Assembly: GCF_008086175.1 (NCBI RefSeq)
Contig: NZ_VSKM01000007.1
Location: 124,001 to 188,000, forward strand
DNA length: 64,000 nt
From: Bizionia saleffrena
GTDB taxonomy: Bacteria > Bacteroidota > Bacteroidia > Flavobacteriales > Flavobacteriaceae
Direction of reading: 5' to 3'
The notes below the pieces were generated by a model. That model made no database searches, had not been told where the DNA came from, and was given only the letters and a program-made list of their open reading frames with translations. Below, piece by piece: positions 1 through 64,000 of the stretch. The position numbers were made by a program, and so were the translations under genes. Numbering within the stretch: the first letter of the stretch is position 1; each line of letters begins with the position of its first letter.

Positions 1-1
1 A

Positions 2-241
2 AAAGCCTACGCACCGCATTTATTTAAAACAACGTTAAACAATAAGCCAGCATGGGAAGTAAAAGGCGTTTGGGATGTTAAGAATGCGTTTATGTCTGGG
101 CCATTCATTACGTATATTATAGAAGACAAAGCGAATAACAGATATGTTGTCGCCGAAGGATTTGCTTACGCGCCTTCCATAGCAAAAAGAGAACATATTT
201 TTGAGCTAGAAGCGATGATAAAATCCATCAAATTAGAATAA
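2..241 (+). CDS. C-terminal end of a DUF4837-like protein (partial)
   Basis: An open frame runs in from the left edge and ends at TAA 239-241, giving the last 79 residues of a protein whose start lies outside the window. It ends in an acidic/basic helix (HIFELEAMIKSIKLE). From memory, this C-terminus and its position upstream of tatA and an M23 peptidase match the flavobacterial DUF4837 family, a group of envelope proteins of unknown role. No catalytic motif is visible. The family call is by recall and synteny, so it is moderate. Confidence 0.6.
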   Translation, partial: KAYAPHLFKTTLNNKPAWEVKGVWDVKNAFMSGPFITYIIEDKANNRYVVAEGFAYAPSIAKREHIFELEAMIKSIKLE

Positions 242-261
242 TAATAATAACATTAAGACAT

Positions 262-293
262 AAAAAAACCAACGTTTTCGCGTTGGTTTTTTT
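262..293. terminator. Bidirectional rho-independent terminator
   Basis: A perfect 6-bp stem (CCAACG 269-274 / CGTTGG 281-286) with a TTTTCG loop is flanked by A7 on the left and T7 on the right. It can therefore stop transcription from both sides. It sits between the convergent DUF4837-like gene and tatA. Confidence 0.9.
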
Positions 294-311
294 ATGCTTT
301 TAAAATACTAT

Positions 312-500
312 TTATTTAGAATCTTTAGCTTTTTCTTCTTCCTCTTCTTTACTAGCGTCTTTAAATTCTTTAATTCCGCTACCAAGTCCTCTCATTAATT
401 CTGGTATTTTCTTACCGCCAAACAATAATAACACGAGTACTACAACAACTGCTATTTGCCATGGACCAATCATTCCTAAAAATATATTTGATGCAATCAT
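312..500 (-). CDS. tatA: Sec-independent (Tat) translocase subunit TatA/E
   Basis: This is a small single-span subunit of the twin-arginine translocase, which moves folded proteins across the inner membrane. An N-terminal hydrophobic helix (IGPWQIAVVVVLVLLLFGG) is followed by the FG-KKIPEL hinge, an amphipathic helix (MRGLGSGIKEFK) and a charged acidic/lysine tail, which is the standard TatA layout. An upstream TTG at 519-521 would add seven residues. It lies inside the -7 promoter element on the minus strand, so ATG at 500 is preferred, giving 62 aa. It is transcribed alone, divergently from the M23 peptidase. No tatC is nearby, as is usual in this group. Confidence 0.93.
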   Translation of the reverse strand: MIASNIFLGMIGPWQIAVVVVLVLLLFGGKKIPELMRGLGSGIKEFKDASKEEEEEKAKDSK

Positions 501-518
501 AACTTTTAATTTAGACAG

Positions 519-547
519 CAAAGTTAATAATTTAAGTTTAAAAACAA
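519..547 (-). promoter_or_regulatory. tatA promoter (Bacteroidota -33/-7)
   Basis: Read on the minus strand, TTG (545-547) is followed 18 nt later by TAACTTTG (519-526), a full match to the Bacteroidota -7 consensus TAnnTTTG. The predicted transcript start near 512 leaves a leader of roughly 12 nt before ATG 500. It also rules out the TTG at 519-521 as the start codon. Confidence 0.75.
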
Positions 548-601
548 CCTTTTATAGGTAACTTTAGCATATTGTAAAACATTTAGAGTAATTATTTTAT
601 T

Positions 602-609
602 TACTTTTG
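602..609 (+). promoter_or_regulatory. -7 element for the M23 peptidase gene
   Basis: TACTTTTG matches TAnnTTTG exactly. It ends only 6 nt before ATG 616, so transcription would begin at or next to the start codon. No good -33 box is seen at the usual spacing. Confidence 0.5.
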
Positions 610-615
610 TTTAAT

Positions 616-1485
616 ATGGCTGTAAAGAAGAAAAAATCCAAGAAAATATCTAAAAAGCTACTGCATAAGTACAGATTAGTTATTTTAAATGAAAATACGT
701 TTGAAGAGCGCATATCATTCAAGCTTAATCGATTAAATGTATTCGTGCTTGGCACCTTGTCTTCTATTTTATTAATAGTATTTACTATTCTTTTAATTGC
801 CTTTACGTCATTGCGAGAATATATTCCTGGATATTCATCAACAGCATTAAAAAAGAAAGCCATAGAGCTTAATTTTAAAACAGATTCGTTACAAAAAGTA
901 ATTTCGTTAAACGAGCAGTATTATTCGTCGATAAAAAAAGTGTTACAAGGCGATGTAAAAACGGTTGTTTTTAATAGAGATTCTATAATCGAAGCCGCTA
1001 GTATTGAAGCTGCCGATATTAGTTTAAAATCGAGTAAAGAGGACTCTTTATTACGAGAACGGGTTGAAAAGGAAGATAAATACAACCTTTTTGAATCGGC
1101 GATTTCAAAAGCTAATTTTATACTTTTCCCCCCTGCAAACGGTATACTAAGCGATCCCTATAATGCCGAAATAAAACATTATGCCGTAGATATTATTGTG
1201 GCCAAAGACACACCAATAAAAGCAACCGCCGATGGAACTATTATTTTCTCTGAGTGGACGGCCGAAACCGGATACGTTATTATTATAGAACACAGCCACG
1301 GACTTATTTCCGTTTACAAGCATAACTCTTCGTTAATTAAAAGTCAAGGCGACTTAGTAAAAGCAGGAGAGGTTATCGCCATCTCCGGAAATACTGGAGA
1401 TTATACGACAGGACCACATTTGCATTTCGAATTATGGAGTGACGGCTACCCTGTAAATCCAACTAATTTTATAGATTTCAAATAA
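616..1485 (+). CDS. Membrane-anchored M23 (LytM) metallopeptidase
   Basis: A probable peptidoglycan endopeptidase of 289 aa. A lysine-rich cytoplasmic N-terminus is followed by one TM helix (about 41-64), a periplasmic linker and a C-terminal LytM domain. The zinc site looks intact: H188-x3-D192 and the H268-L-H270 motif in GPHLHFEL, with a further conserved His in VYKH (H236). It is therefore expected to be active, unlike the EnvC-like protein at 60949. A TTG at 607 could extend the frame by three residues but overlaps a -7 promoter element, so ATG 616 is chosen. The GH3-like gene follows 3 nt after the stop. Confidence 0.92.
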   Translation: MAVKKKKSKKISKKLLHKYRLVILNENTFEERISFKLNRLNVFVLGTLSSILLIVFTILLIAFTSLREYIPGYSSTALKKKAIELNFKTDSLQKVISLNEQYYSSIKKVLQGDVKTVVFNRDSIIEAASIEAADISLKSSKEDSLLRERVEKEDKYNLFESAISKANFILFPPANGILSDPYNAEIKHYAVDIIVAKDTPIKATADGTIIFSEWTAETGYVIIIEHSHGLISVYKHNSSLIKSQGDLVKAGEVIAISGNTGDYTTGPHLHFELWSDGYPVNPTNFIDFK

Positions 1486-1488
1486 CTT

Positions 1489-2988
1489 ATGTCGATTAAA
1501 TCTTTACTCGCAAAACCGTTTGCGTATTTTACGTATCTAACCATAAAAAAGTGGGCCGGACAGCCCCTTAAAACGCAAGAAAAAGTCTTTAAAGACTTGA
1601 TCCAGCAAGCGGCAAACACACAATTTGGAAAAGATCATAAGTTTTCTGAAATTACAACCTACGAGCACTTTGTAGCTCGGGTTCCTATTCGCGATTACGA
1701 AGATTTAAAACCGTATGTAGAGCGCGTTGTTGCAGGCGAATCTAATATCTTATGGCCAGAAAAACCGTTGTATTTTGCAAAAACATCGGGAACGACGTCT
1801 GGGGCGAAGTATATTCCTATTACAAAAGAAAGTATGCCGAACCATATTAAGGCCGCAAGAAATGCGATTTTAATGTATATTCACGAAACAGGGAACTCTA
1901 GTTTTGTAGAGGGTAAAATGATTTTTTTACAAGGGAGTCCCGTTTTAAAGACGGAAAACGGCGTACAGTTAGGGCGATTGTCTGGAATTGTAGCGCATTA
2001 CGTCCCTAAATACCTTCAGAAAAACCGAATGCCGTCTTGGGAAACTAATTGTATCGACGATTGGGAAGCGAAAGTATCGGCTATTGTAGATGAAACTTTT
2101 TCTGAAGATTTAACGGTGATTTCAGGAATTCCGTCTTGGGTACAAATGTATTTCGAAAAACTTCAGAAGAAAACCGGAAAACCAGTAGGCGACGTCTTTA
2201 AAAACTTCAATTTATTTATATATGGCGGGGTCAATTACGAACCATATCGTGCTAAATTCGAAGATTTAATCGGAAGAAAAGTGGATAGCATAGAATTGTA
2301 TCCGGCAAGCGAAGGCTTTTTTGCGTTTCAAGATTGCCAAACAGAAAAAGGAATGCTGTTGCAGCTAGATTCTGGAATGTTTTACGAATTTGTTGAAGCC
2401 GATTCGTTTTTTCATGAACAACCGAAACGCATCACAATTAAAGACGTTAAAGTGAACGTTAATTACGTAATGCTAATCTCTTCCAATGCTGGGTTATGGT
2501 GTTATAATATTGGTGATACTGTACAGTTTACAAGTATAAAACCGTATCGTATTATTGTGTCTGGGCGCATTAAACACTTCATTTCGGGGTTTGGTGAACA
2601 TGTTATTGGTAAAGAAGTGGAGTGTGCGTTGCAAGAGGCGATGGCATCAGAAAATGTAAGTGTCTCAGAATTTACGGTAGCCCCTCAAATTAATCCGGAG
2701 TCCGGACTTCCGTATCACGAATGGTTTATCGAATTTGAAAAAGCACCAGAAAACGTAAGCGTGTTATCCTTAAAAATAGACCGCGCTTTACAAGAACAAA
2801 ATAGTTATTATCGAGATTTAATTGAAGGAAAAGTCCTTCAGCCTTTAAAAATAACCACAGTGCAAAACAACGGGTTTCAACAGTATATGAAATCTATCGG
2901 AAAATTAGGGGGGCAAAACAAATTACCGCGTTTATCGAACGACCGAAAGATTGCCGATGCTTTACAAAAACTTAGTGTTGAGAAATAA
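1489..2988 (+). CDS. GH3 auxin-responsive-promoter family acyl-adenylating enzyme
   Basis: A 499-aa member of the ANL-type adenylating family known from plant GH3/JAR1 enzymes, which couple carboxylic acids to amino acids through an acyl-AMP. The ATP-binding loop TSGTTSGAKYIP is at 99-110, the YPASEG motif at 271-276, the YNIGDTVQF motif at 339-347 and RIKHFISGFGEHV at 360-372. All core motifs are present, so it looks functional, although the bacterial substrate is unknown. It starts 3 nt after the M23 peptidase stop, which implies co-transcription. Confidence 0.88.
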   Translation: MSIKSLLAKPFAYFTYLTIKKWAGQPLKTQEKVFKDLIQQAANTQFGKDHKFSEITTYEHFVARVPIRDYEDLKPYVERVVAGESNILWPEKPLYFAKTSGTTSGAKYIPITKESMPNHIKAARNAILMYIHETGNSSFVEGKMIFLQGSPVLKTENGVQLGRLSGIVAHYVPKYLQKNRMPSWETNCIDDWEAKVSAIVDETFSEDLTVISGIPSWVQMYFEKLQKKTGKPVGDVFKNFNLFIYGGVNYEPYRAKFEDLIGRKVDSIELYPASEGFFAFQDCQTEKGMLLQLDSGMFYEFVEADSFFHEQPKRITIKDVKVNVNYVMLISSNAGLWCYNIGDTVQFTSIKPYRIIVSGRIKHFISGFGEHVIGKEVECALQEAMASENVSVSEFTVAPQINPESGLPYHEWFIEFEKAPENVSVLSLKIDRALQEQNSYYRDLIEGKVLQPLKITTVQNNGFQQYMKSIGKLGGQNKLPRLSNDRKIADALQKLSVEK

Positions 2989-2991
2989 TAC

Positions 2992-2999
2992 TATATTTG
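2992..2999 (+). promoter_or_regulatory. -7 element upstream of the DUF6909 gene
   Basis: TATATTTG matches TAnnTTTG and is followed by C. It lies just after the GH3 stop and 17 nt before ATG 3017, giving a leader of about 12 nt. The -33 region is unconvincing, so it may be a secondary promoter within the operon. Confidence 0.45.
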
Positions 3000-3016
3000 C
3001 ACGTTAAACAGCGTAT

Positions 3017-4714
3017 ATGAAGAAAGAAAAATTTCATGTAAGAACTAGAGCACAAGAAAGCTCTAATGCCATTGAGCGTATGTATATTACTATGCGCCAT
3101 TTGTTTAATAGAGGGTTTTATAAACCAATGGGGATTTCGGGCGAAACTTTGCGCGAAGCCCTTTTGGTATTGAGACCCGAAATTTATGGCTCTATTGCCG
3201 ATGAAAAAGCGGAACTGGAAGGATTGTTATATGTAATAGACAGGTTGCCTTACGGAATTGAAGAGTGTCGTTTTATAAATTTAACCAGTAACGAAGGCTA
3301 TACAGACTCTCACTTTGAAGTGATTATTCCTTCAAAACGTAGACGAAACTGTTACCGTATCGATAACGAACAAATGAATATTGAAATTACCAGGGGACGC
3401 TCTGAGATTTACGATATTTTAACACACTTAACCTTTTTGTTTATAGAGTCTCATAAAATAAGTAAGCGAGTCCTTATTGACGAAAAAGGAAATACAACAC
3501 GCGATTGGCAAAAACTAGAAGTTGCCGTTTTAACCGAAGATAAATTAACGCTAAAAGAGCGCGAAGTAGCTATTACACATACCGCAAATATTTTAGGTCG
3601 TACGTTCGAGCAAATTAAATTGGCGTATACAAAGTTTGCAACCCCCCAGCAACCTGAACGTTTTCTACATATTATTTATTGGTTGGGGAAACTAGCCATC
3701 GATGAGGTGGTCTTTAATAATAAACGTACGGTAACGTTTAGTCCGGTATTACGAGAGCGCTTAGGGCACCATATTCACGGAGAAATGTGGGCAAACACGA
3801 TAAAAGAAACCTTAGAAAAGCATAATTTATTAGCGCGACCAATACATATTATTAGTGCAAACTTACATAGTGTTATGAACACGTTGTACGCGCCGTTAGC
3901 TTTAAAACCGACGAAGAGCGAAAAAAATATTTTTGTAACCTACGAGAACTTAAGTAATCCTGAAAATGAGTCGTTACGAAAAAAAGTAACGGTAAAAGCG
4001 TTGGAGCAAGGAATGATTTTTATTAAGGACACCTCTGGAACCAACATTGATGTCCAGATATTTGATACTACGAAATTAGACTTAGAAGCCTTAGATCTCG
4101 GAGTTAAAAACCCCGACGCAGATAAAGAAGCACCCGTGCTTTTTGTTATGGATTATGCTTTTGGAGAGCAGGCCTACGAAACGATAGATGAACTCTTAAA
4201 GCCTTACAAGTCTCAAAAGGAGGATATTCTTTTAAATGTGGAATCCGTCTCTATAATGGGGAAAGCAGGTATTTTAGAAGGAGGGAAAGGCGATATTATG
4301 ATTCCGTCGGCGCACATTTTTGAAGGTACGGCCGATAATTATCCGTTTAAAAACGAATTGTGTAAATCAGATTTTGAAGGTGAAGGTCTGGACGTGTACG
4401 AAGGAACAATGATTTCTGTTTTAGGAACATCGCTTCAAAATAAAGACATTTTAAAATTCTTCCACAATTCAACATGGAATGTCATCGGACTGGAAATGGA
4501 AGGGGCGCATTACCAAAAGGCAATACAAGCCGCCTCGAAAGTAAGACGTAGCATAAACCCAGAAGTAAAAGTAAGATATGCGTATTATGCTAGTGATAAT
4601 CCTTTAGTAACGGGAAGCACCTTAGCTTCTGGAGGTTTAGGAACATCGGGTGTAAAACCAACCTATTTAATAACAAGAAAAATATTACAGCAAATATTCA
4701 ATAAAAGTTCTTAA
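3017..4714 (+). CDS. DUF6909-like protein with a nucleoside-phosphorylase-like C-terminus
   Basis: A 565-aa soluble protein without signal peptide or membrane segment, recalled as the Bacteroidota DUF6909 family. The N-terminal half (about 1-350) resembles nothing I can name. The C-terminal third includes GLEMEGAHY (491-499), close to the E-M-E-G-A signature with which the purine/uridine phosphorylase and MTA/SAH nucleosidase fold binds ribose. A glycine-rich stretch (SGGLGTSG) follows. A nucleoside or nucleotide substrate is therefore plausible but unproven. Genes for a Wzz-like protein pair start 11 nt downstream. Confidence 0.65.
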   Translation: MKKEKFHVRTRAQESSNAIERMYITMRHLFNRGFYKPMGISGETLREALLVLRPEIYGSIADEKAELEGLLYVIDRLPYGIEECRFINLTSNEGYTDSHFEVIIPSKRRRNCYRIDNEQMNIEITRGRSEIYDILTHLTFLFIESHKISKRVLIDEKGNTTRDWQKLEVAVLTEDKLTLKEREVAITHTANILGRTFEQIKLAYTKFATPQQPERFLHIIYWLGKLAIDEVVFNNKRTVTFSPVLRERLGHHIHGEMWANTIKETLEKHNLLARPIHIISANLHSVMNTLYAPLALKPTKSEKNIFVTYENLSNPENESLRKKVTVKALEQGMIFIKDTSGTNIDVQIFDTTKLDLEALDLGVKNPDADKEAPVLFVMDYAFGEQAYETIDELLKPYKSQKEDILLNVESVSIMGKAGILEGGKGDIMIPSAHIFEGTADNYPFKNELCKSDFEGEGLDVYEGTMISVLGTSLQNKDILKFFHNSTWNVIGLEMEGAHYQKAIQAASKVRRSINPEVKVRYAYYASDNPLVTGSTLASGGLGTSGVKPTYLITRKILQQIFNKSS

Positions 4715-4725
4715 ACTATTAATTA

Positions 4726-5838
4726 ATGTCTAATAATCCCAATACCCCAGTGAACTCAGGTAACAATAGTACCAACGGTAGTAACGCGAACAATAACAAT
4801 AACAATAACAATCAATCTGAAGAAGTCGATTTAATCGTGTTTTTCAATTTAATTGGCAATGGAATTCAAAAAGTCATTAATTTTTTTGGATCCCTATTTA
4901 TAGGCCTCTACGCTTTTTTTATAGCCTGTATTAAAGTGATTTTTGTAAACATTAAAATCATTGCAATTGTGGTAATAGTAGCTTTAGCAATAGGTTTTAC
5001 GTTAGATAAAGTAAAAGACCAAGTCTATTATTCTGAGATGTTTGTAGTGCCTAATTTTGAGTCTAAATATGTTTTAATAGAGAATATTAATTATTTTAAT
5101 TCCCTAATTAAATTAAAAGATACTGAGGAGCTTTCACAACAATTCAATATTACTGCTAAAGAATCGGAAGCGCTTGTCCAGTTTGAAATCGAAGCAGCAC
5201 CGGAGTCTAAAAATGAACAATTGAAGGAGTTTGGTTTATTTATGAAAGATTTAGATAGTGTAACGCGATCTAAAGTTGACTATGAGATTTATTTAGACAA
5301 TAGAGATTTATACTCTGCTGAAATGTTTTTACTCCGTGCACGGACTAAGAATAATAAATTATTTACCAAATTAGAAAAGGGACTCTCCCAATCTATAAAT
5401 AACGACTATTCAGACCTTAAAAAGCAAGAAAGAGACTCTGTTTTACGTTTAGAAAAAGAAAATTTAGAGGTGTCGTTAGCAGCGATTAGAAAAATTAAAG
5501 ACACCTATTTAAGTGTTTTAGAAAAAGAATCAGAAAAAACGTCGGTCTCGTCAAACTTAGGAAACGCCTTAGGATTGCAAGTGGAGAAGACGCAAACGAA
5601 AGAAGATGAGCTGTTAGCACAAGAGATTGCGACGTTAAATAAATTAAATGAAATTAAGAGAGAGTTGGTGCTTAAAAACACAATTTTTGATAAAGTGTCG
5701 TCTTTCAGAGAAAAGGGAATTGTTGAGAATATATGGTATAAGAAGTATAAAATAATAGTACCTTTATTTGCGTTAATAGTTCTTGGTTTTTTTAGTGCGC
5801 TATTCACCTTTTATAAGCATGTCATCCGTTATAACTAA
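4726..5838 (+). CDS. Wzz-like two-TM chain-length determinant-type protein (copy 1)
   Basis: A 370-aa inner-membrane protein. It starts with a low-complexity Asn/Ser/Gly tail (residues 5-30, including eight consecutive Asn). A hydrophobic region follows (about 51-92, ending in a clear TM helix), then a periplasmic domain with predicted coiled coils, and a C-terminal TM helix (about 343-365). This is the architecture of Wzz/PCP chain-length regulators, but sequence similarity to classical Wzz is weak. The motifs EEVDLIVFFNLIGN and SKYVLIENINYFNSLI recur in the next gene, which is its paralogue. Placement just ahead of the sugar-nucleotide genes supports a polysaccharide role. Confidence 0.62.
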   Translation: MSNNPNTPVNSGNNSTNGSNANNNNNNNNQSEEVDLIVFFNLIGNGIQKVINFFGSLFIGLYAFFIACIKVIFVNIKIIAIVVIVALAIGFTLDKVKDQVYYSEMFVVPNFESKYVLIENINYFNSLIKLKDTEELSQQFNITAKESEALVQFEIEAAPESKNEQLKEFGLFMKDLDSVTRSKVDYEIYLDNRDLYSAEMFLLRARTKNNKLFTKLEKGLSQSINNDYSDLKKQERDSVLRLEKENLEVSLAAIRKIKDTYLSVLEKESEKTSVSSNLGNALGLQVEKTQTKEDELLAQEIATLNKLNEIKRELVLKNTIFDKVSSFREKGIVENIWYKKYKIIVPLFALIVLGFFSALFTFYKHVIRYN

Positions 5839-5847
5839 TTAATTTTT

Positions 5848-6915
5848 ATGAGTGAAATAGATAAACAAGACCCTAAATCGAATACAGAGGAAGTCGATTT
5901 GGTCGTTTTTTTTAATTTAATAGGTAATGCTTTTACACGTTTTTTTAACTTTATAGGGCGCATTTTAAAATCTATTTTGTCGTTTATTATTTCCATATTA
6001 AAAGTCATTATTAGCTTTTGGAAACCGGTGTTTATTATACTTATTGTTTTTGCTGGTTTAGGCTATATGTTAGAGCGCACCAATAAACCCATATACAGTT
6101 CAGAAATGTTGGTGGAGCCCTACTTTGGTTCAAAATACCAGTTGGTCTCCAATATCAATTATTTTAACGCACTAATCGCGAACAAAGATTATAACGCGCT
6201 AAATACCATTTTTGATAATGACAGCACCGATGTAGAAGTCAATAAATTAACGGCGTTTAGAATTGAACCAGGACCAGAATCAGAAAATGATAAATATTTG
6301 GCCTATCAAGCGTTTATGGTGCAGCTAGATAGCACCCGATCCACCGACCCGATAAGTTATGATGTGTTTGTAGATAACAGAAGTATTTATACCAGTAATT
6401 TACTTACAATAGTAGCAGAGTCCTCCAAAAAAGATATTTTTAAAGACTTAGAATCTGGAATTAGTTCGGCATTCTCCAATGCGTTTTCAAATGCAAAAAA
6501 GATTAAAGAAGAAAAGCTTTATGCCCTCCAACGTGATAACATTCAGGAAAACTTAAATGAAGTCGATTCCTTACAGCGCGTTTATATTAATCTTTTAAGA
6601 GAAGAAGCTGAGAGACCCAATCAAGAAGTTAAATTAGGAGCGTTGTCTTTAAGTCCGGAGCGATCAAGCACTAGGGAATACGAGCTTTTGGAGAAAGAGA
6701 TCGCGTTGCGCGCAGATTTACAAGAAATTGAAGAAAAAATTATTTCTAAAGATGTGTTTGTAGATGTCATTTCTACCTTTCAATCTATTGGTAACCGAGT
6801 GAATAAAATAAGTGAAAAGTATACCATAATATTCCCTTTGGCGGCATTTGTGTTTTTATGCTTAGGGTTCGTAATTAATCGTGTCGTTATTTTTGTAAAT
6901 AACTATAAGGAGTAA
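5848..6915 (+). CDS. Wzz-like two-TM chain-length determinant-type protein (copy 2)
   Basis: A 355-aa paralogue of the preceding protein, 9 nt downstream of it. It shares the EEVDLVVFFNLIGN cytoplasmic motif, the YSSEMLVEPYFGSKYQLVSN region after TM1, a coiled-coil-rich periplasmic domain and a final TM helix (about 327-349). It lacks the Asn-rich tail. The tandem copies may form a mixed oligomer or set two modal lengths (inference). No kinase domain is attached. Confidence 0.62.
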   Translation: MSEIDKQDPKSNTEEVDLVVFFNLIGNAFTRFFNFIGRILKSILSFIISILKVIISFWKPVFIILIVFAGLGYMLERTNKPIYSSEMLVEPYFGSKYQLVSNINYFNALIANKDYNALNTIFDNDSTDVEVNKLTAFRIEPGPESENDKYLAYQAFMVQLDSTRSTDPISYDVFVDNRSIYTSNLLTIVAESSKKDIFKDLESGISSAFSNAFSNAKKIKEEKLYALQRDNIQENLNEVDSLQRVYINLLREEAERPNQEVKLGALSLSPERSSTREYELLEKEIALRADLQEIEEKIISKDVFVDVISTFQSIGNRVNKISEKYTIIFPLAAFVFLCLGFVINRVVIFVNNYKE

Positions 6916-6981
6916 ACGGGTTGTTATACGTGCGTTTTAAATGGCACTCATTCAATGCTTGTTTTGGAAGCACAGACATAC

Positions 6982-7003
6982 CCAAGTATAGGTAACTACT
7001 TGG
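6982..7003. repeat. Short inverted repeat in the rfbB upstream region
   Basis: CCAAGTA (6982-6988) and TACTTGG (6997-7003) form a perfect 7-bp stem with an 8-nt loop. There is no U-tract, so it is not a standard terminator. It could be an operator or an RNA hairpin in the 260-bp gap before the rhamnose genes. Confidence 0.35.
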
Positions 7004-7058
7004 AGTCCTTTGCGGCGTTTATATCACGATCAGGGTTTAGCCTACTTCAATAATTGTC

Positions 7059-7087
7059 GTTTGTTTGCTTATTTGTTTGTTTGTTTC
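7059..7087. repeat. TTTG-rich simple repeat
   Basis: Five GTTTG/ATTTG-type units run in near-tandem, interrupted once by CTTA. The tract lies about 90 nt upstream of rfbB. It also mimics -33 TTTG boxes, so unit-number changes could alter promoter spacing; this is inference. Confidence 0.4.
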
Positions 7088-7175
7088 AAAAGAACGATTC
7101 TCCGTTTAAAATGCTATTTTTACGTTTTATTGTAACTCAATCGATTATTTTTTTGATCACAGACAAGCAACGCTT

Positions 7176-8249
7176 ATGTTAGACCCACAATTAAATCAAC
7201 AGAAAAAAGCTTTACTAATCACAGGCGGAGCCGGTTTTATAGGCTCTCATGTGGTACGGCTTTTTGTAAATAAATATCCGCAGTACCATATTTTCAATTT
7301 AGACGTGTTAACGTATGCGGGCAATTTAGAAAACCTTAAGGATATTGAATCTTGCGAAAACTACACGTTTTTAAAAGCGGATATCACCAACGAAGAACAG
7401 ATTAACACGCTGTTTAAAACGCATCAATTCGAGGGAGTAATACATTTAGCCGCTGAAAGTCACGTTGATCGCTCTATCGCGGATCCTATGGCGTTTGCAA
7501 AAACCAATGTTTTAGGAACGATGATTTTGCTTACTGCGTTTAAAAACCTATGGCAAGATACGTGGGAAGACAAATTGTTTTATCACGTAAGTACCGATGA
7601 GGTGTATGGCTCTTTGGGCCAAACAGGATTGTTTACCGAAACAACAGCCTACGATCCTAATTCTCCATATTCCGCTTCAAAAGCAAGCTCCGACCATTTT
7701 GTGCGTGCGTACGGCGAAACCTACGGATTGCCTTATATAATAAGTAATTGCTCGAATAATTACGGCCCAAATCATTTTCCTGAAAAATTAATTCCATTAT
7801 TCATCAATAATATCATTCATAATAAACCATTGCCCGTATATGGCGATGGCAATTATACTAGGGATTGGTTGTATGTATTAGACCATGCGCGTGCAATAGA
7901 CATAGCATTCCATAAGGGGACAATAGGAGAAACGTATAATATTGGTGGTTTTAACGAGTGGAAAAATAGCGACTTAGTAAAATTGTTATGCAAACAAATG
8001 GATAGTGCGTTAGGAAGAACAAAAGGAACTTCTGAAGCGTTAATAACCTACGTAAAGAACCGTCCGGGTCACGATGTGCGCTACGCTATCGATGCCAATA
8101 AAATTAAAAACGAATTAGGTTGGGCCCCTTCTGTAACCTTCGAGGAAGGTTTAGAAGCAACGATAGCCTGGTATATGGCAAATGAAGAATGGTTGGAACA
8201 AGTCACCTCAGGGGCGTATAAAACCTATTATAGCAAACAATATAACTAA
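7176..8249 (+). CDS. rfbB: dTDP-glucose 4,6-dehydratase
   Basis: The second step of dTDP-L-rhamnose synthesis: an NAD-dependent short-chain dehydrogenase-fold enzyme acting in the cytoplasm. It has the Rossmann motif TGGAGFIG (16-23), the STDEVYG loop with catalytic Asp-Glu, and YSASK as the YxxxK pair. The AAESHVDRS and RDWLYVLDH stretches are family hallmarks. Length (357 aa) is normal. It opens the set rfbB-A-C-D, which covers all four rhamnose steps from glucose-1-phosphate. Confidence 0.97.
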   Translation: MLDPQLNQQKKALLITGGAGFIGSHVVRLFVNKYPQYHIFNLDVLTYAGNLENLKDIESCENYTFLKADITNEEQINTLFKTHQFEGVIHLAAESHVDRSIADPMAFAKTNVLGTMILLTAFKNLWQDTWEDKLFYHVSTDEVYGSLGQTGLFTETTAYDPNSPYSASKASSDHFVRAYGETYGLPYIISNCSNNYGPNHFPEKLIPLFINNIIHNKPLPVYGDGNYTRDWLYVLDHARAIDIAFHKGTIGETYNIGGFNEWKNSDLVKLLCKQMDSALGRTKGTSEALITYVKNRPGHDVRYAIDANKIKNELGWAPSVTFEEGLEATIAWYMANEEWLEQVTSGAYKTYYSKQYN

Positions 8250-8268
8250 GTAACACAGACACTCAAGA

Positions 8269-9132
8269 ATGAAAGGTATAGTATTAGCAGGCGGTTCAGG
8301 AACACGTTTACACCCTTTAACATTGGCGGTAAGTAAGCAATTAATGCCTATTTACGATAAACCAATGATTTATTATCCCTTATCGACTTTAATGTGGTCT
8401 GGGATAAAAGAAATCTTAATTATTTCGACACCGCAAGATGTCCCGTTGTTTAAAAAATTATTAGGCGATGGGTCACAATTCGGCTGTCGTTTTGAATATG
8501 CTGTACAAGAACATCCTAATGGTTTAGCCGAAGCGTTTATTATAGGTGAGGACTTTATCGGTGACGATAAAGTGGCACTTATTTTAGGCGATAATATTTT
8601 TCACGGTACAGGACTAGAAAAACTATTACAAGCAAATAGCGATCCCGACGGCGGTATCATTTATGCCTACCATGTTTTAGATCCGGAACGCTACGGAGTG
8701 GCCGAATTTAATACGGAAGGGCAAGTGATTTCTATTGAAGAAAAACCAACAAAACCAAAATCTAATTACGCTGTTCCAGGGATCTATTTTTACGATAATA
8801 GCGTAATAGAAATTGCCAAAAGTATCGAGCCGAGTCACCGTGGTGAATTGGAAATTACCGATATTAATAAAGCGTATTTAGAGCAAGGCAAACTTACCGT
8901 TAGTGTTTTAGATAAAGGAACCGCTTGGTTAGATACCGGTACTTTTAATTCGTTAATGCAAGCCTCACAATTTGTACAAGTGATAGAAGAGCGTCAAGGT
9001 TTAAAAATTGGGGCACTAGAGGAAGTGGCTTACAAAATGGGGTATATCAATAAAGAACAATTAAAAACGCTTATACAACCCCTTATAAAAAGTGGTTACG
9101 GTAAACACTTATTAAGTATTTTAGAGCAATAA
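8269..9132 (+). CDS. rfbA: Glucose-1-phosphate thymidylyltransferase
   Basis: The first step of dTDP-rhamnose synthesis, joining dTTP and glucose-1-phosphate. The nucleotide-binding signature [11 protein letters not shown] lies at the N-terminus, followed by [19 protein letters not shown] and the [12 protein letters not shown] segment typical of RmlA. The 287-aa length is standard. It sits 19 nt after rfbB and 12 nt before rfbC. Confidence 0.97.
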
Positions 9133-9144
9133 AATTAAAAGGTA

Positions 9145-9690
9145 ATGAAAGCAGTCCCAACGCAATTAGAACAGTGTTTTATTATAGAGCCAACCGTTTT
9201 TAACGATGCGCGAGGTTATTTTTTTGAAAGTTTTAATCAAGAGACCTTTAATGCGCTCATTGGGCAATCGGTGACGTTTGTTCAAGACAACGAGTCGTAT
9301 TCTACAAAAGGGGTGTTGAGAGGGTTACATTTTCAAAAGGGAAATTGGGCACAAGCCAAGTTGGTAAGAGTGGTTAAAGGTCGGGTGTTGGATGTGGCCG
9401 TAGATATTAGAAAAGAGTCCCCAACTTATGGGCAACATTTTTCGGTAGAATTAACAGAAGACAATAAGAAACAATTATTTGTCCCCCGCGGCTTTGCTCA
9501 CGGTTTCGTCGTGCTTAGCGATACCGCCATATTTTCGTACAAATGCGATAATTATTACAATAAAGCATCTGAAGGCGGAATAATGTACAACGATGTGGCT
9601 TTAAATATCGATTGGCAATTACCTTCGAAAGCACTTATAATTTCTGAAAAAGATGCTATTTTGTCAACATTTGAAAATGCTATTTTATGA
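9145..9690 (+). CDS. rfbC: dTDP-4-dehydrorhamnose 3,5-epimerase
   Basis: A cupin-fold epimerase of 181 aa converting dTDP-4-keto-6-deoxyglucose to the L-lyxo form. The catalytic His is in RGLHFQ, the substrate loop in YFFESFNQ, and the PRGFAHGFVVLSD motif is conserved. The stop overlaps the rfbD start (ATGA at 9687-9690), which indicates translational coupling. Confidence 0.96.
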   Translation: MKAVPTQLEQCFIIEPTVFNDARGYFFESFNQETFNALIGQSVTFVQDNESYSTKGVLRGLHFQKGNWAQAKLVRVVKGRVLDVAVDIRKESPTYGQHFSVELTEDNKKQLFVPRGFAHGFVVLSDTAIFSYKCDNYYNKASEGGIMYNDVALNIDWQLPSKALIISEKDAILSTFENAIL

Positions 9691-10529
9691 AAAATATTTT
9701 AGTGACAGGAGGAAACGGTCAGTTGGGCTCAACATTTAAAGACGCGAAGCACAAGGCTAACGAAGCCTTTGTTTTTGTTGATAAAGAAGCATTAGACATT
9801 ACTAATAAAGAGGACCTTCAAGCATTTTTTGCCAAGCATAATTTTCAATATTGTATTAACTGTGCGGCGTATACTAATGTGGAGCACGCCGAAACAGATC
9901 GGGAGACTGCTTTTTTAATTAATGCGGAAGGGGCAAAGTATTTGGCTGAGGTATGTCGCGATTTTAAGACAACGTTAATTCATATCTCCACTGACTACGT
10001 GTTCGACGGTACTAAAACGTCACCGTATGTAGAAACGGATAGCACAGCACCGATTAATGTGTACGGCGCCTCAAAATTACTGGGTGAGCAGCACGTAAAA
10101 GAAACGCTATCTAATCATTTTATTATTCGCACGTCTTGGTTGTACTCTAAGTTTGGTAAAAATTTCTTAAAAACGATGGCTAGAAAAATGGAAGAGCATG
10201 CCGAATTAAAAATTACAACGGCCGAAGTAGGTACACCTACAAGTTGTGTAGACCTGGCAGACTTTGTACTGCATAATATCCGTACAGAGAATACAGCCTA
10301 TGGGACGTACCATTTTAGTAATGAAGGAGAAGTCACGTGGTTCGATTTTGGCGTTGAAATCGCCACACATTTTAAAGACTATAATCCAGCAAAAATAACC
10401 CCAGTCGACGCTTTTAAAACGCAAGCACAGCGACCTAAATATAGCGTGATGCGTAAATCTAAAATCCCGGAGCGCTATTGCCATAATTGGAAAACGAGTC
10501 TTGAACGCGTTATTAATACCTTAAAATAA
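9687..10529 (+). CDS. rfbD: dTDP-4-dehydrorhamnose reductase
   Basis: The last step of dTDP-L-rhamnose synthesis, an NAD(P)H-dependent SDR of 280 aa. It shows GGNGQLGS at the N-terminus, STDYVFDG, and YGASKLLGE carrying the YxxxK pair. The C-terminus (RPKYSVMRKSKI) matches the family RP-x-S signature. The dehydrogenase remnant begins immediately downstream. Confidence 0.96.
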   Translation: MKNILVTGGNGQLGSTFKDAKHKANEAFVFVDKEALDITNKEDLQAFFAKHNFQYCINCAAYTNVEHAETDRETAFLINAEGAKYLAEVCRDFKTTLIHISTDYVFDGTKTSPYVETDSTAPINVYGASKLLGEQHVKETLSNHFIIRTSWLYSKFGKNFLKTMARKMEEHAELKITTAEVGTPTSCVDLADFVLHNIRTENTAYGTYHFSNEGEVTWFDFGVEIATHFKDYNPAKITPVDAFKTQAQRPKYSVMRKSKIPERYCHNWKTSLERVINTLK

Positions 10530-10531
10530 GG

Positions 10532-10897
10532 GTGATAATCGCTATTATTGGTATAGGTAATATTGAAGCCAAATAGAAGAATGCAATCTTAAATGTTGTG
10601 TTGAGACAGAATAACAGTCAATTTAAGCAGGAAGAATTTTTATTATTATTTCTGAATGGATGTTCAAATGCTTCAGAGGTAAAAAAAGAATACAATCTCG
10701 ATGTAATACAAAATATAAAATCTTGACAATCAATCTATTGTGTTGATATTGAACATCATGAGTTTCTTCCTTTAGACTGGGAGTTACTCTCAAAAAATAA
10801 CACGATTATTTTTGACTTAAAAAGTGTGTTGCCTAAAGCCATAGCTATCTCAAGGCTAAGTAATAAATATGTAAAATGCTGTCTTGCAAGTCTTTAA
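10532..10897 (+). pseudogene. Decayed UDP-HexNAc 6-dehydrogenase (TviB/WbpA type) remnant
   Basis: This stretch has no long ORF, yet pieces of a nucleotide-sugar dehydrogenase are readable. The frame at 10727-10897 gives HHEFLPLDWELL, then TIIFDLKSVLPKAIAISRL. That matches the family C-terminus, where a VAHxEF-x-LD motif and a DVKGxLP-x5-RL end are usual. In the same frame, before a TGA at 10724-10726, lies ASEVKKEYNLDVI, like the DP-x-EVKxEYGL segment of the family. A weak dinucleotide-fold start (GTG 10532, IIAIIGIGNI) lies right after rfbD. The gene body between these parts is missing, so this is an internally deleted, stop-containing relic. Identification is by motif recall. Confidence 0.6.
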
Positions 10898-10962
10898 AAG
10901 CGGCGATAAATTCTTTATTCTTCCGATAGAAACTAAGATACAATCAAGATTATCGGGTTCAG

Positions 10963-10995
10963 TTTTAATATTAAGCATTTAATATAGTACTTTTG
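10963..10995 (+). promoter_or_regulatory. Promoter of the wecB-wecC segment
   Basis: TACTTTTG (10988-10995), followed by C, is an exact -7 match. TTTT (10963-10966) lies 21 nt upstream in the -33 position. The expected start near 11002 leaves a leader of about 40 nt before wecB. Confidence 0.55.
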
Positions 10996-11040
10996 CAAAT
11001 TATATGTCAAGCTAGATAATAAATTTACTACGTTCTAATA

Positions 11041-12165
11041 ATGAAAAAAAACCTCATCATTTTTGGTACGCGACCAGAGGCTATTAAAATGGCGCCTTTA
11101 GTTAAAGCGTTTTTAAAACAGTCCGGTACGTTCGAAACCAGAGTCTGTATCACCGCTCAGCATCGAGAAATGTTAGATCAGGTATTGTCTTTTTTTGAGA
11201 TTACACCGGATTACGATTTAGATTTGATGACACCAAACCAAAACTTGTATTCCTTAACGGCAGATATTATTACGAATCTTAAACCGATACTTGAGGAGTT
11301 TAAACCCGATTATGTGTATGTGCACGGTGATACGACAACTACAATGGCAGCGAGTATTGCAGCCTTTTACTCTGGAGCCAAAGTATGCCACGTAGAAGCA
11401 GGGTTAAGAACTTTTAATAAGCGTTCTCCGTTTCCAGAGGAAGTGAATAGAAGTATTGCAGGTGCTATTGCCGATTATCATTTTTCACCAACAGCGACAT
11501 CGAAACAAAATTTACTAAACGAAAACATTAAAGAAGAGGCTATTTTGGTAACCGGTAATACGGTAATCGATGCGCTTCAGTTTAGTGCAGAAAAAGTGAC
11601 TTCAGAAACGTATTCAGATATCGAAATAGACGCCCTTAAAAGTGTCGTCGATAGTTCTAAAAAGTTAGTATTAGTGACGGGACACCGTAGAGAAAATCAC
11701 GGTCAGGGATTTATAAATATTTGTAGTGCACTAAAAGAGATCGCCTTACAGAACAAAGCGGTGCAAATTATTTATCCCGTACACTTAAACCCTAAGGTGC
11801 AAAAACCAGTATACGAATTATTAGAGGGGATCCATAATATACAGTTAATCGATCCGTTATCCTATCCAGCATTTGTTTGGTTAATGGGCCAATCGTATTT
11901 AATTATTACCGATAGTGGCGGCGTGCAAGAAGAAGCGCCAAGCTTAGGGAAACCCGTTTTAGTAATGCGTGAGACTACCGAAAGACCGGAAGCAGTAGCA
12001 GCCGGTACAGTATGCTTAGTCGGTACAGATAAAAGTAAAATAGTAACAGAAGCGAACCGTTTATTAAACAATACGGAAGCGTATTCAGAAATGAGTACGT
12101 TACACAATCCGTATGGCGATGGAACGTCGTGTCAGAAAATAGTTGAATTTATTTCAAAGTTATAA
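11041..12165 (+). CDS. wecB: UDP-N-acetylglucosamine 2-epimerase (non-hydrolysing)
   Basis: Interconverts UDP-GlcNAc and UDP-ManNAc in the cytoplasm. Hallmarks are GTRPEAIKMAPL at the N-terminus, HGDTTTTMA, VEAGLRTF, TGHRRENHG and DSGGVQEEAP, all characteristic of the GT-B-fold epimerases. Length (374 aa) is normal. wecC follows 2 nt later, so the pair makes UDP-ManNAcA. Confidence 0.95.
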   Translation: MKKNLIIFGTRPEAIKMAPLVKAFLKQSGTFETRVCITAQHREMLDQVLSFFEITPDYDLDLMTPNQNLYSLTADIITNLKPILEEFKPDYVYVHGDTTTTMAASIAAFYSGAKVCHVEAGLRTFNKRSPFPEEVNRSIAGAIADYHFSPTATSKQNLLNENIKEEAILVTGNTVIDALQFSAEKVTSETYSDIEIDALKSVVDSSKKLVLVTGHRRENHGQGFINICSALKEIALQNKAVQIIYPVHLNPKVQKPVYELLEGIHNIQLIDPLSYPAFVWLMGQSYLIITDSGGVQEEAPSLGKPVLVMRETTERPEAVAAGTVCLVGTDKSKIVTEANRLLNNTEAYSEMSTLHNPYGDGTSCQKIVEFISKL

Positions 12166-12167
12166 TT

Positions 12168-13382
12168 ATGAGTAAACGTCCAAGCGTTGTAATGATTGGT
12201 TTAGGGTATATTGGTTTGCCAACGGCAGCTTTAATAGCTCAAAATAAAACCTATGTACACGGTGTCGATATAAATCCTAGTGTTGTAGAAACAATTAACC
12301 AAGGAAAAATACATATTGTAGAACCGGAGCTAGACATTGCAGTAGCAAAAGCAGTAAAAGAGGGCTATTTAAAAGCGGCGACTACTCCCGTTGAAGCGAA
12401 TACCTATCTTATCGTGGTTCCTACGCCATTTAAGGCTAAAAATGAACCGGATATTTCTTTTGTAGAAGCGGCAACAAGAGCAGTAGTGCCTTTATTAAAG
12501 AAGGACGATTTATATATTATAGAATCGACATCTCCAGTGGGAACGACCGAAAAGATGATGCAGCTAATCTATACCGAACGCCCAGAATTAGATGGCAAAA
12601 TTAACATCGCCTATTGTCCAGAACGCGTATTACCAGGAAATGTAATGTATGAGTTGGTCCATAACGATCGCGTTATTGGTGGTGTAAACGAAAAAGCGAC
12701 CGAAAAAGCAGTGGCGTTTTATAAGCAGTTTATAAAAGGGGCGTTGCATAAAACAAATGCACGTACCGCAGAAATGTGCAAATTGGTAGAAAACGCGTCG
12801 CGAGACGTACAAATAGCCTTTGCCAACGAGCTATCGCTAATTTGTGACAAGGCAGATATAAATGTCTGGGAGTTAATAGATTTAGCAAATAAACACCCCC
12901 GTGTAAATATTTTGCAACCTGGTTGTGGCGTGGGCGGACATTGTATCGCCGTAGATCCTTATTTTATTGTAGCCGAATACCCAATGGAGTCTAAAATTAT
13001 TGGTACAGCCAGAGAGATAAATAATTACAAATCGTTTTGGTGTGCCGAAAAAGTGCAAACAGCTAAATTAGAATTCGAGTTAAAACACGGCCGTAAACCA
13101 AGTATCGCCTTAATGGGCTTAGCGTTTAAACCCAATATTGACGATTTAAGAGAGTCTCCAGCGAAATATATCGCGCAGAAAGTATTACAAAATGCAAATA
13201 ACGAAGAATATTATATTGTAGAACCCAACATAACAGACCACAAAGTATTTAAATTAACACCGTATAAAGACGCTGCAAAACAAGCAGATATTATAGCATT
13301 TTTAGTCGCTCACGATGAGTTTAAAACGCTAGAAATAGCGGAAGACAAGGTGGTATTGGATTTTTGTGGGGTTTTTAAATAG
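12168..13382 (+). CDS. wecC: UDP-N-acetyl-D-mannosamine 6-dehydrogenase
   Basis: An NAD-dependent four-electron dehydrogenase oxidising UDP-ManNAc to UDP-ManNAcA. The N-terminal dinucleotide fold shows GLGYIGLPTA (11-20). The middle domain carries the catalytic-Cys loop GCGVGGHC with C259, and the C-terminal domain has MGLAFKPNIDDLRESPA. Adjacency to wecB makes ManNAc the most likely substrate; the family alone does not separate ManNAc from GlcNAc or GalNAc. The upstream remnant encodes another member of this superfamily. Confidence 0.9.
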   Translation: MSKRPSVVMIGLGYIGLPTAALIAQNKTYVHGVDINPSVVETINQGKIHIVEPELDIAVAKAVKEGYLKAATTPVEANTYLIVVPTPFKAKNEPDISFVEAATRAVVPLLKKDDLYIIESTSPVGTTEKMMQLIYTERPELDGKINIAYCPERVLPGNVMYELVHNDRVIGGVNEKATEKAVAFYKQFIKGALHKTNARTAEMCKLVENASRDVQIAFANELSLICDKADINVWELIDLANKHPRVNILQPGCGVGGHCIAVDPYFIVAEYPMESKIIGTAREINNYKSFWCAEKVQTAKLEFELKHGRKPSIALMGLAFKPNIDDLRESPAKYIAQKVLQNANNEEYYIVEPNITDHKVFKLTPYKDAAKQADIIAFLVAHDEFKTLEIAEDKVVLDFCGVFK

Positions 13383-13395
13383 GTAATTGAAAAAT

Positions 13396-13887
13396 ATGAA
13401 GAGCGTATTATTGGTATTAATGTTAGGAGTAGTGTTCGTTTCTTGTAAAAAGGACGCGTTAACTAAACACTTAGAAACGGGGTTGGAAGATTACGATCGT
13501 GCTCGACCAGTTAACGAAATACTTATTGCAGGTATAGAGTTGGAAAAATTTGCTATAATTAAAACAGGGGCTGAAACTTACAGCGTGGTTTTAAAACTCA
13601 ATGATGATGTAATTAAAGAGGAGGTGGAGAAATACACTGTAGCTTTAGAAGCTATTCTCGATGATGAGAACAAGTTACTGAGAGACTATGAGGCCGAGCA
13701 CAATAAAAAGGGGTTCAATTTTAAGTCTGAATTAAAAATTGTAAACAATCATCACTACTTAATAAATAATATTGAAACTAAAATGAAGCGTTTTAAGAGT
13801 TTGGATATTTGGTTGTTTTTATTAGAAAACGAGGAGTATAAGAGTATTGGAAGCAATAGAATTCAAATAAGAAATATAGGTTTTTAA
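13396..13887 (+). CDS. Putative lipoprotein of unknown function
   Basis: A 163-aa protein starting at ATG 13396; a TTG 9 nt upstream would add three residues. The N-terminus is a lipoprotein signal with a hydrophobic core and lipobox VVFVSC, acylated at Cys17. The mature part is charged and rich in Lys/Glu/Asn, without a motif I recognise. It lies between wecC and the AT-rich glycan cassette in the same direction. A role in glycan display or assembly is possible but unsupported. Confidence 0.6.
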   Translation: MKSVLLVLMLGVVFVSCKKDALTKHLETGLEDYDRARPVNEILIAGIELEKFAIIKTGAETYSVVLKLNDDVIKEEVEKYTVALEAILDDENKLLRDYEAEHNKKGFNFKSELKIVNNHHYLINNIETKMKRFKSLDIWLFLLENEEYKSIGSNRIQIRNIGF

Positions 13888-13898
13888 TTAGTGTCAAT

Positions 13899-15245
13899 AT
13901 GTATAACGTTAAAAGATATATTTATGAAAACATTAAAAATATTTTACCAAATTCAGTTAATAATATAATTGTTGGTAACAATAATTATGCGCCATTTATT
14001 TATGGTAAGGATTATGTGAAACATCTTAATTATTTAAACACAAGAACAGATAAAAGAGATACGGAGGTTTTATTATTAAATACAGTTAATAACGCAATTA
14101 AAAATGTCCCATATTATAGAAGACTATACAAAGGAAAGGACATAAACTCTATAGAGATGTTCAAAGACACTTTTGAACCTATCGATAAAAACATTGTTCT
14201 TAATAATTTCGATGATTTTATTTCAGACAAAATAAAATTAGAAGATTATGATTATGTAACGACGTCCGGAACATCAGGAGTGCCCCTTAAAATGTATTTA
14301 CCAAAAAACAGGTTTTCAATAGAAATCTCAACTCTTCATCATTACTGGTCCAAAATAGGTTATGATTTTTCTAAACGGGGGGTCATAAGAATGGGGCAAT
14401 TTGCAAAAAACAAGCGATTAGAAATAAACCCGATATCTAAAGAGTATATTTTTGATGGATTTAGATTAAATGATAATTATTTATTAGAGATCTATCAATG
14501 TTTAAAAAAATATAAAATCGAATTTTTGCATGGTTATCCAAGCAACTTATATTTTTTTGGTAAATTTTTAATTAAACATAATTTAGATTATTCATTTATT
14601 AAAGGAATGTTTTCCTCTTCGGAACAAGTGTCTCCGCATATGTATTCATTTTTCAATAAAATATTAGGGATTCCATTTGTAGATTTTTACGGTCATACTG
14701 AAAAATTAATTTTTGCAGCAACTAATGGTGTGTCCAGTGATTATTATGTTGATTCTCGATACGGATACACAGAAATACTTAATTCACAAAATAATGCTAC
14801 TGTAGAGGGTGAGCTTGTTGGAACAACTCTAAATAATCAAGGTATGCCCTTAATAAGATATAAGTCAGGGGATGAAGCTATTCTGAGTCAGAAAACCTCT
14901 GTAGACGATATTAAATTTGGAAACTTAGTTTTAAAGGGGATAAAAGGGAGGTTAAGTTCTAGTAAAATTTTTTATAAGAATGGTGATTATGTCACAGCCA
15001 CCGCGCTGGTTTTACATGGTGATATTTACGAAAAAATAGATGGATTACAGTATTTTCAAAAAGAAAAAGGAAAATTAGATGTCAGAATTGTTAAGAATGA
15101 ATCGTTCAGAAATGAGACAGAGCAAGAACTAAAGAGTGTTTTTGATGAGAAATTTAATAGCAATATAGATTATAAGTTAGTTTACGTTAAGGAGCTTGAG
15201 AAGAAAGAAAATGGTAAATTACTACTTTTAATTTCAAAAATTTAA
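13899..15245 (+). CDS. CapK/PaaK-like AMP-forming ligase family protein
   Basis: A 448-aa adenylate-forming enzyme related to phenylacetate-CoA ligase and to CapK proteins of capsule loci. The ATP-binding loop TTSGTSGVPLK is at 121-131. Later come the DFYGHTEK segment (equivalent to the YGxTE adenine motif) and YKSGDEA (GD motif). Such genes are frequent in polysaccharide clusters, where they are thought to activate an acyl group for glycan decoration; the substrate is unknown. Base composition becomes visibly AT-richer from here. A second, divergent member lies at 34525-35790. Confidence 0.8.
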   Translation: MYNVKRYIYENIKNILPNSVNNIIVGNNNYAPFIYGKDYVKHLNYLNTRTDKRDTEVLLLNTVNNAIKNVPYYRRLYKGKDINSIEMFKDTFEPIDKNIVLNNFDDFISDKIKLEDYDYVTTSGTSGVPLKMYLPKNRFSIEISTLHHYWSKIGYDFSKRGVIRMGQFAKNKRLEINPISKEYIFDGFRLNDNYLLEIYQCLKKYKIEFLHGYPSNLYFFGKFLIKHNLDYSFIKGMFSSSEQVSPHMYSFFNKILGIPFVDFYGHTEKLIFAATNGVSSDYYVDSRYGYTEILNSQNNATVEGELVGTTLNNQGMPLIRYKSGDEAILSQKTSVDDIKFGNLVLKGIKGRLSSSKIFYKNGDYVTATALVLHGDIYEKIDGLQYFQKEKGKLDVRIVKNESFRNETEQELKSVFDEKFNSNIDYKLVYVKELEKKENGKLLLLISKI

Positions 15246-15270
15246 TTGTAAATGAGTAAAACTAAAAACA

Positions 15271-15690
15271 ATGATTAATGCTTATTATTTTTATAGATTA
15301 TCACATTATCTATATTTGAAAAAAGTACCTGTTATCCCAAAGATAATTCAATTATTTATTTTTCTGATTTATAATTCTTCAATTCCATTTCAGGCTAGGA
15401 TAGGCAAGGGAACGGTCTTTGCTTACGGAGGTATAGGTGTTATTATTCATAAAAAAGCTATAATAGGGAGAAATGTTGTTATAGGCTCCTCTGTTGTTAT
15501 AGGCGGCAAAAAAGGTCAATTTATTTTGCCTAAAATCGGAGATAACGTTTATTTGGCAACCGGATCTAAAATTCTTGGTGAAGTTAAAATTGGCAATAAC
15601 GCCATAATAGGGGCAAACGCTGTTGTTTTGATTGATGTTCCAGATAATTCAACAGCTGTAGGCGTACCCGCCAAAATATTAAGAAAATAA
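15271..15690 (+). CDS. Hexapeptide-repeat (LbH) acyltransferase, CysE-like
   Basis: A 139-aa left-handed beta-helix transferase. The imperfect hexapeptides IGRNVV-IGSSVV-IG, IGDNVY and IGNNAI-IGANAV, and the closing VGVPAKILRK, are typical of serine-acetyltransferase-like O-acetyltransferases in glycan loci. A short hydrophobic N-terminal helix may associate with the membrane. It lies between the CapK-like enzyme and a GT4, so a role in decorating the glycan with an acyl group is a reasonable inference. Confidence 0.82.
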   Translation: MINAYYFYRLSHYLYLKKVPVIPKIIQLFIFLIYNSSIPFQARIGKGTVFAYGGIGVIIHKKAIIGRNVVIGSSVVIGGKKGQFILPKIGDNVYLATGSKILGEVKIGNNAIIGANAVVLIDVPDNSTAVGVPAKILRK

Positions 15691-15694
15691 TATT

Positions 15695-16867
15695 ATGAAT
15701 ATATTAGTAATAGGGCCTATTCCTAAACAGTATGGTGGGAAAGCGTTAGGAGGAATAGCAACACATATTTATGGATTTATAAATGAAGCTTTAAGTAATA
15801 ATTTAAAAATATCTATTTGGTATCATAAAGGAGTTGTTAGAAAATGTCCTTTACCTCAAGGTTTAGAAATTATAGATAATAAACTACTTCTTTTTATTAA
15901 AATGTTTAGTTATTTGCCTTTGTTCTTTAGCTCAAAAATAAATTTTTTGGATTTTAAATCTCGTCTTATTATATGTTATCAATACGTTTGTTTGAGAGAC
16001 CATTTAAAAAAAAGAAAGGTAGATATAATACACGTCCATTCTTTACAAAACACTTCTACCTTAGCCTTAAAATTATTAAAAGGAAAGTATTCTAAAATTC
16101 CTGTAGTAATATCAGATCATGGGTTTTGGCAGTCAGATGTAAAGAATAAAAGATTAAAACTACTAAAGAGTAACTGTAATTATGCTAAGAGAGTTATCTA
16201 TATATCCGATTTCGCATACAAATATCATCAAAAATATAAATTTTGTGAAGAAGAAAAGTTAAAAAAAATCCCTAATCCGATTATTTTCGAAAGACAAAAT
16301 TATGTTAAAGTATTAAACATTAAAAAAGTTTTATTTTTTAATGGATTGAGTGAATCAGTCAAAAGAAAAGGATTTGTTGAGTTAATAGAAGCTATCAATA
16401 ACAGTTCTTATTTACGTGAAAATGTGAAGTTAATTGCAATAGTGAATGAGGAAGGAGAAAAGTATATTAATAAGATTGACACGAAGTTTAAATATGAACT
16501 TTTTCCTAAACTTGATTGGAACGAGATAAGACAGATTTATTTGCAAAGTGACGTTATGGTGTTGCCTAGTAAAAGTGAAAGTTTTGGTTTAGTATATATA
16601 GAAGCTTTAATGTTTGGTATTCCAATTGTTGGTTTTAATGGAGTTTTTGATGAATTTAGTATTGTTTTCCAAGAAAATTATATTGGAGAAGCGTATAGCC
16701 CAAAAGTGGACACTATTGAAGATTTAGCCGCTCAAATAGAAAAAGCATTAAATACCCCGTTTGATAAAAAAAGAGTTATTAATGTAGTAGAAAATCAATA
16801 CAGTTGGCACTATAAGATAAATGATTTTATTCAATTGTACCAATCAGTATTAAATACAAGTTCTTGA
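15695..16867 (+). CDS. Glycosyltransferase family 4 (GT-B retaining)
   Basis: A 390-aa cytosolic glycosyltransferase. The N-terminus has MNILVIGPIPKQYGG (acceptor-domain glycine loop) and the C-terminal domain has SESFGLVYIEAL, the E-x7-E motif of the GT4 nucleotide-sugar site. SVKRKGFVELI is the usual K-G-F stretch after the third beta strand. Donor and linkage cannot be read from sequence. It is followed after 4 nt by the flippase gene. Confidence 0.88.
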   Translation: MNILVIGPIPKQYGGKALGGIATHIYGFINEALSNNLKISIWYHKGVVRKCPLPQGLEIIDNKLLLFIKMFSYLPLFFSSKINFLDFKSRLIICYQYVCLRDHLKKRKVDIIHVHSLQNTSTLALKLLKGKYSKIPVVISDHGFWQSDVKNKRLKLLKSNCNYAKRVIYISDFAYKYHQKYKFCEEEKLKKIPNPIIFERQNYVKVLNIKKVLFFNGLSESVKRKGFVELIEAINNSSYLRENVKLIAIVNEEGEKYINKIDTKFKYELFPKLDWNEIRQIYLQSDVMVLPSKSESFGLVYIEALMFGIPIVGFNGVFDEFSIVFQENYIGEAYSPKVDTIEDLAAQIEKALNTPFDKKRVINVVENQYSWHYKINDFIQLYQSVLNTSS

Positions 16868-16871
16868 TTAA

Positions 16872-18392
16872 ATGGAGTTCGAAGGAAGTAATAAACAAGT
16901 AGTTAAAAATATTCTTTTTAATGGTCTGAATTTTCTAGTGTCAATCATTAATGGATTATTAATAACTCCACTTATATTCACTAAATTAGGGAAAGAACCT
17001 TTTGTTATTATTCAGTTAACAATTAGTATTTCCATGTATGCAACTTTGTTTGCTAATAGTTTGAACGAATCTTTGAGTTTAATTTTAGTATTAAAAAAAG
17101 AATTATCTAAAAATATAATTTATTCTTCGGCAACTTTTATTTATTTGATCTTAGTGTTAAGTTTTATTCCTTTCATTTTTGTTATAGTTTATTATTCTGA
17201 GTTTATATTTTCAATATCTGAAACTTATATCTATGACAGTAAAATATTATTAGCTCTTAATTTGTTTTCATTTACTATTATAATTTTAACTAATTATTTA
17301 ACTACACCAATATACATTAACAATAGGGTAGATACTTGTCAACAAATAATTACAAGTAGAAATGTAATAAGGACAATCCTAATTTTAGGAGCGATATATT
17401 TTGTTTCAAACTCCCTTATTTATATAGGTTATGCTTATTTGGCTTCTGCTATATCATTACTTATAGTGGCTTATTTTATTTTTAGAAAAGCTTTACCAGA
17501 TGTCTTCATAAGCTATAAATATGTAAAAAAAGAGGTGACAAAAAATTTAGTAAATTTAGGCAGTTGGTCACTAATTTTTCAACTAGGGGTTCTAGTATTC
17601 TCTTATGGAGATATTATAATAGCAAGTATTCTTCTGGATAACAATTCAACAGCAGATTTTACCGCTTTGATACAGTGGAGGATTCTGGTATATAGTTTGG
17701 TAGGTCTATTATTACAAGTTTTTCATCCTATTTTCTTAAAGTTAATTAATAATTCTGAAGATGAAAAAATTAAAAAATTATTTTTAAAAGGATTAAGATA
17801 TTTAGGCATTTTAGCAACAATTTGTTGTGCTGTTATATTTGTCTATTCTGAAACTATTCTTTTTTATTGGTTGGGAACAGAATACTTATACCTCGATAGT
17901 ATGTTAAAATTAATCATCTTCTCATGGGGTATAAATTGTGCATTTACTATTTATAAATCATTATATCTTATTTATAATAAAATAAGGGAGATAGCAATAA
18001 TATCTATAATTTTTGCTTTATCTCATATCTTAATATCTTGTACTTTGATTATTGTTTTTAAATTTGATATTTATTCAATTATAGTTAGTTCTGTTTCATT
18101 GTTATTAATTAGAAATATATTTGTTTATCCATACTTTTCAACTAGTTTTACAACAATTAAGGTAAGAGAAATTTTAAGAGAAATTTTAAAATTTATATTT
18201 GTATTTTTTACAGTTATTGTTCTTTACGACTTACTGAATTATTATACTGAAAATGTTTTATCGTTGTTTAATGCTTTTTTTCAGGCCATAATTTTGGGGG
18301 GCTTGACAATAATAAGCTGCTATTTTACAGTTTTGAATAAGGTGGAAAGATTATTAATAAAAAGTAAATTACAAAAATGGATTTTAAAATAA
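16872..18392 (+). CDS. Wzx-type oligosaccharide flippase (MOP superfamily)
   Basis: A very hydrophobic 506-aa protein with about 12-14 predicted TM helices, the layout of PST/Wzx transporters that flip undecaprenyl-linked repeat units across the inner membrane. The N-terminus (KNILFNGLNFLVSIINGLLI) fits MOP flippases. It is strongly AT-rich, like other variable wzx genes. Its 3' end overlaps the next gene by 16 nt. A second, less AT-rich flippase at 55516 lies outside the locus. Confidence 0.82.
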   Translation: MEFEGSNKQVVKNILFNGLNFLVSIINGLLITPLIFTKLGKEPFVIIQLTISISMYATLFANSLNESLSLILVLKKELSKNIIYSSATFIYLILVLSFIPFIFVIVYYSEFIFSISETYIYDSKILLALNLFSFTIIILTNYLTTPIYINNRVDTCQQIITSRNVIRTILILGAIYFVSNSLIYIGYAYLASAISLLIVAYFIFRKALPDVFISYKYVKKEVTKNLVNLGSWSLIFQLGVLVFSYGDIIIASILLDNNSTADFTALIQWRILVYSLVGLLLQVFHPIFLKLINNSEDEKIKKLFLKGLRYLGILATICCAVIFVYSETILFYWLGTEYLYLDSMLKLIIFSWGINCAFTIYKSLYLIYNKIREIAIISIIFALSHILISCTLIIVFKFDIYSIIVSSVSLLLIRNIFVYPYFSTSFTTIKVREILREILKFIFVFFTVIVLYDLLNYYTENVLSLFNAFFQAIILGGLTIISCYFTVLNKVERLLIKSKLQKWILK

Positions 18393-19393
18393 GCATTATA
18401 ATTCCAGTATATAATTTAGAGAATTATATTGAAAGAACTTTAGATTCAGTCTGCTCACAAATGACGAGAGATGTTGAATTATTAATTATAAACGATGGAT
18501 CTGTAGATAATTCCTTAGAAAAAATTAATAACTATCTGGAATCTAAAAATATTGACGGAGTATCTGTTTTTACTGGTGAAAATCAGGGTTTGGTCGCGGC
18601 TAGAAATAAAGGGATATCTAAATCTAAAGGGGAGTATTTGTTTTTTTTAGATGGTGATGATGTTGTTTTTGAAGGAACTATTTCAAGTGTTTTAGAAATT
18701 CTAAACTCGAAAAGTCCAGATGCTTTAATTGGTAAATATCAAAAAATTAATACAGAAGGACGAATATTGTATAATTATGATGATAAATATATAACACCTA
18801 AACCAGAAGATATTACGAGTAATTTCATATTAGAACAATGTCTATTGAAAAATATTGTTATGGTAATTGGAACTGTCTTTTATTCCAGGAAAGTAATAGA
18901 TTCTATAGAATTGATTTTTGGAGATAAAAATTTTAAAGGAGCTTATGGAGAGGAAATAGAATTCTATTTTAGATTTTTGACAAATTCAACTAGCATCACC
19001 TTTCTTGATGTTAATATACTAGGATACACAGCAAGAGATAACTCTCTTATTAGTACTATAGATAAACCAATAGAGGTACTTCAAAACTATATTACTCGTA
19101 TGATGTCTCTTAAGAATGAGTTAAGTGGAAAGGTACCTAATAATACTTTACGCTTATTTGATTCAACATTTTTACCTGGTTTAATATTGTCTCTATCTAT
19201 TTACTCTTATTATAATGAGGTTAAGGTGCCTAGAGACATAATAAATAGACTTAAGTACGTTTCAATTAAGGATACAATATTAAAAAAGAAAAGAAGAGGT
19301 TTAGGTTTATATTTTGGTTCGTTAGCGCTGTACCTGAGCCCTGTTTTTTTTGTAACCTTATTGAAAATTTTGAAAATTAAAAATCGATTCTAA
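18377..19393 (+). CDS. Glycosyltransferase family 2 (GT-A)
   Basis: A 338-aa inverting glycosyltransferase. The N-terminal GT-A domain shows IIPVYNLENYIERTL, the INDGSVDNS loop and the metal-binding LDGDDV (DxD). The C-terminus holds a short hydrophobic stretch that may anchor it to the membrane. The start lies inside the flippase coding region, suggesting coupled translation. Substrate unknown. Confidence 0.88.
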   Translation: MDFKISIIIPVYNLENYIERTLDSVCSQMTRDVELLIINDGSVDNSLEKINNYLESKNIDGVSVFTGENQGLVAARNKGISKSKGEYLFFLDGDDVVFEGTISSVLEILNSKSPDALIGKYQKINTEGRILYNYDDKYITPKPEDITSNFILEQCLLKNIVMVIGTVFYSRKVIDSIELIFGDKNFKGAYGEEIEFYFRFLTNSTSITFLDVNILGYTARDNSLISTIDKPIEVLQNYITRMMSLKNELSGKVPNNTLRLFDSTFLPGLILSLSIYSYYNEVKVPRDIINRLKYVSIKDTILKKKRRGLGLYFGSLALYLSPVFFVTLLKILKIKNRF

Positions 19394-19400
19394 ATACGAT

Positions 19401-20600
19401 ATGAAAATTAGTTTAAATAGAGATTTTTTTATAAAACATGTGTTTATATACGCTCTAGTTTTGAATTATGTTTTTGATGCTTTAAATAAATTTTTCGGTC
19501 TTTATTACCCTGACTTATCAAGAATTGGATTACTTTTCAGGGTCTCTTTTCAGATTTTAATATTTATTTTAATACTAATTTTTCTCTCCCGACGACGACT
19601 TAATGGCTTAATAATATTTGCATATTATTTGATTTGTTTTCTAATCGCCAATTTGTCTTTAAAGTTTGATTCTAGCTTGAGTTTTTCTGTTTTAGAACAG
19701 TTTATATATTTCAATAAATACTTTTTTTTGTTAATGGCTTTTTTCTTGTTCGAAGAGTTCTTAAACAATAAAGAAAATCTTAATAGAGTAAAAAATATTT
19801 TTTTAAAAATATTTTATTTTAATGGTTGGTTAGCCTTAATAGGATTCGTCTTTGATCTTAGGTTATTCCGCATCTTTACACAGCATGAAACTTCTCTAAG
19901 ATTTGGGTATAATGGACTGATAAACGCAATAAATGAATCTTCTATATTTTATTTATTGGCAGTTGTTGTTGTATATCACGATTGGCGTTATTCAGCAAAA
20001 AAAAATCACTATTTTTTTTTAGCTGTTTTTTTTACTTTAATAGTTGGGACTAAGGCGGTCTACTTAGGATTGTTTTTTTTAATTATCTATCATTTAATAA
20101 CAACAATTAATCTGAAAAAATTATTAATTGTATTTGGCGCTATTTTGACCTCTTCTATAATCCTTTACATGAATATTGAAAGATTGAGAATTGTTTTTGG
20201 ATTTATTGTATACAAAGCTAATAATGTTGGCTTGTTATATACTTTTATGGGGGGGAGAAATGAATTGTTTTTAGAACGATTTAAAGGAAAAATAAATTTT
20301 GTGAATTTAATAAGATATTTAACCATCGGGGATAATGTGGCTTTAAAAGAAAAAGCATATTCAATAATTGAAATGGACATAATTGATGTATTATTATTTT
20401 TCGGCTTATTTAATGGTCTTCTATATTTGATGTTATTTAAAAGATATATTATCGGAGTAATTAACAATAAATATTATTTATTTGTTGTTTTTTTGTTTTT
20501 TATGATTTCTTTTTTCTCAGGACATTTTTTCACGTCAATAGTGAATGGTCTTTATATTTTAATTGTATTCAATTATTTAAGAAAATATGAATATAAATAA
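19401..20600 (+). CDS. Polytopic Wzy-like polysaccharide polymerase candidate A
   Basis: A 399-aa membrane protein with about 10-11 hydrophobic segments, the usual picture of a poorly conserved Wzy. It shares local motifs with the protein at 23046: RFGYNGL, GTKAVYLGL, GRNELFLER and the IIDVLLFFGLFNGLLYL stretch near the end. The two are therefore diverged homologues. The conserved loop arginine in GRNELF fits the Arg-containing periplasmic loops of polymerases. Its 3' end overlaps the next gene by 14 nt. Confidence 0.6.
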   Translation: MKISLNRDFFIKHVFIYALVLNYVFDALNKFFGLYYPDLSRIGLLFRVSFQILIFILILIFLSRRRLNGLIIFAYYLICFLIANLSLKFDSSLSFSVLEQFIYFNKYFFLLMAFFLFEEFLNNKENLNRVKNIFLKIFYFNGWLALIGFVFDLRLFRIFTQHETSLRFGYNGLINAINESSIFYLLAVVVVYHDWRYSAKKNHYFFLAVFFTLIVGTKAVYLGLFFLIIYHLITTINLKKLLIVFGAILTSSIILYMNIERLRIVFGFIVYKANNVGLLYTFMGGRNELFLERFKGKINFVNLIRYLTIGDNVALKEKAYSIIEMDIIDVLLFFGLFNGLLYLMLFKRYIIGVINNKYYLFVVFLFFMISFFSGHFFTSIVNGLYILIVFNYLRKYEYK

Positions 20601-21816
20601 TAATAAATATTTCATTAATATTCCATATCTAATTCTCGTTATAACAATGTTTTTAGATATAAAGTTTAACTCGATTGCTATTGTATTGCTTTTTCTGTTT
20701 TCTATTACCTATTTAGCAAAGCAGCGATTTAATCAAAGAAAATACATCCTTATATTTTCTTTATTATTTTTTTTTAATCTCCTTCACGTTTATAATGAAC
20801 GTTTTGATTTCATAGTATTAGAATCTAACCTTAGTTATCTGATTTTTCCTCTAATCTTTTTTTTAAAACCAATTGTAAATAGACGAAGTTTTGAGTTGAT
20901 TTTAAAGAGCTTTTTGTATTGTAGTATTGCTATGTTTTTAGTATTATTATTTAACGCTATCTACATACAATTTTTCAGTATTGGTAATTTTTATGAAATA
21001 AACTGGTTTTTATTCTCATATCATGATTTTGTAAAAATTATTAATATTGAGCCGGTTTACGCCTCTATTTTTGCAGGTTTTTCTGTGTTTATTTCTTTTT
21101 ATTTTTTCAGAAATACTAATAAAAATTATTTTCTTATTTTTATAGTAATACTATTGTTGTTTCAGGTTATGTTAACGTCTAGAACACCTTTGGTTGCTAC
21201 TTTTTTAATCTTAATTATTAGTATTTTTCAGACATATTCTTTTAAAAAATCAATGCTGCTGATGCTTTTATCTCTTATTATAATGATGATTTTAGTTTCG
21301 CTTCACTCTGTTAGTAGAAATCGTTTGTTAAGCACGTTCTATGGGATGCAATCAGACACAAAATTATCAAAGAATTGGGGAGAAGACAGCGGCAAATTAT
21401 CAGATAGAACGTTGAAATGGGATTCTTCTTTGGAGGTTATAAAAAGGAATCCAATAATTGGAGTTGGTGCTATTCAGATGAAAGATTCATTGGTTCGTGA
21501 ATATAAGAAAAATAATTACTTGATTGGTGCTCAAAAACGATTTGATCCACATAATCAATATCTCACGGAAACTTTGAGTAATGGTGTTTTTTCAGGTATA
21601 GCTTTAATTTTATTATTATTAGTACCCTACATATTAGCTTTAAGGGCTAAATATATTCTATACTCTAGTTTTGTTTTGTTGATAGTATTTAGCTTGTTTA
21701 CAGAGTCGGTACTTTATAGACAAAAGGGGTTGGTTTTTTATTGTTTTTTTAACGCTCTTTTCTTTTCTTTCTATTTTCTAAAAAGCGACAAACGACTAAG
21801 GTTGAATAATAGATAA
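20587..21816 (+). CDS. O-antigen ligase/polymerase (Wzy_C-type) family protein
   Basis: A 409-aa protein with roughly 10-12 TM segments and a large periplasmic loop (about 245-330). The loop holds SDRTLKWDSSLEVI, GVGAIQMKDS and HNQYLTETLSNG; the H-N-x-Y-L motif marks the WaaL/Wzy_C family. Members join glycans to lipid A core, to proteins or to each other, and sequence alone does not separate ligase from polymerase. It follows polymerase candidate A directly. Confidence 0.75.
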   Translation: MNINNNKYFINIPYLILVITMFLDIKFNSIAIVLLFLFSITYLAKQRFNQRKYILIFSLLFFFNLLHVYNERFDFIVLESNLSYLIFPLIFFLKPIVNRRSFELILKSFLYCSIAMFLVLLFNAIYIQFFSIGNFYEINWFLFSYHDFVKIINIEPVYASIFAGFSVFISFYFFRNTNKNYFLIFIVILLLFQVMLTSRTPLVATFLILIISIFQTYSFKKSMLLMLLSLIIMMILVSLHSVSRNRLLSTFYGMQSDTKLSKNWGEDSGKLSDRTLKWDSSLEVIKRNPIIGVGAIQMKDSLVREYKKNNYLIGAQKRFDPHNQYLTETLSNGVFSGIALILLLLVPYILALRAKYILYSSFVLLIVFSLFTESVLYRQKGLVFYCFFNALFFSFYFLKSDKRLRLNNR

Positions 21817-21847
21817 ATGCATAAATTGAATTACATTCTTCATCAGT

Positions 21848-23041
21848 ATGTTTTTTTCTAAATTAAAAATGAATAGTATGGAGGATAATATTTTAGATAA
21901 ATCGTTTAACAACTTAAAAGACTTTTGTGAAAAGGAATCTTTTAAAGGCTGGGATCCCTATGATGGTTTAAATAGTTGGGTAATACAAAAAACGCCACTC
22001 GGTAAGTCTCGATTTCTTAGATTAGCCTGGATACAATTATTTAAGCGTAACCCTATAAATTTAAGAACTGTTTTTGGTATTAAAAAAGACTATAATCCTA
22101 AAGGATTAGGTTTGTTTTTAATAGGGTATTGCAACCTTTATAAGGTGGAACCTAAAATCGAGTATTTAGAAAAGATAAATCATTTAGCATTTACAATAAT
22201 AAATTTAAAGACAGAGGGATATTCTGGTGCTTGTTGGGGCTATAATTTCGATTGGCAAGCTAGGGCATTTTTTCAACCAAAATATACACCTACAGTAGTA
22301 GCGACCTCCTTTATTGCAGAGGCTCTATTAGACGCCTATGAGATTACAAACACTCGTTTGTTTTTGGATACGGCAATTAGTACTAAAGATTTTGTTTTAA
22401 AAGACTTAAATAAAACGTTCGACAATGATGGAGATTATACACTTTCGTATTCTCCGTTAGATAGTACCCAAGTTTTTAATGCAGGTTTATTAGGCGCAAA
22501 ACTTTTAAGTTTAATCTATACGCAAACTAACGATGAATTATTAATTCAAGAGGCTAAAAAAATTGTGGCTTATGTTTGTAAAAAACAAGCAGATGATGGT
22601 TCATGGGCTTATGGCACACTTCCTTTCCATCAATGGATTGATAATTTCCATACGGGTTATAATTTAGAGTGTATTTATGAGTATCAAAAGTCTTCAAATG
22701 ACAGGAGGTTTGAAGGAAACATCGAAAAAGGTTTAAATTTTTACTTAAAAACTTTTTTTACAGGTGAAGGAATTTCTAAATATTATAATGATTCGGTATT
22801 TCCAATTGATATTCATGCACCTGCTCAGTTAGTGGTTACTTTGAGTAAGTTGAGCGTTTTTGAAGAAAATAAAGAACTTATTGACAAAGTGTTGTTGTGG
22901 ACAGCTAAAAACATGCAATCATCAGAAGGGTATTTTTACTACCAGAAAAAGAAGTATTCAACATCTAAAATTCCTTATATCCGTTGGGCACAGTCATGGA
23001 TGTTTTATGCATATAGTTATTATTTTTTAGAGAAGGAATAA
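21848..23041 (+). CDS. (alpha/alpha)-barrel protein of a polysaccharide-locus family, function unknown
   Basis: A 397-aa soluble protein without signal peptide. Repeated helix-turn-helix units with aromatic and Gly-rich turns (GACWGYNFDWQAR, ADDGSWAYG, NFHTGYNLECIY, IRWAQSWMFYAYSY) suggest an alpha/alpha toroid like that of some glycan lyases, hydrolases and epimerases. Similar proteins are common in bacterial exopolysaccharide clusters, often with unreliable names. No catalytic set can be assigned with confidence. It may modify a lipid-linked intermediate. ATG 21848 is used; ATG codons at 21869 and 21878 are alternatives. Confidence 0.5.
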   Translation: MFFSKLKMNSMEDNILDKSFNNLKDFCEKESFKGWDPYDGLNSWVIQKTPLGKSRFLRLAWIQLFKRNPINLRTVFGIKKDYNPKGLGLFLIGYCNLYKVEPKIEYLEKINHLAFTIINLKTEGYSGACWGYNFDWQARAFFQPKYTPTVVATSFIAEALLDAYEITNTRLFLDTAISTKDFVLKDLNKTFDNDGDYTLSYSPLDSTQVFNAGLLGAKLLSLIYTQTNDELLIQEAKKIVAYVCKKQADDGSWAYGTLPFHQWIDNFHTGYNLECIYEYQKSSNDRRFEGNIEKGLNFYLKTFFTGEGISKYYNDSVFPIDIHAPAQLVVTLSKLSVFEENKELIDKVLLWTAKNMQSSEGYFYYQKKKYSTSKIPYIRWAQSWMFYAYSYYFLEKE

Positions 23042-23045
23042 ATTA

Positions 23046-24164
23046 ATGAGATTAAGCTGTATTAAATATCTGCATTCCAATTTTGCTGTGTTATCACTGC
23101 TTCTATTATTCATCACAGAGGCTTTTTTTAAAATTGTTTTATTCTCTACAGGAGAGACACCAGGGATATTGCAAGTCACTAAAGGAGTTTTATTATTAGG
23201 TGTAGGTCTTTATCTTTTAATACAGCAGCCTAAGTCACTAAGGCTATTAGGACTGCTTTGCTTAACTTTTGTCTTGGGACAATTTGCCTTAGATAGCGGT
23301 GCTTTTAAAGAGGCCGTAATTGCTTTTTCTAAATTAGTATACCCTGTTATTCTGTTACTATTTTTCAATAGTTATACACTCTCCATAAAACAAAGAGAAA
23401 AGTTATTTGTGATTTTTGAATATATTATGCTTTGCAATGCGTTATTCGTTTTTAGCGGTTTACTTTTCGATATTAAAATTTTTAATACGTATTTAGGTTC
23501 TCGATTTGGTTTTAACGGTTTGTTTGTTACTTCAGCTACGAGCTCTTATGTGTATAGCCTTACATTAATTTACTTAATAGCGAAGTATAAGGCTACTGTG
23601 TTTAAAAAGATTCCCAATTTAATTATTATCGGGTCGATGTTTTGTTTAGGGACGAAAGTGGGGTATCTATTTTTGGGCTGTTTTTTGGGCGTTTACATTT
23701 GGAAATATACTAGAATAAATAATAAGATAATCGCAGCTGGTGTCATTGTTTTAGGAGCGCTTACAGCTTATGTGTTTTTCTTTAAGTTCGGTATTTTTAA
23801 CGAGATCCGCTTGAAAGATGGATTAGTTTCATCGGTAATGTCCTATAGAAACGAATTATTAATTGAACGGACTATACCTTACATTCAGGAACACTGGACG
23901 ACGTTTAATTATATGTTTGGGGGAGTCTCAGACTTAGCCACAAAATCTCAAATTGAATTTATAGATATTTTTTATTTTTTCGGAAGTATAGGAGGTTTAT
24001 TATATTATTACGTGTTTTTTAAAGCCTTTCTGGTCGTTAAACTTGAAATTTATAATGCTGTATTACTCTCGGTATTGTTCATTATCGTACTTTTGGCTGG
24101 TAATTTTTTCAGTTATCCTTCAATAGCTATATATTTAGTTGTTTTAAGAGAATACCTCAAGTAA
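23046..24164 (+). CDS. Polytopic Wzy-like polysaccharide polymerase candidate B
   Basis: A 372-aa membrane protein with about 10 hydrophobic segments. Motifs RFGFNGL, GTKVGYLFLG, YRNELLIERT and FIDIFYFFGSIGGLLYYY align in order with candidate A at 19401. The presence of two homologues in one locus is unusual. Its composition is less AT-rich than candidate A, suggesting different ages in the locus. It is followed after 1 nt by the GT26 gene. Confidence 0.6.
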   Translation: MRLSCIKYLHSNFAVLSLLLLFITEAFFKIVLFSTGETPGILQVTKGVLLLGVGLYLLIQQPKSLRLLGLLCLTFVLGQFALDSGAFKEAVIAFSKLVYPVILLLFFNSYTLSIKQREKLFVIFEYIMLCNALFVFSGLLFDIKIFNTYLGSRFGFNGLFVTSATSSYVYSLTLIYLIAKYKATVFKKIPNLIIIGSMFCLGTKVGYLFLGCFLGVYIWKYTRINNKIIAAGVIVLGALTAYVFFFKFGIFNEIRLKDGLVSSVMSYRNELLIERTIPYIQEHWTTFNYMFGGVSDLATKSQIEFIDIFYFFGSIGGLLYYYVFFKAFLVVKLEIYNAVLLSVLFIIVLLAGNFFSYPSIAIYLVVLREYLK

Positions 24165-24165
24165 A

Positions 24166-24906
24166 ATGAACAAAATCAACATACTTAATACGCACATTCA
24201 CAATGTATCAATGCAAGAAACCTTGGCTATTGTAGACCATACTATAAGCAAAGGTGAGCAGCTACATCACGTCGTGGTTAATGCGGGGAAAATTGTAGCG
24301 ATGCAATCCGATTTGCAATTACGCCAAAGCGTTAATGAAAGCGATTTAATTAATGCCGATGGGCAAGCTGTTGTGTGGGCTTCAAAAATACTAGGGAAAC
24401 CGTTAAAAGAACGCGTAGCAGGTATTGATCTTATGGTTAACTTAGTTGCATTAGCACATCAAAAAAAGTATAAAGTGTTTTTCTTCGGTGCAAAAGAGGC
24501 TGTTGTTAAAGCGGTAGTAGATAACTATTCTAAAACCTATTCTCCAGATATTATTGCAGGCTATAGAAATGGATATTTTAAAAAGGAAGAGGAGCAAGAT
24601 ATTGCTAGAGAAATTGCGAATAGCGGTGCGAATATCTTATTTGTAGCTATTAGCTCACCAACCAAGGAGAATTTTTTATACGACAATAAGGCATTGCTGA
24701 AAAACGTGAACTTTATTATGGGCGTTGGTGGCAGTTTTGATGTCGTTTCTGGTAAGGTGAAACGCGCACCAGAATGGATGCAAAATTCTGGTTTGGAATG
24801 GTTTTACAGATTCTCTCAAGAGCCACAAAGAATGTGGAAACGCTATTTAGTAGGAAATAGCAAGTTTATTGGTTTGGTGCTTAACGAGAAACGGAAAATT
24901 AAATAA
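24166..24906 (+). CDS. WecG/TagA/CpsF family glycosyltransferase (GT26)
   Basis: A 246-aa membrane-associated enzyme. Typical motifs are HHVVVNAGKIV near the N-terminus, NADGQAVVWASK with the catalytic Asp, KVFFFGAK, MGVGGSFDVVSGKVKRAP, and the C-terminal WFYRFSQEPQRMWKRY. WecG uses UDP-ManNAcA and TagA uses UDP-ManNAc. With wecB and wecC in the locus, transfer of ManNAcA onto the lipid-linked sugar is the best inference. Confidence 0.9.
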   Translation: MNKINILNTHIHNVSMQETLAIVDHTISKGEQLHHVVVNAGKIVAMQSDLQLRQSVNESDLINADGQAVVWASKILGKPLKERVAGIDLMVNLVALAHQKKYKVFFFGAKEAVVKAVVDNYSKTYSPDIIAGYRNGYFKKEEEQDIAREIANSGANILFVAISSPTKENFLYDNKALLKNVNFIMGVGGSFDVVSGKVKRAPEWMQNSGLEWFYRFSQEPQRMWKRYLVGNSKFIGLVLNEKRKIK

Positions 24907-25022
24907 TTTTTTCGGAAGATTTTGAGTATTTTTACTTTGAGGGGTTATAGTAATGAGACGTCGAAGACATTTTAAAATCGATTTGCAGTGTTAAAATAAT
25001 CTTAATTTTATGAATAGTTTAT

Positions 25023-25030
25023 TATCTTTG
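25023..25030 (+). promoter_or_regulatory. -7 element upstream of the large phosphoglycosyl transferase
   Basis: TATCTTTG matches TAnnTTTG exactly. No -33 TTTG is seen at 18-21 nt spacing. If used, transcription starts near 25037 and yields an unusually long leader. Confidence 0.45.
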
Positions 25031-25136
25031 TCTCGCTAAAGGCGTTAATCTGAGTTAAATCGTTATAAAATAAGTCCCTTAACCAAAATCTTAGCATATA
25101 ATACAATACGTTTTTTTTGTTAAAAATGGTCCACGA

Positions 25137-25174
25137 ACGTTTTAGAACGTATATATAACGTGGGGCTAAAACGT
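25137..25174 (+). repeat. Inverted repeat in the leader (hairpin)
   Basis: ACGTTTTAG (25137-25145) and CTAAAACGT (25166-25174) form a perfect 9-bp stem. The 20-nt loop itself contains two AACGT words around TATATA. There is no U-tract. It may be a leader hairpin or a protein-binding dyad acting on the downstream transferase gene. Confidence 0.5.
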
Positions 25175-25287
25175 ACTGCGTTTTAATTCGGTTAAAATTA
25201 GTGCTATAGCATTTACGCTCAACTTAAAAATAGAGATTTTATAACTACTAATCCTAAAAATGGGACTTTATAATCCCCAACGAATAA

Positions 25288-26640
25288 GTGAAGTACAGAC
25301 AGCATCGATTTTCAGGATTAATTAAGCCGCTAGCATGTAGTATTGATATTGCAATTATAATAGGGACTATCTTTTTGTTTCCGCTTAGTATTACAAATCT
25401 TTATATCTTTATTCTATATAGTGTTTTTTTCTGGTTATTAATTGCTCTAAAAACCGGATTTTATAATATTCAAAGACATACTCGATTGTTTCGCCTAACA
25501 CGTCTGGTATGCATACAGATGGGCTTTTACGCCGTAATACTATACGCTTTTATTGGTTTTTTTAAACAGCCGGAGATTAGTCGTTCTTATTTAGCGTTGT
25601 ACTTTCTAACTTGCTTCGGTTTAGTGTTCGCTTTTAAAATTACAACCTATCTACTCTTATTAAAATACCGTGCTATTTTTAAAGGTAACATTCGCTATGT
25701 CGTTGTTATTGGTAAGAATAGTAAAATGAATCAACTTTTAAAAATCTTTAAGGAGCAATCGGATTTTGGATACGAAGTAAGTAAACAATTTAATACGCGA
25801 TCTGAAGCGTTTTCTCTAGAATCGTGTTTCAGCTATATTTTAGAACATAAAATTGATAAAATTTACTTTTCAGTATCAGAATTAACGAACAATCAGATTA
25901 ATAAATTAATTAATTTTGCGGACAATAATTTAAGAGAACTCAAATTTATTCCTGATAATAAAGAAGTGTTTTCAAAAAAATTGAAATACGAGTACTACGA
26001 TTTCATTCCGGTGTTATCATTACGCGAAATTCCTTTAGATGAACCCTTGAATTTAATTATTAAACGTGTTTTCGATATTATTTTTTCAACTTTAGTTATT
26101 GTGTTTTTATTATCGTGGTTAACACCAATCATTGCTATTCTAATTAAATTAGAGTCTAAAGGGCCTGTATTTTTTAAACAATCTAGAAGTGGGTTTAGTC
26201 ACTCCCATTTTGGTTGTTATAAGTTCCGTTCTATGACGGTAAATAAGAATGCCAATGTTGAACAAGCCATAAAAAATGATGTGCGAATTACTAAAGTGGG
26301 TAAGTTTATTCGAAAAACGAGTATAGACGAGTTGCCCCAGTTTTTTAATGTATTTCTCGGCCATATGTCTGTTGCAGGCCCAAGACCGCACATGATAAGC
26401 CATACCAATATGTACTCTAAAAAAGTGGATAAGTTTATGGTGCGCCATCTGGTGAAACCGGGAATTACAGGGCTGGCACAAGTAAGTGGGTTTAGAGGGG
26501 AAATAGAAACGGATAAAGACATTATTAATCGGGTACGTTTCGATATTTTTTATGTCGAAAACTGGTCGTTGTTAATGGATATAAAAATTATACTACAGAC
26601 CGCCATTAACGCGATTCGAGGAGAAGAAAAGGCGTATTAA
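25288..26640 (+). CDS. Polyprenyl glycosylphosphotransferase (large, WbaP/WcaJ type), copy 1
   Basis: A 450-aa initiating enzyme that moves a sugar-1-phosphate onto undecaprenyl phosphate. Four N-terminal TM helices (about 12-120) are followed by a CoA-binding-like middle domain, then a membrane-inserted helix near 255-280. The C-terminal bacterial sugar transferase domain carries KFRSM, SIDELPQ (catalytic Asp-Glu dyad), GPRPHM and KPGITGLAQVSGFRG. The GTG start is supported by alignment with the paralogue at 31850 (KYRQHRFSGLIKP against FKRGRYSWLLRP). The sugar may be hexose or HexNAc. Confidence 0.93.
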   Translation: MKYRQHRFSGLIKPLACSIDIAIIIGTIFLFPLSITNLYIFILYSVFFWLLIALKTGFYNIQRHTRLFRLTRLVCIQMGFYAVILYAFIGFFKQPEISRSYLALYFLTCFGLVFAFKITTYLLLLKYRAIFKGNIRYVVVIGKNSKMNQLLKIFKEQSDFGYEVSKQFNTRSEAFSLESCFSYILEHKIDKIYFSVSELTNNQINKLINFADNNLRELKFIPDNKEVFSKKLKYEYYDFIPVLSLREIPLDEPLNLIIKRVFDIIFSTLVIVFLLSWLTPIIAILIKLESKGPVFFKQSRSGFSHSHFGCYKFRSMTVNKNANVEQAIKNDVRITKVGKFIRKTSIDELPQFFNVFLGHMSVAGPRPHMISHTNMYSKKVDKFMVRHLVKPGITGLAQVSGFRGEIETDKDIINRVRFDIFYVENWSLLMDIKIILQTAINAIRGEEKAY

Positions 26641-26666
26641 AATACAGTTTATAGTCTATTGTTAAA

Positions 26667-27239
26667 ATGCCAAACGAACTACAATCGTACAAACACATTA
26701 AAAGAGTCGCTGATGTATTTAGTGCTACCCTATTGTTGGTTATTTTATGGTGGTGTATTTTAGTACTCATTATAATAGCGAGTATAGACACCAAATCTTA
26801 TGGTGTTTTTAAACAAACCCGAGTAGGACGTTTTAAATTGAAATTTACCATCTTTAAAATTAAAACGGTACAAAATAACGGAGAAATCTCTAAGATTGGT
26901 GCGTTTTTAAGACGCTCGAAATTAGACGAGCTGCCGCAACTATTAAATATAATTATTGGAGAGATGAGCTGTGTAGGGCCGCGACCAGATGTTCCTGGTT
27001 TTGCTGATGAGTTAATAGGCGATGAAGAAATTATTCTTAGTGTTCGCCCAGGAATTACTGGGCCCGCAACAGTCTATTTTAGAAACGAAGAAGCGCTTTT
27101 AGCAAAACAACAAGATCCAAGGCAGTATAACGCGACGGTAATCTGGCCTAAAAAAATCGAATTAAATATAAAATATGTACACGAGCTCAGTTTTAGAAAA
27201 GATATATATTACCTTGTAAACACCTTTTTTAAGCTATGA
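26667..27239 (+). CDS. Short phosphoglycosyl transferase (PglC-like)
   Basis: A 190-aa monotopic phosphoglycosyl transferase: one membrane-inserted helix (about 17-35) and the catalytic domain only. It has FKQTRVGRF, SKLDELPQLLNI (Asp-Glu dyad), VGPRPDVPGF and RPGITGPATV. In PglC-type enzymes the acceptor is undecaprenyl phosphate and the donor often UDP-diacetylbacillosamine. The next two genes make the 4-amino-sugar part of such a donor. The stop overlaps the aminotransferase start (ATGA). Confidence 0.9.
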   Translation: MPNELQSYKHIKRVADVFSATLLLVILWWCILVLIIIASIDTKSYGVFKQTRVGRFKLKFTIFKIKTVQNNGEISKIGAFLRRSKLDELPQLLNIIIGEMSCVGPRPDVPGFADELIGDEEIILSVRPGITGPATVYFRNEEALLAKQQDPRQYNATVIWPKKIELNIKYVHELSFRKDIYYLVNTFFKL

Positions 27240-28372
27240 TTTCTAAAATTTGGCTCTCCGCTCCCCATTTAGGCACCTCCGAAGAGCAGTATGTAAAACA
27301 AGCCTTTACGGATAACTGGATAGCGCCAGTGGGGCCGCAGCTTTCTGAGTTCGAATCAGCGATAGACGTGTATTTAAATGCTTCAAGCTTTTCAACGGCG
27401 CTCTCTTCGGGGACGGCGGCAATTCACCTGGCCTTAAAATTATTAGACGTAACGATTGGCGATGAGGTAATTTGCCAAAGTTTCACTTTTTGTGCGACGG
27501 CGAATCCCATAACGTATCTAGGGGCAATCCCCGTTTTTATTGATAGCGAACCAGGGACTTGGAATATGTGTCCGGTGGTTTTAGAAGCTGCAATTAAAGA
27601 CAGAATCCAACAAAACAAAAAACCGAAAGCGATTATATTTGTGGATCTCTATGGAATGCCAGCCAAAATAGAAGCCCTTTTGAAAGTCGCCTCAGCTTAC
27701 GATATACCTGTAATTGAAGATGCCGCCGAAGCACTGGGATCAACTTATAAAAAGCGGAAATGTGGCACTTTTGGCCAGTTTTCAATCTTTTCATTTAATG
27801 GGAATAAAATTATAACCACGTCCGGCGGTGGCGCCTTGGTAAGTCGTACTAAAGCACTCCAAGAGCGCACGCTTTTCTATGCGACGCAAGCGAAAGAACC
27901 GGCAGCGCATTACGAGCATCAGCATATTGGTTTTAATTACCGACTCAGTAATGTGTGTGCTGCCATAGGAAAAGGGCAAATGGAGGTATTAGAGACGCGA
28001 ATAGCACAACGGCAGGCTAATCATCGGTTTTATCAAGAATTCTTCAGCGGAAGCAAAGATATCAGTGTATTCACATCTCCCCATCAAAAATATCAGTCTA
28101 ATTATTGGTTAAGCTGCATTCTAATCAACTCATCCTCTAGTTTTAGTCCTACAGCTCTTATAGATCATTTAGCAAAACACTTTATTGAAGCGCGACCACT
28201 ATGGAAACCGTTACATTTACAGCCTGTTTTTAAAACAAACGCCTATTACGGCGGTTCCGTTTGCGAAGACTTGTTTAATCGCGGTGTTTGTTTACCTTCG
28301 GGATCAAATTTAACCCCAAGCGACCGATTACGCATCGCAGAAGTGTTATCTGAATTTCTAAAAAGGAAATAA
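27236..28372 (+). CDS. PLP-dependent sugar aminotransferase (DegT/DnrJ/EryC1/StrS; PglE-like)
   Basis: A 378-aa aminotransferase adding an amino group to a UDP-4-keto-6-deoxy-HexNAc. Motifs are SSGTAAIHLAL (58-68), EDAAEALGS (161-169), and FSFNGNK with K191 as the PLP Schiff-base lysine, followed by SGGGALV. NGNK rather than the commoner xxHK is also what PglE-type enzymes show. The 4-nt overlap with the PglC-like gene and the downstream PglF-like gene indicate a shared pathway. Confidence 0.9.
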   Translation: MISKIWLSAPHLGTSEEQYVKQAFTDNWIAPVGPQLSEFESAIDVYLNASSFSTALSSGTAAIHLALKLLDVTIGDEVICQSFTFCATANPITYLGAIPVFIDSEPGTWNMCPVVLEAAIKDRIQQNKKPKAIIFVDLYGMPAKIEALLKVASAYDIPVIEDAAEALGSTYKKRKCGTFGQFSIFSFNGNKIITTSGGGALVSRTKALQERTLFYATQAKEPAAHYEHQHIGFNYRLSNVCAAIGKGQMEVLETRIAQRQANHRFYQEFFSGSKDISVFTSPHQKYQSNYWLSCILINSSSSFSPTALIDHLAKHFIEARPLWKPLHLQPVFKTNAYYGGSVCEDLFNRGVCLPSGSNLTPSDRLRIAEVLSEFLKRK

Positions 28373-28376
28373 AGCT

Positions 28377-29408
28377 ATGTTTAAAAACAAATGTGTTTTA
28401 ATTACCGGTGCGGCAGGAACGATTGGGTGGGCACTAACACATTTTATTTTACCGTTTCAGCCCAAAAAAATCATTCTGTTAGATACCGCCGAAACACCCC
28501 TTTTTAATTTAGAGCACGCTATAAATAGTGTGGTTCCTGAATCTACAACAATCCAATGTGTTCTTGGAAGTATTACCAATGTAGCGCTTATCAATAAACT
28601 ATTAAGCGAAAACACGATCGATTTTTTGTTGCATACGGCAGCCTATAAACACGTTCCAACCATCGAAAAACAGCCTATTGAAGGGATTCAAGTCAATAGT
28701 TTAGGCACAAAACTACTAGCGGATGCCGCTCTAAAAAACGGCGTAAAACAGTTTGTTTTTATGTCTACAGATAAAGCGGTAAATCCATCGAGTGTCATGG
28801 GGGCCACTAAACTATTAGCCGAAAAATATATTAAAATATTAAGCGAATCGCATCCGGAGGCCACGCGCTTTATAACCGTGCGCTTCGGTAATATTATAGA
28901 CTCAAATGGGTCTGTGATTCCGTTGTTTAAAGCGCAGTTAAAAGAGAACAAACCTTTAACGATTACCCATAAAAAGGCAACACGGTATTTAATTAGTGTT
29001 TCTAAAGTAGTGTCGCTGTTGGCCGAATGCTTAACATTTGCAAAAACGGGTGAGATATTGGTATTCGAAATGGGCAAACCGCAATCTATTTACGATATTG
29101 CGACAACAACTATTCAAGAATCAGGCTATAACATTCAAGATATTCAAATAGAAACCATTGGTTTGCGACCAGGGGAAAAGTTACACGAGGAATTAGTCTC
29201 TGGAAATACTAATTTAGAACCGACAAGACATCGCGATATCTTTGTGGTTAACGAACCGAACACAGTACCCTTATCAGAAATAAATAGGGCGTTTCAAAAC
29301 CTTCAAAAGGCAGTAGAAACGTATGATGCTTTGGCCGCAGTAAAAGCGCTAAAAAGAACATTAAAAACCTATAAAAGCAAAAATTCGGAGTACGAAGCTT
29401 TAGATTAA
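28377..29408 (+). CDS. UDP-GlcNAc 4,6-dehydratase-like protein (short PglF/CapD type)
   Basis: A 343-aa SDR lacking the membrane helices of full PglF/WbpM and consisting of the catalytic domain only. The NAD site is TGAAGTIG (10-17), then TAAYKHVP and STDKAVNPSSVMGATK (130-145). The usual YxxxK Tyr is replaced by Met (M141-x3-K145), the altered triad known for WbpM/PglF dehydratases, so the enzyme is not broken. It should make the UDP-4-keto sugar for the adjacent aminotransferase. Exact product stereochemistry cannot be read. Confidence 0.87.
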   Translation: MFKNKCVLITGAAGTIGWALTHFILPFQPKKIILLDTAETPLFNLEHAINSVVPESTTIQCVLGSITNVALINKLLSENTIDFLLHTAAYKHVPTIEKQPIEGIQVNSLGTKLLADAALKNGVKQFVFMSTDKAVNPSSVMGATKLLAEKYIKILSESHPEATRFITVRFGNIIDSNGSVIPLFKAQLKENKPLTITHKKATRYLISVSKVVSLLAECLTFAKTGEILVFEMGKPQSIYDIATTTIQESGYNIQDIQIETIGLRPGEKLHEELVSGNTNLEPTRHRDIFVVNEPNTVPLSEINRAFQNLQKAVETYDALAAVKALKRTLKTYKSKNSEYEALD

Positions 29409-29449
29409 ACATATTGTAAGAATATAATACGCGGTTAAGCGGTTTCTTT

Positions 29450-29457
29450 TATATTTG
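29450..29457 (+). promoter_or_regulatory. -7 element upstream of ugd
   Basis: TATATTTG followed by C matches the Bacteroidota -7 consensus, about 98 nt before ugd. The -33 region is poor. It is the only promoter-like signal in the 147-bp gap. Confidence 0.5.
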
Positions 29458-29555
29458 CTATTACTGAAATCTAGCAGTTATACTATACGATTTATAGACC
29501 ATCGTATGTCCGTTGGCAGAAGCGCAAGAGTTCGGAATAATAAGACAGTAAACAA

Positions 29556-30854
29556 ATGAAAATAGCAGTAATAGGTACAGGATACGTAGGGTTAGTTACC
29601 GGAACATGTTTAGCAGAAACTGGTAACGACGTGCTGTGTATAGATATAGACGAAAACAAAGTAAAAAAAATGCAACAGGGTGAGGTGCCTATTTACGAGC
29701 CGCATCTTGATGTTTTATTCGAAAGAAATATAAAAGCCAACCGTTTAAAATTTTCTACGCGTTTAGAGGAAGGATTAGCACACGGTGATATTATTTTTCT
29801 AGCTTTACCAACCCCTGAAGATGAAGATGGTTCGGCCGATTTACAATATATTTTAGGCGTTGCCGATAACATCGGGAAAAGTATTAAAGACTATAAAGTC
29901 ATTGTCGATAAAAGTACCGTGCCTGTAGGAACGTCCGACAAAGTGAAAGCAGCTATTGCAAAACACGCAACGGTAGATTTCGATGTGGTGTCGAACCCTG
30001 AGTTTCTAAGAGAAGGTTTTGCAGTAGACGATTTCCTTAAACCAGAACGTATCGTGATAGGAGCGCGTAGTGAGCGCGCTATTGCTTTAATGGAAAAATT
30101 ATACAAACCGTATGTACGCTCTGGAAACCCGATTATTATTATGGATGAAAAATCGGCGGAATTAACAAAATACGCGTCTAATGCGTTTCTAGCAGCAAAA
30201 ATTACGTTTATGAACGAGATTGCTAACTTTTGCGAAAAAGTAGGCGCCGATGTCGATAAAGTGAGAATAGGAATGGGAACCGACTCAAGAATCGGGAAAC
30301 GGTTTTTATTTCCTGGCATTGGTTATGGAGGGTCTTGCTTTCCTAAAGATGTAAAAGCATTATATAAATCCGGAATAGATAATAATTACGATTTTAAAAT
30401 ATTAGACGCCGTTTTGGAGGTGAATAAAAAACAAAAAGTGGTGCTTATTCCTAAAATTGAGAACTATTTTAAGGGCGATCTCAAAGGAAAAAATATTGCG
30501 GTGTGGGGCTTAGCCTTTAAACCTGAAACCGACGATATTCGCGAAGCACCAGCGTTAGATGTTATAGAAAGCTTACTAAATTTAGGGTGTAATATTACCG
30601 CTTTCGATCCGGAGGCAATGGAGAACGTGCAACGCAAATTAGGAGATAAAATAACCTATGCCGACGGTATGTACGACGCTTTAGAGAATGCCGATGCTTT
30701 AGTAATTTGTACCGAGTGGAGCATTTTTAGAACGCCTAATTTCGAAAGAATGAAAGCAAAAATGAAAGGCCACGTTATTTTCGACGGAAGAAATCTTTAC
30801 GATGTTCCAGATGTTGAAAACGAAAATATAACCTACATTTCAATAGGAAGATAA
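29556..30854 (+). CDS. ugd: UDP-glucose 6-dehydrogenase
   Basis: Oxidises UDP-glucose to UDP-glucuronate. [10 protein letters not shown] (7-16) is the NAD loop, [10 protein letters not shown] lies mid-protein, and [10 protein letters not shown] holds the catalytic Cys261. The C-terminal domain has [17 protein letters not shown]. The 432-aa length is standard. The stop and the next ATG share one base (TAATG), so it is coupled to the decarboxylase that uses its product. Confidence 0.96.
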
Positions 30855-31846
30855 TGCAAGAGAAAACAGTTTTAATTACAGGGGCAGCAGGCTTTTTAGG
30901 ATCACATTTATGCGATCGCTTTATCGCCGAAGGATACGCTGTTATTGGTATGGATAATTTTATTACAGGCGATAAAAAAAACATCGCACACGTGTTAGAC
31001 CATCCCCAGTTTCAGTTTATAAAACACGATGTTACCGAGTATATTAAAATTGAACGAGATGTCGATTACATTTTACATTTTGCGTCGCCTGCAAGTCCTA
31101 TCGATTATTTAAAAATCCCTATTCAAACCCTAAAAGTGGGCTCGCTAGGGACTCATAATTTATTAGGTTTAGCGAAAGCAAAAGCGGCGAGAATATTGAT
31201 AGCGTCAACTTCCGAGGTGTATGGAGATCCGCTAGTGCACCCGCAACCAGAAACGTATTACGGTAACGTAAACACGATCGGCCCGCGTGGGGTGTACGAC
31301 GAAGCTAAGCGTTTTCAAGAGTCGATAACAATGGCCTACCATAGGTTTCACGGATTAGAAACGAGAATCGTTCGTATTTTTAATACGTATGGACCGAGAA
31401 TGCGACTTAACGATGGGCGTGTCATTCCCGCATTTATGGGGCAAGCACTGCGTGGTGAAGATTTAACCATCTTTGGCGACGGACTGCAAACACGATCGTT
31501 TTGTTATGTAGATGACCAAATCGAAGGTATTTACAGATTGCTGTTAAGCGATTATTCATACCCCGTAAATATTGGGAATCCGCACGAAATTACTATTAAA
31601 GATTTTGCTGAAGAGATTATAAAACTAACCGAAACCACTCAGAAAATAATTTATAAAGAATTACCTGTCGACGATCCACTACAGCGCCAACCCGATATTA
31701 CGTTAGCCAAAGAATTACTTGACTGGGAACCTACAGTCTCACGAACTCAAGGAATGGAAACGACCTTTAACTATTTTAAAAGTTTAAATAAAAACGAATG
31801 GTATAAAAGTGAACACAAAGACTTTTCGAGTTTTAATAGTAAGTAA
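30854..31846 (+). CDS. UDP-glucuronate decarboxylase (UDP-xylose synthase)
   Basis: A 330-aa extended SDR converting UDP-glucuronate to UDP-xylose. It shows [36 protein letters not shown] and YDEAKRF (YxxxK), followed by [10 protein letters not shown]. The FASPASP and [15 protein letters not shown] segments are those of UXS rather than general epimerases. Translational overlap with ugd gives a two-step UDP-Glc to UDP-Xyl route. Confidence 0.92.
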
Positions 31847-31849
31847 TTT

Positions 31850-33259
31850 ATGGAATTTAAGCGCGGAAGATATTCATGGCTTTTAAGACCGTTTCTTATT
31901 ATTTTCGACATCTCTGTTGTTAATGGTCTTGCCTTTTATTATTTCAATTTTAAAGCAAACGATCTTACGCGGTTTAGTGCCGAATATTCCGAAAATATAA
32001 CTCTGATTTTCATAATCTATGCGGCTATTTTCTGGATATTTTCTTCGACTATTTTAAAATTTTATCGCGTTTTTAGGTACACGTCTGTTATTACAGTGCT
32101 GTCACTAATTATTAAGCAATTCTTAGTGTTTAGTATTATCATATTCGCTTTTGTCGGTTTGTTTAGAAGTGTTAAGCTACCGGCCTCCAAAATATTCGAG
32201 TATATTGTTTTTGCCTTTTCAATTATTGGTGCGGTAAAACTATTAAGTTATTACGGATTAAAAACGGTGCGAACGTATCTTAAAGGGAACTTGCGTCGTG
32301 TCGTTATTGTAGGGAATAACGAGAGTGCCCAAGAATTAAAAGCGCTGTTTAGGAGCCAAAAGCAATTAGGATATAAAGTATTAGCGACGTTTAGTGATAC
32401 GTATATTAAATCCAACACCGGAAGTATTGCCGATAGTTTTCCCTATTTAGAGAGAAATACGGGAGTAGATGAGGTGTATTGCGCTATCGACGACCTAACA
32501 GAAAAACAAGTGAATTATTTTGTAAAAATTGCGAATATCAATCACAGTAATATAAAATTTGTTCCCAATACTAAAAAGCTATTTTCAAAGCGATTAAAAA
32601 CGGACTTTTATAATTATTTACCCGTGCTTTCTATAGAAGAAGTGGCCCTGAATAGAGATTTTAATCAGCTTATAAAACGGGCGTTCGATGTTATCTTCTC
32701 ATTATTTATTATTGTTTTTGTACTGTCTTGGGTAACCGCTATCCTGTTTCTTGTCATTAAATTAGAATCGAAAGGGCCTTTGTTTTATAAACACAAACGC
32801 AACGGTAAAAACTACGAAGAATTTACGTGTTACAAGTTTAGATCGTTAAGAACGACCACCGAAATAAAAGGAACCTATGTTACCGAAAATGACAATCGGG
32901 TGACCAGAATCGGAAAGTTTTTACGTAAAACGAGTATCGACGAGCTACCACAATTTTTAAATGTTATTAAAAACGAGATGTCGGTGGTGGGGCCAAGACC
33001 GCACATGCCATCTTATACTGAAGACTACTCAAAAAAAATTGATAAATTCAATTTTATTTTTCGACACAATGTAAGACCTGGAATTACAGGGTTAGCACAA
33101 ATTAAAGGGTACCGCGGGGAAATTAAAACCGACGAGGATATTATAAACCGAATTAAATACGATATCTTTTATATCGAAAATTGGTCATTGTTATTAGACA
33201 TTAAAATTATTTTTCAAACAATAATTAATATGTTTAAAGGGCAAGACGAAGCTTATTAA
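31850..33259 (+). CDS. Polyprenyl glycosylphosphotransferase (large, WbaP/WcaJ type), copy 2
   Basis: A 469-aa paralogue of the protein at 25288, collinear over its full length. It has four N-terminal TM helices, a nucleotide-fold-like middle region (RRVVIVGNNESA), a membrane helix near 277-300 and the catalytic domain with YKFRSL, SIDELPQFLNV, GPRPHM and RPGITGLAQIKGYRG. The Asp-Glu dyad is intact, so both large copies look active. It may start a second glycan or use a different sugar. Confidence 0.93.
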   Translation: MEFKRGRYSWLLRPFLIIFDISVVNGLAFYYFNFKANDLTRFSAEYSENITLIFIIYAAIFWIFSSTILKFYRVFRYTSVITVLSLIIKQFLVFSIIIFAFVGLFRSVKLPASKIFEYIVFAFSIIGAVKLLSYYGLKTVRTYLKGNLRRVVIVGNNESAQELKALFRSQKQLGYKVLATFSDTYIKSNTGSIADSFPYLERNTGVDEVYCAIDDLTEKQVNYFVKIANINHSNIKFVPNTKKLFSKRLKTDFYNYLPVLSIEEVALNRDFNQLIKRAFDVIFSLFIIVFVLSWVTAILFLVIKLESKGPLFYKHKRNGKNYEEFTCYKFRSLRTTTEIKGTYVTENDNRVTRIGKFLRKTSIDELPQFLNVIKNEMSVVGPRPHMPSYTEDYSKKIDKFNFIFRHNVRPGITGLAQIKGYRGEIKTDEDIINRIKYDIFYIENWSLLLDIKIIFQTIINMFKGQDEAY

Positions 33260-33267
33260 CTGACTAT

Positions 33268-34038
33268 TTGAAAGCCTTAGTTTCTATTATTACGCCGCTT
33301 TATAATTCGGAGCTTTTTATTTCCGAAACGATAACGAGTGTCCTAAATCAAACCTATTCGCATTGGGAACTATTGTTAATCGACGATGGCTCTACCGATG
33401 CAACGTGTACTATTGTAAATAATTTCGTTGCTAAATACCCTAATATTTTCCTCTTAATAAATGATACAAATAGGGGAGCAGGGCATTCTCGAAATAGAGG
33501 TATTCAAGTGGCAAAAGGTGATTTTATAGCCTTTTTGGATGCAGACGATCTTTGGAAACCTGAAAAATTAGATAAACAAGTTTCGTTTTTAAACACGCAG
33601 GATACCGACATTTGTTTTAGTAGCTATGAACTTATTAACGAGGCCAGCCAGCCGCTTAACACTAAGGTGGAGGCCTTACCTATATTGAATTATGCCAAAC
33701 TCTTAAAAAGCAACTATATTGGTAATCTCACCGGAATGTATAATGCCAAAACGTTGGGTAAAGTCTATATGCCACTTTTAAGAAAACGTCAAGATTGGGT
33801 ACTGTGGTTAAATGCCCTAGAACGCTCCGGAAAACCAGCGCTAAGTATCAACGACGCGCTGGCGTATTACCGCCTACGAAAAGCATCTATTTCAGCAAGC
33901 AAGTGGCGTTTAATTAAGTATAATTATTGGGTGTATAAAAAAGGTTTAGGGTATTCTATACCCGCTTCCATTTTAAAAATGATAGTGTTTTTATACGAAC
34001 ATTTTTTAGTAAAATCTAAACAGAATAAAACAATCTAA
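33268..34038 (+). CDS. Glycosyltransferase family 2 (GT-A)
   Basis: A 256-aa GT-A enzyme. TTG 33268 is taken as the start because it places the standard opening (LVSIITPLYNSELF) right at the N-terminus and no ATG precedes it. IDDGSTDAT and LDADDLWKPEKL (DxD) are conserved, and RQDWVLWLNAL is the usual acceptor-side segment. It lies 8 nt after the second large phosphoglycosyl transferase, so it may add the second sugar. It is the last + strand gene of the locus. Confidence 0.9.
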   Translation: MKALVSIITPLYNSELFISETITSVLNQTYSHWELLLIDDGSTDATCTIVNNFVAKYPNIFLLINDTNRGAGHSRNRGIQVAKGDFIAFLDADDLWKPEKLDKQVSFLNTQDTDICFSSYELINEASQPLNTKVEALPILNYAKLLKSNYIGNLTGMYNAKTLGKVYMPLLRKRQDWVLWLNALERSGKPALSINDALAYYRLRKASISASKWRLIKYNYWVYKKGLGYSIPASILKMIVFLYEHFLVKSKQNKTI

Positions 34039-34152
34039 TAACACACGCCGTTTTCCTAATTTAAAACACTCCAATACGAATTACGCACACCAAGACTCGC
34101 GTTTTCAGCACTTCCTGTTGGGCTTAAAAGACAATAATTACCTTTTCAATTA

Positions 34153-34220
34153 GGTTGCTTTTTTTTATTGTTAAAAAAGTAACCATAGAAATCTAGGCTT
34201 ACCAAGCGTCATCTAAACTT
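34153..34220 (-). repeat. Dispersed hairpin-bearing repeat, copy A
   Basis: The reverse complement of this stretch matches 39411-39477 at most positions over about 65 nt. Shared words are TTTAGAT, GTAAG, CTAGATTT and TATGGTTACTTTTTT. The end forms a near-perfect stem (GGTTGCTTTTTT with AAAAAAGTAACC, one mismatch). The copies are in opposite orientation about 5.2 kb apart. Confidence 0.7.
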
Positions 34221-34401
34221 TTCATTCGACACCTAAATGTAGGAACTCGTTTATTATAATTTGGAGTATCTACCTTTGATATGACAGGTTTTATGAGTTT
34301 ATAAATTTTATATTTGTCTTCTTGTATAGAAGATTTTGTTTAATTAACGGCGCCACTAATTTATCAAGAATGCCATTCACTTTCAATTAAATAGAACTCT
34401 T

Positions 34402-34439
34402 AAGTTTCTCGATGTAATTTATTCATTACGTAGAAACTT
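34402..34439. repeat. Imperfect inverted repeat
   Basis: AAGTTTCT plus GTAAT on the left pair with ATTAC plus AGAAACTT on the right around a TTATTC loop, with a small bulge. No U-tract follows on either strand. It lies about 85 nt past the end of the minus-strand CapK-like gene. Confidence 0.45.
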
Positions 34440-34524
34440 CAAAAAAACACGAAATCAAAACCATATACTTAAAAGTGTCATTAGCCAATAGCTATTCACA
34501 AAAGAAAGGCATTCATAAAAAAAA

Positions 34525-35790
34525 CTATAAATAAGAAACAAACTGCTTCAACTTCCCACTTTTAGACCGATGCAACACCTGTTTTTGTTTGTAAACAAGG
34601 TGCAGTCCTGGTTCTAAATAGATGTCGAATGCGTGTTGAATCTCTCGTTTTTTATCCTCGGAAAGACTATTGGTACTCACATAGCTTATCTTAAACGTGT
34701 TTAATTCTAGCTGCTCGATAATAAACTCTTTTACTATCGAGCCGTCTTCAATAATCGTTTTGGTAATATAATAAAAGGTGAGTCCGGCGGCTGTTTTACC
34801 ACTGGGTAGCCTTGCGATATCGCTCGTTCGACCTATAAGGGTTTCTAAAAGGGGTGTCTTTGTAGTACTGGATTTTGAAAGACGCCCCAAATCACCAAGG
34901 TCGTAACGAATAAAAGGATGCGCCTTGTTGTACAAAGACGTGACTACAACACGACCTATTTCGCCGTAGGGCAACACTTTATTATCATCATCAATAATTT
35001 CAACGTATAAGTCCGCACTGTTTACGCGCCAGTGGTCATTAGCGTCTTGGAATGCTATCAATCCTAATTCGGCAGCGCCATATTCGTTAATTATGGGTAC
35101 ACCCAAATACTGTTCTAAAAGATGCTTGTCGTCTTCAAAAAGCATTTCGGAAGTGACAATACACGCTTTTAAAGTGGGACAAACGGATTGTAATATAATC
35201 TGTTCGCGTTTTAAATATTTAGCAAACTGTACGATGGCACTCGTGTAGCCATTAATATAATCGAACGGCGTATTCGAAAAGGTTTTTACGTTGTTTTTAA
35301 ATGTCGCATCGCTTAAATCAAAAACCGAAAACCGATAGCGATTACTGAGCGCGTCTTTTAACCGTTCTTTATAGTAGCCTTGAGTATCTAAAGGAATGCC
35401 ATAAAAGCGCGCTTGTTTAGAGTGGTTGAGGTCGATATTAAAAACGTTATAGCGCTTTATAAACCCTGCCCACGTTAGGGCGTGACAGTAATTGTCTTTA
35501 GCAAAAATAAAAGGGGTGCCAGACGAGCCCGACGTTTTATGAATATGGCAATTTCTTAAAGTAAACCCCTCAGATAAGCGCTGTTGCAACGGTTGTTGTA
35601 CCTCTTTTTTTGTTAGAATAGGCAAAGAGTTCCAATCGGTAGTATTTATCCCTTCTGTTAAACCGCGATAAAAGGAATTGTGTTTTAAGTGATACGTTAC
35701 AATCTTTTGACGTTGTTTTTCGATGTACAAAGGATATTCCGCGGAAGAGATCGCAGAAATGGCTTCAAAATCGGAGCACGCCTTAGTCAT
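34525..35790 (-). CDS. CapK/PaaK-like AMP-forming ligase family protein (second member)
   Basis: A 421-aa adenylate-forming enzyme on the strand opposite to the glycan locus. TSGSSGTP (86-93) is the ATP loop, NEYGAAELG the adenine motif and RYDLGDLG the GD motif. The open frame extends upstream to 35937, but that part runs into purD and its promoter on the other strand and is a hydrophobic non-family sequence, so ATG 35790 is chosen. Like the gene at 13899 it probably activates an acyl group. It lies at the edge of the polysaccharide locus and its composition resembles the core genome. Confidence 0.78.
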   Translation of the reverse strand: MTKACSDFEAISAISSAEYPLYIEKQRQKIVTYHLKHNSFYRGLTEGINTTDWNSLPILTKKEVQQPLQQRLSEGFTLRNCHIHKTSGSSGTPFIFAKDNYCHALTWAGFIKRYNVFNIDLNHSKQARFYGIPLDTQGYYKERLKDALSNRYRFSVFDLSDATFKNNVKTFSNTPFDYINGYTSAIVQFAKYLKREQIILQSVCPTLKACIVTSEMLFEDDKHLLEQYLGVPIINEYGAAELGLIAFQDANDHWRVNSADLYVEIIDDDNKVLPYGEIGRVVVTSLYNKAHPFIRYDLGDLGRLSKSSTTKTPLLETLIGRTSDIARLPSGKTAAGLTFYYITKTIIEDGSIVKEFIIEQLELNTFKISYVSTNSLSEDKKREIQHAFDIYLEPGLHLVYKQKQVLHRSKSGKLKQFVSYL

Positions 35791-35871
35791 CGGGAAACCT
35801 TTAAAACGTAAAGAGAGGTTAAATAAATTCAAAAGAAAAACGGATAAATATGTTTTTGTAAAGTAAATAAT

Positions 35872-35879
35872 TATTTTTG
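35872..35879 (+). promoter_or_regulatory. -7 element of purD
   Basis: TATTTTTG followed by C matches TAnnTTTG and ends 17 nt before the purD ATG. A TTTTTG lies only about 13 nt upstream, closer than the usual -33 spacing. Confidence 0.55.
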
Positions 35880-35896
35880 CGGAAACAACAACAACT

Positions 35897-37168
35897 ATGA
35901 ACATTTTAATTCTTGGTTCTGGCGGAAGAGAACACACAATTGCTTGGAAAATCGCACAAAGTGCAAAGTGTAAACATTTATTTGTAGCACCTGGAAATTC
36001 AGGGACTTCAGAAATTGCGACTAATGTGCCGCTTTCTGTTACCGATTTCGGGGCTATAAAAGACGTCGTCCTTAAAAACGATATTAAAATGGTGATTGTA
36101 GGGCCAGAAGATCCTTTGGTGTTAGGGGTTCATGATTTCTTTTTAGCGGACGCGCAACTCAAGAACGTGGCGGTTATTGGACCACAAAAAGCAGCCGCCG
36201 AATTAGAAGGGAGTAAAGAGTTTGCTAAAAAGTTTTTATTTAGACATAACATACCAACAGCCGCTTACCAGAGTTTTGATGCCACTACCGTTGAAGCGGG
36301 GTGCGACTTTTTAGAAACGCTTAAACCACCGTATGTTTTAAAAGCAGACGGGTTAGCAGCCGGAAAAGGCGTGCTTATTTTAAAGGATCTTGAAGAGGCT
36401 AAAACCGAACTAAAAGCAATGCTTGTAGATGCCAAATTTGGAACGGCAAGTACCAAAGTGGTTATTGAAGAGTTTTTAGACGGGATAGAATTAAGTTGTT
36501 TTGTGCTAACCGACGGTAAAAACTATAAGATTTTACCTACGGCGAAAGATTATAAACGTATTGGAGAAGGGGATACGGGATTAAACACTGGAGGAATGGG
36601 AGCCATTTCTCCAGTGCCATTTGCCGATAACGAGTTTATGTCTAAAATAAAGGAACGCGTGGTAATACCCACCATTAACGGACTCCAAAAAGACAACTTA
36701 CCGTATAAAGGCTTTGTATTTATTGGTCTAATTAAAGTTGGAAATGATCCATTTGTAATAGAATATAATGTGCGCTTGGGAGACCCTGAGACCGAAGTGG
36801 TGTTACCGCGTTTAAAGAATGATTTAGTAGAGGTGTTTCAAGCAGTTGCGAGCCAAACGCTAAATGACATCACTATTGATATCGATGATAGAGCGGCAAC
36901 AACAGTTATGTTGGTGTCTGGAGGGTATCCTGAAGCTTACGAAAAAGGAAAAGAAATAACAGGCTTAGAAAACATTGAAGGGTCTTTAGTGTTTCATGCG
37001 GGTGCAAATTTAAAAGAGGGTAAAGTGGTAACGTCTGGCGGACGTGTAATGGCAGTTACAAGCTTTGGAAAGACCTACCAAGAGGCCATAAAAAAATCTT
37101 ACCAGAATATAGATAAACTACATTTTGATAAGATGAATTATCGTAAGGATATAGGTTTCGATTTATAA
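35897..37168 (+). CDS. purD: Phosphoribosylamine-glycine ligase (GAR synthetase)
   Basis: The second step of de novo purine synthesis: ATP-dependent joining of phosphoribosylamine and glycine. The protein (423 aa) starts MNILILGSGGREHTIAWK, the PurD signature. It carries the ATP-grasp segments KADGLAAGKGV, EEFLDGIELS and NTGGMGAISP, with metal-binding EYNVRLGDPETE. It is a complete single-copy enzyme with its own -7 element. Confidence 0.97.
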   Translation: MNILILGSGGREHTIAWKIAQSAKCKHLFVAPGNSGTSEIATNVPLSVTDFGAIKDVVLKNDIKMVIVGPEDPLVLGVHDFFLADAQLKNVAVIGPQKAAAELEGSKEFAKKFLFRHNIPTAAYQSFDATTVEAGCDFLETLKPPYVLKADGLAAGKGVLILKDLEEAKTELKAMLVDAKFGTASTKVVIEEFLDGIELSCFVLTDGKNYKILPTAKDYKRIGEGDTGLNTGGMGAISPVPFADNEFMSKIKERVVIPTINGLQKDNLPYKGFVFIGLIKVGNDPFVIEYNVRLGDPETEVVLPRLKNDLVEVFQAVASQTLNDITIDIDDRAATTVMLVSGGYPEAYEKGKEITGLENIEGSLVFHAGANLKEGKVVTSGGRVMAVTSFGKTYQEAIKKSYQNIDKLHFDKMNYRKDIGFDL

Positions 37169-37186
37169 GAAACCTATCGCTTTAAT

Positions 37187-37414
37187 TTATAAAAAGGAGT
37201 GAGAAGATACCGATTTATCTTCTTCGTTATTATCACTATGTTTTTTCAATTGAAGCATCCAGTATACGACCGCGACAGCAGCGATTACTATAAAGATCCA
37301 AGAAAATAAATTTGCGATCCACCAGTTCTCTAATTCTATTGTTGCTAAGGCATCAAATGGAACAAGCGCTACATTTACAAAAAAATCCTGAATGGCATAA
37401 AAAAAATCTTTCAT
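37187..37414 (-). CDS. DUF6341-like small membrane protein
   Basis: A 75-aa protein starting at ATG 37414. The frame is open further upstream to 37522, but that part overlaps the start of the + strand neighbour and does not fit the family. It has an amphipathic N-terminus (FFYAIQDFFV), the ELENWWIANLFSWIF motif leading into one TM helix and a charged tail ending SSHSFL. Recalled as a flavobacterial family placed between purD and upp; function unknown. Confidence 0.75.
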   Translation of the reverse strand: MKDFFYAIQDFFVNVALVPFDALATIELENWWIANLFSWIFIVIAAVAVVYWMLQLKKHSDNNEEDKSVSSHSFL

Positions 37415-37454
37415 CTGTCTTATATTTATAAGTACAAAAATACAAAAACTGCTT

Positions 37455-38378
37455 ATGATTACAAGTTTTTTTAGTAAATCAAAACCAATTAATTTTTTAA
37501 TTGTATTTCTTATATCTTTCATAGCCTTATTAACAGCTGTTTTTAAATACGAATCGGGGGCTTTTACGCTTGAGCGAATAGTAAAATTAGGCCTTGTTTT
37601 CGGGGTGTCTTACGTGTCCATTTTAGTCGTTGATTTTATAGTAACTAAGAATTCCTTAACCGGAAAAAGTAATTACGAAATACTCTTATATAGCTTGTTT
37701 TTGCTATTAGTACCCCAGGTTTTTACCAATCAAGAAGTGTTATTTTCTAATCTTTTAATCCTGCTTGCAATACGCCGTATTGTAAGTATAAGAACCCAAA
37801 AAGAGGTAATTAAAAAATTGTTTGATGCCGGATTTTTGGTGGCCTTGGCAAGCTTAATTTATTTCTGGGCTGCACTGTTTTTTATCGTTATTCTTTTGGC
37901 ATTATTCTTTTTTTCGGAGCAACGTTTAAAAAACTGGTTGGTACCTTTTGTGGGGTTTTCTGCGGTAATTGTAGTCGCTATTACAGCTTCCGTAGTGTTT
38001 AACGATACGCTTTATGGCTATTTAACCCTAGCGCCTCAAGTAGATTTTGATTTAAGTCATTACAATTCCATTCAATTTATGGTAGCAATCACCGTACTAT
38101 TATCGTTTGGTTTATGGTCTTCTATCTTTTATTTGAAAGACTTAAATACGAAAACAGGAACCTTTAAACCAGCTTATAAAGTGGTGTTTGTAAGTTGTCT
38201 AGTAGCAGCGGCTATTTTAATTATTGCACCCAATAAAGACGGAAGCGAATTTGTATTTCTCTTTGCACCATTATCGGTGGTCATCACCAATTACATAGAA
38301 ACCATCGCAGATAAATTGTTTAAAGATTTATTTGTTATTGTACTCTTTATAATTCCCTTTTTATTGTTAGTGTTGTAG
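37455..38378 (+). CDS. DUF6427-like polytopic membrane protein
   Basis: A 307-aa protein with about 8-9 TM helices and short loops, beginning MITSFFSKSKPINFL. Recalled as the DUF6427 family of flavobacteria. No transport or catalytic motif is evident. Its 3' end overlaps the 3' end of upp by 12 nt in convergent arrangement, so antisense interference is possible. The order purD, small membrane protein, this gene, upp is recalled as conserved in relatives. Confidence 0.75.
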   Translation: MITSFFSKSKPINFLIVFLISFIALLTAVFKYESGAFTLERIVKLGLVFGVSYVSILVVDFIVTKNSLTGKSNYEILLYSLFLLLVPQVFTNQEVLFSNLLILLAIRRIVSIRTQKEVIKKLFDAGFLVALASLIYFWAALFFIVILLALFFFSEQRLKNWLVPFVGFSAVIVVAITASVVFNDTLYGYLTLAPQVDFDLSHYNSIQFMVAITVLLSFGLWSSIFYLKDLNTKTGTFKPAYKVVFVSCLVAAAILIIAPNKDGSEFVFLFAPLSVVITNYIETIADKLFKDLFVIVLFIIPFLLLVL

Positions 38379-39026
38379 TTTTTTACCGAAAGCCAAATCG
38401 CCAGCATCGCCCAAGCCAGGAACAATATAGCCGTTGTCGTCTAGGGCTGGATCTACTGCCGAAATCCATAAATGGGTATCGTCCGGAAAGTGTTCTGACA
38501 CAAAATCAATGCCTTCTTGTGCGCCAATTACAGCGACCAAATGAATATGTTTAGGGGTTCCAAAAGGTTGTAAAGCTTCAAAAGTAGCGCGTAATGATTG
38601 CCCGGTAGCAATCATAGGATCGGCTAAAATTAAAGTTTTGCCTTCCAAATCTGGACACGCTAAATATTCGACTATAATTTCGAAAGATTCAGGGTTTTTT
38701 AAATGGTGTCTATACGCCGAAATAAAGGCGTTTTCTGCGGTATCAAAGTAATTTAATAAGCCATTATGAAGTGGTACTCCTGCCCTTAAAATGGAACACA
38801 ACACAATGTCATTATCTATAAGTGGTATGGTCGATGCGCCCAAAGGGGTCGTAATGGTTTGATTGTTATATTGAAACGTTTTACTCATTTCGTAGCTTAA
38901 AATTTCGCCGATACGTTCAATATTTCTTCTAAAACGCATACTGTCTTTTTGAACGGTCACCTCTCGTAATTCTGAAATAAACGTGTTAAGGACAGAGTTT
39001 TGTAAAGCAATATTGTGAACAATCAT
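38367..39026 (-). CDS. upp: Uracil phosphoribosyltransferase
   Basis: Salvages uracil with PRPP to form UMP. The 219-aa protein has the PRPP-binding motif DPMIATGQSLRATF and the C-terminal uracil-binding segment YIVPGLGDAGDLAFG. CSILRAGVPLHNGLL is the other family motif. The promoter lies about 22 nt upstream. The 3' end runs 12 nt into the convergent DUF6427-like gene. Confidence 0.95.
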   Translation of the reverse strand: MIVHNIALQNSVLNTFISELREVTVQKDSMRFRRNIERIGEILSYEMSKTFQYNNQTITTPLGASTIPLIDNDIVLCSILRAGVPLHNGLLNYFDTAENAFISAYRHHLKNPESFEIIVEYLACPDLEGKTLILADPMIATGQSLRATFEALQPFGTPKHIHLVAVIGAQEGIDFVSEHFPDDTHLWISAVDPALDDNGYIVPGLGDAGDLAFGKKLQH

Positions 39027-39048
39027 AAAAAAAGGGTTTAAGAGAACG

Positions 39049-39056
39049 CAAAGTTA
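39049..39056 (-). promoter_or_regulatory. -7 element of upp
   Basis: On the minus strand this reads TAACTTTG followed by C, an exact TAnnTTTG match 22 nt before the upp ATG. No clear -33 box. Confidence 0.55.
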
Positions 39057-39410
39057 GGTATTTCTAATGATATAGACTTAATGCGAAAAATGTAAAAAGC
39101 CTTCAAAATTTTAGTTAATAGTGTTGTGCTATTTTGTCTGTTTTGAGCGCCGTCTAGTCCTCAATAGTATACCTTTTGAAGGTCAGGAGTGTATGCGGAC
39201 AGTTAATTGCGTAAGTGTTTAAAAAATTAATCATCTAAGGTTTGGTAAAACATTATTAAATTAAAAAAAAGTGTTTTACTGGCCTATCGGAAATCTATCG
39301 TAAAATTTGAAATGAATACGCCTTAAAATTTCAGACTGTTTGAGCAATCGATACAGAGGCGTCAGGCACTATTATACTGGCTGGGCTTTGATATTTAGTT
39401 GTACAATGAA

Positions 39411-39477
39411 AAATTTAGATAGCGGTTCGTAAGTCTAGATTTTTATGGTTACTTTTTTCAGCAATGGAAAAAAGTAA
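39411..39477 (+). repeat. Dispersed hairpin-bearing repeat, copy B
   Basis: Inverted copy of 34153-34220. Its 3' part is a perfect 10-bp stem, TTACTTTTTT (39449-39458) with AAAAAAGTAA (39468-39477), around CAGCAATGG. One frame through it reads SRFLWLLFSAMEKSN; copy A reads PRFLWLLF then stop. That suggests a repeat family which can tag the ends of open frames. Confidence 0.7.
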
Positions 39478-39660
39478 TACTATAAATACTAAGAAAGTTA
39501 TTAGGTATTAAAAGTTAAGCTATAGTGCGCTCGCACCTTCAAAAATATAAGAGATAAACAAAAGCTTTTGCTTTGACGCCTTTGCTAAGTAGTTCGCTAT
39601 GATATTCTATTGGGTAAATATCACTAGTGTTGCGCGTAAAAAACAGAAAATGAATACCAA

Positions 39661-39729
39661 ATTTTGAATACCCGCAGAGTGGCTAAGCTTAATTATCTTA
39701 TTTTATTTGCTTAGATTTGTATTCAAAAT
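39661..39729 (+). promoter_or_regulatory. Promoter of the DUF4254-GT9 operon within a nested inverted repeat
   Basis: The -7 element TAGATTTG (39712-39719) lies 19 nt before ATG 39739. It sits inside a nested dyad: outer arms ATTTTGAATAC (39661-39671) and GTATTCAAAAT (39719-39729) are perfect, and inner arms CTAAGC (39683-39688) and GCTTAG (39709-39714) also pair. The dyad could be a paired operator or a cruciform. Confidence 0.55.
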
Positions 39730-39738
39730 AAGGCAACA

Positions 39739-40350
39739 ATGAACTTTACAAGCAAAGCAAATTCAATACTTCAAGAGGTAATTAATACCTATCACGTTGT
39801 AAATACTGTAGACCAACCGTTTACTAATATATACGATGAAAAAGACCAATTAATAGAGCACTTACTATATAGAAAATGTTGGATAGATACCGTGCAATGG
39901 CATTATGAAGACATTATTAGGGATCCACAAATAGATCCAGTTGCGGCATTAACGTTGAAACGTAAAATTGATGCGTCAAATCAGGACAGAACCGATATGG
40001 TGGAGTATATTGATGGTTATTTCTTAAAGAAGTTTGCCAATATAACACCTAAAGATTCAGCTAAAATCAACTCTGAAAGTCCGGCTTGGGCAATCGATAG
40101 ACTGTCTATATTAGCCTTGAAAATTTATCACATGAATGAAGAAGTAGAGCGTAAAGATGCTTCTGAAGCACATAGTGCTGCCTGCCATAAAAAACTTACT
40201 GTGTTGTTAGAGCAACGTGCAGATTTAAATATAGCAATCGATGATCTATTACAAGATATAGAATCTGGCGATAAATATATGAAGGTGTACAAACAAATGA
40301 AAATGTACAACGACGACGAATTAAACCCTGTTTTAAGAGGGCAGAAATAA
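39739..40350 (+). CDS. DUF4254 family protein
   Basis: A 203-aa all-helical soluble protein of a Bacteroidota family found beside GT9 heptosyltransferase-like genes. Trp- and charged-residue-rich helices (KCWIDTVQWHYEDIIRDP) fit DUF4254. No catalytic motif is known to me. It shares a promoter with the GT9 gene 28 nt downstream, which suggests a role in lipopolysaccharide core assembly. Confidence 0.8.
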   Translation: MNFTSKANSILQEVINTYHVVNTVDQPFTNIYDEKDQLIEHLLYRKCWIDTVQWHYEDIIRDPQIDPVAALTLKRKIDASNQDRTDMVEYIDGYFLKKFANITPKDSAKINSESPAWAIDRLSILALKIYHMNEEVERKDASEAHSAACHKKLTVLLEQRADLNIAIDDLLQDIESGDKYMKVYKQMKMYNDDELNPVLRGQK

Positions 40351-40378
40351 AACTCTTTTAATACTATTTAGAAACGAG

Positions 40379-41398
40379 ATGTCTACACAACCAAAGCATA
40401 TTTTAGTAATAAGACTCTCTGCTATGGGAGATGTTGCAATGGCCGTACCGGTTTTGCGTGCATTTACCGAGCAACACCCGCAAGTGAGGCTTACCGTGTT
40501 AACACGAGCGTTTTTTAAGCCGTTTTTTAAAGACTTAAAACAAGTCACCGTTTATGCACCTAATTTAAAAGGGAAACATAAGGGTGTTTTAGGAATGTAT
40601 GCATTGGCGAAAGAATTAAAAACGCTAGATATTGATGCCGTAGCCGATGTACACAACGTATTGCGTAGTAAATTGTTAAAATGGTTTTTAAAAGGACTTC
40701 CGTTTAAGCAAATTGATAAAGGGCGTAAAGAAAAAGAAGCACTAATAAAAGGGACTGCCGTTAAGCAATTAAAAACGACGCACGAGCGTTACGCCGATGT
40801 GTTTCGTGCGTTAGGGTTTGACTTAGACTTAAGTGCGCCTACTTTTCCAGATAGTAAGAATTTAAGCGGAAACGCTTTAGCGCTTATCGGGAACGATTCA
40901 AATAAGTGGATTGGGATTGCTCCTTTTGCACAGTACGACTCTAAAATGTATCCTATCGATTTAATGGAGGACGTCATTACTGTTCTTTCTAAACAACACA
41001 CCGTTTTGTTATTTGGTGGCGGTAAGGATGAAATAAGCCTTTTAAATGCCTTGGAGAGCAAATACGATAATGTTATAAATGTTGCTGGAAAACTAACCTT
41101 TACAGAAGAGTTAGATGTTATTTCTAATACCGATGTAATGTTGGCTATGGATTCTGGTAATGCGCATATCGCCGCAATGTTAGGTAAAAAAGTAGTGACG
41201 GTATGGAATGTAACGCATCCGTTTGCAGGTTTTGCACCATTTAATCAACCGGCAAGTAATAGTTTACTGGCTAATCGAGAAGAATTCCCCCTAATACCGA
41301 CGTCCGTATATGGTAATAAATATCCGGAAGGTTACGAAAAAGCCGCGAGAAGTATTCGACCTAAAGACATTATCGCTACAATAAACACTTTACTATAA
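40379..41398 (+). CDS. Glycosyltransferase family 9 (heptosyltransferase-like)
   Basis: A 339-aa GT-B enzyme resembling WaaC/WaaF, acting in lipopolysaccharide core synthesis. The N-terminus (ILVIRLSAMGDVAMAVPVLRAF) is the GT9 signature. The donor site includes LLFGGGKDE and MLAMDSGNAHIAAMLGKKVVTVW. The sugar donor in flavobacteria need not be heptose. A bidirectional terminator follows. Confidence 0.9.
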   Translation: MSTQPKHILVIRLSAMGDVAMAVPVLRAFTEQHPQVRLTVLTRAFFKPFFKDLKQVTVYAPNLKGKHKGVLGMYALAKELKTLDIDAVADVHNVLRSKLLKWFLKGLPFKQIDKGRKEKEALIKGTAVKQLKTTHERYADVFRALGFDLDLSAPTFPDSKNLSGNALALIGNDSNKWIGIAPFAQYDSKMYPIDLMEDVITVLSKQHTVLLFGGGKDEISLLNALESKYDNVINVAGKLTFTEELDVISNTDVMLAMDSGNAHIAAMLGKKVVTVWNVTHPFAGFAPFNQPASNSLLANREEFPLIPTSVYGNKYPEGYEKAARSIRPKDIIATINTLL

Positions 41399-41551
41399 AC
41401 TAGTATTGGCCGATTATAGGGAGCAGACCACATGTCTTTTAAGAATAAAGAACTAAGAATTAATTAGAAACGGTCTGAACGGTCTGAAAAACAGAAAGGC
41501 GCGAAGAAAAATCCCTCACTATCTTTTTAAAACCAGTGATGATAACCAAAT

Positions 41552-41580
41552 AAAAAGCTCCGTAAATTACGGAGCTTTTT
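41552..41580. terminator. Bidirectional rho-independent terminator
   Basis: AAAAAGCTCCGTAA (41552-41565) pairs with TTACGGAGCTTTTT (41567-41580). The A-run before and T-run after serve both the GT9 gene and the convergent reductase gene. Confidence 0.9.
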
Positions 41581-41610
41581 ATTTTTATAGGAGATTACTA
41601 AAACGCATTA

Positions 41611-42669
41611 TTATACATCATCATAATCTACCGTTATTGTTGCCGTGTCGGGATGTGCTTGACAGGTTAATATTAAGCCTTCGGCAACTTCACCATCAGT
41701 TAAAATATTGTTTTTTCGCATCGTTGCTTTGCCCTCAGTTACTCTAGCGATACAACTACTGCAAATACCTCCTTGACAAGAATAAGGAGCATCTAGGTCA
41801 TTGTCTAACGCCGCTTCAAGTATGGTTTGCTTTTTTTGCATAGTAAAGGTAGCCTCTTCATCGTCAACAATAACTTTAATCGTAGCGTTACCGTCGCTTA
41901 CGGTTTCCGGCGTCGCTACATCGGCAGATTTTGCAGCCTTAAACAATTCGTAATGAATACGGTCGCTAGGTGTGTTATGCTCAATTAACACATCTCTTAC
42001 GGTATGGATCATCGCTTCTGGTCCGCATAAATAATAAGCATCAACATCAATATGTTTATGCTTGTTTTTCATAACGTAGTTTACCGTGCTTTTTTCAATA
42101 CGACCAAAGATAGCATCCTCTTCATCGGCTTGACTAAACACAAACTGAATATCAAATCGGTTTTTATATTGGTGATGTAAGTCTAATAATTCCTGAAGGA
42201 AAATAGTGTCTTCCGTTGTTTTATTACCGTACACTAAAATAACTTTACTGTGCACCTCTTCTTCCAAAGCGCTTTTAATAATACTTAAAATAGGAGTAAT
42301 GCCACTTCCAGCAGCAAATAAGGCGATGTTTTTAGTTATTTTATCGTTCGGCTTAAAATTAAAACGCCCTTTTGGTGGGGCGACATCTAGTATGTCACCT
42401 TCTTTTAAGGTGCTATTTACATAGGCGGAAAAGGTACCGTCTTCAACTTTTTTAATGGCTACTTTTATGTCGCCACTTTTTGGAGACGAACACATCGAGT
42501 AATCTCTTCTAATTTCTTTTCCGTTAATCGTCGTTTTTAAAGTAATGTATTGTCCAGCGATAAAGGAAAACGTGTCTTTTAAAGTCTCTGGTATCGAAAA
42601 ACTTAAAGTAACGCAGTGCGCGGTCTCTCTGTGTATGTTTTTTATTGAAAGGTTATGAAATTGCGACAT
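41611..42669 (-). CDS. Ferredoxin-NADP reductase-type oxidoreductase with C-terminal 2Fe-2S domain (PaaE-like)
   Basis: A 352-aa flavoprotein that passes electrons between NAD(P)H, FAD and a plant-type 2Fe-2S centre. The FAD motif is RRDYSMCS, the NAD(P) site AAGSGITPILSI and CGPEAMIH. The ferredoxin ligands are C298, C303, C306 and C336. The domain order FAD-NAD-2Fe-2S is that of PaaE, but no paaABCD genes lie nearby, so its partner is unknown. It is divergent from the PadR gene. Confidence 0.9.
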   Translation of the reverse strand: MSQFHNLSIKNIHRETAHCVTLSFSIPETLKDTFSFIAGQYITLKTTINGKEIRRDYSMCSSPKSGDIKVAIKKVEDGTFSAYVNSTLKEGDILDVAPPKGRFNFKPNDKITKNIALFAAGSGITPILSIIKSALEEEVHSKVILVYGNKTTEDTIFLQELLDLHHQYKNRFDIQFVFSQADEEDAIFGRIEKSTVNYVMKNKHKHIDVDAYYLCGPEAMIHTVRDVLIEHNTPSDRIHYELFKAAKSADVATPETVSDGNATIKVIVDDEEATFTMQKKQTILEAALDNDLDAPYSCQGGICSSCIARVTEGKATMRKNNILTDGEVAEGLILTCQAHPDTATITVDYDDV

Positions 42670-42685
42670 AGTTTTTATTTTAATA

Positions 42686-42693
42686 CAAAAATA
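42686..42693 (-). promoter_or_regulatory. -7 element of the reductase gene
   Basis: On the minus strand this reads TATTTTTG, an exact TAnnTTTG match, 16 nt before ATG 42669. Confidence 0.5.
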
Positions 42694-42762
42694 GTGAAGC
42701 CCATTTAGTTTATACTTTAAATTTTAAAAAAAATGCACCTCAACTTCATGCCTAAGAAAATT

Positions 42763-42775
42763 ATGTATACATTTA
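42763..42775 (+). promoter_or_regulatory. Putative PadR operator overlapping a -7-like element
   Basis: ATGTATACAT (42763-42772) is a perfect 10-bp palindrome made of ATGT/ACAT half-sites, the half-site type bound by PadR-family regulators, although usually with a wider spacer. It overlaps TACATTTA (42768-42775), a one-mismatch -7 element. The padR ATG lies 10 nt downstream of the palindrome, so autorepression is likely. Confidence 0.5.
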
Positions 42776-42782
42776 TCCTGTA

Positions 42783-43121
42783 ATGGGAAATTCAAAATTA
42801 TATAAAGGAAGTCTTTCAACCATCATTTTAAAGCTTTTAAGTGAGACTGAAAAAATGTATGGTTACGAGATCACACAAAAGGTAAAAATACTTAGTCACG
42901 GCGAATTAACTATTACGGAAGGCGCTTTGTATCCTGCATTGCATAAATTAGAAGCTGAAGGCTTTTTGGAGGTTGAGGTTGTTAAAGTCGATAATAGATT
43001 TCGCAAATATTATAAATTAACAGAAAAAGGTGCTACAGAAACCACGAGTAAGCTTGAGGAATTAAATGATTATATCAAGACTATGCAGGCGTTAATGTCC
43101 CCATCTTTTAATCTGCAATAA
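42783..43121 (+). CDS. PadR family transcriptional regulator
   Basis: A 112-aa winged-helix regulator. It has the PadR core LSTIILKLLSETEKMYGYEI, then LTITEGALYPALHKLEAEGFLEVE (recognition helix and wing) and RKYYKLTEKG. It heads a gene group that ends with an ABC ATPase and its permease-like partner, the common setting for PadR control of transporters. A palindrome at its promoter fits autoregulation. Confidence 0.92.
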   Translation: MGNSKLYKGSLSTIILKLLSETEKMYGYEITQKVKILSHGELTITEGALYPALHKLEAEGFLEVEVVKVDNRFRKYYKLTEKGATETTSKLEELNDYIKTMQALMSPSFNLQ

Positions 43122-43143
43122 AAAATAAATGTAAGTATTCGCT

Positions 43144-43836
43144 ATGAAAATTACAGAACAGCAAATTGAATCACTTTACAAGTTTACTAGGCAGCATTAC
43201 GTTGAGCACTATGATTTACAAACAGAACTTGTTGACCATTTAGCTAACGATATTGAATCGTTTTGGGAAGAAAACCCTAATTTAAGTTTCATTGAAGCCC
43301 GAAATTTAGCCTTTAAAAAATTTGGAGTTTTTGGCTTTATGGATGTTGTAGATAATAAACTAAAGGCGATGAATAAACGTTATGCTAAACTATTATGGGA
43401 CTTTGGAAAAGAGTGGTTTGCTTTGCCTAAAATCGTTATTACCTTAATTATCTTTATCGTTTTTTTAATGTGTTTTAGCTCTCAGTATGGCAGTTATTTT
43501 ATCTATGGAGTTACAGGAGGTATTGCTATTTATAGTCTCGTTAAATTTATAGTGTTAAAACGAAAATTAAAAATAAAGAGAATAAAAACAGGGCGGATTT
43601 GGTTATTAGAAGACCTTATTTTTAACGCTGTAGCTATGAACGTGTTCTTTTTAATAATTCATATACGACCGTCTTTAGAAATAATGGAATCTGCAGGTGT
43701 TATTTCCTGGTCATCTATTGGTTTTGCCTTGTTTTTTACACTGGCCTCAATTTATTCTTATATCTCTTTGAATGTCCTACCTGAAGAGTCAGAGAAATTA
43801 CTAAACCAAGTTTATCCAGAATATAAAATGGTGTAA
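43144..43836 (+). CDS. Membrane protein with an N-terminal helical prefix domain, PadR-associated
   Basis: A 230-aa protein. The first 85 residues are a soluble helical domain (EHYDLQTELVDHLANDIE, then ARNLAFKKFG), similar in style to the prefix domains of PadR-linked permeases (DUF1700/HAAS type). Four TM helices follow (about 97-228). It probably senses or responds with PadR; its exact role is unknown. It starts 22 nt after padR. Confidence 0.65.
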   Translation: MKITEQQIESLYKFTRQHYVEHYDLQTELVDHLANDIESFWEENPNLSFIEARNLAFKKFGVFGFMDVVDNKLKAMNKRYAKLLWDFGKEWFALPKIVITLIIFIVFLMCFSSQYGSYFIYGVTGGIAIYSLVKFIVLKRKLKIKRIKTGRIWLLEDLIFNAVAMNVFFLIIHIRPSLEIMESAGVISWSSIGFALFFTLASIYSYISLNVLPEESEKLLNQVYPEYKMV

Positions 43837-43897
43837 TGTGTAACAAATAAAGCAAAAAACACACTAACCTTAATATAATGCAAACTAATAACCTATT

Positions 43898-45370
43898 ATG
43901 ATTAAACGCCTTTTAAGTTTCGAATGGAAACAATTTTCTCGTTCTTCCTATTTCAAAAAAGGAATCGCTATAAAAATATTATTGGCTTTTGCTGTGTTGT
44001 ATTTTGGCGGAATGGCGTTACTTTTAGGGGGGAGCTTATTCTTTATTCTTAAAAAAACAATTCCGGAAACAGACCCGATGACTACCGTAAATAGCTTTTT
44101 ATTCTTTTGGTTTATTTTCGATTTTATGTTGCGCTACTTTATGCAGCAATTACCGGTAATGAATGTAAAGCCTTTAATGATTATTCCCGTAAAACGCAAC
44201 ACCGTAATTTACTATTTGTTAGGCAAGACGAGTGTATCGTTTTTTAATATTTTACCGCTCTTTATAGTGGTTCCTTTTACCATTGTTTTACTAGTTCAAG
44301 GCTATCCCGTTATACCAGTGTTGGCTTGGCTTATAGGTTTTGTGGCGATTACGGGATCTATTAATTTTATAAACTTTTTAGTCAATAAAAATAATGTGGT
44401 GTTTTATGTTGTGCTGGCTCTTGTCGCCACCTTTGGCGTTTTAGAGTATTATTCTATTTTCAAAATTTCAGAACCGATGGGTTATGCTTTCAACTATATG
44501 TATGCGCACCCCTATTTGGTGGTGGTTCCCATTGTCGCTTTAGTCGCTTTATTTAATGCGACGTTTCATTTTATAAAAAAAGGCTTTTATTTAGACGATG
44601 CCATTTCAAAAAAAGTAAAAGAAGTGAGTACTACCGATTTATCGTGGCTAAACCGTTTTGGTGCAGTGGCTCCTTTTTTAAAGAACGATATTAAATTAAT
44701 ACAAAGAAACGTAAGACCGCGTCAGGTAATGATGATGTCTTTTATGTTTCTATTTTATGGGTTAGTCTTTTATACACAAGACACCTATCGCGAGATGCCA
44801 GCTCTTTTAGCCTTTGCTTCGATGTTTATAACGGGTGGTTTTTTAATGACGTTTGGCCAGTATGTGCCGTCTTGGGATAGTGAATATTACAAGTTGTTAA
44901 TGAGTCAGAATATACCGTATAAAACCTATTTAGAATCGAAATGGTATTTAATGGTTGTGGCGGTATTGTTCTCCTTTATATTGAGTACGCCTTACATTTA
45001 TTTTGGCTGGGATATTTTCGGTATGATTGCTGCCGGAGCGGTCTTTAATATTGGTTTAAACTCCTTCTTAACCTTATTTGGTGGGGCCTTAAACCGCGTG
45101 CCCATAGAGCTAAATGTGAAAGCAAAAGCCTTTAGTAATACTAACGGGTTTAATCCTACGCAATTACTCATTGGGCTGCCTAAATTTTTACTACCCATGC
45201 TAATATTTTATGTGCCCTATAAATTGATTAATTTCAATGCAGGACTTATTGCTCTAGCCTTGGTTGGGGTATTAGGAATTGTTTTTAGACCATATATTTT
45301 TAATAAAATAGAGCAGGTATATCAAAAAGGAAAGTATAAAACTATAGCCGCTTTTTCAGAAAAACAATAA
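43898..45370 (+). CDS. DUF5687-like ABC-2-type permease subunit
   Basis: A 490-aa protein with about 10-12 TM segments and a short cytosolic start (MIKRLLSFEWKQFSRS) typical of ABC-2 permeases. The sequence matches the flavobacterial DUF5687 family by recall. Its partner ATPase starts 20 nt downstream. The pair probably forms an exporter controlled by the upstream PadR; cargo unknown. Confidence 0.8.
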   Translation: MIKRLLSFEWKQFSRSSYFKKGIAIKILLAFAVLYFGGMALLLGGSLFFILKKTIPETDPMTTVNSFLFFWFIFDFMLRYFMQQLPVMNVKPLMIIPVKRNTVIYYLLGKTSVSFFNILPLFIVVPFTIVLLVQGYPVIPVLAWLIGFVAITGSINFINFLVNKNNVVFYVVLALVATFGVLEYYSIFKISEPMGYAFNYMYAHPYLVVVPIVALVALFNATFHFIKKGFYLDDAISKKVKEVSTTDLSWLNRFGAVAPFLKNDIKLIQRNVRPRQVMMMSFMFLFYGLVFYTQDTYREMPALLAFASMFITGGFLMTFGQYVPSWDSEYYKLLMSQNIPYKTYLESKWYLMVVAVLFSFILSTPYIYFGWDIFGMIAAGAVFNIGLNSFLTLFGGALNRVPIELNVKAKAFSNTNGFNPTQLLIGLPKFLLPMLIFYVPYKLINFNAGLIALALVGVLGIVFRPYIFNKIEQVYQKGKYKTIAAFSEKQ

Positions 45371-45390
45371 TTCATTACAATTCAATACTT

Positions 45391-46119
45391 ATGATAAAAA
45401 CAGTTAATTTAACCAAAAAGTATAATGATGTTACGGTGTTAAATATCGAGGAAATCGAGATTCCAAAAGGACAGAGTTTCGGATTGGTAGGCAATAATGG
45501 GGCAGGAAAAACAACGTATTTCAGTTTGCTGTTAGATTTAATCGCGCCGTCTTCTGGGTATATTGAGAATAATGGTGTCTTGGTGCACGAAAGTGAAGAT
45601 TGGAAACCATTTACGTCATCTTTTATAGATGAAAGTTTTTTAATAGGGTATTTAACTGCCGAAGAATATTTTTATTTTATTGGCGATTTACGCCATCAAA
45701 CTAAAGCCGATGTGGATACATTATTGGCTCAGTTTGCAGATTTTTTCAACGGAGAGATTTTAAAACAGAAAAAATATTTGAGAGATTTAAGTAAAGGAAA
45801 TCAAAAAAAAGCAGGAATTGTTGCCGCATTAATCGGAAACCCTGAGGTTATTGTTTTAGATGAACCTTTCGCAAATTTAGACCCGACAACGCAAATTAGA
45901 CTAAAACAAATCATTAAAGAATTAGCCCGGTCTAAAGGCGTTACCATACTTATCTCTAGTCACGATTTATCGCACGTTACCGATGTGTGCGAGCGTATTG
46001 TAGTACTAGAAAAAGGGGCAGTAATTAAGGATTTAAAAACGAGCCCAGCAACCTTAAAAGAATTAGAAGCTCATTTTTCGGGTCTGGTGGGTGTAGAAAA
46101 AGCGACAGACTTACAATAA
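45391..46119 (+). CDS. ABC transporter ATP-binding protein
   Basis: A 242-aa ATPase with Walker A GNNGAGKT (34-41), the signature LSKGNQKKAG (LSGGQ variant), Walker B VIVLDEP, and the H-loop SSHDLSHV. The LSKGNQKK form is typical of ABC-2 exporter ATPases. It pairs with the DUF5687-like permease as the last gene of the PadR group. Confidence 0.93.
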   Translation: MIKTVNLTKKYNDVTVLNIEEIEIPKGQSFGLVGNNGAGKTTYFSLLLDLIAPSSGYIENNGVLVHESEDWKPFTSSFIDESFLIGYLTAEEYFYFIGDLRHQTKADVDTLLAQFADFFNGEILKQKKYLRDLSKGNQKKAGIVAALIGNPEVIVLDEPFANLDPTTQIRLKQIIKELARSKGVTILISSHDLSHVTDVCERIVVLEKGAVIKDLKTSPATLKELEAHFSGLVGVEKATDLQ

Positions 46120-46258
46120 AAAATATAACTCTAAAGTGCACATTTTTTGCTTTAATTGGCAAAAACTCAAAAAGATGCTTATTTTTACGTGCTTATGTAG
46201 AAAGAACATAATATTTTCGCAAGTTCTTAGTTATGTAATAGATAAAAAAATAGCACTC

Positions 46259-48811
46259 TTGAAAATAGCTTTAAAACCCATATTATCAGCAGTAATCGTT
46301 ACTTTAATTTTAGTAGGATGTTCTCGTAAAAAAGACCGTTTTATTAATAGAAATTTTCACGCGATAACAGCCGAATACAATACCTTATTTAATGGTTTTA
46401 GTGCCTTAGAGCAAGGCCGAAATAGTTTAAATGCGTCGTATCGCGATAACTATTGGGCGATTCTACCCATCGAGAGAATGCAAATAGAGGAAGAGGTGCT
46501 TTTACCGGGACAATCTAAAAATGCCGAGTTTACTAAAGCGGAAGAAAAAGCAGTAAAAGCGATACAAAAACACAGTATGAATGTTGAAGGGAAAGAGAAA
46601 AACCCGCAAATGGACGAAGCGTATTTACTATTAGGAAAATCGCGTTATTTCGATCAGCGTTTCATTCCGGCATTGGAAGCTTTCAACTACATTTTGTACA
46701 AATACCCTGCAAGTGATAAAATAAATCAAGCTAAAGTTTGGAGCGAAAAAACCAATATGCGCTTAGATAATAACACGTTGGCTATAACAAATTTAAAGCT
46801 ATTATTAGAGCAAGAAGAATTGGAAGGTCAGGATTTAGCCGATGCCACTTCAATACTCGCGCAAGCTTATATTAATACCAAGCACTTAGACAGCGCACTA
46901 ATACCAATGGCGGTTGCTGCCAAATCTACCAAAAAAGACCACGAAAAAGGGCGGTATTTTTTTATTAAAGGACAGCTTTATGATGCATTGAATAAGCCGG
47001 ATAGTGCTAATAGGGCGTTCGATAAAGTGATTGACTTAAATCGGAAAATTCCGAGAAAATACTTAATTAACGCACACTTAGAAAAAGCTAAAAACTTCAA
47101 TTATCAGTCTGGCGATAAATTGGTGTTTACCGAGCATTTAAAAGCCCTTGAAGAAGATCGCGAAAACAGACCGTTTTTAGATCATATTTACCATCAAAAA
47201 GCGCAGTACTACTTAACGAGTGGTAACGACTCTTTAGCGCAAGTATATTACAACAAATCACTACGAGAAAATTCAACAGATAAAATTTTAGTAGCCACTA
47301 ATTACGAAACGCTGGGAGATATAAGTTTCGATACCAATCTCTACAAAGAAGCCGGCGCTTATTACGATAGTACGATGACTAATATGGTAGAAAATAGCAA
47401 ACCATTTAGGATTATAAAACGTAAAAGAGAAAATTTAGAGACTGTTATTTATTATGAAGACATCGCCGTAGTTAATGATAGTATTTTAAATCTTGTATTA
47501 TTGTCTAAAGCCGAGAGGCTGCAGTATTTTGAAGACTATACTACAACTTTAAAACTACAGGCTGAAGCTGAAATAGAGAAACAAGCTATTATAGATCAGA
47601 AAAAGGGATTAGCGGTTAACAATGCTGGAAACACAAATGCTTCTAGTTTTGCTAAAAGTGCAAAAAGCAGTGGTAAAAGTTCAAATTTTTATTTCTATAA
47701 TGACCAAACGGTAGCCTATGGTAAAAACGAATTTCTACGCATTTGGGGAGATCGCGAATTAGCCGAAAATTGGCGATGGTCTAGTAAAAGCGCGTCGAGC
47801 AACGTGGTGGCTTTAGAAAATGGAAGTGGCATAGATGCCGCCGAAAGCGAATTGTTTGATCCCGAATACTATATCGCGCAAATTCCATCGGAACCCGAGG
47901 TGATTGCGACGCTTCAAAAAGATAGAAATTATGCGTACTATCAGTTAGGGTTAATTTATAAAGAGAAGTTTAAAGAGTATAATTTATCTAAAAATAAATT
48001 CTTAGCGCTGCTTAAAAGCAATCCCGAAGAGCGATTAATTTTACCATCAAAATACAACTTGTATAAAATCTATGAACTTCAAGGTCGTAGTGATGCGGTG
48101 TCTATAGCTAAAAACGATATTGTTACCAATTACCCAGACTCGCGATATGCGCAGATTTTGAATAATCCAAACTTGGCGGCACTGCGCGATGAAAACAGTC
48201 CGGAGAGTGTTTATGAAAAGGTCTATGCCTTATTTCAAAATCAAGAATTTGAACGCGTAATTTTAGAAAGTGACAGTCATATTTCAACGTTTGAAGGTGA
48301 TGCTATTGTGCCTAAATTCGAACTACTAAAAGCCTTTGCTATTGGTAGACTTAACGGTTTTGAAGCGTATGAAAACGCGATAAATGCTGTGGCAGTAACG
48401 TATGCAAATACTTCTGAAGGCTTACAAGCACAAGACATTATTAATAGCTCTTTAGAAACCCTACGCGCTTCAGCATTTGTAGAAAATGATAGTTTTAAAC
48501 ACTTTAAAGTGATTTACGAATTTGAAAACACACCAGAAAACGGTTTGGAAGATTTCGTAAAAACAATAGATGAAAGTGTTAAAAAGGTGAAGTACTTTAA
48601 ATTAAGCACTTCGGTAGATGTTTATAATAAAGACACCACTTTTGTAGTGGTGCACGGACTAAAAAGTATAGAAGGTTCTCAAGGCTTTATGCAACTTTTA
48701 AATAAGGAAGACCGGAAAAAAATAAAGCGTCCGTTTTTCTCTATATCTTCAAAAAACTATCGCACGCTCCAAATTCATAAAAACGTAGACGCTTATAAAG
48801 CCATACAATAA
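46259..48811 (+). CDS. sprE: SprE/PorW-like TPR lipoprotein of gliding motility / type IX secretion
   Basis: A large TPR lipoprotein needed for type IX secretion in relatives. From TTG 46259 the protein is 850 aa with a compact lipoprotein signal (MKIALKPILSAVIV) and lipobox LVGC (Cys21). The frame is open to a GTG at 46136, but that adds a 41-residue non-signal extension, so TTG is preferred. The conserved start FINRNFHAITAEYNTLFNG and ILPIERMQIEEEVLLPGQ match SprE. TPR-like repeats fill about 110-400 and 560-680, and a charged C-terminal domain follows. Confidence 0.85.
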   Translation: MKIALKPILSAVIVTLILVGCSRKKDRFINRNFHAITAEYNTLFNGFSALEQGRNSLNASYRDNYWAILPIERMQIEEEVLLPGQSKNAEFTKAEEKAVKAIQKHSMNVEGKEKNPQMDEAYLLLGKSRYFDQRFIPALEAFNYILYKYPASDKINQAKVWSEKTNMRLDNNTLAITNLKLLLEQEELEGQDLADATSILAQAYINTKHLDSALIPMAVAAKSTKKDHEKGRYFFIKGQLYDALNKPDSANRAFDKVIDLNRKIPRKYLINAHLEKAKNFNYQSGDKLVFTEHLKALEEDRENRPFLDHIYHQKAQYYLTSGNDSLAQVYYNKSLRENSTDKILVATNYETLGDISFDTNLYKEAGAYYDSTMTNMVENSKPFRIIKRKRENLETVIYYEDIAVVNDSILNLVLLSKAERLQYFEDYTTTLKLQAEAEIEKQAIIDQKKGLAVNNAGNTNASSFAKSAKSSGKSSNFYFYNDQTVAYGKNEFLRIWGDRELAENWRWSSKSASSNVVALENGSGIDAAESELFDPEYYIAQIPSEPEVIATLQKDRNYAYYQLGLIYKEKFKEYNLSKNKFLALLKSNPEERLILPSKYNLYKIYELQGRSDAVSIAKNDIVTNYPDSRYAQILNNPNLAALRDENSPESVYEKVYALFQNQEFERVILESDSHISTFEGDAIVPKFELLKAFAIGRLNGFEAYENAINAVAVTYANTSEGLQAQDIINSSLETLRASAFVENDSFKHFKVIYEFENTPENGLEDFVKTIDESVKKVKYFKLSTSVDVYNKDTTFVVVHGLKSIEGSQGFMQLLNKEDRKKIKRPFFSISSKNYRTLQIHKNVDAYKAIQ

Positions 48812-48831
48812 ATCCCAAAAATTTAAATTCA

Positions 48832-49233
48832 ATGTTTTCCGATAACAAAAAAAACAAAAACGATAATCACGCGTCCATTCAAAATATTATTGCTAAGGGC
48901 ACAACGGTAGTAGGAGATTTTACCAGCGAAGGCGATCTACGAGTTGACGGTGTTATAGAAGGTAATGTAAAAACGCCAGGAAAAGTAGTTGTAGGTAAAT
49001 CGGGAGTTGTAACGGGGACTTTAGAATGTTCTAATGCGTATTTCGAAGGCACATTCTCAGGACAATTAAAACTTTCAGAAACATTAAGCTTAAAAGCGAC
49101 AGCGGTAATACAAGGTGAAGTTATCACCCAGAAGCTAGCTATAGATCCCGGCGCAACATTCGATGTAACTTGCGAGATGAAAACAACAGTAAAAGATATA
49201 AAAGGTGACTCAAAAATCAAAAAAAACACTTAA
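48832..49233 (+). CDS. Bactofilin (polymer-forming cytoskeletal protein)
   Basis: A 133-aa protein with a central beta-helix bactofilin domain (about 15-115). It shows IAKGTTVVGDFTSEGDLRVDGVIEGNV, read as repeated G-x-hydrophobic turns, between a short charged N-terminus and a Lys-rich tail. Bactofilins form nucleotide-independent membrane-associated filaments. It follows sprE by 20 nt and overlaps the next gene by 29 nt. Confidence 0.92.
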   Translation: MFSDNKKNKNDNHASIQNIIAKGTTVVGDFTSEGDLRVDGVIEGNVKTPGKVVVGKSGVVTGTLECSNAYFEGTFSGQLKLSETLSLKATAVIQGEVITQKLAIDPGATFDVTCEMKTTVKDIKGDSKIKKNT

Positions 49234-49429
49234 TCCCTATGTGCGATTTACGACCATAGCCTTGCAAATGGGGTTAACCATTTACTTGGGGAGTAAATTA
49301 GGGGAATGGCTAGACATAAAATTTAATAACGACGACCAATTATACTACAAAATAGTTACGTTGGTTTCTGTTTTTATTGCCATTTTTATGGTAATAAGGC
49401 AAGTTATTAATTTAACCAATAAAGAGTAA
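49205..49429 (+). CDS. AtpZ/AtpI family ATP synthase-associated protein
   Basis: A 74-aa two-TM protein from GTG 49205, overlapping the 3' end of the bactofilin gene by 29 nt in another frame. The YVRFTTIALQMGLTIYLG helix, the GEWLD turn and a second helix match AtpZ/AtpI proteins, which help insert or assemble the c-ring and Mg2+ handling. It lies just before the atp operon. Confidence 0.83.
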   Translation: MTQKSKKTLNPYVRFTTIALQMGLTIYLGSKLGEWLDIKFNNDDQLYYKIVTLVSVFIAIFMVIRQVINLTNKE

Positions 49430-49458
49430 TTTAATTAAAATTAATAGTCTACTAACTA

Positions 49459-49830
49459 ATGACCAAACGCATACTATATTTTGTATTGGCTATCGCAGCA
49501 TTATTTGCTTTAGCCTTTAGTTTACACAGTTACTTAACCACTTCCGAGCTTTCTTTTTCTTTACTAAAAGTTTATAGTTTTCACGCCATTGCATCTGTGC
49601 TTGTGTACGTGGCCATCGAGCTTTTGGCAACTACATTGCCTAATCAGGCCGGTTACGGCTACTTAATGATGATGTTTTTTAAAATAGGAATCTTTGTCTT
49701 GATGTTTCAAGAATCTGTGTTTTCTAAAGAGAGTTTATCCCAGCCCGAGCGCATAGGTCTGGTGGTTCCATTGTTTCTTTTTTTAATGGCTGAAGCTATT
49801 GGCGTGGGTAAGCTGTTAAACAGTAAATAG
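49459..49830 (+). CDS. DUF6168-like small membrane protein in the atp cluster
   Basis: A 123-aa protein with four TM helices (about 5-25, 35-55, 67-85, 98-118) and short loops. It occupies the place of a second AtpI-like gene between AtpZ and atpB. Recalled as the flavobacterial DUF6168 family. An assembly role is inferred from position only. Confidence 0.7.
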   Translation: MTKRILYFVLAIAALFALAFSLHSYLTTSELSFSLLKVYSFHAIASVLVYVAIELLATTLPNQAGYGYLMMMFFKIGIFVLMFQESVFSKESLSQPERIGLVVPLFLFLMAEAIGVGKLLNSK

Positions 49831-49896
49831 TTAGTGTAAAATAAGTGTAGATTTTAAACTTTGTTTTTAAGTTGAAAATCTATTAAAAAAAAAGAG

Positions 49897-49926
49897 TTTG
49901 GGATTTGAAATTATTCCGTACATTTG
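49897..49926 (+). promoter_or_regulatory. Promoter of the ATP synthase operon (atpB)
   Basis: TTTG (49897-49900) and TACATTTG (49919-49926) are separated by 18 nt, close to the Bacteroidota TTTG-N19-21-TAnnTTTG consensus and followed by C. The leader to ATG 49969 is about 35 nt. This is the best promoter in the window. Confidence 0.78.
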
Positions 49927-49968
49927 CACAAAATTTGCAGGACATAAATTTCATTATTTAGATAAAGT

Positions 49969-51078
49969 ATGATGGTAGCAACAAAATCTATCAAGTTTTT
50001 AGTAGTATTCGTTTTAGCATTGACTTCATTTACGGCTTTTGCTCAAGATGACGCTGTTGAAAACAATTTAGTAGATTCACCAGATGAAATAAGAGAGTAT
50101 ATTGCTCATCACCTTAAGGATTCTCACGATTTTCATTTTTTTACAGATAATGCATCGGGAACGCACTATGGGTTTCCGTTACCGGTTATTGTTTGGACAA
50201 GCAATGGGTTAAAGACTTTTATGTCTTCGGCATTTCATCACGATGACGATGGTGAAGTTATTGTAGACAAAGACGGTGCGCAATTATTAAAATACCATTC
50301 AAAAATATACGAGTTAGAAAACGGTGCAACGGCACTTAGTTTTGACGAAGATAACCACCCAACCAACGCCAATAGAGTGCTTGATTTTTCAATTACGAAA
50401 AGTGTTTTTGGGATGATTCTAACAGGGTTATTAATGTTGCTAGGGTTCGGTGCCTTGGCAAGAGGATATAAAAAAGGTAAAACTATTCCGAAAGGATTTT
50501 CTAGAGTGTTAGAGCCTTTAGTTATTTATGTTCGTGACGAAATTGCAAGACCAAATATTGGAGAGAAAAAGTACCGTAAGTTTATGGGCTTCCTATTAAC
50601 GGTCTTCTTTTTTATCTGGATTTTAAATGTACTAGGGTTAACACCACTTGGATTTAACGTTACAGGACAGATTGCTGTAACCGCATGTTTGGCTATTTTT
50701 ACAATGGTAATTTATATGTTTAGCGGTACCAGAGACTTCTGGGCACACACGTTGTGGATGCCGGGAGTGCCTTATATATTAAGACCAATTTTGGCAGTGA
50801 TAGAATTAGTAGGTTTTGTAATTATAAAACCCTTTTCTTTATTAGTACGTTTATTTGCTAACATTACAGCAGGTCACTTTGTAGTAATGAGTTTAATGGC
50901 ATTAATGATTACAATGAAAGCCGCTTTCGGTCCAGTAGCATCAACAGGGATGTCTTTAGTACTCTCTATATTTATTATGTTTATTGAGCTTTTAGTAGCG
51001 TTCTTACAAGCCTTTATCTTTACGATGTTATCATCGTTATTTATTGGTATGGCTGTAGAAGAGCACGACGCCCATTAA
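49969..51078 (+). CDS. atpB: ATP synthase F0 subunit a
   Basis: The proton-channel stator subunit, 369 aa. An N-terminal cleavable signal (about 1-25, ending FTAFAQ) and a His-rich periplasmic extension precede five or six TM helices, a form common in Bacteroidota. The key Arg of the channel is in SLLVRLFANITAGH. ATGATG at 49969 allows a start one codon later. Confidence 0.95.
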   Translation: MMVATKSIKFLVVFVLALTSFTAFAQDDAVENNLVDSPDEIREYIAHHLKDSHDFHFFTDNASGTHYGFPLPVIVWTSNGLKTFMSSAFHHDDDGEVIVDKDGAQLLKYHSKIYELENGATALSFDEDNHPTNANRVLDFSITKSVFGMILTGLLMLLGFGALARGYKKGKTIPKGFSRVLEPLVIYVRDEIARPNIGEKKYRKFMGFLLTVFFFIWILNVLGLTPLGFNVTGQIAVTACLAIFTMVIYMFSGTRDFWAHTLWMPGVPYILRPILAVIELVGFVIIKPFSLLVRLFANITAGHFVVMSLMALMITMKAAFGPVASTGMSLVLSIFIMFIELLVAFLQAFIFTMLSSLFIGMAVEEHDAH

Positions 51079-51181
51079 AAATTACGAGTGCATAATTAGT
51101 ACTCATTGTATAGTGTGACAGCACGCGAGGTACAACACGTGTTTAGCATAAAAGAAGAATTTGTTTAATTAATATTTATAA

Positions 51182-51382
<201 letters not shown>

Positions 51383-51481
51383 GAATTTCCTAAAAAACAA
51401 AGAAACACGTTTCTGCAACGGTTGGTTGCAGAAACTGTTTTAAATTAAACAAAAAAAGAGAATTTAAGTAATCTATATAGA

Positions 51482-51982
51482 ATGGAAACTTTATTAAACG
51501 ATTTTTCGATAGGCTTATTTTTTATGCAAGCCGCTATCTTATTAATACTAATAGTATTGATGAGAAAATTTGCTTGGAAACCAATTTTAGACGCCTTACA
51601 AACTAGAGAAGATGGTATTCAAAATGCATTAGATGCTGCTGAAAAAGCAAAATTAGAAATGCAAAACCTTACCGCTTCTAATGAGAAGTTACTTCAAGAA
51701 GCACGTATTGAAAGAGATGGGATGATGAAAGAAGCGCGTGAAATGAAAAATAATATGATTTCTGCTGCAAAAGAAGAAGCTCAGGTACAGGCAAACGCTA
51801 TGATCGAGCAAGCTCAAGTGGCGATAGAAGGAGAGAAGAAAGCAGCGATGGCCGAATTAAAGAACCACGTGGCAAGCTTATCTTTAGAGATCGCAGAAAA
51901 AGTAGTACGTCAGGAATTATCTAACAAAGACAAACAATTGGTATTGGTTGATTCTTTGCTAGCAGAAGCAAAATTAAATTAA
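51482..51982 (+). CDS. atpF: ATP synthase F0 subunit b
   Basis: The peripheral stalk subunit, 166 aa. One N-terminal TM helix (about 9-27, IGLFFMQAAILLILIVLM) is followed by a long charged coiled coil, with the AWKPILDALQTRE segment after the membrane. Length and position between atpE and atpH are standard. Confidence 0.95.
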   Translation: METLLNDFSIGLFFMQAAILLILIVLMRKFAWKPILDALQTREDGIQNALDAAEKAKLEMQNLTASNEKLLQEARIERDGMMKEAREMKNNMISAAKEEAQVQANAMIEQAQVAIEGEKKAAMAELKNHVASLSLEIAEKVVRQELSNKDKQLVLVDSLLAEAKLN

Positions 51983-52060
51983 GTATAACCAAATAAATAA
52001 CCTTCAGACTTTGTATTTTGTAAAGCAAATACAAAATGTAGGTTAATAGTATAGGAAACT

Positions 52061-52597
52061 ATGGCAGGAGCAAGAGCGGCAATACGATACGCAAAAGCAA
52101 TGTTAAGCTTAGCAAAAGATCAGAATTCAGCAGAAGCTGTAAGTAATGATATGAAGCTATTCGCTAAAACTATTGCACAAAGTCAAGACTTAAGCGATAT
52201 GCTACAAAGTCCAGTTATTGGTGCAACTATTAAAAAATCGGCGTTATTAGAAATTTTTAAAAACTCTAATACGTTAACCGTAAATTTAATAGATACTTTA
52301 ATTGCAAACAGACGTTTATCACTTTTAGAAAATGTAGCTTTACAATACGTAAAGTTGTACGACGAATCTAGAGGAATGCAAGAAGCAACTGTAACAACAG
52401 CTGTAGCATTAACAGAGGAGTTAACAGCAAAAGTGTCTGCAAAAGTAAAAGCCCTTACCGGTAAAGACGCAGAATTAATAAATATTATTGATGAAAGCAT
52501 TTTAGGTGGTTTCATTTTACGCGTTGGAGACCTACAGTATAACGCTAGTATAGCGAACCAATTAAGTAAACTAAAAAGAGAATTCACATTAAACTAA
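52061..52597 (+). CDS. atpH: ATP synthase F1 subunit delta
   Basis: The stalk-cap subunit, 178 aa. The N-terminal helical domain starts ARAAIRYAKAMLSLA and the C-terminus holds the family motif DESILGGFILRVGDLQYNAS. It lies between atpF and atpA. Confidence 0.95.
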   Translation: MAGARAAIRYAKAMLSLAKDQNSAEAVSNDMKLFAKTIAQSQDLSDMLQSPVIGATIKKSALLEIFKNSNTLTVNLIDTLIANRRLSLLENVALQYVKLYDESRGMQEATVTTAVALTEELTAKVSAKVKALTGKDAELINIIDESILGGFILRVGDLQYNASIANQLSKLKREFTLN

Positions 52598-52624
52598 GAT
52601 AGTTATATCTAAATAAAGAATAAG

Positions 52625-54205
52625 ATGGCAGAAGTAAACCCAGCTGAAGTATCAGCAATCTTAAAACAACAACTTTCCGGATTTGAAGCAAGCGCTTCTT
52701 TAGACGAAGTTGGAACAGTATTAACTGTAGGTGATGGTATCGTACGTGCTTACGGATTAGCTAACGCTCAATATGGAGAATTAGTAGAATTCGATGGTGG
52801 TACAGAAGGTATTGTGCTTAACTTAGAAGAAGACAATGTCGGTATTGTATTACTGGGGACTTCTGTAGGAATAAAAGAAGGCTCTATAGTAAAACGTACT
52901 GAGCGCATCGCCTCTGTAAAAGTTGGTGAAGGTATTGTTGGTCGTGTTGTAGATACATTAGGTAACCCAATCGATGGTAAAGGACCAATCGCTGGAAAAA
53001 CGTATGAGATGCCTTTGGAGCGTAAAGCACCAGGAGTTATTTATCGTGAACCAGTAACAGAACCATTACAAACGGGTATTAAAGCGATTGACGCTATGAT
53101 TCCTGTAGGTAGAGGACAACGTGAGTTGGTTATTGGTGACCGTCAAACTGGTAAAACAACGGTTTGTATCGATGCTATCTTAAATCAAAAAGAATTTTAC
53201 GATGCAGGGAATCCTGTATCCTGTATATATGTTGCCATAGGACAAAAAGCATCGACAGTAGCTTTAATCGTAAAAACATTGGAAGAAAAAGGCGCTTTAG
53301 CTTATACAACTATTGTTGCAGCAAACGCATCAGATCCAGCAGCAATGCAAGTATATGCACCAATGACAGGCGCATCTATTGGAGAATATTTTAGAGATAC
53401 TGGTCGTCCAGCGTTAATTGTTTTTGATGATTTATCCAAACAAGCTGTAGCGTATCGTGAGATTTCATTATTATTACGTCGTCCACCAGGTCGTGAGGCG
53501 TATCCAGGTGATGTTTTCTACTTACACTCAAGATTATTAGAGCGTTCTGCAAAAATCATCAATGACGATTCTATTGCAAAAGAAATGAACGACTTACCAG
53601 ACGTTTTAAAGCCTATTGTAAAAGGAGGAGGTTCGTTAACTGCTTTACCAATTATCGAAACGCAAGCGGGAGATGTTTCGGCATATATCCCAACTAACGT
53701 AATTTCTATTACAGATGGACAAATTTTCTTAGATGGAGATTTATTTAACTCTGGTGTACGTCCGGCAATTAACGTAGGTATTTCGGTATCACGTGTTGGT
53801 GGTAACGCACAGATTAAAGCAATGAAAAAAGTATCTGGAACGTTAAAATTAGACCAAGCGCAGTACCGTGAGCTAGAAGCTTTCGCTAAGTTTGGGTCCG
53901 ATTTAGATGCCGTTACTTTAAATGTAATTGAAAAAGGAAAACGTAACGTTGAAATCCTAAAACAAGCTCAAAACGATCCGTTTACAGTCGAAGATCAAGT
54001 TGCAATTATCTATGCAGGATCTAAAAACTTATTAAGAAACGTACCCGTAAATAAAGTAAAAGAGTTTGAGCGTGATTATCTCGAGTTCTTAAACGCGAAA
54101 CATAGAGACGTTTTAGACTTATTAAAAGCAGGGAAATTAACTGATGAAGTTACAGATACTTTAATGTCTGTGGCAAAAGATTTATCAGGAAAATATAAAG
54201 CATAA
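52625..54205 (+). CDS. atpA: ATP synthase F1 subunit alpha
   Basis: The non-catalytic nucleotide-binding subunit, 526 aa. Walker A is GDRQTGKT (171-178). [16 protein letters not shown] and the [15 protein letters not shown] signature are intact. It is immediately followed by atpG. No atpD or atpC follows, in keeping with the split arrangement of this group. Confidence 0.98.
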
Positions 54206-54250
54206 TTAACATTCCCACGAGAGTGGGAATCTTATTTCATATTTTAAAAT

Positions 54251-55111
54251 ATGGCAAATTTAAAAGAAATACGTAATAGAATTACTTCGGTATCTTCAAC
54301 GATGCAGATTACCAGTGCTATGAAAATGGTATCGGCTGCGAAGTTAAAGAAGGCTCAGGATGCTATTAGTGCAATGCGACCTTATTCTGATAAGTTAACA
54401 GAACTTTTACAGAGTTTAAGTGCTTCTAACGATTCAGAATTGGGAAGTAAATACGCAGAACAAAGAGAGGTTAAAAACGTACTTATTGTTACCATAACCT
54501 CAAATAGAGGTTTGTGTGGTGCTTTTAATTCTAATATTATTAAGCAAACACAAAGGCTAATTAACGATGTTCACGCAGACAAAAATGTTTCCATTTTAGC
54601 AATTGGAAAAAAAGGGAATGACAAGTTTGCTAAAAATGACATCGTTATGGCAAATAGAAGTGACCTTTTCGACGATTTAACGTTCGATAATGTTGCCGAA
54701 GTTGCCGGGATGCTAATGGCGGAGTTTTTAAACAATAAATACGATAAAATAGAGATTGTATACAATAAGTTTAAAAATGCGGCGACTCAAATTGTAATGA
54801 CAGAACAGTTTTTACCGATTGTTCCGGTTGAAGGTGATGAAGAAAATACAACAGATTATGTCTTTGAACCTTCTAAAGTAAAAATTATTGAGGAGCTAAT
54901 TCCTAAATCGCTTAAAACACAGTTGTATAAAGGCGTTAGAGATTCTTTCGCCAGTGAGCATGGAGCACGTATGACAGCGATGCATAAAGCCACCGATAAC
55001 GCCACTGAATTAAGAGATCAATTAAAATTAACGTACAATAAGGCTCGTCAAGCGTCCATCACCAATGAAATTTTAGAAATTGTGGGTGGTGCTGAAGCAC
55101 TGAACAATTAG
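54251..55111 (+). CDS. atpG: ATP synthase F1 subunit gamma
   Basis: The central-shaft subunit, 286 aa. The N-terminal helix (EIRNRITSVSSTMQITSAMKMV) and C-terminal helix (KARQASITNEILEIVGGA) form the coiled-coil shaft. The coding sequence ends GGAEALNN at TAG 55109-55111, inside the first unit of a 55-bp tandem repeat. The protein end may therefore have been redefined by the duplication. Confidence 0.97.
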   Translation: MANLKEIRNRITSVSSTMQITSAMKMVSAAKLKKAQDAISAMRPYSDKLTELLQSLSASNDSELGSKYAEQREVKNVLIVTITSNRGLCGAFNSNIIKQTQRLINDVHADKNVSILAIGKKGNDKFAKNDIVMANRSDLFDDLTFDNVAEVAGMLMAEFLNNKYDKIEIVYNKFKNAATQIVMTEQFLPIVPVEGDEENTTDYVFEPSKVKIIEELIPKSLKTQLYKGVRDSFASEHGARMTAMHKATDNATELRDQLKLTYNKARQASITNEILEIVGGAEALNN

Positions 55112-55275
55112 ACGTAGCGTTAGTGAAGTCAAATTTTCAAAAGGAGCTGAAGCACTGAACAATTAGACGTAGCGTTAGTGAAGTCAAATTTTCAAAAGGT
55201 GCTGAAGCACTGAACAATTAGACGTAGCGTTAGTGAAGTCAAATTTTCAAAAGGTGCTGAAGCACTGAACAATTA
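55089..55275 (+). repeat. 55-bp tandem repeat derived from the atpG 3' end
   Basis: GCTGAAGCACTGAACAATTA starts at 55091, 55146, 55201 and 55256, an exact 55-nt period with three full units and a partial fourth. Units are nearly identical; one base differs at 55145. Each full unit carries the atpG end, its TAG stop and about 33 nt of following sequence. GTGCT-GA-AGCAC in the later units is a small palindrome. The period is not a multiple of three. Confidence 0.95.
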
Positions 55276-55303
55276 TAAATAGTATTTAAGTGTTAATACA
55301 TTT

Positions 55304-55336
55304 AAAGCCTTACTTAAAAAAGTAAGGCTTTTTTTT
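55304..55336 (+). terminator. Rho-independent terminator of the atp operon
   Basis: AAAGCCTTACT (55304-55314) pairs with AGTAAGGCTTT (55321-55331) around TAAAAA, then a T-run. It lies after the tandem repeat, so the repeat is in the atp transcript. Confidence 0.92.
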
Positions 55337-55485
55337 ATGCGTATTTTTTTACCATCTTCATGCTATTAGAATGGTGATTTAGTATTTAGTTTTCTATCGC
55401 TTTATAACTATTCAATTGTTAGCTATTCTATTTGTTTTTAGCATTAATCGCAAGCTATTTCCTTTTTTAGGTCTTACGAATTCAA

Positions 55486-55493
55486 TACTTTTA
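55486..55493 (+). promoter_or_regulatory. -7-like element of the flippase gene
   Basis: TACTTTTA differs from TAnnTTTG at the last base only. It lies 22 nt before the TTG start, in the gap after the atp terminator. Confidence 0.35.
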
Positions 55494-55515
55494 GCGTAAA
55501 ATAACGACAATAACT

Positions 55516-56976
55516 TTGAGCGGATTCAAATCTCTTTTTAAACAAACATTTATATATGGTTTAGCAACTGTGTTACCGCGAATGTTGAGCTTTCTATTAG
55601 TGCCGCTGTACACCACAGAAGACGTGTTATCTTCAGTTGAAGAATATGGTGTTGTGTCCTATATATTTGCCTATTTCGTGCTGTTTAATGTGGTATTGGC
55701 TTACGGGATGGAAACAGCCTTTTTTAGATTTTTTAATAAAGAAGACGATGCTAAAACGGTTACTGGTACGGCTTCCATTTCATTAATAATAAGCTCTATT
55801 TTGTTTTTAGGAGCTGGTTTACTGCTGCAAAATCAAATTGCAGCACTAGTTGATATTAAGGTCGAATATATTCAACTCGTTATTTGGATTCTATTACTAG
55901 ATGCGCTTGTTATTATTCCTTTTGCGTGGTTGCGTGCCAACGCTAAACCAATGCGTTATGCGATAATTAAACTTATAAATGTCGCGACCAACATAGCTTT
56001 AAACTTTTTCTTTTTGCTAGCTTTAAAGAAAATAGCACCTAAAAGTGCTATTATAGAGCAGTTATATATTCCCGATTTCGAAGTCAATTATATATTAATT
56101 GCCAACCTCATTGCTAGTGGGATAACATTGGTTTTAATGTTGCCATTTTATGCGAAGCTTAAATTCTTGTTTAATACGTCATTGTGGAAACGGATGATGA
56201 AGTACGCCGTTCCTGTATTAATTGCAGGGGTTGCATTCTCCATAAATGAAACCTTCGATAGAATATTACTAAAACAATTATTACCCGAAAATGTTGCCGA
56301 GAGGGAAATTGGGATGTACTCTGCGTGTTATAAAATTGCAATGTTTATGACATTGTTTATCACGGCGTATAGATTGGGAATAGAGCCTTATTTTTTCAGC
56401 CACTCGAAAGCGAAGAATCCACAAAAGAATTACGCTAAAATTCTGGAGTATTTTGTGGCATTTGGCGCAGTTATTCTGTTAGGAGTGGTGGTGTTTGTCG
56501 ATGTTTTAAAAGTAATTATAGTACAAAGTGAGGCGTATTGGGAAGCGATGTGGATTGTACCTGTCGTTTTATTAGCCAATTTCTTTTTAGGAATATATCA
56601 CAACTTATCGGTGTGGTATAAAATTACAGACCGCACAAAATTCGGTGCTTATATTTCTGTCTTTGGCGCGCTGCTTACCCTAGGTTTAAATTATTGGTTA
56701 ATTCCCATTTATAGTTATAAAGGATCGGCCGTCGCCACATTAGCGGCATATACTTTAATGATGATTTTATCGTTTTATTTTGGAAGGAAATATTATCCTA
56801 TTCCTTATAACTTAAAAAAGATAGGAGTGTACCTTGTGCTTTCCATTGCGTTATCGATCGTTTCGTTCTATTATTTAAGAGGGAATTATGTCTTTGGAAT
56901 TTCAGCATTAATTGTATTTTTAACGCTAGTATATTTTATGGAGAAAAAGGAATTAAAACAATTATTAAAACTTTAA
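55516..56976 (+). CDS. Oligosaccharide flippase-like (MOP superfamily) membrane protein
   Basis: A 486-aa protein with about 14 TM helices and the PST/MurJ-like opening [26 protein letters not shown]. The TTG 55516 start places this motif at the normal distance from the N-terminus. Unlike the wzx at 16872 it has core-like composition and lies with dut and envelope genes, an order recalled as conserved in flavobacteria. It may therefore serve a conserved glycan. dut follows after 1 nt. Confidence 0.85.
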
Positions 56977-56977
56977 A

Positions 56978-57412
56978 ATGACTATTAAAATTATAAACAA
57001 ATCTAGCCACGCGCTACCAAGTTACGAAACTATTGCATCGGCAGGAATGGATTTACGGGCACATATTAGCGAAAGTATTACTTTAAAACCAATGGAGCGA
57101 AAAATTGTATCTACAGGGTTGTTTTTAGAACTCCCTATTGGTATTGAAGCTCAAGTACGTCCAAGAAGTGGCTTGGCTATTAAAAAGGGAGTTAGCGTGC
57201 TTAATGCTCCGGGAACAATCGATGCCGATTATAGAGGTGAAGTGGGCGTAATATTAGTTAATTTGTCTACCGACGATTTTACTATAGAAAACGGCGAACG
57301 TATAGCGCAAATGGTGATTGCAAAACACGAGCGTGCCGATTGGCTTCAAGTAGAAACCCTTTCTGAAACCAGTAGAGGAGACGGTGGCTTTGGCAGCACA
57401 GGTGTTAAGTAA
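56978..57412 (+). CDS. dut: dUTP diphosphatase
   Basis: The trimeric dUTPase, 144 aa, hydrolysing dUTP to dUMP. All five motifs are seen: [38 protein letters not shown] and [10 protein letters not shown], the last being the C-terminal P-loop-like arm. Confidence 0.97.
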
Positions 57413-57770
57413 GCAGTAGAAAAAATAACCTAAATTATCTATAGCATCACAAATAAGCCAAAGGGCATTTTGTATAGAAGTGTAGCAGATAATTTTTAAG
57501 AAAGGGTAAAACAGCTTAAATTGAAGCAGCACTCAAAATCTTTAACAACGCAACCAGTTACAATTTAGGTCTTCTGAAATGTTATAAATTAGGATTAGAC
57601 CCTACTAAAAGAGAGTCGCAATTGTAAAGTGAAAAGAATAGAGGGGATACATTCGGTCTGGCTGGATATTAGTCGCAATTAGTATTTCGATTTAATAATT
57701 TAAGAAATAAATAGCACTCCCAACAGAGTTAAGTATAATATAAAAACCATCTGCTTTTGCAGAGCGTAAT
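57413..57770. other. 358-bp intergenic region between dut and the nucleotidyltransferase
   Basis: No credible ORF, terminator or promoter match was found. The only structured item is a hairpin (57750-57763) just before the next start codon. Short open stretches, such as one reading YNLGLLKCYKLGLDPTKR, have no start and no homologue I can name. Confidence 0.5.
57750..57763 (+). promoter_or_regulatory. Hairpin next to the start codon of the nucleotidyltransferase
   Basis: TCTGC (57750-57754) and GCAGA (57759-57763) pair around TTTT. The stem ends 7 nt before ATG 57771 and could mask or shape the ribosome-binding region. Short stem, so modest confidence. Confidence 0.35.
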
Positions 57771-58790
57771 ATGAAAATAATAGTACCAATGGCGGGACGA
57801 GGATCTCGTTTACGTCCGCATAGTCTAACCGTACCAAAACCTTTAATTCCTGTTGCTGGGCAGCCTATTGTGCAGCGCTTAGTAAAAGACATTGTTAAAG
57901 TTTTAAATCAGCCTATCGAAGAAATTGCTTTCATTTTAGGAGATCGGGCGTGGTTTGGCGACGATGTGGTATCGAGCTTAAAAGAACTAGCCCAAGGGTT
58001 AGGTGCAAAAGCAACGATTTACAGGCAAGACGAGCCTTTGGGAACAGGACACGCTATTATGTGCGCCAAAGAGTCGCTTTCTGGGCCTGCCGTTATTGCG
58101 TACGCCGACACGTTAATTAGAGCCGATTTTAACCTAGATCCAGAGGCCGATGCTGTTATTTGGGTAAAGCAAGTCGCGAAACCGGAAGCCTATGGTGTGG
58201 TTAAATTAAACGCGAATAAAGAGATTGTAGAGCTTGTAGAAAAGCCGAACACTTTTGTGAGTGATTTAGCCGTAATCGGTATTTATTATTTTAAAGATGT
58301 TGCGGTTTTAAAAACAGAGTTGCAACACGTTTTGGATAACAACATTATTAATGGTGGCGAATACCAAATTAACGATGGTATTAAAGGAATGATGGCTAAA
58401 GGGAAAGTCTTTAAAACTGGCGAAGTTAGCGAATGGATGGACTGCGGAAACAAAGCGGTAACCCTGGAAACGAACCAGCGGATGTTAGGCTTTTTAACAG
58501 CCGATGGCGAAGAACAATTGGTTTCAAATTCTGTAACTTTAGAAAATTCTGAAATTATAAAACCGTGTTTTATCGGTGACAATGTGGTGTTGAAAAATAG
58601 TACAATCGGACCGAATGTGTCGATAGGAAATAATTGCACAATTGAAAACGCAACCGTTAAAAATAGTTTAATTCAGAATCATACCACTATTAAAAACGCT
58701 AATTTAGAAGAAGCAATGATTGGAAATCACGTGACTTATAATGGTGAATTCACTAAAATAAGTATTGGCGATTATTCAATACTGGAATAA
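57771..58790 (+). CDS. Sugar-1-phosphate nucleotidyltransferase with C-terminal beta-helix
   Basis: A 339-aa NTP-transferase. The N-terminus has MAGRGSRLRPHSLTVPKPLIPVAG (G-x-G-x-R-x6-KP signature), then AYADTLI and VEKPNTFVSDLAVIGIY. The C-terminal 90 residues are a left-handed beta-helix with IGDNVV, IGPNVS and IGNNCT turns. This layout fits dTDP-, GDP- or UDP-sugar pyrophosphorylases; the nucleotide is not certain. The order flippase, dut, this gene, TPR, DUF4292, EnvC suggests an envelope role. Confidence 0.87.
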   Translation: MKIIVPMAGRGSRLRPHSLTVPKPLIPVAGQPIVQRLVKDIVKVLNQPIEEIAFILGDRAWFGDDVVSSLKELAQGLGAKATIYRQDEPLGTGHAIMCAKESLSGPAVIAYADTLIRADFNLDPEADAVIWVKQVAKPEAYGVVKLNANKEIVELVEKPNTFVSDLAVIGIYYFKDVAVLKTELQHVLDNNIINGGEYQINDGIKGMMAKGKVFKTGEVSEWMDCGNKAVTLETNQRMLGFLTADGEEQLVSNSVTLENSEIIKPCFIGDNVVLKNSTIGPNVSIGNNCTIENATVKNSLIQNHTTIKNANLEEAMIGNHVTYNGEFTKISIGDYSILE

Positions 58791-58810
58791 TTTTTGACTT
58801 TAAATTAAAT

Positions 58811-60172
58811 ATGACGCTAAAGCGCTACATAACTCTTATAATTTTCGGAATATTCAGTATTTCGCAAGCGAGTTACGCGCAAGAGGAATTAAATACACCA
58901 AACGATGATCTCGGAAATGTTACCGACGAATTTCAGGAGTATTTTTTCGAAGCGTTAAAACAAAAAGCCATCGAAAATTACGATAAATCGGTCACGGCAC
59001 TTTTAAAGTGTATCGAAATTGACGATTCAGAATCTGTATTGTATTTCGAATTGGGAAAAAATTATAATCTGCTTAAGAATTTTGGTGAAGCTGAAGAAGC
59101 GCTGAAAGAAGCAGTGAGTAAAGAGCCTGATAACGAATGGTATCTCGATGAACTATATGCGGCTTATGTGCATTTAAAAGATTATAGAAGAGCTATAAAA
59201 ACGGTGAAACAGCTCGTTAAATTTCATCCAGATTATAAGGAAGATTTAGCCGCTATTTATGTGCAAACACAAAATTATAAAGACGCCTTAGACGTCTTGG
59301 ACGAATTGGATGAGGAATTAGGATTGTCTTCCGATCGCGACCAACTCAGAAACCGGATTTATAAGGCTACCGGACGAAAAAAAGAACAAATCGAAAATTT
59401 AAAGGATCGTGTTGATAAAGATCCGGATGTCGAAAAAAATTACTTAGCCCTTATTTATCGTTATAGTGAAAATAATGACGAGGAAAAAGCATACGAAACC
59501 GCTAAAACACTTCTAGAAATTCACCCAGAATCGCAATTAGTACATTTAGCTTTATACAAGTTTTATTTAAACGATAATAAGCAAGATGAGGCCATCGCGT
59601 CTATGAAAACCGTGTTAGGCAGTAAAGCTATCGCTGCCGAAGCTAAAGTAAAAGTGTTAGCCGATTTTGTACGTTTTGTAAGTGAAAACCAGCAATACGA
59701 AAACGAATTGGTGGCTATTACTTCGCAAATATCGCAAACCACTACAAATGCAAAAACGCTCATAGAACTCGCGCAGTATTATTTAGTTAAAAACAATAAA
59801 CCTAAAGCATTAGAGTACTATTTGCAAGCCGAAGCTAAGGAGCCTGAAAATTTCGGGTTGATTAGAAATATATTACTTTTGCATATCGATTTAAAACAGT
59901 ATCAACTTGCCCAGGAAAAAAGTGCCCAAGCGTTAGAGCGTTTTCCTTCGCAGCCCGTTTTATATCTTATTAATGGCGTGTCGCTAAACCAATTAGAACG
60001 CAACAAAGAGGCCGTTGAGACGTTGGAAATGGGATTTGATTATATTATTGAAAACGCAAAAATGGAAGCCGATTTTTATAAGCAACTTACTAAGGCGCAT
60101 ACGGCTTTAAATAATTTAAAAAAGGCACAAGCGTTTAGCGATAAAGCCAAATCTTTAGAACCTTTAGAATAA
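58811..60172 (+). CDS. Periplasmic TPR protein
   Basis: A 453-aa protein with a cleavable signal (about 1-23, ending ASYAQ) and TPR-type helical repeats throughout (for example SVLYFELGKNYNLLKNFGEAEEAL and NEWYLDELYAAYVHLKDYRRAI). It is expected to act as a protein-protein scaffold in the periplasm. It is followed directly by the DUF4292 lipoprotein and EnvC-like genes, so they likely work together. Confidence 0.85.
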   Translation: MTLKRYITLIIFGIFSISQASYAQEELNTPNDDLGNVTDEFQEYFFEALKQKAIENYDKSVTALLKCIEIDDSESVLYFELGKNYNLLKNFGEAEEALKEAVSKEPDNEWYLDELYAAYVHLKDYRRAIKTVKQLVKFHPDYKEDLAAIYVQTQNYKDALDVLDELDEELGLSSDRDQLRNRIYKATGRKKEQIENLKDRVDKDPDVEKNYLALIYRYSENNDEEKAYETAKTLLEIHPESQLVHLALYKFYLNDNKQDEAIASMKTVLGSKAIAAEAKVKVLADFVRFVSENQQYENELVAITSQISQTTTNAKTLIELAQYYLVKNNKPKALEYYLQAEAKEPENFGLIRNILLLHIDLKQYQLAQEKSAQALERFPSQPVLYLINGVSLNQLERNKEAVETLEMGFDYIIENAKMEADFYKQLTKAHTALNNLKKAQAFSDKAKSLEPLE

Positions 60173-60949
60173 ATGAATATACAACGTATTTTAGGTCTTT
60201 TACTAGTAGGAATTACGCTTAGTTTTACCGGCTGTAAGTCGACTCAAACGGTAGTTTCAGACGGTACATTAAACCCTAATTTGTCGGCTAAACAACTTAT
60301 AAAAAATAACACAAAAAACAACGCAGACTTTACAACCTTAACATCTCGAATCAAAATTGAAATAGAGAATGGAAACAAGTCGCAATCGGTAAACTTCTCT
60401 TTGCGAATGGAAAAAGGTAAAGTGATTTGGTTGAGTAAATTGGGCATCGTAAAAGCTATGATTACACCAACGCGTGTAGCTTTTTATAATAAATTAGACA
60501 ACACGTATTTCGATGGTGATTTCGCGTATTTAAGTGAGTTGTTGGGTACCGAACTAAACTTTAATAAAGTACAAAGTCTGCTATTGGGCGAATCGTTATT
60601 TCCTCTAGATCACAGTGATTATAACCTCTCTATTTACGAGAAGTCGTATTTGTTACAACCCAAACAACAAGAAGATGTTTTTGAGATTTTTTTATTGTTA
60701 AACCCAACGCATTTCAAAATGGATTCGCAACAAATTGCCCAATCAGAAACGTCGCGTTTGCTTCAAATAGATTACGTAACCTATCAAAATGTCGAAAATG
60801 AAATCCTTCCCGAACACATAAAAATTATCGCTTTAGAAAAAGACGAAGAATTAGAAATTAATATAGAAATGAAAGGAATAAACTTAAATGAAGACTTGCG
60901 TTTTCCGTTTAAAATTCCTTCAGGATTTGATGCAATTACTTTAGAATAA
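60173..60949 (+). CDS. DUF4292-like lipoprotein
   Basis: A 258-aa protein beginning directly after the TPR gene stop. The lipoprotein signal MNIQRILGLLLVGITLS with lipobox FTGC gives an acylated Cys21. The mature part is beta-rich (LTSRIKIEIENGNKSQSVN, ALRMEKGKVIWLS-like strands), reminiscent of LolA/LolB-fold outer-membrane lipoproteins, and matches DUF4292 by recall. The stop shares a base with the envC ATG (TAATG). Confidence 0.82.
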   Translation: MNIQRILGLLLVGITLSFTGCKSTQTVVSDGTLNPNLSAKQLIKNNTKNNADFTTLTSRIKIEIENGNKSQSVNFSLRMEKGKVIWLSKLGIVKAMITPTRVAFYNKLDNTYFDGDFAYLSELLGTELNFNKVQSLLLGESLFPLDHSDYNLSIYEKSYLLQPKQQEDVFEIFLLLNPTHFKMDSQQIAQSETSRLLQIDYVTYQNVENEILPEHIKIIALEKDEELEINIEMKGINLNEDLRFPFKIPSGFDAITLE

Positions 60950-62181
60950 TGAGAATACAACCGACCTGTTTTACGCTGCTTTTAGGAATCTTTTTATTAT
61001 GTGCCAACGTGGGGTTTTCTCAATCTGGCAAGCAAAGAGAGTTAGAAGCACGCCGTGTGGAATTGCGTAATGAAATCCAAAAAATTAATGCGTTAGTATC
61101 TTCTAATAAAGACAAGCAGAAGTCAGAAGTAACGCTAATAGAAAACTTAAATTACAAAGTGAGTGTGCAGCGTAATTTAATAAAAGTAACGAATCAGCAG
61201 ACCAATTTATTAACGCGAGAAATTAATAATAACCAAAAGCAAATTTCGGAATATAGAGACGAATTAACGTCTTTAAAGGCCAATTATGCTAAAATGATTC
61301 AGCGGTCGTATAAAAACAAAAATAAGCAAAGCCGTATTATGTTTTTGTTGTCTTCCAGCAATTTTAAACAAGCCTATAAACGGGTGCAGTACTTAAATCA
61401 ATACGCCGAATTTCAAAAAGAACAAGGCGAAATTATTAAGTTGAAAACAAAGGAATTACAAGAAGCAAACACTTTATTATTGAAGCAAAAGGAACAAAAA
61501 GGAAAGCTAATTGCCGAGAATAAACAAATACAACAGGATTTACAACGCGAGATGAAACAGCATGAAATAATCATGCAGTCTATAAAAAGTAACTTAACAA
61601 AATACACGGCCGAAGTGAAAGCGAAGCAACAGGAAGCCGATAGAATTGATCGTGAGATCGATAAAATTATTAAAGCTGAAATTGCTAAATCCAATAAAAA
61701 GGCAGGAACGTCCAAAACAACAGCCTCGTCAAGTTTTGCCTTAACTGCCGAAGCAAAGGCGTTAGCAAAAGACTTTTTAGGCAATAAAGGTAAGTTACCT
61801 TGGCCAGTAGAAAAAGGCGTCGTAAAAGTGCGTTACGGAGACCAGCCGTCGCCCATCGATGGTTCATTAACCATTAAAAGTAGTGGGGTAAGAATTTCTA
61901 CAGAGAAAGGCGCTAAAGTACGTGCCATATTTAATGGTGAAGTAATGCGCATCATTCAGCAAAAAAGAAGTAATCCAGTGGTTTTAGTTAAACACGGTAA
62001 TTATATATCGGTATATTATAACTTAGGAAAAGTCTATGTAAAAGCTGGAGATAAGGTAACCACAAAACAAGATATTGGGGAGGTGTTTACAAATCCTAAT
62101 ACTGGAGAAACGGTATTAAAATTTAGTATTTATAAAGACAATCACACACAAAATCCATCCTCTTGGATTTATAAGATGTAA
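60949..62181 (+). CDS. EnvC-like murein hydrolase activator with degenerate LytM domain
   Basis: A 410-aa periplasmic protein with a signal peptide (ending NVGFSQ), a long coiled coil (about 28-235) and a C-terminal LytM domain (about 285-408). The zinc site is not conserved: the H-x3-D position reads GVRISTEKG and the HLHFE position reads LKFSIY. It should therefore act as an amidase activator, like EnvC of E. coli, rather than as a peptidase. It ends a TPR-DUF4292-EnvC operon. Confidence 0.9.
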   Translation: MRIQPTCFTLLLGIFLLCANVGFSQSGKQRELEARRVELRNEIQKINALVSSNKDKQKSEVTLIENLNYKVSVQRNLIKVTNQQTNLLTREINNNQKQISEYRDELTSLKANYAKMIQRSYKNKNKQSRIMFLLSSSNFKQAYKRVQYLNQYAEFQKEQGEIIKLKTKELQEANTLLLKQKEQKGKLIAENKQIQQDLQREMKQHEIIMQSIKSNLTKYTAEVKAKQQEADRIDREIDKIIKAEIAKSNKKAGTSKTTASSSFALTAEAKALAKDFLGNKGKLPWPVEKGVVKVRYGDQPSPIDGSLTIKSSGVRISTEKGAKVRAIFNGEVMRIIQQKRSNPVVLVKHGNYISVYYNLGKVYVKAGDKVTTKQDIGEVFTNPNTGETVLKFSIYKDNHTQNPSSWIYKM

Positions 62182-62214
62182 AAAAAGCTCCTGTAATTTA
62201 CAGGAGCTTTTTTT
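62181..62214. terminator. Bidirectional rho-independent terminator
   Basis: AAAAAAGCTCCTGTAA pairs with TTACAGGAGCTTTTTT. It overlaps the end of the envC-like gene and also faces the convergent thioesterase gene. Stem sequence resembles the terminator at 41552. Confidence 0.9.
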
Positions 62215-62238
62215 AATACTATGGTGTCTTTTGGTGTT

Positions 62239-62748
62239 TTAAGCAAACAATGCTTTCAATTCTGTAGCATCTTTAGCTTTCATTTTTCCAGCAAGTACTA
62301 AGCTTAGTTGTTTACGTCTTAAAGCACCTTCGTAACGTTCTATTTCTAAGGGACTTTCTGCAACAATTTCAGGTATAGCAATTGGTGTTCCTGTTTCGTC
62401 TACCGCAACAAAAGTATAAATGGCTTCGTTCGCTTTTGTACGCATTCCAGATTCTCTGTCTTCCACCCACACGTCAATATAGACTTCCATCGACGTTTTA
62501 AATGCGCGAGAAACTTTGGCTTCAACCGTAACAACACTTCCTAGAGGTACAGCTCTATTAAACTCAACGTGATTAACCGATGCGGTGACAACAATACGGC
62601 GGGAGTGGCGTCTTGCTGCAATACTGGCAGCACGGTCCATTCGAGCTAATAATTCACCTCCAAATAAATTGTTTAATGGATTGGTCTCACTTGGTAAAAC
62701 CAAATCTGTCATTATTGTTTTTGATGCTTCTGCTGTTTTTGCTTCCAT
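62239..62748 (-). CDS. Acyl-CoA thioesterase (hotdog fold, YciA/BACH-like)
   Basis: A 169-aa thioesterase that hydrolyses acyl-CoA. The motif NPLNNLFGGELLARMDRAAS includes the catalytic Asp region of the hotdog fold. VNHVEFNRAVPLGSVVTVEA and TKANEAIYTFVAVDE are family motifs. A -7 element lies 52 nt upstream. It is transcribed alone. Confidence 0.93.
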   Translation of the reverse strand: MEAKTAEASKTIMTDLVLPSETNPLNNLFGGELLARMDRAASIAARRHSRRIVVTASVNHVEFNRAVPLGSVVTVEAKVSRAFKTSMEVYIDVWVEDRESGMRTKANEAIYTFVAVDETGTPIAIPEIVAESPLEIERYEGALRRKQLSLVLAGKMKAKDATELKALFA

Positions 62749-62800
62749 AAAATAGCTATCTATATTCGTTTTGTAACCGATAAATGGTTTAAATCAAATG

Positions 62801-62808
62801 CAAAGGTA
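62801..62808 (-). promoter_or_regulatory. -7 element of the thioesterase gene
   Basis: On the minus strand this reads TACCTTTG followed by C, an exact TAnnTTTG match, 52 nt before ATG 62748. Confidence 0.55.
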
Positions 62809-62862
62809 AGACCATTTGAGAAAATAGTCTTTATTTTATTAAAAATTATAAGGAAAATAGTC

Positions 62863-63801
62863 TTAGTTTAAGTCTTTTACTAATAACCAAGCGCTTGAGT
62901 TATTTGAGCGTTTAATAGCGTTAAGCGCGTTAATGGCGGCACGTCTTTCTGAAAAACTAGAATAAATGACTTGATGTAATCCGTATTTGTTAACGCCAAT
63001 TTTACGAGCGTTAAATCCTTCATTTTTTAATTCTTCGACCTTTTTATCACAGTTGTCTTCCACTCGAAATGCACCGGCAACAATATGGTAATTTCCGGAT
63101 TCTTTTTCAACTTTTAGAGTGACTGCAGGTAACGGATTACTAATTACAAAAGTAGCCTCTTGTATTTTATGTTCTAATTGTTGGTTGGCTTCTTCTTGTG
63201 CGATTTCATTATGTGTATTCACTGAATTTACATAATAATTAGCGACACCAAAACCACCTAATGTTAGAGCAATTACTCCAACTGCTGCATACTTTAAATA
63301 AGGGCGTGCACGGCGTCTTTTTGGCGTATCGGCAATAGGAATGACTTTCTCTATAGCTTCGGCTTCTTTCGTGTACGTTTCTCTGCCCATAGAATGAGAG
63401 ACAAACTGAGATAAACCAAAAGCATCAGTTAAATAATTTAAATGGTACGAAGGAGTAAACTGTATTTTTCCTTCACTATTAAATACCAAATCACCAATAT
63501 GTTTAAAAGTAATGATTTTGCCTTCGGTTAAAAGCGATTTTAGAGCGGTCACTTCTTTAGCGATTAATACCAAAGCGTCTTCAAACGAAATGTTTTCAAC
63601 ATCTGCAATATAGCGTGCTAACAAGCCATCGTTGGTTTGAATTTGTTCATTAAACGACAACAATTTTTTTGGTGGATAAAAGGCGTTTGTTGTGTTATTA
63701 ACGGTCGCCGATACACGTTGTGATATAAAAGCGCCAAATTCTGGCACCATAACACAGTCGTAACGGTATAATAAATCGCTTATGTAAGTCTCTAATTGCA
63801 T
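62863..63801 (-). CDS. HU-CCDC81-like and SPOR domain membrane protein
   Basis: A 312-aa protein. The N-terminal 130 residues contain two HU/IHF-like helical modules (MQLETYISDLLYRYDCVMVPEFGAFI, then LIAKEVTALKSLLTEG and IGDLVF). A basic stretch (KRRRARPYLK) leads to one TM helix (about 169-191), then a periplasmic linker and a SPOR domain (about 236-310) that binds denuded glycan strands at the septum. The protein bridges nucleoid or cytosol and peptidoglycan, suggesting a cell division role. Confidence 0.88.
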   Translation of the reverse strand: MQLETYISDLLYRYDCVMVPEFGAFISQRVSATVNNTTNAFYPPKKLLSFNEQIQTNDGLLARYIADVENISFEDALVLIAKEVTALKSLLTEGKIITFKHIGDLVFNSEGKIQFTPSYHLNYLTDAFGLSQFVSHSMGRETYTKEAEAIEKVIPIADTPKRRRARPYLKYAAVGVIALTLGGFGVANYYVNSVNTHNEIAQEEANQQLEHKIQEATFVISNPLPAVTLKVEKESGNYHIVAGAFRVEDNCDKKVEELKNEGFNARKIGVNKYGLHQVIYSSFSERRAAINALNAIKRSNNSSAWLLVKDLN

Positions 63802-63806
63802 AATAA

Positions 63807-63837
63807 CAAAGTTAATTTTTTTTGTTTGTGAATAAAA
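63807..63837 (-). promoter_or_regulatory. Promoter of the HU-like/SPOR gene
   Basis: On the minus strand, TTTT (63834-63837) and TAACTTTG (63807-63814) are spaced 19 nt apart. The -7 element ends 5 nt before ATG 63801, so the transcript would be leaderless or nearly so. Confidence 0.55.
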
Positions 63838-63905
63838 CTTAAGCCGTACTTTTTATTAACAGTTATAAAATTTGTTTATTGTAGTCTCTAAATCAATGGT
63901 TTGCT

Positions 63906-64000
63906 ATGACGGAAAATGACTTGCTTTATACTTTAGCGTTGCAAAATGTAGCTCGAATAGGGGACACAACGGCTAAGAAATTGATTAATCACTGTGGATC
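63906..64000 (+). CDS. dprA: DNA-processing protein DprA, N-terminal fragment
   Basis: The first 31 codons from ATG 63906 to the window edge read MTENDLLYTLALQNVARIGD, then TAKKLINHCG. This is the helical SAM-like start of DprA, which loads RecA on incoming single-stranded DNA during transformation. It is cut by the window end, and it is divergent from the SPOR gene. Confidence 0.82.
   Translation, partial: MTENDLLYTLALQNVARIGDTTAKKLINHCG

Follow-up and report, generated by a model that had tools for sequence, protein, structure and literature searches.

Probable scar of a tviB-type dehydrogenase gene between rmlD and wecB in a polysaccharide locus of Bizionia saleffrena

The window analyzed herein is a 64,000-nucleotide stretch of the genome of Bizionia saleffrena (contig NZ_VSKM01000007.1, positions 124,001 to 188,000). 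It carries on its plus strand an intact rmlD gene (dTDP-4-dehydrorhamnose reductase, 9687-10529; an ORF of 280 aa with 73-80% identity to congeners), an intact wecB ORF (UDP-GlcNAc 2-epimerase, 11041-12165; 88-89% to congeners), and an intact wecC gene (UDP-ManNAc dehydrogenase, 12168-13382; NF008286, 536 bits against a cut-off of 459). The stop of rmlD at 10529 and the start of wecB at 11041 are separated by a gap of 511 bp, which is translated in the frame of 10532 as VIIAIIGIGNIEAK* KNAILNVVLRQNNSQFKQEEFLLLFLNGCSNASEVKKEYNLDVIQNIKS* QSIYCVDIEHHEFLPLDWELLSKNNTIIFDLKSVLPKAIAISRLSNKYVKCCLASL*. The gap reads as a gene start, the end of an insertion sequence (IS), and a gene tail, in that order, with the body of the gene deleted.

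The gene tail comprises the last 66 codons of a tviB gene (10661-10858, plus strand). In a search of the six frames of the gap, it matched positions 354-419 of the 419 columns of a profile built from 19 intact TviB proteins, up to the final residue (47.8 bits, i-E 2.9e-16). It represents the tail of the C-terminal UDP-binding domain, and homology runs to the terminal RL of the family. The motifs quoted in the original prediction were found on the plus strand in the frame of 10532, which ends with a TAA at 10895-10897, the very end given in that prediction; the in-frame TGA was located at 10724-10726. Intact relatives stop right after RL, and 10859-10897 is read-through beyond the lost stop codon. 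The homology check proposed against nucleotide-sugar dehydrogenases matched the tail to intact genes. Among 299 genomes of the same family, 180 contained matches to the fragment, nearly all of which were intact genes of 420-450 aa; identities were 37-46%, and the best non-self match had 44% identity over the whole tail (48.9 bits, E 2e-12). The profile and family-genome matches of the tail bear out the claim that this is the relic of a second TviB/WbpA-type dehydrogenase lacking its body. A Pfam search of the relic fragment detected no domain, and TviB (NF011729) was the only NCBIfam model to match it, weakly (E 0.061), both of which are expected of a decayed tail. This NCBIfam match, the TviB-type matches in relatives, and the tree clade indicate that TviB, rather than WecC or Ugd, is the nearest type to the relic. 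The central domain and catalytic residues of the TviB enzyme are absent from the gap, and it is very unlikely that a product is made from the relic.

The original prediction passed over an N-terminal remnant, IAIIGIG, which begins at 10532 directly after rmlD and is in frame with the 3' tail. This 5' end of the relic, VIIAIIGIGNIEAK (10532-10573, plus strand), corresponds to the Rossmann start IAIIGLGYVG of intact genes, and a TAG at 10574-10576 ends the frame. The remnant scored 19.7 bits against an N-terminal profile. When 20000 Markov sequences were scored, two reached this value over 131 bp and none over the first 48 bp; the probability of obtaining it by chance is about 1e-4 or less. In the short remnant IAIIGIGNIE, the first two glycines of GxGxxG are kept and the third is lost, and its position and frame fit a gene start. 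The intact tviB genes of Lacinutrix start 5 or 20 bp past rmlD; the remnant starts 3 bp past it.

The end of an ISL3-family IS, also passed over previously, lies between the two gene ends (approximate outer limits 10578-10650, minus strand; core match 10584-10647). It consists of a terminal repeat and the 3' end of the transposase gene, which is on the minus strand, and is 77% identical to three copies within the genome (blastn E 8.6e-6). The matching copies encode DDE_Tnp_ISL3 (PF01610) and share the terminal repeat GGATCATTCCTAAATGTTGTG, whereas their flanks differ. The alignment scored 57, whereas none of 3000 shuffles exceeded 31. Other pieces of the window scored 30 or less, apart from one at 10501 (34) that overlaps this site. 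We took an extension of the match into 10561-10577 as chance, that part of the copy (L009) being flank outside the IS and variable among copies. A single end aligns in the gap, where neither a second IS end nor a target duplication was found. Ten ISL3-family transposase matches are present in the genome, several of them broken by stops; they are located on contigs C4, C5, C6, C8, C9, C11, C14, C15, and C18, many at contig ends. The IS is multi-copy and decaying, and it breaks the genome assembly.

The remainder of the gap has a different character. The last 110 bp or so ahead of wecB align among three congeners, whereas the preceding part differs completely. The stretch TACTTTTG (10988-10995, plus strand) was present in all three congeners in a three-species alignment, and the gap is 78% identical to that of Bizionia paragorgiae over 73 bp. 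This stretch has the form TAnnTTTG, as in the -7 box of promoters in Bacteroidota, and the conserved region containing it is probably the wecB promoter, still under selection. The promoter-like region common to the three congeners spans 10960-11040, which suggests that transcription may start separately for the part of the locus with wecB. It seems, then, that the gap combines a freely changing stretch, in which the scar of B. saleffrena lies, with a conserved promoter region downstream of it. The rmlD-wecB gap of the other congener (G002, L054) holds an ORF-like stretch, KKSIIFTNVNGELPKVMMLADKKADFPLRLF, that matched nothing in Pfam or in 120 genomes of the family.

The rmlD-wecB interval is variable among related genomes, and many hold nothing there. 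A single intact tviB of the clade of the relic occupies the same site in Lacinutrix sp. MedPE-SW, L. venerupis, L. mariniflava, and a further genome (G386). Same-site tviB genes of other clades were found in G349 and Flavobacteriaceae bacterium RhTr2, and Kordia species carry tviB plus an epimerase between rmlD and wecB. In the tree, the relic was placed on a long branch among the tviB genes of Lacinutrix, G386, and G081, with moderate support (70). The same genome retains an intact tviB (428 aa) on contig C7. We rejected a recent duplication of this gene as the origin of the relic because the C7 gene and its 86% identical orthologues in congeners form a distant clade. Over 65 codons, the relic differed from intact genes at 16-29 second positions (3-13 for pairs of intact genes), and third positions accounted for 0.36-0.43 of its differences (0.44-0.68 for intact genes). 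These counts by codon position show decay of the relic at the sequence level. A profile search of 35 other rmlD-wecB gaps (105 frame translations) revealed no similar relics, and the three-species comparison detected no trace of the relic in the gaps of B. paragorgiae and G002.

We consider the gap to be the scar of a tviB-type UDP-HexNAc 6-dehydrogenase gene that formerly stood between rmlD and wecB and was lost through IS insertion followed by deletion, with decay of the remains (probability approximately 0.84). This is supported by the recovery of both gene ends at the expected site, with the strand, frame, and order of an intact gene and an IS end between them, as well as by the ISL3 copies in the genome, the intact same-site genes, the tree placement, and the codon-position pattern of decay. 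An ISL3-family element would have inserted near codon 15, as the order of the pieces suggests. Roughly codons 15 to 355 would later have been deleted together with the bulk of the IS, so that a single IS end is now flanked by the two ends of the gene, and these remnants would have decayed without selection. Since no strain was seen with a whole IS inside the gene, the order of insertion first and deletion second is inferred; the IS landing in an already truncated gene is a possible alternative. The two congeners show no trace of tviB, and their common ancestor may or may not have had the gene.

Other origins of the tail were weighed. A chance resemblance or an unrelated family is hardly conceivable; the failure to detect a Pfam domain would fit it, but it is refuted by the matches to intact genes across the whole tail and by the profile, which the tail matches up to its final residue. 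Judged from these alignments, the match of the tail is not due to chance. It is also very improbable that only a tail fragment of tviB was brought in when polysaccharide cassettes recombined and that a complete gene was never present here in this lineage. Polysaccharide loci vary a good deal among genomes and the congeners lack the relic, both of which speak for such an import; however, the N-terminal remnant stands in frame right behind rmlD, and intact genes occupy this same site in Lacinutrix.

The original prediction proposed that one acidic HexNAc pathway may have given way to another at this locus. In such an exchange, a TviB route (UDP-GlcNAcA/GalNAcA) would have been replaced by a WecBC route (UDP-ManNAcA), with the tail of the old gene left behind. 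The relic does adjoin intact wecBC. Furthermore, intact same-site tviB genes of its clade occur with a second WecC class, to which the WecC of the window is 65-68% identical, whereas the window shares the common class with its congeners (92%); Lacinutrix jangbogonensis also has the common class, with its tviB upstream of rmlB. However, the other class is likewise called as UDP-ManNAc dehydrogenase (NF008286, 560 bits) and stands beside tviB, so that wecBC is no substitute for it, and three loci (L058, L062, and L155) hold tviB genes of other clades between rmlD and wecB together with the common class. Relatives carry wecBC and an intact tviB next to each other at this site, so the one is not a replacement for the other. 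In the WecB and WecC trees, the window groups with B. paragorgiae and G002, both free of the relic, and, thus, wecBC is no newcomer in its lineage. The intact tviB kept on contig C7 also opposes an exchange, and a second wecB-wecC pair is present on contig C13. We regard the exchange as quite improbable; the data show that a locus possessing wecBC in any case has lost one optional gene.

Loci without a same-site tviB of the clade of the relic mostly carry the WecC class of the window. This association draws on few independent lineages; a change in wecC class may have accompanied the loss of tviB here. It is imaginable, albeit rather unlikely, that a cassette exchange replaced tviB and a class-A wecC by a class-B wecC and its downstream glycan genes, and that the relic lies at the breakpoint. 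L. jangbogonensis (L100, 1-7400) differs from its relatives (L099 and L101) in having tviB upstream of rmlB rather than between rmlD and wecB; its wecC belongs to a different class from theirs and is 91% identical to that of the window, while its wecB remains Lacinutrix-like. This represents a swap that occurred in nature, with its breakpoint close to wecB/wecC.

The preferred reading, gene loss through an IS, involves known components. The relic shares with TviB/WbpA-type UDP-N-acetylglucosamine 6-dehydrogenases (NF011729, TIGR03026) the last 66 codons, what is probably the Rossmann start, and the gene position of Lacinutrix; in contrast, it is short of about 340 codons, has an in-frame TGA, and has lost its stop codon. 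Similarly, the IS end has the terminal repeat and transposase gene end of its family, whereas only about 70 bp of a complete element is left. IS-mediated gene decay occurs in O-antigen and capsule loci, and the combination seen here, a pseudogene and IS debris amid intact sugar-nucleotide genes, does not differ from it in principle. Our search of the literature for the gene set tviB/rmlD/wecBC in Flavobacteriaceae found nothing specific.

The present results indicate that the gaps of polysaccharide loci can hold a readable record of former gene content. In Flavobacteriaceae, the tviB found between rmlD and wecB is an optional passenger. Its loss from this surface-polysaccharide locus, which changes fast, is of an ordinary kind and does not amount to a swap of pathways. 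For annotation, an intact tviB paralogue of another clade persists elsewhere in the genome; B. saleffrena probably no longer makes a TviB product from the rmlD-wecB locus.
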